A stretch of 21,376 nt of DNA from Saccoglossus kowalevskii (Eukaryota; Hemichordata; Enteropneusta; Harrimaniidae), in assembly GCF_000003605.2 (NCBI RefSeq), contig NW_003126386.1, positions 387,962 through 409,337 of the forward strand, read 5' to 3'. A program made the position numbers and the translations under genes. This document shows, piece by piece, positions 1 to 21,376 of the stretch. Each line of letters opens with the position of its first letter. The stretch's first letter is position 1. Under the pieces are notes generated by a model. It saw only the letters and a program-made list of their open reading frames with translations. It did not search any database and was not told where the DNA came from.

Positions 1-815
1 CTGGTATTTTATTTATTATCCCCATTCACTACGTACATTAATACATAATGCAAAAGATAAGACAACTTTTACCAGTTAAAATAATATCATGCTATGATTC
101 TAGTGTGTTATCTATCATCAATCAGAAAAATACATGTGGTTCAGTAGTCATGTGATTATTTATCGTGATTAGTAGACACCGTGCAACATTATCCATATTA
201 GATGTATCTCTGAATGATTTATAACAGTGATATTGCAAAACTGAATAGGATAAGACCTATTAATAAATATTCATATGGTACATAAAACACCTAAATATGT
301 GTCTGACCTTTCAGCGCCACAAAGAAACACAATTTATTTTCAATACTGGTGAAAGTCACGCAGATGGGGAACTTTCATGTAAAGACATTGAAAGGTCACA
401 TTTGCATAATGTTCCAATCCTCCATGCATTGATGGATGCAGCGCTATTTACTGTTGAATTTAAATTGCTAAATTTTCGCTGTCTTAAGCTCAATATTCTA
501 TAACTGTCGGTTCTTCATAAAGACAAAATTTAACAGATACCATTTCCACACAATCCCATTTGTACATCGTTTGGTTTCCTATGAAATACCATTAAATATC
601 TTTGGCTGCATTCAAGTTTGTTATCGGTTTGCTCCAGGATTAATATGGAAATTAAAGAAAAAATACAGATAATCTATAGAACTAATTTCTTGCTCAAGAA
701 AATCAATATTAAGTGAATTTTTTTGTTGAACACCTCAAAAGTGTTCTGTTTTTGACATGACTACATCTGTGCTTGGAGTGTTGACATTTTATATCATATC
801 CATCAAATTCATTAG
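1..815 (+). other. Probable NOP9 intron, no recognisable exon
   Basis: This AT-rich tract ends in a good acceptor (ATTCATTAG) for the exon at 816, so it is best read as intron. A second acceptor-like CCTTTCAG ends at about 314 with an open frame to 503, but its translation shows no Pumilio-like pattern and no suitable donor closes it, so I do not call it an exon. Confidence 0.45.
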
Positions 816-2573
816 GGATGGTATGTCAAGTTGTCCTGTACTAAACATGGCAGTCGAACCATTGATGCTATATGGAATGGCGCTACTCTGAAAAACAAGT
901 ACACAATAGCTGAGGAGCTAGCCAAACGAGAGTCGCAGCTGAGTCAAGATATGTTTGGCCGATTCGTCTACAGGAACTGTGCTATTGGTTACTTCAAACA
1001 TCGACCAAAAGACTGGAAAGATATACAGAAAAGAGAAGAAAAGAAGAGAAAAATGTTTGCGGATCTTTTAGAGGATGAACCTGGTACTGTCTTTTTTAGC
1101 CCCATATTCATTCATGATCTCATTAATATTCATAAATGTAATTCAGAGCAAGTTATTATAAATACAGATATAATAATTAATGGATATCAAATCACTTTAC
1201 AAAATATATTATATAATTGTGCACATCACCAAAATTATGTTTATATTAATGTTTGCGTAAGTGCATACAAACATGTAGTTATTGCTCAAGTTCCGATACT
1301 AATTCTAACTAATTAGGACTGAGAACAATAGACAAGTTTTGACTTCCGCTTTCACCTTAGAAATTTGTGCGCTCTGTTGTAAAAATATTTCAGTTTCGTC
1401 TGTGTAGGGGAGTTGATTTTGCCACATAAGCATTCAATAGCTCAGCAGAAAGCCGAGAACCAGCGAAACTAGCAAACAAATTATGCGAAATCAAACCTCC
1501 ATTTTCGCACAGAAACCGACTGATGGTGCTGTAACTTAAAACTTGTCTATTGGCTTGGGCACCTTATGACCTATGATTTAATTGTTTATTTTAGGTATTT
1601 TTGGACATGAATAATTTTAGGAGAGGGGTTTGAAAATTTAAATATGCTTTGTTGTGTCTTGAAAGCTGCAGTACTAAAATACTAAAACCCAATATGAAGT
1701 CTAAATCATAAAAAAAGGTCAATGACATGAACTACATACACTGTAACACCAAATACTATTTTTAGACCAACTTAATTTAAAATAAAATTATTATAATAGT
1801 ATTTATTTCCATACTGCATACTTCGTATAGTCACAGAACTGAGTGAAAAATAGGAATTGCTGCAACAATAAAAACATTTTGGTACATGGTACAAACAAAT
1901 TATAGCAGAAAAAGATACAATTTTTTTTTTCTCACTTTACTTTTAGTGAATATTGATGTCAAGCCTGTTATCAAAGAAACAAAGAAATCTGTTTCAGTTT
2001 CTATGTATGAAACAGAAATGAAAGCTTTGGGTTTCGATGAAGATGGGTTGGATGAGGTAAATATGGGTCTCAGTAAATAGGATTTAGCTATCAACATCTT
2101 TCCAAAAATTACGTAAATATGAATAATATTAATTATCATAGACCACTGTGTTTGATGTTGAAGTCATATCAAAATTTCGAAAAGACTGATCAAAAACATA
2201 TACAGACGTTATAAACGGCATTTCTTACTTCTGTTCTTACTTCTTCTGTCACAGAATTGCTCTGTTTCTCAGGGACGTGACCAATTGTAGGAAGAGAAAA
2301 GATCAGAATCTTGTTTGCTGGTTGCTATGCAACTGAGAAAAGTTGTTCTATCATTAATGACATCTCCTATTTCTTTATTTATAGAAATTGCCTTCAGAGG
2401 ATGAAAATTCTATTGATGTTTTGTTCAGCCAATCAAAGAAGAGTTCTCGAAAACACGAAAAAACAGTTGAGCTTCAAAATGATATCGCTGGGAAAAAACG
2501 AAAACACGATATTCCTGTTGATACGTCACCAAAAAAAATAAAGAAAAAGAAGAGTAAAACAAGAACATCATAA
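816..2573 (+). CDS. NOP9: NOP9 nucleolar Pumilio-repeat protein, last three coding exons (5' part missing)
   Basis: Exons 816-1083, 1947-2056 and 2385-2573 join in frame (phases 1 and 0) to give the last 188 residues and a TAA stop. Acceptors are ATTCATTAG, TACTTTTAG and TTTATAG; donors are CTG|GTACTG and GAG|GTAAAT. The first exon opens GWYVKLSCTKHGSRTIDAIW and continues with FGRFVYRNCAIGYFKHR, which matches the final Pumilio-like repeat of NOP9 (known pattern: KHGSR.LDAIW, then FG..V.RN.A). After it come an acidic linker (ETEMKALGFDEDGLDE) and a very lysine-rich tail ending near KKIKKKKSK, a likely nucleolar localisation signal. NOP9 is known to bind pre-rRNA in the nucleolus and is needed for 18S rRNA maturation and 40S assembly. 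The two introns are 863 and 328 bp. Earlier exons should lie upstream of the window; I could not identify any in 1-815. Family call is firm; exact splice sites are predicted from sequence only. Confidence 0.85.
1326..1552. mobile_element. Short inverted-repeat element (MITE-like) inside a NOP9 intron
   Basis: CAATAGACAAGTTTT (1326-1340) and its exact reverse complement AAAACTTGTCTATTG (1538-1552) bound a 227-bp non-coding segment. The interior carries GCGAAA-type motifs, including CAGCGAAACTAGC at 1461-1473, which recurs in reverse orientation at 19887-19899. Size, perfect 15-bp arms and lack of coding sequence fit a non-autonomous DNA transposon. No clear target-site duplication is visible, so the true ends may lie slightly inside or outside. 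Confidence 0.6.
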
Positions 2574-2577
2574 CTAT

Positions 2578-2583
2578 AATAAA
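2578..2583 (+). promoter_or_regulatory. NOP9 polyadenylation signal
   Basis: A canonical AATAAA begins five bases after the NOP9 TAA stop. It would give an extremely short 3' UTR. A T-rich stretch (TTTTTGTTTCACTTTTTATG) follows at about 2600, as expected for the downstream element. Confidence 0.6.
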
Positions 2584-3057
2584 TATGTTTTAGCAAAAGA
2601 TTTTTGTTTCACTTTTTATGTTTAGTGAAGGTACAAGTGTTTTCCACCTCAAACCACGTCTTCATGTCATTTGACTCGAGAGACACTGCCATATGTCTAA
2701 TCTGATGAATCATTGACGCACCCAGTTATTAGTCCTCGTCTGATTAAGTCTGATACATGGACTTTTGGGTTTATCAACCATGTCCCAGGCATGCCTTTGT
2801 TATACCAGATGAAGCTCACCTTTTTCGACCTGCACACTTTACTCCAGCATCTGTTTACATTACATTACATTGAAACAAAATTTCATAGATATTCCATGGA
2901 CGGAGAATCTCCACTCACTGGCGGATTCAGAAAGGGGGGGTGTTTTCCTATTGACGTGTCCGTGTCTGCGTCCACGCACCTCAGGTGGGCTGGGTTTGTA
3001 ATTTTTTTTTTTTTTTGGCTGGCCTCCCTCTAAAACCGCATGTGCCACTATTGCCTG
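2584..3057. other. Intergenic, with a dispersed-repeat-like G-run segment
   Basis: No gene seen. At 2919-3046 the sequence runs from CTGGCGGATTCAGAAAGGGGGGG through a poly-T tract (about 3001-3017) to GGCTGGCCTCCCTC. This resembles the low-complexity G-run junk at the ends of many invertebrate interspersed repeats. The open frame at 2713-3033 crosses this poly-T tract and is not credible as a gene. Confidence 0.4.
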
Positions 3058-3320
3058 TCAGACACACAGTTGAGGGTACATCTGAACATGTCATAGCCTT
3101 TCAGACAGACAACGATGGTACATCTCAACATAGGTGACATAATTCCATGGTTTTAGCCTTTCAGACGGACAGTGATGGTACATCTCAACATAGGTGACAT
3201 AATTCCAAGGTTATAGCCTTTCAGACGGACAGTGATGGTACATCTCAACATAGGTGACATAATTCTATGGTTATAGCCTTTTCAGACAAACACTTATAGT
3301 ACATCTGAACATGTGTGATG
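3058..3320. repeat. 60-bp minisatellite, about four copies
   Basis: Three adjacent 60-base stretches starting at 3121, 3181 and 3241 are nearly identical, sharing CATCTCAACATAGGTGACAT and then AGCCTTTCAGACGGACAGTG. A shortened, diverged copy precedes them (3061-3120) and a partial one follows (3301-3320). Differences between units are single-base changes plus one inserted T near 3281. Confidence 0.93.
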
Positions 3321-4655
3321 TTCATCATACTTTAATATATTGTCAACAAGCCTATGTTTTGCCAATGCTGAGATTTTTTACTGTGTACTTATGAACACAC
3401 GTTTGCCTTGTTTTTTTGCTACGCTGAATGAACCTGGTGAACAATTCAAACTGCCATTGTGTACTTCTTGCTTCAAACAAAACTTTCTTTCCTATAACCG
3501 TATCGCAAATCCTCACTGTTTGGACAATCCAAGCATCTTCATGCCATGTCACACTATTCTAAATCAGAGACCGTAACTCCTAGTATGCTTGTTTTGGGCG
3601 AACAATTTTGAAACTGTTGTCAGACTGTTGGGAATGTACAACACATGCAATTTGTGTTTTTGATAAATCTCAGCAGAGGCTTTGTCTTAGATCAATGCGA
3701 AAAATAGAAATCTGATCTAAGTTTCCTCAAGAACTTGTTTTTTTTGGTTTTCTTGGAGATGCGACCGCTTGTGACATTTTTTTCTCCTGCTTCCTTGTAT
3801 TGGGAGGACAGACACAATCCACAACAGCCTCACAAGATTGACCAATCATATACAGGTCTGTAGCTGGTGTTACCTCAGAAGCAGCTTACAAGTATTCTAT
3901 GGAGAGAGCAAACCTAACAATGAAGTGATCAAACAAGATCTTGTATGTTTCATATGCATATTTATGCAATGTTTTCAGAATATTCCGTTTTCTTCATTAT
4001 ATTTTGTTAGAGAAACCCCTGAATGGAAGAAATCTGCAACCTTGCATGCAGATTGAGGCTAATGTGAACTGATGGCCCTTAATTTCAAATTGTTTATGTT
4101 CGTGTGGTTCAGTAGTCTGGAATCTAGCCATTCAGAGTGCACTTCCCAGGCACTCAATAATGGTCTGGTAAATCGCTAAGTAAATATGTAGACTGCACAG
4201 AATTCTGTGTTATCACTGATTGGTTGTCTCTTGTACCTTTCCACAGGAACTTGAATGCGCAGACTGACTCGTACGTAAGGGGCTCGCCCACGGATCTCGA
4301 GACTGATTCACTGATTTGTTATTTGTATTTGCATCTAATCCAGTGGTTTCAGTGGCCATATTAGTTTTTAAAAAAAAATGGTCTCATTTTTTAACTTTTG
4401 ATATTTAACAGTTTAACACATACATTTTGCTCATACCGCTTTTGATCACGTAACCTATTGTTCAACTCCTACTCTATTATTTCTGAGAATTCGTTGTATC
4501 CATTCTAATTGTAAACAGACCACATTTATATTCATAAGCAGAATGTGAACTGGTGTTACATTATCTACATTCAAATAGGAGCCTGTACCTTGGCTAATAT
4601 TATTGCTGGATTTAACACATGGAGTCAATGACAAAATAGACCGTTTTTTTTTTCT
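3321..4655. other. Intergenic, no gene seen
   Basis: AT-rich sequence without a credible coding pattern. The only structure found is a 9-bp perfect inverted repeat, CTTAGATCA (3686-3694) and TGATCTAAG (3713-3721), with an 18-base loop. Confidence 0.4.
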
Positions 4656-4659
4656 CAAC

Positions 4660-4745
4660 TATTGGAAAAATTTGCCAGGCATGGGGTTCAAACCCACAGC
4701 ATAAATCACAGCGAGTAGTGCTTTTAACGATTGAACTATTATTCT
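4660..4745 (-). repeat. tRNA-derived SINE relic
   Basis: Read on the minus strand, TAGTTCAATCGTTAAAAGC (4738-4720) resembles a tRNA box A / D-arm and GGGTTTGAACC (4695-4685) a box B / T-arm, at tRNA-like spacing. The expected acceptor-stem pairing and CCA end are absent, and a short unrelated tail with an A-run (TTGAGAAAAAAAAA, about 4644-4657) follows. This fits the 5' promoter part of an old tRNA-derived SINE better than a functional tRNA. Confidence 0.55.
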
Positions 4746-4774
4746 GATGCACTTTCTCGCGGAATAGACGCCTT

Positions 4775-7700
4775 TGAAAGGTGAAACGAGATGTTTCTTC
4801 TGGTCGATGAAATAACATTTTGAATTATGCACTTTGTTCGTTGATTGCCTGGTTGGGATTAATAAATATCCCTAAAATAAAGGAAATGGGTTTTCTTTGT
4901 CTACAGTAATAATTTGAATGCTTGAATTACTTTTTTTGAATGAGAAATTCAATCAACAATTAATTTTCAATTTCAATTATTGATAACAGATGTTGATATT
5001 GATTACGTTATTTCGACCAATACCCATTTAAATATGTACGTTTTATTTTTCAAATTGCAAGAAGTAAAGATGCCATAACATTTCTTCTAAACAATATATA
5101 TCTGACTTTTCAAACGTTCATTACCAATAATTTAGAAAATAAATAAAATTTATTGTGATTAGGCGCAAAATATTTATCGGCGTAACTACGCGGGGAAATG
5201 GTTCAGTCGACACCATTGTGATGCCACAGTCAATCAAAATTGGCTAATACGTTGTTGATTGTTGAGAATAATAAATAGGTGATACATTTTACGTAAATTG
5301 GATCATCGATAATTGTTTACGATATAGAATAACACATTTTATGCAGGATTTCAAGACAATCGGTCTATGCAAATCTCTGAATAGGTGTCATTTAATACAG
5401 AAATAAGGACTAGATGGCAAGGAAACTCGCTAAAATTATGTTAAGATGTACTCTTCATCTGAAAGGTCGTAACTATAGTTACGTATTTCAAACTATATTG
5501 AGGCAGCTTTATATTAGATGAACTAGTAAGGCCATCTTATGATGGTCCGTCAATTTTTTGAATTATCAACATTTTTGTTCAGTGAATCATTCCTTTTTTT
5601 TAAGTTATGTATTTCGAAATTCATTATTGTTAACTTGTTTTTATTAAATTCTTATTGTGTCTCAAGAACCACCGTTTTGTTGAGAATACAATCACTTGAT
5701 TTTTTTAATTTTGCGTCGGGGGTTAACGTTTTCTTGGATCGATCATATCATATCATGGATTTCAAATGTGTTTTAACAACGTTAGATAAGTCCAAAACCG
5801 ACTGAAAATTTCACTTGAATCTCAACCCGTTTCCTCAGTTACAGCGTTCGTTTGTGTTCCGCGTAAGTTTCAATTATCGAAAAATTTATATGACGCCCGA
5901 AAAGCACGTGGTATGCATATGTCCTTCCAAACCACATAATTTAAAACGAGGTGTTAAAATCTTCACACAACTCCTTCATTCAATCCAACAAAATAATTGT
6001 CATCTTCACCTTTTCTTTGAAATGTCAGAATCGTCCTTGTACGACGTGTAGCAACAATTAAACATGCAATAAGAGAGATACTTGTTTCTGAGTGTGTCGT
6101 AGTTTCCATTCTATTTTACAAAGATGTTAAAATACAGTGGCATTGAATTGAATGTGTAGGGAGTGAATGTGGATATATTAACTTCAATGGCAAGTGACTA
6201 TCATCTTAATGTACGTGTATAAGAAATGTATGGGTAAGGTGGCAATATACAAGCGCTTTCGTTTTTTAAAGTAAGCTCATTGCTAATATTTAAACTTGCT
6301 CCATGTATGTGTGTACATTTCAGGTGACTGGGTGCACTGAATCGGAAACTACTAGTTCAGCCATCTTCCGAATTTTACATTCAATCAATTCTTAAAATAC
6401 AATTAAAAGTTAAAATTAATTCGTTATTAAATAATAAGTTCATTAATGCTTTTCCGTCGAATGTCATATTTGGCGTGACAAGGATCTATTTGCCTCCGTT
6501 TTGACGCGTGATTATTACATATATGGCGAGTACCGCATGGTGAGAAAAATGTGCTCAATCTTCGGAATCTTGGAAACACCTGACATCACTAATTGGACGT
6601 ACGCTCTGAAATACACACCCTCTGTGTAATAAGTGTGTAAGTCGTTTATTGCACTGTGTTGCGTTCTTGTAATTTATAAATTTCCTTGATAATCTACATT
6701 TTCGGGGTTGGTTTTATGTTGTTTCTCGGATATACTTATCCAAATGGGAAGTTTGTCGTTACAAATATTGTATATTAATTCTGGCCATCTGTTGCACAAT
6801 TTGCATGTTAAGGTGGCGGCGTGTACTGTTTGATGAGTGTATTCGATAATTAAACTGTATGTTGTCAGTTATTTTTACACGTGAAGTAAAATTCACCTTG
6901 TCATATGCTCTGTTATTGCAAGCAAATTTTCGGTAAGTAAATATATATAAGAATTTGAGTGCAAGTGTGTCTAGATACAATTAATTGGTTGCTATAATGA
7001 AGTAAAAATTAATGTAAATTTTGGGGTGTTCTTTGAAAGAGTGTGCGTTTGGTATTGTGTTAGCAAAGCGTATTTTACGCGGTAAATTTACCTGTTATTA
7101 TGTTACGTATTATTGTGTTAAATTTCTCTTATATGTGATACCACATTAAAAATAAATATAATGAGACTTAAAACGCCGTGGATAATTGTCCGATTAAATC
7201 ATTAAGTTTAAGATTCGTTATCCGTCATTCACAGTGTATTGAAGAAATAAATCGGTCTTGCAAAACGTGCCTAATATGTGTATGCGTAATATAAATGTTT
7301 TGTAAGATCATTGTTTTATTTATATATGTATAATTGCAATTATAAATACTCGTACTTTTATCTTCAACATCTTATATCTTCATCAACATATCTTTTATCT
7401 ATCTTGTTTTCCGTCAAAAACATAACAATTTATAATTTACCAGTGTAAATGATGTCTTTGTGGACTATACTTATCAAGAGTGTATAATCGTTGCCATGAT
7501 ACAGAACAATTGACAATTTAAAAGTGTTATTTCCGGACCGATGATGAGAAATTGGTGTTAATTGAGAGATTGACGTATCACTGTCCCAGTACAAATTAGT
7601 AAATTTTCTAGCACATGTACGTGTCCCAATATGGCGGTGTTCATATTTTCACTATAATGGAACCATCAAATCATTTCGCTATACAAGGTGACTAAAAAAA

Positions 7701-8880
7701 CGAAGACGCAAACACTACGATAGAACAGATAGTAGACGTTATTTATCACATTTTACCGAAGTGATCCCAACGATGACGTGATATCGAGAAATTGTAAAAT
7801 ATTAAATTCCCATAACTAAATTGCATTAATTGTACTTTATATCTCCTAATTAGTGCACACGTGACACGTCTTAGTCTTAGTGATGCTTATCATAATCCGA
7901 CTTAATCGTTATTATCGAATCTTCAATTTCCCCGGAGGTGATGTCCCATGGTTCTCCCTATGATAACCGTACGGGAGTGGATCCACCCACACACCAATTA
8001 ACATTATACTATTAGTATGAATCGTTTCCCGTCGCATGTATACTACCACCATTATAATAACTATTCGCCCATTACAGAGAGACAGGAGTTGCAGATAGAG
8101 CAGCAGCTGTTGCCGTCATTTCACTATGTGAGGAACAGCATATGAAATACATTTTTAAGTTGTTCTGTCTTCTACATTGTGCTGCAAGCCTTTCTCGAAG
8201 ACATGTGAAGTCTTTCTCCTTTTTTTATTTTGGTCTTGACAATCTACAACCTCGTAGTGACAGTTTCTGTTGGTTATAATCTATGGTTGCAATTCGGTGA
8301 CGTCATAATATACTGACATATATCATAGAATAATCTACGGAAATGCTCGGTAATTGTCGGTGATTGGTAAAAGGCTCTGATCCGTCTATCTCGCGATTAT
8401 CGTTGTATTCGGTATATGGTACGTCTTACTACTTACGTTAAGGGTTTTCATAATAATATAGGTTGCAATACTGTTTTAATGGCTATAGTGTTTAAAAAGG
8501 ACGAATGGATACGGAATATCCCCGTCTCCTTTCGAATAGTATTGCTACATTTACCGGTAACAGCAAGATTTATCAAAACAGATTTAGACTACAGAACTCG
8601 AAGACGTAACACCAAGTACCATTATCTGTGTATAATTACCTATATTTCTACTGTCAATCGCCGTACATTTTCTGAGAAGAAATACAAATTATTTGATAAA
8701 TAATATATGTAAAAAATATAAATAGCAACTTCTATATACGACAATAAAGCAAATTGTAATATTTCATGTCTTCAACAAGTATCTTGTAATACATGATAAA
8801 TTTTTATTTTAAAGGGCGGCAGTCGTCGTGTCGCGTCGTGTTCGATATGGGACTCATCGTGACGTATACAACGCGTGTAA
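4775..8880. other. Long gene-free interval
   Basis: About 4 kb of AT-rich sequence with scattered short open frames. None shows domain motifs, coding-like composition or paired splice sites. A palindromic CRE-type octamer TGACGTCA occurs at 8298-8305 with no promoter context around it. Confidence 0.4.
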
Positions 8881-8956
8881 AATACATTGTTTATTTACAT
8901 GAAATTCGAACACGTGCTGCGCGATGACCACCGCGCTTTAACCTTTCGAGCGCCAA
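8881..8956 (-). repeat. tRNA-derived SINE relic, copy 1
   Basis: On the minus strand TTGGCGCTCGAAAGGTTAAAGC (8956-8935) matches a box A / D-arm and GTGTTCGAATTTC (8913-8901) a box B. The 56-base span is right for a tRNA promoter. D-stem GCGC/GCGC and a 4-bp ACAT/ATGT acceptor remnant are visible, but anticodon and T stems do not pair, so it is not a functional tRNA. The same block recurs, more decayed, at 19590-19650, which supports a dispersed SINE. Confidence 0.6.
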
Positions 8957-9940
8957 TGTCAACTTTTAATAAAATTAATAAATGGGAAATTTTATCCACA
9001 ATTAACAAAGTTACCACATGATAGATACAATGGATCTCGGTTTTCTCCATCCACCGTATCATGAACATTATTATTTCATGAGTAATCGGGATCGTTCGTC
9101 CTTAGTGCCTCACAGCAACCCCAGGCCGACCCGAGCCGCCCTTTCGAACCAATCGAACTTTGTCAGGATAAATTGTCAGAATAAGTTGACAATAACTTTT
9201 GTTATGCTTCATGTACATTATTGACTATATTTATTAAAAAAATAGCACTTGCAACAACTCCAATCACACATACACTCACATATACTATGCCCAAACGCTC
9301 GATTTATGTTGTGTTAATTTATTCAGTATAATAAAACATATAAATACCTCGATACCGGTCAATATTCAGTGTTAATGACCTCCACTTCAGTAATTATTTG
9401 TTCAATGTTTATTAAAGACAAATACATAATCAATTGTTGTTTACGTGCCTGATCATCTAAGGTACTAGTACAGTTTTCTCCAACTTGACGGCCTTGCTGT
9501 CCCAAATCTTTGAGTGTCAATCAAGTGTATGGTTGTTTACTTGCATACTGGAATTCATCTCTTGTTCAAACCCAATGCAATCATGGATACGTCTGGCACA
9601 CCGGTATCACCAGGTGGTCACATTCTGGTCGTAACCTCAAGCCATGCCATTCAATATATCACATTACAATATCCATGATCCCTATGGTATACATTACATT
9701 AAATAAAGAAATTTTAAAATTAATCTCAAAATTTATACATTTATAGTTGTGTCATCCTATTTGTGCCATATATTGAGCAGACATATTGTGACATACATAA
9801 ACTTTATTTCATTATATACAGTTGATTACTCTTGAGGTTGAATGTAATGCCGGGTTTTCCTGCATTGCACGTGTTTACTTTATTAAACGTTCATTAAAAT
9901 ATATTTTTCTAATAATAACAAGATGTCTATTGTTTTAAAG
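8957..9940. other. Intergenic region upstream of the secreted-peptide gene
   Basis: No coding region seen. The stretch just before the peptide ATG ends in GTTTTAAAG (to about 9940), which could be a splice acceptor of a 5' UTR intron or simply promoter sequence. I could not identify a convincing TATA box or initiator. Confidence 0.35.
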
Positions 9941-9946
9941 GACAAT

Positions 9947-10355
9947 ATGGAGGCCTATATGGTATGTATTATAGTATGTGTAGCATTGGTGATTCCCATC
10001 AATGCATCCCCAATGATGAAGAGAGACGAGGGAGGAGACGATGAAGTTGGGGAAGAAGGCAAGTAAATTACATCGCATTAAAACACCAGATGAATGTTTC
10101 GAAAGGACGACGAAATGCATAGTATCTTGTACAAATTGTCGTTCGAGATATTTCTTTTTTCTCCCTACAGTTAGAACGTGCAGTGAGTTGGGGGAGGAAG
10201 ACGCTACAGGATGCGTTTGCGCAGAATTGGAAACAGGAATGCAGTTCGTATGTACAGAGGAAGCCACTGGTAGCCCAGATATGTCGATGGGTCTAGATAT
10301 TAAGAAACGTGACGCAAAGAAATTGGAAGAAGGCTGTTGTGGCCCCCTACTGTAG
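9947..10355 (+). CDS. Small secreted cysteine-containing peptide precursor, family not recognised
   Basis: Two exons, 9947-10058 and 10171-10355, encode 98 residues. Residues 1-20 (MEAYMVCIIVCVALVIPINA) look like a signal peptide ending in an AxA-like site. A Lys-Arg pair lies at 25-26, then an acidic stretch. Cysteines follow at 41, 52, 54 and 65, a Lys-Lys-Arg site at 82-84, and a CC pair at 93-94 near the end. That layout is typical of a secreted peptide-hormone or defence-peptide precursor, but I recognise no family and assign no function. The 112-bp intron starts with GC in an ideal AG|GCAAGT context and ends CTCCCTACAG. The overlapping GT donor two bases further in from the exon end would run straight into a stop codon after splicing, so the GC donor is needed. 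The joint falls in phase 1. A strong donor (AAG|GTAAAG) lies 12 bases after the stop, so a further, at least untranslated, exon is likely. Confidence 0.6.
10059..10170 (+). other. GC-AG intron of the secreted-peptide gene
   Basis: The intron starts GCAAGTAAAT after exon-terminal AAG and ends in a pyrimidine-rich TTTCTTTTTTCTCCCTACAG. GC donors are a known minor class that usually compensate with an otherwise perfect match to U1, as seen here. Only this donor gives an open frame into the cysteine-rich second exon. Confidence 0.6.
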
Positions 10356-10527
10356 TTGTACCCTAAGGTAAAGAAAACAACAAAACCTACATGTTGCCGT
10401 ACACTGTGGGAGAGTATATTTTACTCCTAGTAATTAATAAGCTTGTTACAAAAAACACGGGCATGTTTACATTGTGTACTACTATAACCATGGTTACATA
10501 TCAGCCTAGAGAATTGCCCCCTTGGCC

Positions 10528-10631
<104 letters not shown>

Positions 10632-10745
10632 AAAGAGAGCGAGAGAGAGAGCGTTTTTTCTTTACTTTTGGTTCTAATCATCAAATAACGTACCCAAAGT
10701 ATTCATATACGTACATGTCCCGGGGGGGGGCAAACGTAACTGGAA

Positions 10746-10791
10746 AGGTCATATTGACCACTATATGTATATATGGTTGCATGTGACGTCA
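10746..10791. promoter_or_regulatory. Candidate nuclear-receptor and CRE-type palindromes
   Basis: AGGTCATATTGACCA (10746-10760) contains a perfect GGTCAnnnTGACC inverted half-site pair, the core of an oestrogen-receptor-type element. The palindromic cAMP-response octamer TGACGTCA follows at 10784-10791. Both lie in the presumed intron downstream of the secreted-peptide coding exons. Binding and function are untested, and single sites can occur by chance. Confidence 0.3.
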
Positions 10792-11047
10792 CTGTATGTC
10801 CGCGTTCACAGCGCGCTACCCTCGAGTCGTCTTTTTGGGACGGTTAGTTTAGTTAGGCGTTTGGCTGTATCGTCAGTGTGCATATTAAATTCAGTCACTA
10901 AAATCTTATCTCATCGCAACATTTTTCATAACGTATATTTTGTAATCGGGAGATTTAAAGGCCAGTTATGATGTTAAGATCAACGAAATTATGGGTGGTG
11001 TTTAAATAGGAATACATTTTATCTGTGTGTTTTTTTTTTACCTACAG

Positions 11048-11308
11048 ACAGCAACGTGTTCGCCTTGACTTCGACGAGCAACCAAGACAAGTGATACTGA
11101 ATAATCGTATTTTTAACGTGACCTCACTATATTTCTCAATGAATATTCACTTATTCTCTTGATAAAAGTTTAAATATTACAAATCACAATGAACTTTCAG
11201 GACAGGATTGGTGTTTATTGAAAAGGCTTTGAAATTTGCGTCGAAAACAGTTTTAGAACTTATTTCCTTGATTGTATGAACAGGTGTTGAAAATGAAAAC
11301 AAAATAAA
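11048..11308 (+). other. Possible third (terminal) exon of the secreted-peptide gene
   Basis: A strong acceptor, GTTTTTTTTTTACCTACAG, ends at 11047, and an AATAAA-type signal lies at 11303-11308. If spliced to the donor at 10368, this block would be 3' UTR for the 98-residue reading. If an upstream frame difference exists (see findings) it could be partly coding. There is no independent coding signature, so the call rests on splice signals only. Confidence 0.35.
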
Positions 11309-11309
11309 A

Positions 11310-12200
11310 ATCACATAAAGTGAAGTGAACAGAAAAAAAAAACATGTTTCCAAAGCCTATGTAGTTCTCCCAGAGTTTCAAATTTCCGCTACTAATGGTA
11401 TTTTTTTCCCCACGGTGGACAGAAGATATTCCAAGTTGTCCGTCTGAAATACTCATCTTCATTCAAGTATGTTGTAACAACAACTACATGACTCTTTGAA
11501 GGATGCGTCATCATGGCGGTGATAACAATTTCTACCACCATGATTTCATTAAATTTTCAATCAAAGATGGCGGCGGCCAGTGTTACACTCAGATATTTTA
11601 ATATCATCTGTAATTCTTATATCACAATGAATACACATGGCGTGATCAATGTAAATTGTTCTTGTATTTATTATATACTGGCCACAATGCTGCAACTCCT
11701 ACCCCCGAATTCATATAACTCGGACATTCAAAGAACAATTATTCACAAATTCGCAATTTTTTTTTCTCGATACAAGAAACATATTTCTAACAGCCCAGAA
11801 AGCATGCCTTATTTCCTCCCATAGACTGTAATACCAGATACCCCTTTCTCAGAATACAGAAACACGGAATTGTATCAATTTGATCTCAAAGTGCCACCAC
11901 AGGGGCAGCAAATAACGTGTATGTATGTGAAATAGATGTGTTCGCTTTTAAATACGCATGAAGTAGGGATTTACCAAGCGTATAAAAATACATACTGACA
12001 GCTTTGTGATGCCGATAGCAAGGTAGATAGTGACGTGTGGGGATGGCATACAAGGAGACCATGCAGACAACACTTACGCATTGGTCTGTATTACTATAAT
12101 TATGCTAATGAGTCCAATACATCTAGAGAAGGGTGTTATGTACATATTCATCATTTCGTTCCGAGTAACCCTATAGCGCGGACGGAAATCACTTTTACAG
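11310..12200. other. Intergenic, no gene seen
   Basis: AT-rich sequence. One AAAGATGGCGGC at about 11563-11574 resembles a YY1-type promoter element, but no transcript start or gene can be attached to it. Confidence 0.35.
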
Positions 12201-12278
12201 ATTTGCAAGTGAATATCACAGATAGACTCGTGCAGACGAACATTGAAACAACCGTGACGGGAACCTTTTTTTCCGAAG
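12201..12278 (+). CDS. Candidate isolated exon with weak VIT-domain (ITIH-like) similarity
   Basis: The segment is bounded by an acceptor-like ATCACTTTTACAG and a perfect donor GAAG|GTAAGT, is 78 bases long, and is phase 1 on both sides. It reads LQVNITDRLVQTNIETTV and ends FFSEG. The spacing of hydrophobic residues and the ITDRxVxTxI core recall the first strands of the VIT domain found in inter-alpha-trypsin-inhibitor heavy chains. The open frame also continues upstream, so the 5' boundary could be earlier (about 12176). No partner exons were found nearby, so it may be a lone exon of a gene reaching elsewhere, a relic, or chance. Confidence 0.25.
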
Positions 12279-15200
12279 GTAAGTACGGTATCCCACCAAG
12301 CCAATTTCACTCGTCGTATCCCATGCAATGTTATAGTTTTCGCATTTCAATAAACTTCAACAAGCCAAGCTTCTTGCAAAAATAATCATACGTATTGCTG
12401 AATCTATATGTCAGATCTTAGCAATAGTTTTGCTCCTGGTAAACTCGATTCCCGAGTTCCATACCATCCGTTATGCGCCATTTAGAAATTGGGTAATAAT
12501 AGTAATATAATCATTATTGCTATCGCTTCCTGATTTAGATATTGATACAGGAATAATGAAGTTTAACACTTGTTTAAAATAATCCTGAGAGCCGGTCGAG
12601 TGCTCTTTGCATTCGACTTGGAATAAAAGACACCTTTAATTCCCAGCTTTCACATATTGGACTTGTTATTTAGCGTCCCGAGTCTACAACGCGTATTCGC
12701 TTCTTTTTTTTTTAGTTTTGTCGTGGTTCATAGGAAACCTTCTGATTTGTTCTTGATTTGAAACCCATATTTACATCCTGGCTATTCTCCTAACAAGTTG
12801 GCATAATTAAAGGATACCTGCGCAGTTCAAAAGGACGTGCTAAATTGAGTTCATTGGTGTTTAATTATTTTCAAAATTCGATATGGTTTTTTTCCCATTG
12901 GTGAGATGAATCTGATGGGTTTTTTTACTGCGTGACTATGGCATACGACCATATCTCAAAATTATGCAGCAACATCGGATTAACCATGACACCAACTATT
13001 TTAACGGTGTATTTTGTTTTTGTTTAATACGTTTGAATATGACTTTTATATATTAGATCTTTTTGGGTTTTGTCTAGTTTTTACAATAATTTCTTAGTTT
13101 CTATATGTACGTCTTTTGAGAGAGTAAGTCAGGAATTGCTATTGTTGTTTTAGATAATAAGGGTATAACACTGTACACAATGGAGCTGAATCATTCCTCT
13201 AAAATAATGAACAGGGCAATAGCACGACACAGAAAATGGGGTTAAGTTTTAAACTACAACCGAATAACATTACTTCGGGATATCTTGGCATATGTTCGTA
13301 ATGAAGTAAACATAATGTCATATACAACTAGAATGGGCTGGAACTGCTGAAAACGCAGCGAACACCGTAACAAAATACGTTTTCTTGGAGAAACTGGTTA
13401 CATCAACAATGTGTACTTGGGAACATGAGTGATCGAGCCACTACTAATTACTAATAACCACTACTAATCCCGCTATTCATATGGCTTTTGTATTAAAAAA
13501 ACAACTAAAACACACATATAAAATAACAACGGATTTTCATTGCCTTAAACATCTTCAGTTGGTTTCAGACATGGGATATATTAATTCCAAATGCCAGATT
13601 ATAACAATTCCACCTGGTGAATTTTGTACGTCCATTATTTTTTTACCCCAGGCACGTTAAACCGTAAAACTGAATTACTTCCGGTACGACGCTTCTTCTA
13701 TAGATACTGATGCACTTAATGGCTGCTCAGACCACTTAATAAGTGATCCGTGGTTTGCCTGAGATCGTCTCAGAAGATCCAGTTGCAATTATCTGTTATT
13801 AATATTGTTTCTATGTAAAATAGGCAAACATAAGTAAATATAGTTTCAACATTTTAATAATGATTTTGACAACTCACACGTGATATATTTTTGCGATATT
13901 CACAGCATTGATTTTTTGAAATTATTCCATGTTTTGTTTTGTTTTCTTGAAAAAGCACATCTACGATTTGTATGCGAAAACGTTACTCAGTAGCATGTCA
14001 TGTGGAAGTACCCATCCTAGTCAGGTGCTTTCAATATAGCTGTCATAAAAAAAAAACTGTTTCATGAATACAACTTGGGAGCACGGGAAAACGTTTCTAT
14101 TTCTTGCGGACACTTTTCTGAGGACTGGTGATATTATACGCAATTTCTTGAAAATAGGGGTCAATGTTGAGTTTTGTTTAAGGGGAGGGCATTGTAAAAC
14201 TTGGATTGGAGTATTTTCTAAATTTCTTTTAAAACACGCGTTTTGAATGACTATTTTGTACATTTAGCTAGATGAAATTGAGTAGTGTATGTTTCTGCAT
14301 TAAAAAAACGGAGAATCTTATACAAACGTTGCCAAACAAACATGTGAGGAGGGGGGCAGACCTCTTATGTGATAAGGGGAGTGATAAAAAATCCGGAAGA
14401 TGGAATTTCAATTTTACCTCTCTATTCTAAATTGACCAGGCCAACTTTTAAGACCCGTGAAATTAAATGAAAAGACAATTTCTATAAGTGCACCAGTCAC
14501 TGGGTTGCTACCCGACTTGTCCAAGGTATTTGTACCTGATCCAATGTGAAATATGTTGTTAGCACAAGAAGCTACTCTTATAATTTGTAACGAAATCTGA
14601 CGTAATACAATATCAAAATAAACATGTCTATAATACTAGTAATTACTCCTTTTATAATGAGTTGTTGATTTCGTTCTAGGAACACGTGTTCTCGGATATC
14701 GACTGATATTGGTGAAATTGAGATCCAATGCGTGTGCGACGTGTTCGGCGTTTTTTTCTTATTGTTTTTTTTTTTCTTTTTTTTTTTTTTTATATTACAA
14801 AATTTTCGGCATATATTAAACTTTAACCCATGTCTTAAAATGTGGTCGTGAGGGTACTCCCAATTTCAATGTAACAGTTGTTCCTTTCCCTGACTATGAA
14901 TTCAATCTTTGTAAATTCTAACATCTTTGGACCCAGCATTTGTCGGCGTCATGAAGATAGTCGGGCGCTATTTTTAGCCAATAAGTGTACACTCTTTTCC
15001 TGGAGGACCTTTTACTTTAGATTTGCACAAACCCGCCAGACATATCAAGCGTTCTTTTTAAACGTAGTTGTAAACGCTATAGAGGTTTGGCGGCGTGGTA
15101 TTGTGACCTTCAACATTACTGACAGTACTCGAAGCGAGTGAGCACTCAGCGTAGTAACAGAATAACAAGAACACGTCGTGAAAAAATAACATATAGAGAA

Positions 15201-15684
15201 ACCCACGAAACCTAACAGCAAATATGCGTTTTAATAATGTAAGATAGCAGCGAATATTCTCAAAGAACGGGTTCAGGTATTGTTATATTACAACAATGTT
15301 CTCCTTGTGTGTCGCCCCGTATATCTTTTTTTTTCGTGTGTATGTAATATTAATCTTCCTACAGCGAAATAAAACACGGTTGTATAGAAATATCCTCCAT
15401 AGACCATTCTCAATATTCTCCGATATGCGTTATAATTCAGTGAATTTGTTAAATAAGGTCATTTAGTATGATATTAAATTTGCAAATACATGTTGACACT
15501 GTTGAATAACGTTTCATTTACATGCAAAGATCGGGTCTCCAAAATTGAATTACCAATTCCCATATGACGTGTTAGAGCACTTTACTTGCACCAATTCTAT
15601 TGAGCTCCGCTTCAATTTTTGCTTCTTGAATTCTAGAACGATACAATCGACGTTTTATTTGAAGGCGACTACACTTTTCAAATA
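12279..15684. other. Long gene-free interval
   Basis: No credible coding exon. Minor structures are a perfect 12-bp palindrome GAACACGTGTTC with an E-box core (14680-14691), a T-rich run at 14765-14791, and an 11-base direct repeat CCACTACTAAT at 13438 and 13458. Confidence 0.4.
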
Positions 15685-15910
15685 CTGTAAAACATGTTGA
15701 AAAAGCGGCATGCAATTTTAGCGAATTGTGGTAAAATGACGTAATAGCAAAATGCTGATTTAGCGAATCTCTCTTGTCATTGTTGATTTCTTTGTTTGGT
15801 GGCCATTTTGAATTGGTAATAAAGTCATTAGCGACATCTTGAATTAGCGAATCAGTTCTCTCGCTAAATTCGCGAAAAAGACATACTCGCGAAAAAGACA
15901 TGTTTTACAG
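15685..15910. mobile_element. MITE-like element A (CTGTAAAACATGT arms)
   Basis: CTGTAAAACATGT (15685-15697) and its exact reverse complement ACATGTTTTACAG (15898-15910) bound 226 bp. Including flanking bases, TA precedes the left arm and CA follows the right, suggesting an original TA target site as used by Tc1/mariner-type elements. The interior has repeated TTAGCGAATT and GCGAAAAAGACAT motifs, the latter twice about 18 bases apart near 15872-15902. No intact transposase is present. The antisense open frame across 15572-15901 is a by-product of this repeat. Confidence 0.7.
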
Positions 15911-16640
15911 CACATCGAACTCTTTAGTGACGAAACACTTCCGTGACATCAACATGACGTAATGGGTTTAAGCAATGTCGTCTAAGTAAACAACTTTGCT
16001 TGACTGTGTAGTTGTTTGTAATGTACAATATTTCACATCTCTAAATCAATATTTTTCACTGTCAGCCGACCACAGATCATAACAATTTCGACGATGTGAG
16101 CGGCCATTGACGTCAGTCTCGCTTTGTTACTAGTGGGCGTAACTATGTCGCTCAGAATTGTCTTTACATTTCGCTATCACGATTTTAGACGGCATCTAGT
16201 CTAACATTTCGCAAGTTCGCATCCAGACTTTTCGCCGACGAGTATTCTGTATTTTTTTTCAAAGATAGCTATCATACATCAGTATTAATCAGTACGCCTC
16301 TCGATTACCCCCCCCCCCCCACTGAATGACACGGTCACAGTTTGTCACTTTTCCCAAAATACGTGGTTATGTCTCAGGCTGCTTCCCCTATCGATAAATA
16401 TCGTTCATTGAAACCCGTGCCAGTAGTATTGTAAGCGTTTCATCTGGGATGTGGTCATTGATGGTAGTTTCGCGAGCATTTATGTACGGGAATACAGCAC
16501 CGTTTTCCGGTTTTCGCTAGAAAGCCGCTAGGTACCCGGATGACAACCACTGTCACGGCTCTGAGTGGGGTTAAAATAACCACAGCTTTAGCATTTACTT
16601 GCTGACACGCAAAGTGAATTTCTTCGCTTACTTTCGAGGA
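15911..16640. other. Non-coding spacer with a poly-C run
   Basis: Contains a TGACGTCA octamer at 16108-16115 and a run of about twelve C at 16309-16320. Open frames on the minus strand continue from the YqaJ-like relic but show no recognisable conserved sequence. Confidence 0.35.
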
Positions 16641-16648
16641 CGCAATAA

Positions 16649-17982
16649 TCACAATGGTAAATTGGTATTGCAACGCTCCTGTCTGTTCTTCCAGTGCCAT
16701 AAAAAAAATATGACAAAATATCCGGTGCTTTCCAACGTAACTGAATCTTTAATGTCGGCGTTTTTATGTCTAGTCTGGTACTTCTCAAAAAATAACTGAC
16801 GTGCGACAGGTTCATTCTCGATGCCAAAATCTAGGTGCGGAGACTGCACTTGCTGATTACGAGTACTTGGTATTGTTTTCACGATGTAGTTGTCTGAATT
16901 ATTAGTTTCCCGCATATGAAGCACGCAGTGAGCTATACTGGCAGTTACACGGCCATGTAGATATTTAAACCAATGTGACGAGTTTCGCTGATTTAGTGAA
17001 AGTGATGTCATTAGTTCAATGTCGGACACAGTGAGTTCGTTTGCCATGTACTGTATAAAATTAGTAGTACACATGTACTTGAAGATTTGAATTTATTGCC
17101 TAGATCCGGAATTGTTGATGGTTCTGTTACTGAGTTTAACATTGGATCCAACATGTGGTTGTAGTTCACAGAGGAAATATCGTAAATAGCTTTGATTAAA
17201 TCTTCGTTGTTTTCATGGCATGATTTTCTTTCTCGGTTGTGTTGCGCGATCTTTGTGGCGCGAGTCAAAATCCTGGATACTAAATAGTAGTGCCACACAG
17301 TGTTTGCATGAACCATGTTCTCTATTATATTTTCAATGGAAATTATTTTTAGTTACAATCATTAAAGCGATTATTAATAACATTTATTTCAAGTGACGTC
17401 GACAAGGAGCGGAAGTATAACATATGTCCAGTGACGCTTGTAATTGCGTCTAGTTCTTAATAAAAAAAACCTGACTTATGCAACGCAATTACGTTACAGC
17501 CACCGGAAACCAGCATTGGTAAGGTTTTTCTTTTTGGGATGTTTCTCGAACACACTCAGCCATGATTTAAATAACTTCAGTTTCTTTAACATGGTGAAGC
17601 TTGATGGAAACAATATGTCCATCTTTGTACAGAAGAAAACCATAGCCAAGTCGATATTCTTTTAACGGTGCCCAGTCACATCAATGTATCAAGTACGCAA
17701 ATATATCTGCAGTTTCGAATGATGGCATGTAATGGAGGTTTTGCCCTCAGGTTTTGATAGTATACGGATCTTCTAATGTCAGGGTAGATTCCTTGTCCTG
17801 AACTGTACGGCGACGCTTGCTCGAGGTTTCGCGATCGTCAGGCTCTAAAGGGCGAACTTTTAACTCATTTGCAAGTTCCACGAGTTCAATCAGCTTGGAC
17901 TTCTGTGTATTACAACAGCTATTCCTCGTTCTTGTAGAAACTGACGTAATTCAGAAACTTTTTTCGAATGCAAATTTTCCAT
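16649..17982 (-). pseudogene. Decayed SAP-domain / YqaJ-type nuclease-domain gene
   Basis: The relic reads from 17982 towards lower coordinates. ATG at 17982 begins MENLHSKKVSELRQFLQERG, a typical SAP (DNA-binding) start. After a frame change near 17911-17918 the SAP helix continues as KSKLIELVELANELKV, then a basic SSKRRR stretch. Further on, MPSFETADIFAYLI and GYGFLLYKDGHIV resemble the middle region known in SAP-YqaJ proteins. In-frame stops occur at 17749-17747, 17683-17681 and 17569-17567. A second frame change near 17070-17085 leads into LTVSDIELMTSLSLNQRNS, then WFKYLHGRVTAS and FGIENEPVARQLFFEKYQ, which match the N-terminal half of a YqaJ-like exonuclease domain. The downstream catalytic SPDG and E-x-K parts are not found, and the zinc-binding SWIM-like part seen in relatives is also missing. 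Several stops, frame changes and missing active-site parts mark it as dead. Such genes are often multicopy in invertebrates, so a live relative elsewhere is likely. Confidence 0.7.
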
Positions 17983-18555
17983 TGTTACGCTTCTGTGAAC
18001 AGCAAAAAGCAACCCCACTGGGAGTACGCCCCCGCACGGCGAAACCTTGAAATGCATATGTAAATTAGCTGCCATTGAGAACTTGAAAATTGGGAAATGT
18101 AGTGGGAAACAAAAATTAAGAAAACGTTCACGGCGTCCACTCCGGCCTGCGACATTATATGTTGACGAAAAGTGTGCGCAATAAGATTGACCATTAACAA
18201 CTCTGCGGCGATGATACGATTGAAAAAAACAACACACACACACTTTAGATTCGGGTTTATGAATAATATGATTTACCAGTAAATGACGTAGTGTTAGAAT
18301 AGAGAAAACATAGAAAATGGCCTTTTACCGTAGTTTTAAAACACAATGTATTGAACTAATTACTATCGAGAAGTATACCAATTTATACAATTGCAATTTT
18401 ATAATGAACCGATGTTTTACAAATAATGTTATATACCGAATAATGCCATCACGTCAGACAGGTACATGTGAAATATAATCATGATGCAAATAGTTTTAAT
18501 TAAACCTTATACATAAGTTTAAAAAAATATTATCTCATCTTATGCTTTATTTCAG
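17983..18555. other. Spacer between the YqaJ-type relic and the bursicon-like gene
   Basis: Holds the former upstream region of the minus-strand relic and then AT-rich sequence that is probably the 5' UTR intron of the bursicon-like gene, ending TTATGCTTTATTTCAG at 18555. A short CA repeat lies at 18230-18241. No other gene seen. Confidence 0.4.
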
Positions 18556-18576
18556 AGTCAAGTAAAAAACAAAACT

Positions 18577-18978
18577 ATGTTTTCATCGAGAAGTATATCA
18601 TCTTTGGTCTTAATCTCCGTCATTGTAGTCATGGCAACGTACCCACCAATCACATCGGCGGAGTGTTCGTCAGCCTTTGCGCACATGATTGTTACATACC
18701 CTGGATGTATCCCCAAACGCATACCGACAATGGCCTGTAGAGGGAGCTGTCCATCATACACTGAACCACATTGGAGTAATGTGTATCAAGAACTGGTTTA
18801 CAAAGATTTTTGCACGTGCTGTGCTCCTTTGCATAAACGAGTCGGCACCGTTAATTTGCGATGCCCGGGACGTGAGGGCGGACCTACAATGGCTATGAAA
18901 GTACAGGCTGCCTTGGACTGTCAGTGTCGACCATGTTCTAATGGCTATATCAGACCCCTGGACGAAGAAGAATATTAA
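18577..18978 (+). CDS. Burs: Bursicon alpha-like cystine-knot neurohormone
   Basis: An uninterrupted 133-residue protein. Residues 1-28 form a signal peptide (hydrophobic SLVLISVIVVMA, cleavage expected after TSA). The rest is a cystine-knot domain with 11 cysteines at 30, 44, 54, 58, 79, 81, 82, 96, 115, 117 and 120. Bursicon-alpha landmarks are present in order: YPGCIPK, ACRGSC (the CxGxC knot), FCTCC, LRCP and LDCQCRPC. The odd cysteine is the one bursicon alpha uses for its heterodimer with bursicon beta. In arthropods the dimer acts through the receptor LGR2/rickets in cuticle tanning and wing expansion, and homodimers in immune signalling; its role outside arthropods is less clear. The domain has the usual size, with only a 13-residue acidic tail after CRPC. 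The mature coding part is one exon. An acceptor (TTTATTTCAG|AGTC) lies 21 bases before the ATG with no in-frame stop between, so an upstream 5' UTR exon is likely and extra N-terminal residues cannot be excluded. No bursicon-beta partner is in the window. Confidence 0.85.
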   Translation: MFSSRSISSLVLISVIVVMATYPPITSAECSSAFAHMIVTYPGCIPKRIPTMACRGSCPSYTEPHWSNVYQELVYKDFCTCCAPLHKRVGTVNLRCPGREGGPTMAMKVQAALDCQCRPCSNGYIRPLDEEEY

Positions 18979-19589
18979 ATGTTTTCCTTCGTTATGGGGC
19001 CTGATTGAAACACGGAAAATTAACCGATTTTCTAATAACATTTTTGCGGCATGGTCCACAACTTCATTCACTGACCTAAAATAGACAACGAATTGTTTAA
19101 ATGTTTATTGATACAGCAAATTATTTTTCAATCTAAACCCCACAAATCATGTCTAAACTGAACACCCGTTCAGTACAGACTCTGTATCGACCTAATCATA
19201 TTATACAATTTACAACAATTTCTTTAGCACATTTTGTCACAGTCCGCGACTTTTGTTGTTCAGTTTAATCAGATTTCACTGTGCACCGCTCAGATTGTTA
19301 AGATTCTTTTCCAGCCCGGGAATAGTATGATACCGTGCTTTTGTTAAAATAGTAGTGGTAGTCGGGAGGTGCCAGTGGGTCTCATATAAACAAAGATGGC
19401 GACTTTGACTGACTGCCCACACCAACGAGTACAAACTGAGACGTTTCCAAACTTAAATTAGATAATTTTTACAAGATTAGAAAGTATCGAATGAGTCACC
19501 GGCGATAATTACTGCACTGAGTCGCACCAAGGTCAAAACTCGTGCCTGTGATTTCCATTAGAAAACCGCATTGGATTGTGGGAAGATTA
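18979..19589. other. 3' region of the bursicon-like gene and spacer
   Basis: No further gene. I see no textbook AATAAA within the first few hundred bases after the stop; an ATTAAA overlaps the stop itself. A CAAAGATGGCGACTTTG motif, a short imperfect palindrome around a YY1-like core, lies near 19391-19407. Confidence 0.35.
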
Positions 19590-19650
19590 GTTTATCAACA
19601 CAAATGTCGCACATGTGCAGCGCGACGACCACCACTGTTTTAATGTATCT
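19590..19650 (-). repeat. tRNA-derived SINE relic, copy 2
   Basis: The minus strand carries CATTAAAACAGTGGTGGTCG followed by TCGCGCTGCACATGTGCGAC. It aligns with the copy at 8881-8956 through GGTTAAAGCGCGGTGGTCAT and CGCGCAGCACGTGTTCGA, with few changes. Box B is more degraded here. The alignment continues about 20 bases past box B, to a shared GATAAAC/AATAAAC. Confidence 0.5.
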
Positions 19651-19674
19651 GAGTGGAAGCTAGCAAAGAGGTTT

Positions 19675-19741
19675 GTCAACTCACCCCAGTGCCGTCAGTT
19701 GACAAGCTCAACTCACCCCAGTGCCGTCAGTTGACAAGCTC
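19675..19741. repeat. 32-bp tandem duplication containing a 9-bp inverted repeat
   Basis: CAACTCACCCCAGTGCCGTC followed by AGTTGACAAGCT occurs twice in tandem, starting at 19677 and 19709. In the first copy TTGTCAACT and AGTTGACAA form a perfect 9-bp stem around a 15-base loop. GTGGAAGCTAG occurs on both sides of the pair (about 19653 and 19744), so the whole block may sit between short direct repeats. Confidence 0.9.
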
Positions 19742-19781
19742 CTGTGGAAGCTAGTGTCCTATGTTGGCTTTAGAGGTTGAC

Positions 19782-20059
19782 TATTGTAAACTCAGATGGT
19801 AAATTTCGGCGGAAAAACCTGTCGTGGTGGACCCAGGCATAAAGCGCTCCTGTAAATGCATTAATTATTAACTGTGTTTTAATTTCGCTAGTTTCGCTGA
19901 TAAGTAGAATTAAGCTAAATTAAAACTACATGAACATGTAAAATAACATTAAAACTCGTTATGTCCTTGACAAATTCGTCAAATTAAAACACAGTTAATA
20001 TGCTCAAAACATCAAAATAGTGAAATTAAATGTCAGTGAAAATAAATGATTTTACAATA
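19782..20059. mobile_element. MITE-like element B (TATTGTAAA arms) with nested inverted repeat
   Basis: TATTGTAAACTCA (19782-19794) and TGATTTTACAATA (20047-20059) are inverted with one mismatch, bounding 278 bp. Inside, TATTAACTGTGTTTTAATTT (19866-19885) and its exact 20-base reverse complement (19981-20000) form a second inverted repeat. The outer arms resemble element A at 15685-15910 (TACTGTAAAA), and both have TTTCGC/GCGAAA-rich interiors. The TA at each outer end would fit a TA target site. No coding capacity. Confidence 0.65.
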
Positions 20060-20405
20060 TTTGATTATGACATACGAGAAATTTATAATTCTCTCAAATC
20101 TTGGTCCGATGCGAAATTTCGAGTCAACGCGGGAGATTCTATAAAATCGTTCTTAGAGGAATTATCATATGAAATAAAATTAGTTACTGTGTTTTTATGA
20201 TGTGTATGTTTCATTTATATGACATGTTGCTTATTAAAATGATGATTTCCAATGTGGTGTGTGTGCGATTAAAACAAAGACAGGCCCGTAGCTAGCACTT
20301 TTGAATAGGGGGTTCGAAAACAACAATAAATGATGTATTTGATGTGAAACGTGTGAATTTTATAATATTCAAAAAGTTTGTTTGAGCTCTGTTACATACA
20401 TTTTT
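20060..20405. other. Spacer with a possible dispersed-repeat fragment
   Basis: AT-rich and non-coding. CCCGTAGCTAGCACTTTTG followed by AGGGGGTTCGAAAAC (about 20284-20321) resembles short fragments common in interspersed repeats of marine invertebrates. This is from general familiarity only. Confidence 0.3.
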
Positions 20406-21100
20406 AGCTCCGCTGTCGACTTTGTCGAGCGGAGCTTATCATATGAGTGACTGTCCGTCGTCGTCCGTCGTCCGTGTCAATGTTTTACTTTTTCGACTTC
20501 TTGAAAACTACAAGCCTGGATGCTTTGATACTTGGTGTATATGTACCTTGGGTAGACCTCTCTTAGGTTTGTTCATTTCATGTTTATATCTTCAATTCTC
20601 TGATTTTGTTGAAAATTTTTGTCATTTTTGGTAAAAAGTGATATTTTCGACTCCTTGTTAAAAACCAAAAGTTCAATTGCTTTGATATTACATATATAGG
20701 TACTACATGTGAACCTCTCTCAGATTTGTTCATTTTGTAATGATATCTTTAATTCTCTAATTTTGGTGAATATTTTTGTAATTTTTGGTAAAAAGTGATA
20801 TTTTCGACTTCTTGTTAAAAACCAAAAGTTCAATTGCTTTGATATTACATATATAGATACTACATGTAGACCTTTCTCAGATTTGTTCATTTCGTGATGA
20901 TATCTTGAATTCTCTAATTTTGGTGAATATTTTTATCATTTTTGGTAGAAAGTGATATTTTCGACCTGTCGTTAAAAACTGTAAGTCTGATTGCTTTGAT
21001 ACTATACATATTGTTCATTTTCTAATGATGTCTTCAGTTCTTTAATTGAAATGTGCATTGATAACAGCAAAGCTATCGCAGCCGATAGGCTGCTTGTTAT
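20406..21100. repeat. Hairpin-capped array of 157-bp repeat units
   Basis: The block opens with a strong hairpin at 20406-20436: AGCTCCGC pairs with GCGGAGCT and, inside it, TCGAC pairs with GTCGA around TTT, with a two-base bulge. A GTCCGTCGTC-rich stretch follows (20452-20475). Then come about 3.5 diverged copies of a 157-bp unit with GTGATATTTTCGAC at 20638, 20795 and 20952; an earlier, more diverged copy starts near 20487. It closes with a second imperfect hairpin, ATAACAGCAAAGCTATCG (21061-21078) against CGATAGGCTGCTTGTTAT (21083-21100). The open frames at 20422-20634 and 21051-21314 are artefacts of this repeat and its flank. Confidence 0.85.
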
Positions 21101-21376
21101 ATTCTCGGTTTTAAATTCAATTGGTTTACTTATTCCACATAACATTTTTGAACTATTTTACCATTTTAGAGAAGGGATCCTAGGCCATTCCCCACCCACA
21201 GACAAACACACCCACACCCTTGATCCATTACGGCAAAATGTACACAAAAAAGACAAGACTGTACGTATCTTAGCATTATTGTCCAAGCATTTTAAGGTAG
21301 AATGCTACTCATGAGCTTTTTTGCTCTTCACAGATGTTAGCGCACATATAAAGTGACACAATTTCACGTCGAAATC
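21101..21376. other. Right edge, no gene seen
   Basis: AT-rich tail beyond the hairpin-capped repeat. A CCCACCCACAG...CACACCCACAC stretch near 21190-21217 is simple-sequence-like. No coding or structural feature can be supported. Confidence 0.35.

Follow-up and report, generated by a model that had tools for sequence, protein, structure and literature searches.

Does the window (the whole stretch of 21,376 nucleotides of Saccoglossus kowalevskii DNA analysed here, bases 387962-409337 of contig C1911) carry a genuine gene for a small secreted peptide, and does that peptide belong to any known family? The first-pass annotation, made from the letters alone, had proposed two exons, 9947-10058 and 10171-10355, which join in phase and encode a peptide precursor with a prohormone layout. 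Translation confirmed these coordinates exactly: exons of 112 and 185 nt, with a phase-1 join, encode 98 residues. The gene model and the features predicted around it are as follows.

9923..9946, forward strand: possible N-terminal extension of exon 1 by 8 residues (ATG at 9923 in frame, no stop up to 9947).
9947..10058, forward strand: coding exon 1, comprising the signal peptide (residues about 1-20), SPMM, the KR site and an acidic spacer; ends in phase 1.
10059..10170, forward strand: intron 1, 112 bases, of GC-AG type (AAG/GCAAGT ... CTCCCTACAG); the in-frame join needs it.
10171..10355, forward strand: coding exon 2, comprising the four-cysteine acidic segment, the KKR site, the C-terminal LEEGCCGPLL and TAG.
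10356..10367, forward strand: putative first part of the 3' UTR, ending at a candidate donor AAG/GTAAAG (7/9).
10368..11046, forward strand: possible 3' UTR intron, read from the sequence, ending in TTTTTTTTTTACCTACAG and holding the (TA)n array at 10530-10629.
11047..11330, forward strand: a terminal non-coding exon may lie here; its AATAAA is at 11303-11308 and its end is approximate.

Besides the ATG at 9947, in-frame ATGs are found at 9923 and 9959. At the other end of the model, AATAAA is present in the window 53 times versus 49.15 expected, i.e. at chance frequency, and thus gives weak support to the end of the last exon.

The residues singled out by the first-pass annotation are all where it had placed them: KR at 25-26, cysteines at 41, 52, 54 and 65, KKR at 82-84 and CC at 93-94. 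We found one more dibasic site, KK87-88, absent from that annotation. The complete set of cysteines is C7, C11, C41, C52, C54, C65, C93 and C94; C7 and C11 fall inside the signal-like core, and the other six are downstream of the signal. The middle cysteines form the pattern C-x10-C-x-C-x10-C (C41-x10-C52 and C54-x10-C65), and 33 residues follow C65. Residues 27-81, which hold four cysteines, are strongly acidic, with 17 D/E against 1 K/R. The hydrophobic core VCIIVCVALVIPI of the putative signal peptide passes a simple in-house rule; by the -3/-1 rule, applied by eye, the signal peptide is likely to be cut after A20. The precursor is short and has no repeated peptides. There is no Gly-basic amidation signal at its C-terminus, no Gly precedes a basic site anywhere in the 98 residues, and no RW, RF or RY motif is present in them.

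Intron 1 has a GC donor rather than GT (AAG/GCAAGT, matching the consensus at 8/9 positions), a point left unmentioned in the first-pass annotation, and its acceptor is pyrimidine-rich. A rival GT donor (CAA/GTAAAT, 7/9 consensus positions) is located at 10063, four bases downstream; splicing there would read GGC AAT TAG, a stop after residue 39. The two donors overlap within 10056-10068 of the window, and since the GC donor alone keeps the frame, alternative use of the GT donor would turn the product off. The sequence MAGGCAAGT has one copy in the window versus 0.20 expected, and at least one copy in 18 of 100 shuffles. GC-AG is described as a major non-canonical intron type, while GT-AG averages 98.3% of annotated animal introns (PMC7072748); GC-AG introns of human and mouse are reported to be enriched as first introns, to be shorter and to have weaker sites (PMC7242645). 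The present case suggests that gene finders restricted to GT donors could truncate genes of this kind.

The donor pair bears on the reading in which the locus is not coding as modelled, so that the two frames are open by chance, or the gene product comes from an unspliced ORF of 104 aa (10041-10355), or splicing at GT-10063 leaves a 39-residue product. Such a reading gains from the requirement for a GC donor with a near-equal GT donor adjoining it, and from the 104-aa ORF, which runs stop-free through intron 1; it loses from the pyrimidine-rich acceptor and, as to the unspliced form, from the translated start of the 104-aa ORF, which has no hydrophobic signal. With the chance frequency of the layout and the coding evidence given below also taken into account, we judge it quite improbable.

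How often a similar layout arises by chance was assessed with a script that builds signal-plus-one-intron models on real, shuffled and reversed DNA. The loose layout was defined by a signal-like start, at least four cysteines, at least two dibasic pairs and at most 150 residues past the signal; the strict layout had a dibasic pair at most 10 residues from the signal end and at least four cysteines ahead of the second dibasic. With Markov orders 1, 2 and 4, the loose layout appeared in 18, 38 and 52 of 300 shuffled windows, respectively (6-17%), and the strict layout in 1, 5 and 3 of 300. In the real window the loose rule picked out four loci: the peptide gene and a DAN ORF (described below) on the forward strand, and two on the reverse strand, one of them antisense to the peptide gene. 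The strict rule was satisfied from the ATG at 9959 only, because of where the detector places the signal end. The reversed window yielded no loose layout, and six other stretches of the genome (33,771 non-N bases) gave none in either direction; five more stretches, which consist of N throughout, were excluded. That the layout arises by chance in some shuffled windows counts in favor of the non-coding alternative. Given how common the loose layout is in shuffles, we take the layout as suggestive only and the codon content as the stronger evidence.

For the latter we trained a codon model on nine chaperonin exon matches together with the first exon of NOP9, in all 1335 codons of the same genome, with DAN and luqin held out. 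The 98-residue frame scored 0.146 per codon, and the remaining five lay between -0.05 and -0.21. The controls were 3000 open joins taken from the rest of the window, which overlap one another and hence are not independent; all fell short of 0.146, the largest reaching 0.058. A frame that is the best of six and exceeds all 3000 controls argues against the non-coding alternative. Synonymous codon choice alone carried no coding signal (-0.038, with 1068 of the 3000 controls as high), a result on the side of that alternative; the held-out DAN and luqin genes themselves fell within the null, with 280/3000 and 624/3000 controls as high. The test is therefore insensitive, and it relies on an amino-acid composition biased toward E, D and G.

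TESTCODE gave 0.93 for the joined exons and 0.613 for exon 2 alone. Among the controls, 227 of 20000 randomly drawn joins and 31 of 400 with an open frame scored as high as the joined exons. The statistic has little power here, since DAN scored just 0.591, with 7937 of 20000 controls as high. Base composition of the exons differs from that of introns and flanks, which again speaks against non-coding DNA: GC content is 0.446 in exon 1 and 0.486 in exon 2, compared with 0.29 in the 200 bases upstream and 0.357 and 0.328 in the introns. The value of exon 1 is not rare (454 of 4253 same-length windows are as high), and that of exon 2 is matched by 58 of 4239. Taken together, these data make it very likely that the locus is a genuine acorn-worm gene, one that encodes a small secreted peptide precursor without recognised relatives.

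Searches for relatives supported the annotation's statement that no known family was recognised: with the precursor as query, Pfam, NCBIfam and PDB gave no match above cut-off. The only Pfam match was TrbK (E 0.23, below its cut-off), and the NCBIfam and PDB sequence searches had no significant match. A second gene copy was sought in the 572 Mb assembly at E <= 10; the search, which scores the best candidates only in an assembly with parts given as N, returned the precursor's own two exons and nothing else. An IMG/VR scan with the exon-2 peptide produced nine pattern matches, with no relative among them. Pieces of the peptide sequence were absent from the full text of 5.39 million open papers (supplements excluded). 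The mollusc Clionin was considered as a lead and dropped.

The animal itself had been taken for a lophotrochozoan. This origin is rejected on the mitochondrial gene order and code and on an exact luqin match, all of which point to the hemichordate genus Saccoglossus, most likely S. kowalevskii. The mitochondrial contig (C4830, 17,037 bases), with translations read by eye, carries ATP6-COX3-ND3-ND4L-ND4-ND5-CYTB with ND6 on the opposite strand, followed by ND2-ND1, COX1 on the opposite strand (also identified by Pfam) and COX2; from a gap between tRNA genes, the rRNAs appear to lie between ND6 and ND2. In this contig AAA is found at sites that we take to be conserved Lys, and ATA at presumably conserved Ile sites. 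The S. kowalevskii mitochondrion is reported to differ from that of Balanoglossus in an inverted COX1 and a transposed ND1 or ND2, and to read ATA as Ile and AAA as Lys (PMC3121625; PMC2697986). As for luqin, the S. kowalevskii peptide is given as EGSNTFLRW (PMC7041311); back-translated together with its amidation Gly, it had one match in the genome, and the reversed control had none. The first-pass reading of a secreted-looking precursor with prohormone-like sites and no recognised family is supported, and to it are added a coding-like codon content and the failure to find a second copy; its lophotrochozoan frame is not supported.

The window contains several other genes or gene remnants. An intact ORF of 133 aa for a DAN/NBL1 cystine-knot protein lies some 8 kb past the peptide gene on the forward strand, at 18577-18978 (Pfam DAN, E 9.4e-11; best PDB relative NBL1, E 7.8e-11); it begins with a signal-like sequence, and 18555 may be its acceptor. 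The end of a NOP9 PUF domain is encoded by an exon at 831-1090 on the forward strand (E 3.9e-8), and open stretches at about 1948-2055 and 2385-2573 of the same strand, with no Pfam match above cut-off, look by eye as if they might be the last NOP9 exons. On the reverse strand there are a piece of a YqaJ-like recombinase ORF at 16649-17074 (E 1.2e-4) and a weak SAP-like ORF at 17890-18243 (E 0.01, below cut-off); perhaps the two are remains of a mobile element's gene. Four tandem arrays were detected:

3093-3312: 60-base unit, 3.7 copies.
10530-10629: (AT)50.
19676-19741: 32-base unit, 2.1 copies.
20552-21011: 157-base unit, 2.9 copies.

What would the peptide gene produce? We consider it fairly probable that this Saccoglossus gene encodes a small secreted peptide precursor, one for which no relative or second copy was found. 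After removal of the signal peptide at about residue 20, convertases of the furin/PC type would cut after KR26 and KKR84. These cuts would release an acidic peptide of 55 residues (27-81) with four cysteines in the C-x10-C-x-C-x10-C arrangement, as well as a C-terminal 14-mer, DAKKLEEGCCGPLL, or the 10-mer LEEGCCGPLL if a cut is also made after KK88. The CC pair may bridge to the 55-residue peptide, within itself or to a different chain. An AlphaFold model of exon 2 alone, built with no alignment, had a mean pLDDT of 52 and just two strands, precursor residues 51-57 and 60-66, which form a low-confidence hairpin (pLDDT of this block, 63-64). In such a model C54 and C65 could close the hairpin; the second C-x10-C of the mature peptide would probably close a beta-hairpin. 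The product would most likely serve outside the cell, as a signalling or effector peptide released by secretory or neurosecretory cells. Prohormone convertase 2 (PC2) is reported to be expressed in S. kowalevskii, for which conserved neuropeptides have already been listed (PMC10508912). An orphan precursor would extend this list in an animal that belongs to a key outgroup for the evolution of chordate neuroendocrine systems. Orphan cysteine-bearing secreted peptides are, nonetheless, of a common kind, and taken by itself the gene is an ordinary example of them.

The same residues could be processed otherwise. Should KR26 merely free a short pro-piece and KKR84 stay uncut, the product would be a host-defence peptide or other secreted effector, a chain of 72 residues with six cysteines. 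The six cysteines of residues 27-98 permit three bridges within one chain, and a short precursor with no repeated peptides fits as well. Antimicrobial peptides are usually cationic; the strong acidity of segment 27-81 goes against this alternative, which we think unlikely. A more elaborate scheme would have the acidic chain and LEEGCCGPLL joined by disulphides into a hemichordate-specific two-chain hormone, a heterodimer with three bridges, and the GT donor serving as its off switch. In logic it would resemble insulin (a heterodimer from one precursor), to which it is unrelated in sequence; we regard it as a speculation and give it very little credence.

Among known precursors, the preferred reading of a secreted orphan peptide has to be weighed first against luqin, whose precursors are described as having a cysteine pair spaced by ten residues as their conserved C-terminal feature (PMC7041311; PMC4772807). 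The luqin gene of the same genome fits the following two-exon model:

L018 1432-1546 and C4611:373314-373453 (L019 from 1286): luqin gene, two exons.

The model encodes 84 aa; its signal precedes EGSNTFLRW-GKR, and a 2768-nt phase-1 intron separates these from a C-x10-C exon. Here two extra cysteines flank the usual pair, giving C-x17-C-x10-C-x2-C.

The window precursor is similar to this luqin precursor in size, in the order of signal, short peptide and KR, in the phase-1 intron and in the C-x10-C exon that follows. Arguably, it could be a far-diverged sister that has lost the luqin peptide and retained the C-x10-C domain; the shared order of elements speaks for this, as does the make-up of both C-x10-C loops, which by eye consist of three residues, a Gly-containing turn and three residues. 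In our judgement, phase-1 introns and C-x10-C spacing easily arise by chance. Furthermore, BLASTP of the two precursors gave E = 1.0 with the cysteine domains unpaired, and MAFFT did not align the C-x10-C pairs; in the genome search (E <= 10), the luqin cysteine exon matched itself only, and the window protein its own two exons only. The window protein also has no RWamide, RFamide or RYamide. Sister status is thus very unlikely. We rejected membership in the luqin type proper, as there is no amidated peptide, no similarity in the cysteine domain and no cross-match in the genome. The differences are plain: the window precursor has no FLRW-G-KR or other amidated peptide, it carries two C-x10-C pairs, a CC and an extra KKR, and it has no detectable sequence similarity to luqin (one luqin precursor, from the same genome, was compared).

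Of similar size and make-up, as far as published descriptions go, are the starfish orphans Arnp11, Arnp15a/b, Arnp18 and Arnp24, precursors of 83-113 aa with a signal, a dibasic site and a cysteine-bearing product without known relatives, several of them with an acidic spacer (PMC4772807). The proposed bioactive part of Arnp11, Arnp15 and Arnp18 is C-terminal and has 6, 6 and 9 cysteines, respectively, and that proposed for Arnp24 is an amidated 14-mer with two cysteines (PMC4772807). The window precursor differs from them, in a comparison made by description only, in having four cysteines within its acidic middle segment, between KR and KKR. The oyster Cragi-CCCGS, found by transcriptome mining, is likewise a small secreted cysteine-rich orphan; again by description only, it differs in being a mollusc peptide with 8 cysteines in 42 residues (PMC8398477). 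Finally, ambulacrarian precursors of the orexin type, that of S. kowalevskii included, also have six cysteines in the product (PMC4772807). There, according to the same account, all six are in one peptide, which is amidated in starfish, whereas in the window precursor, compared with them by description only, KKR splits the cysteines 4 + 2 and no amidation Gly is present.
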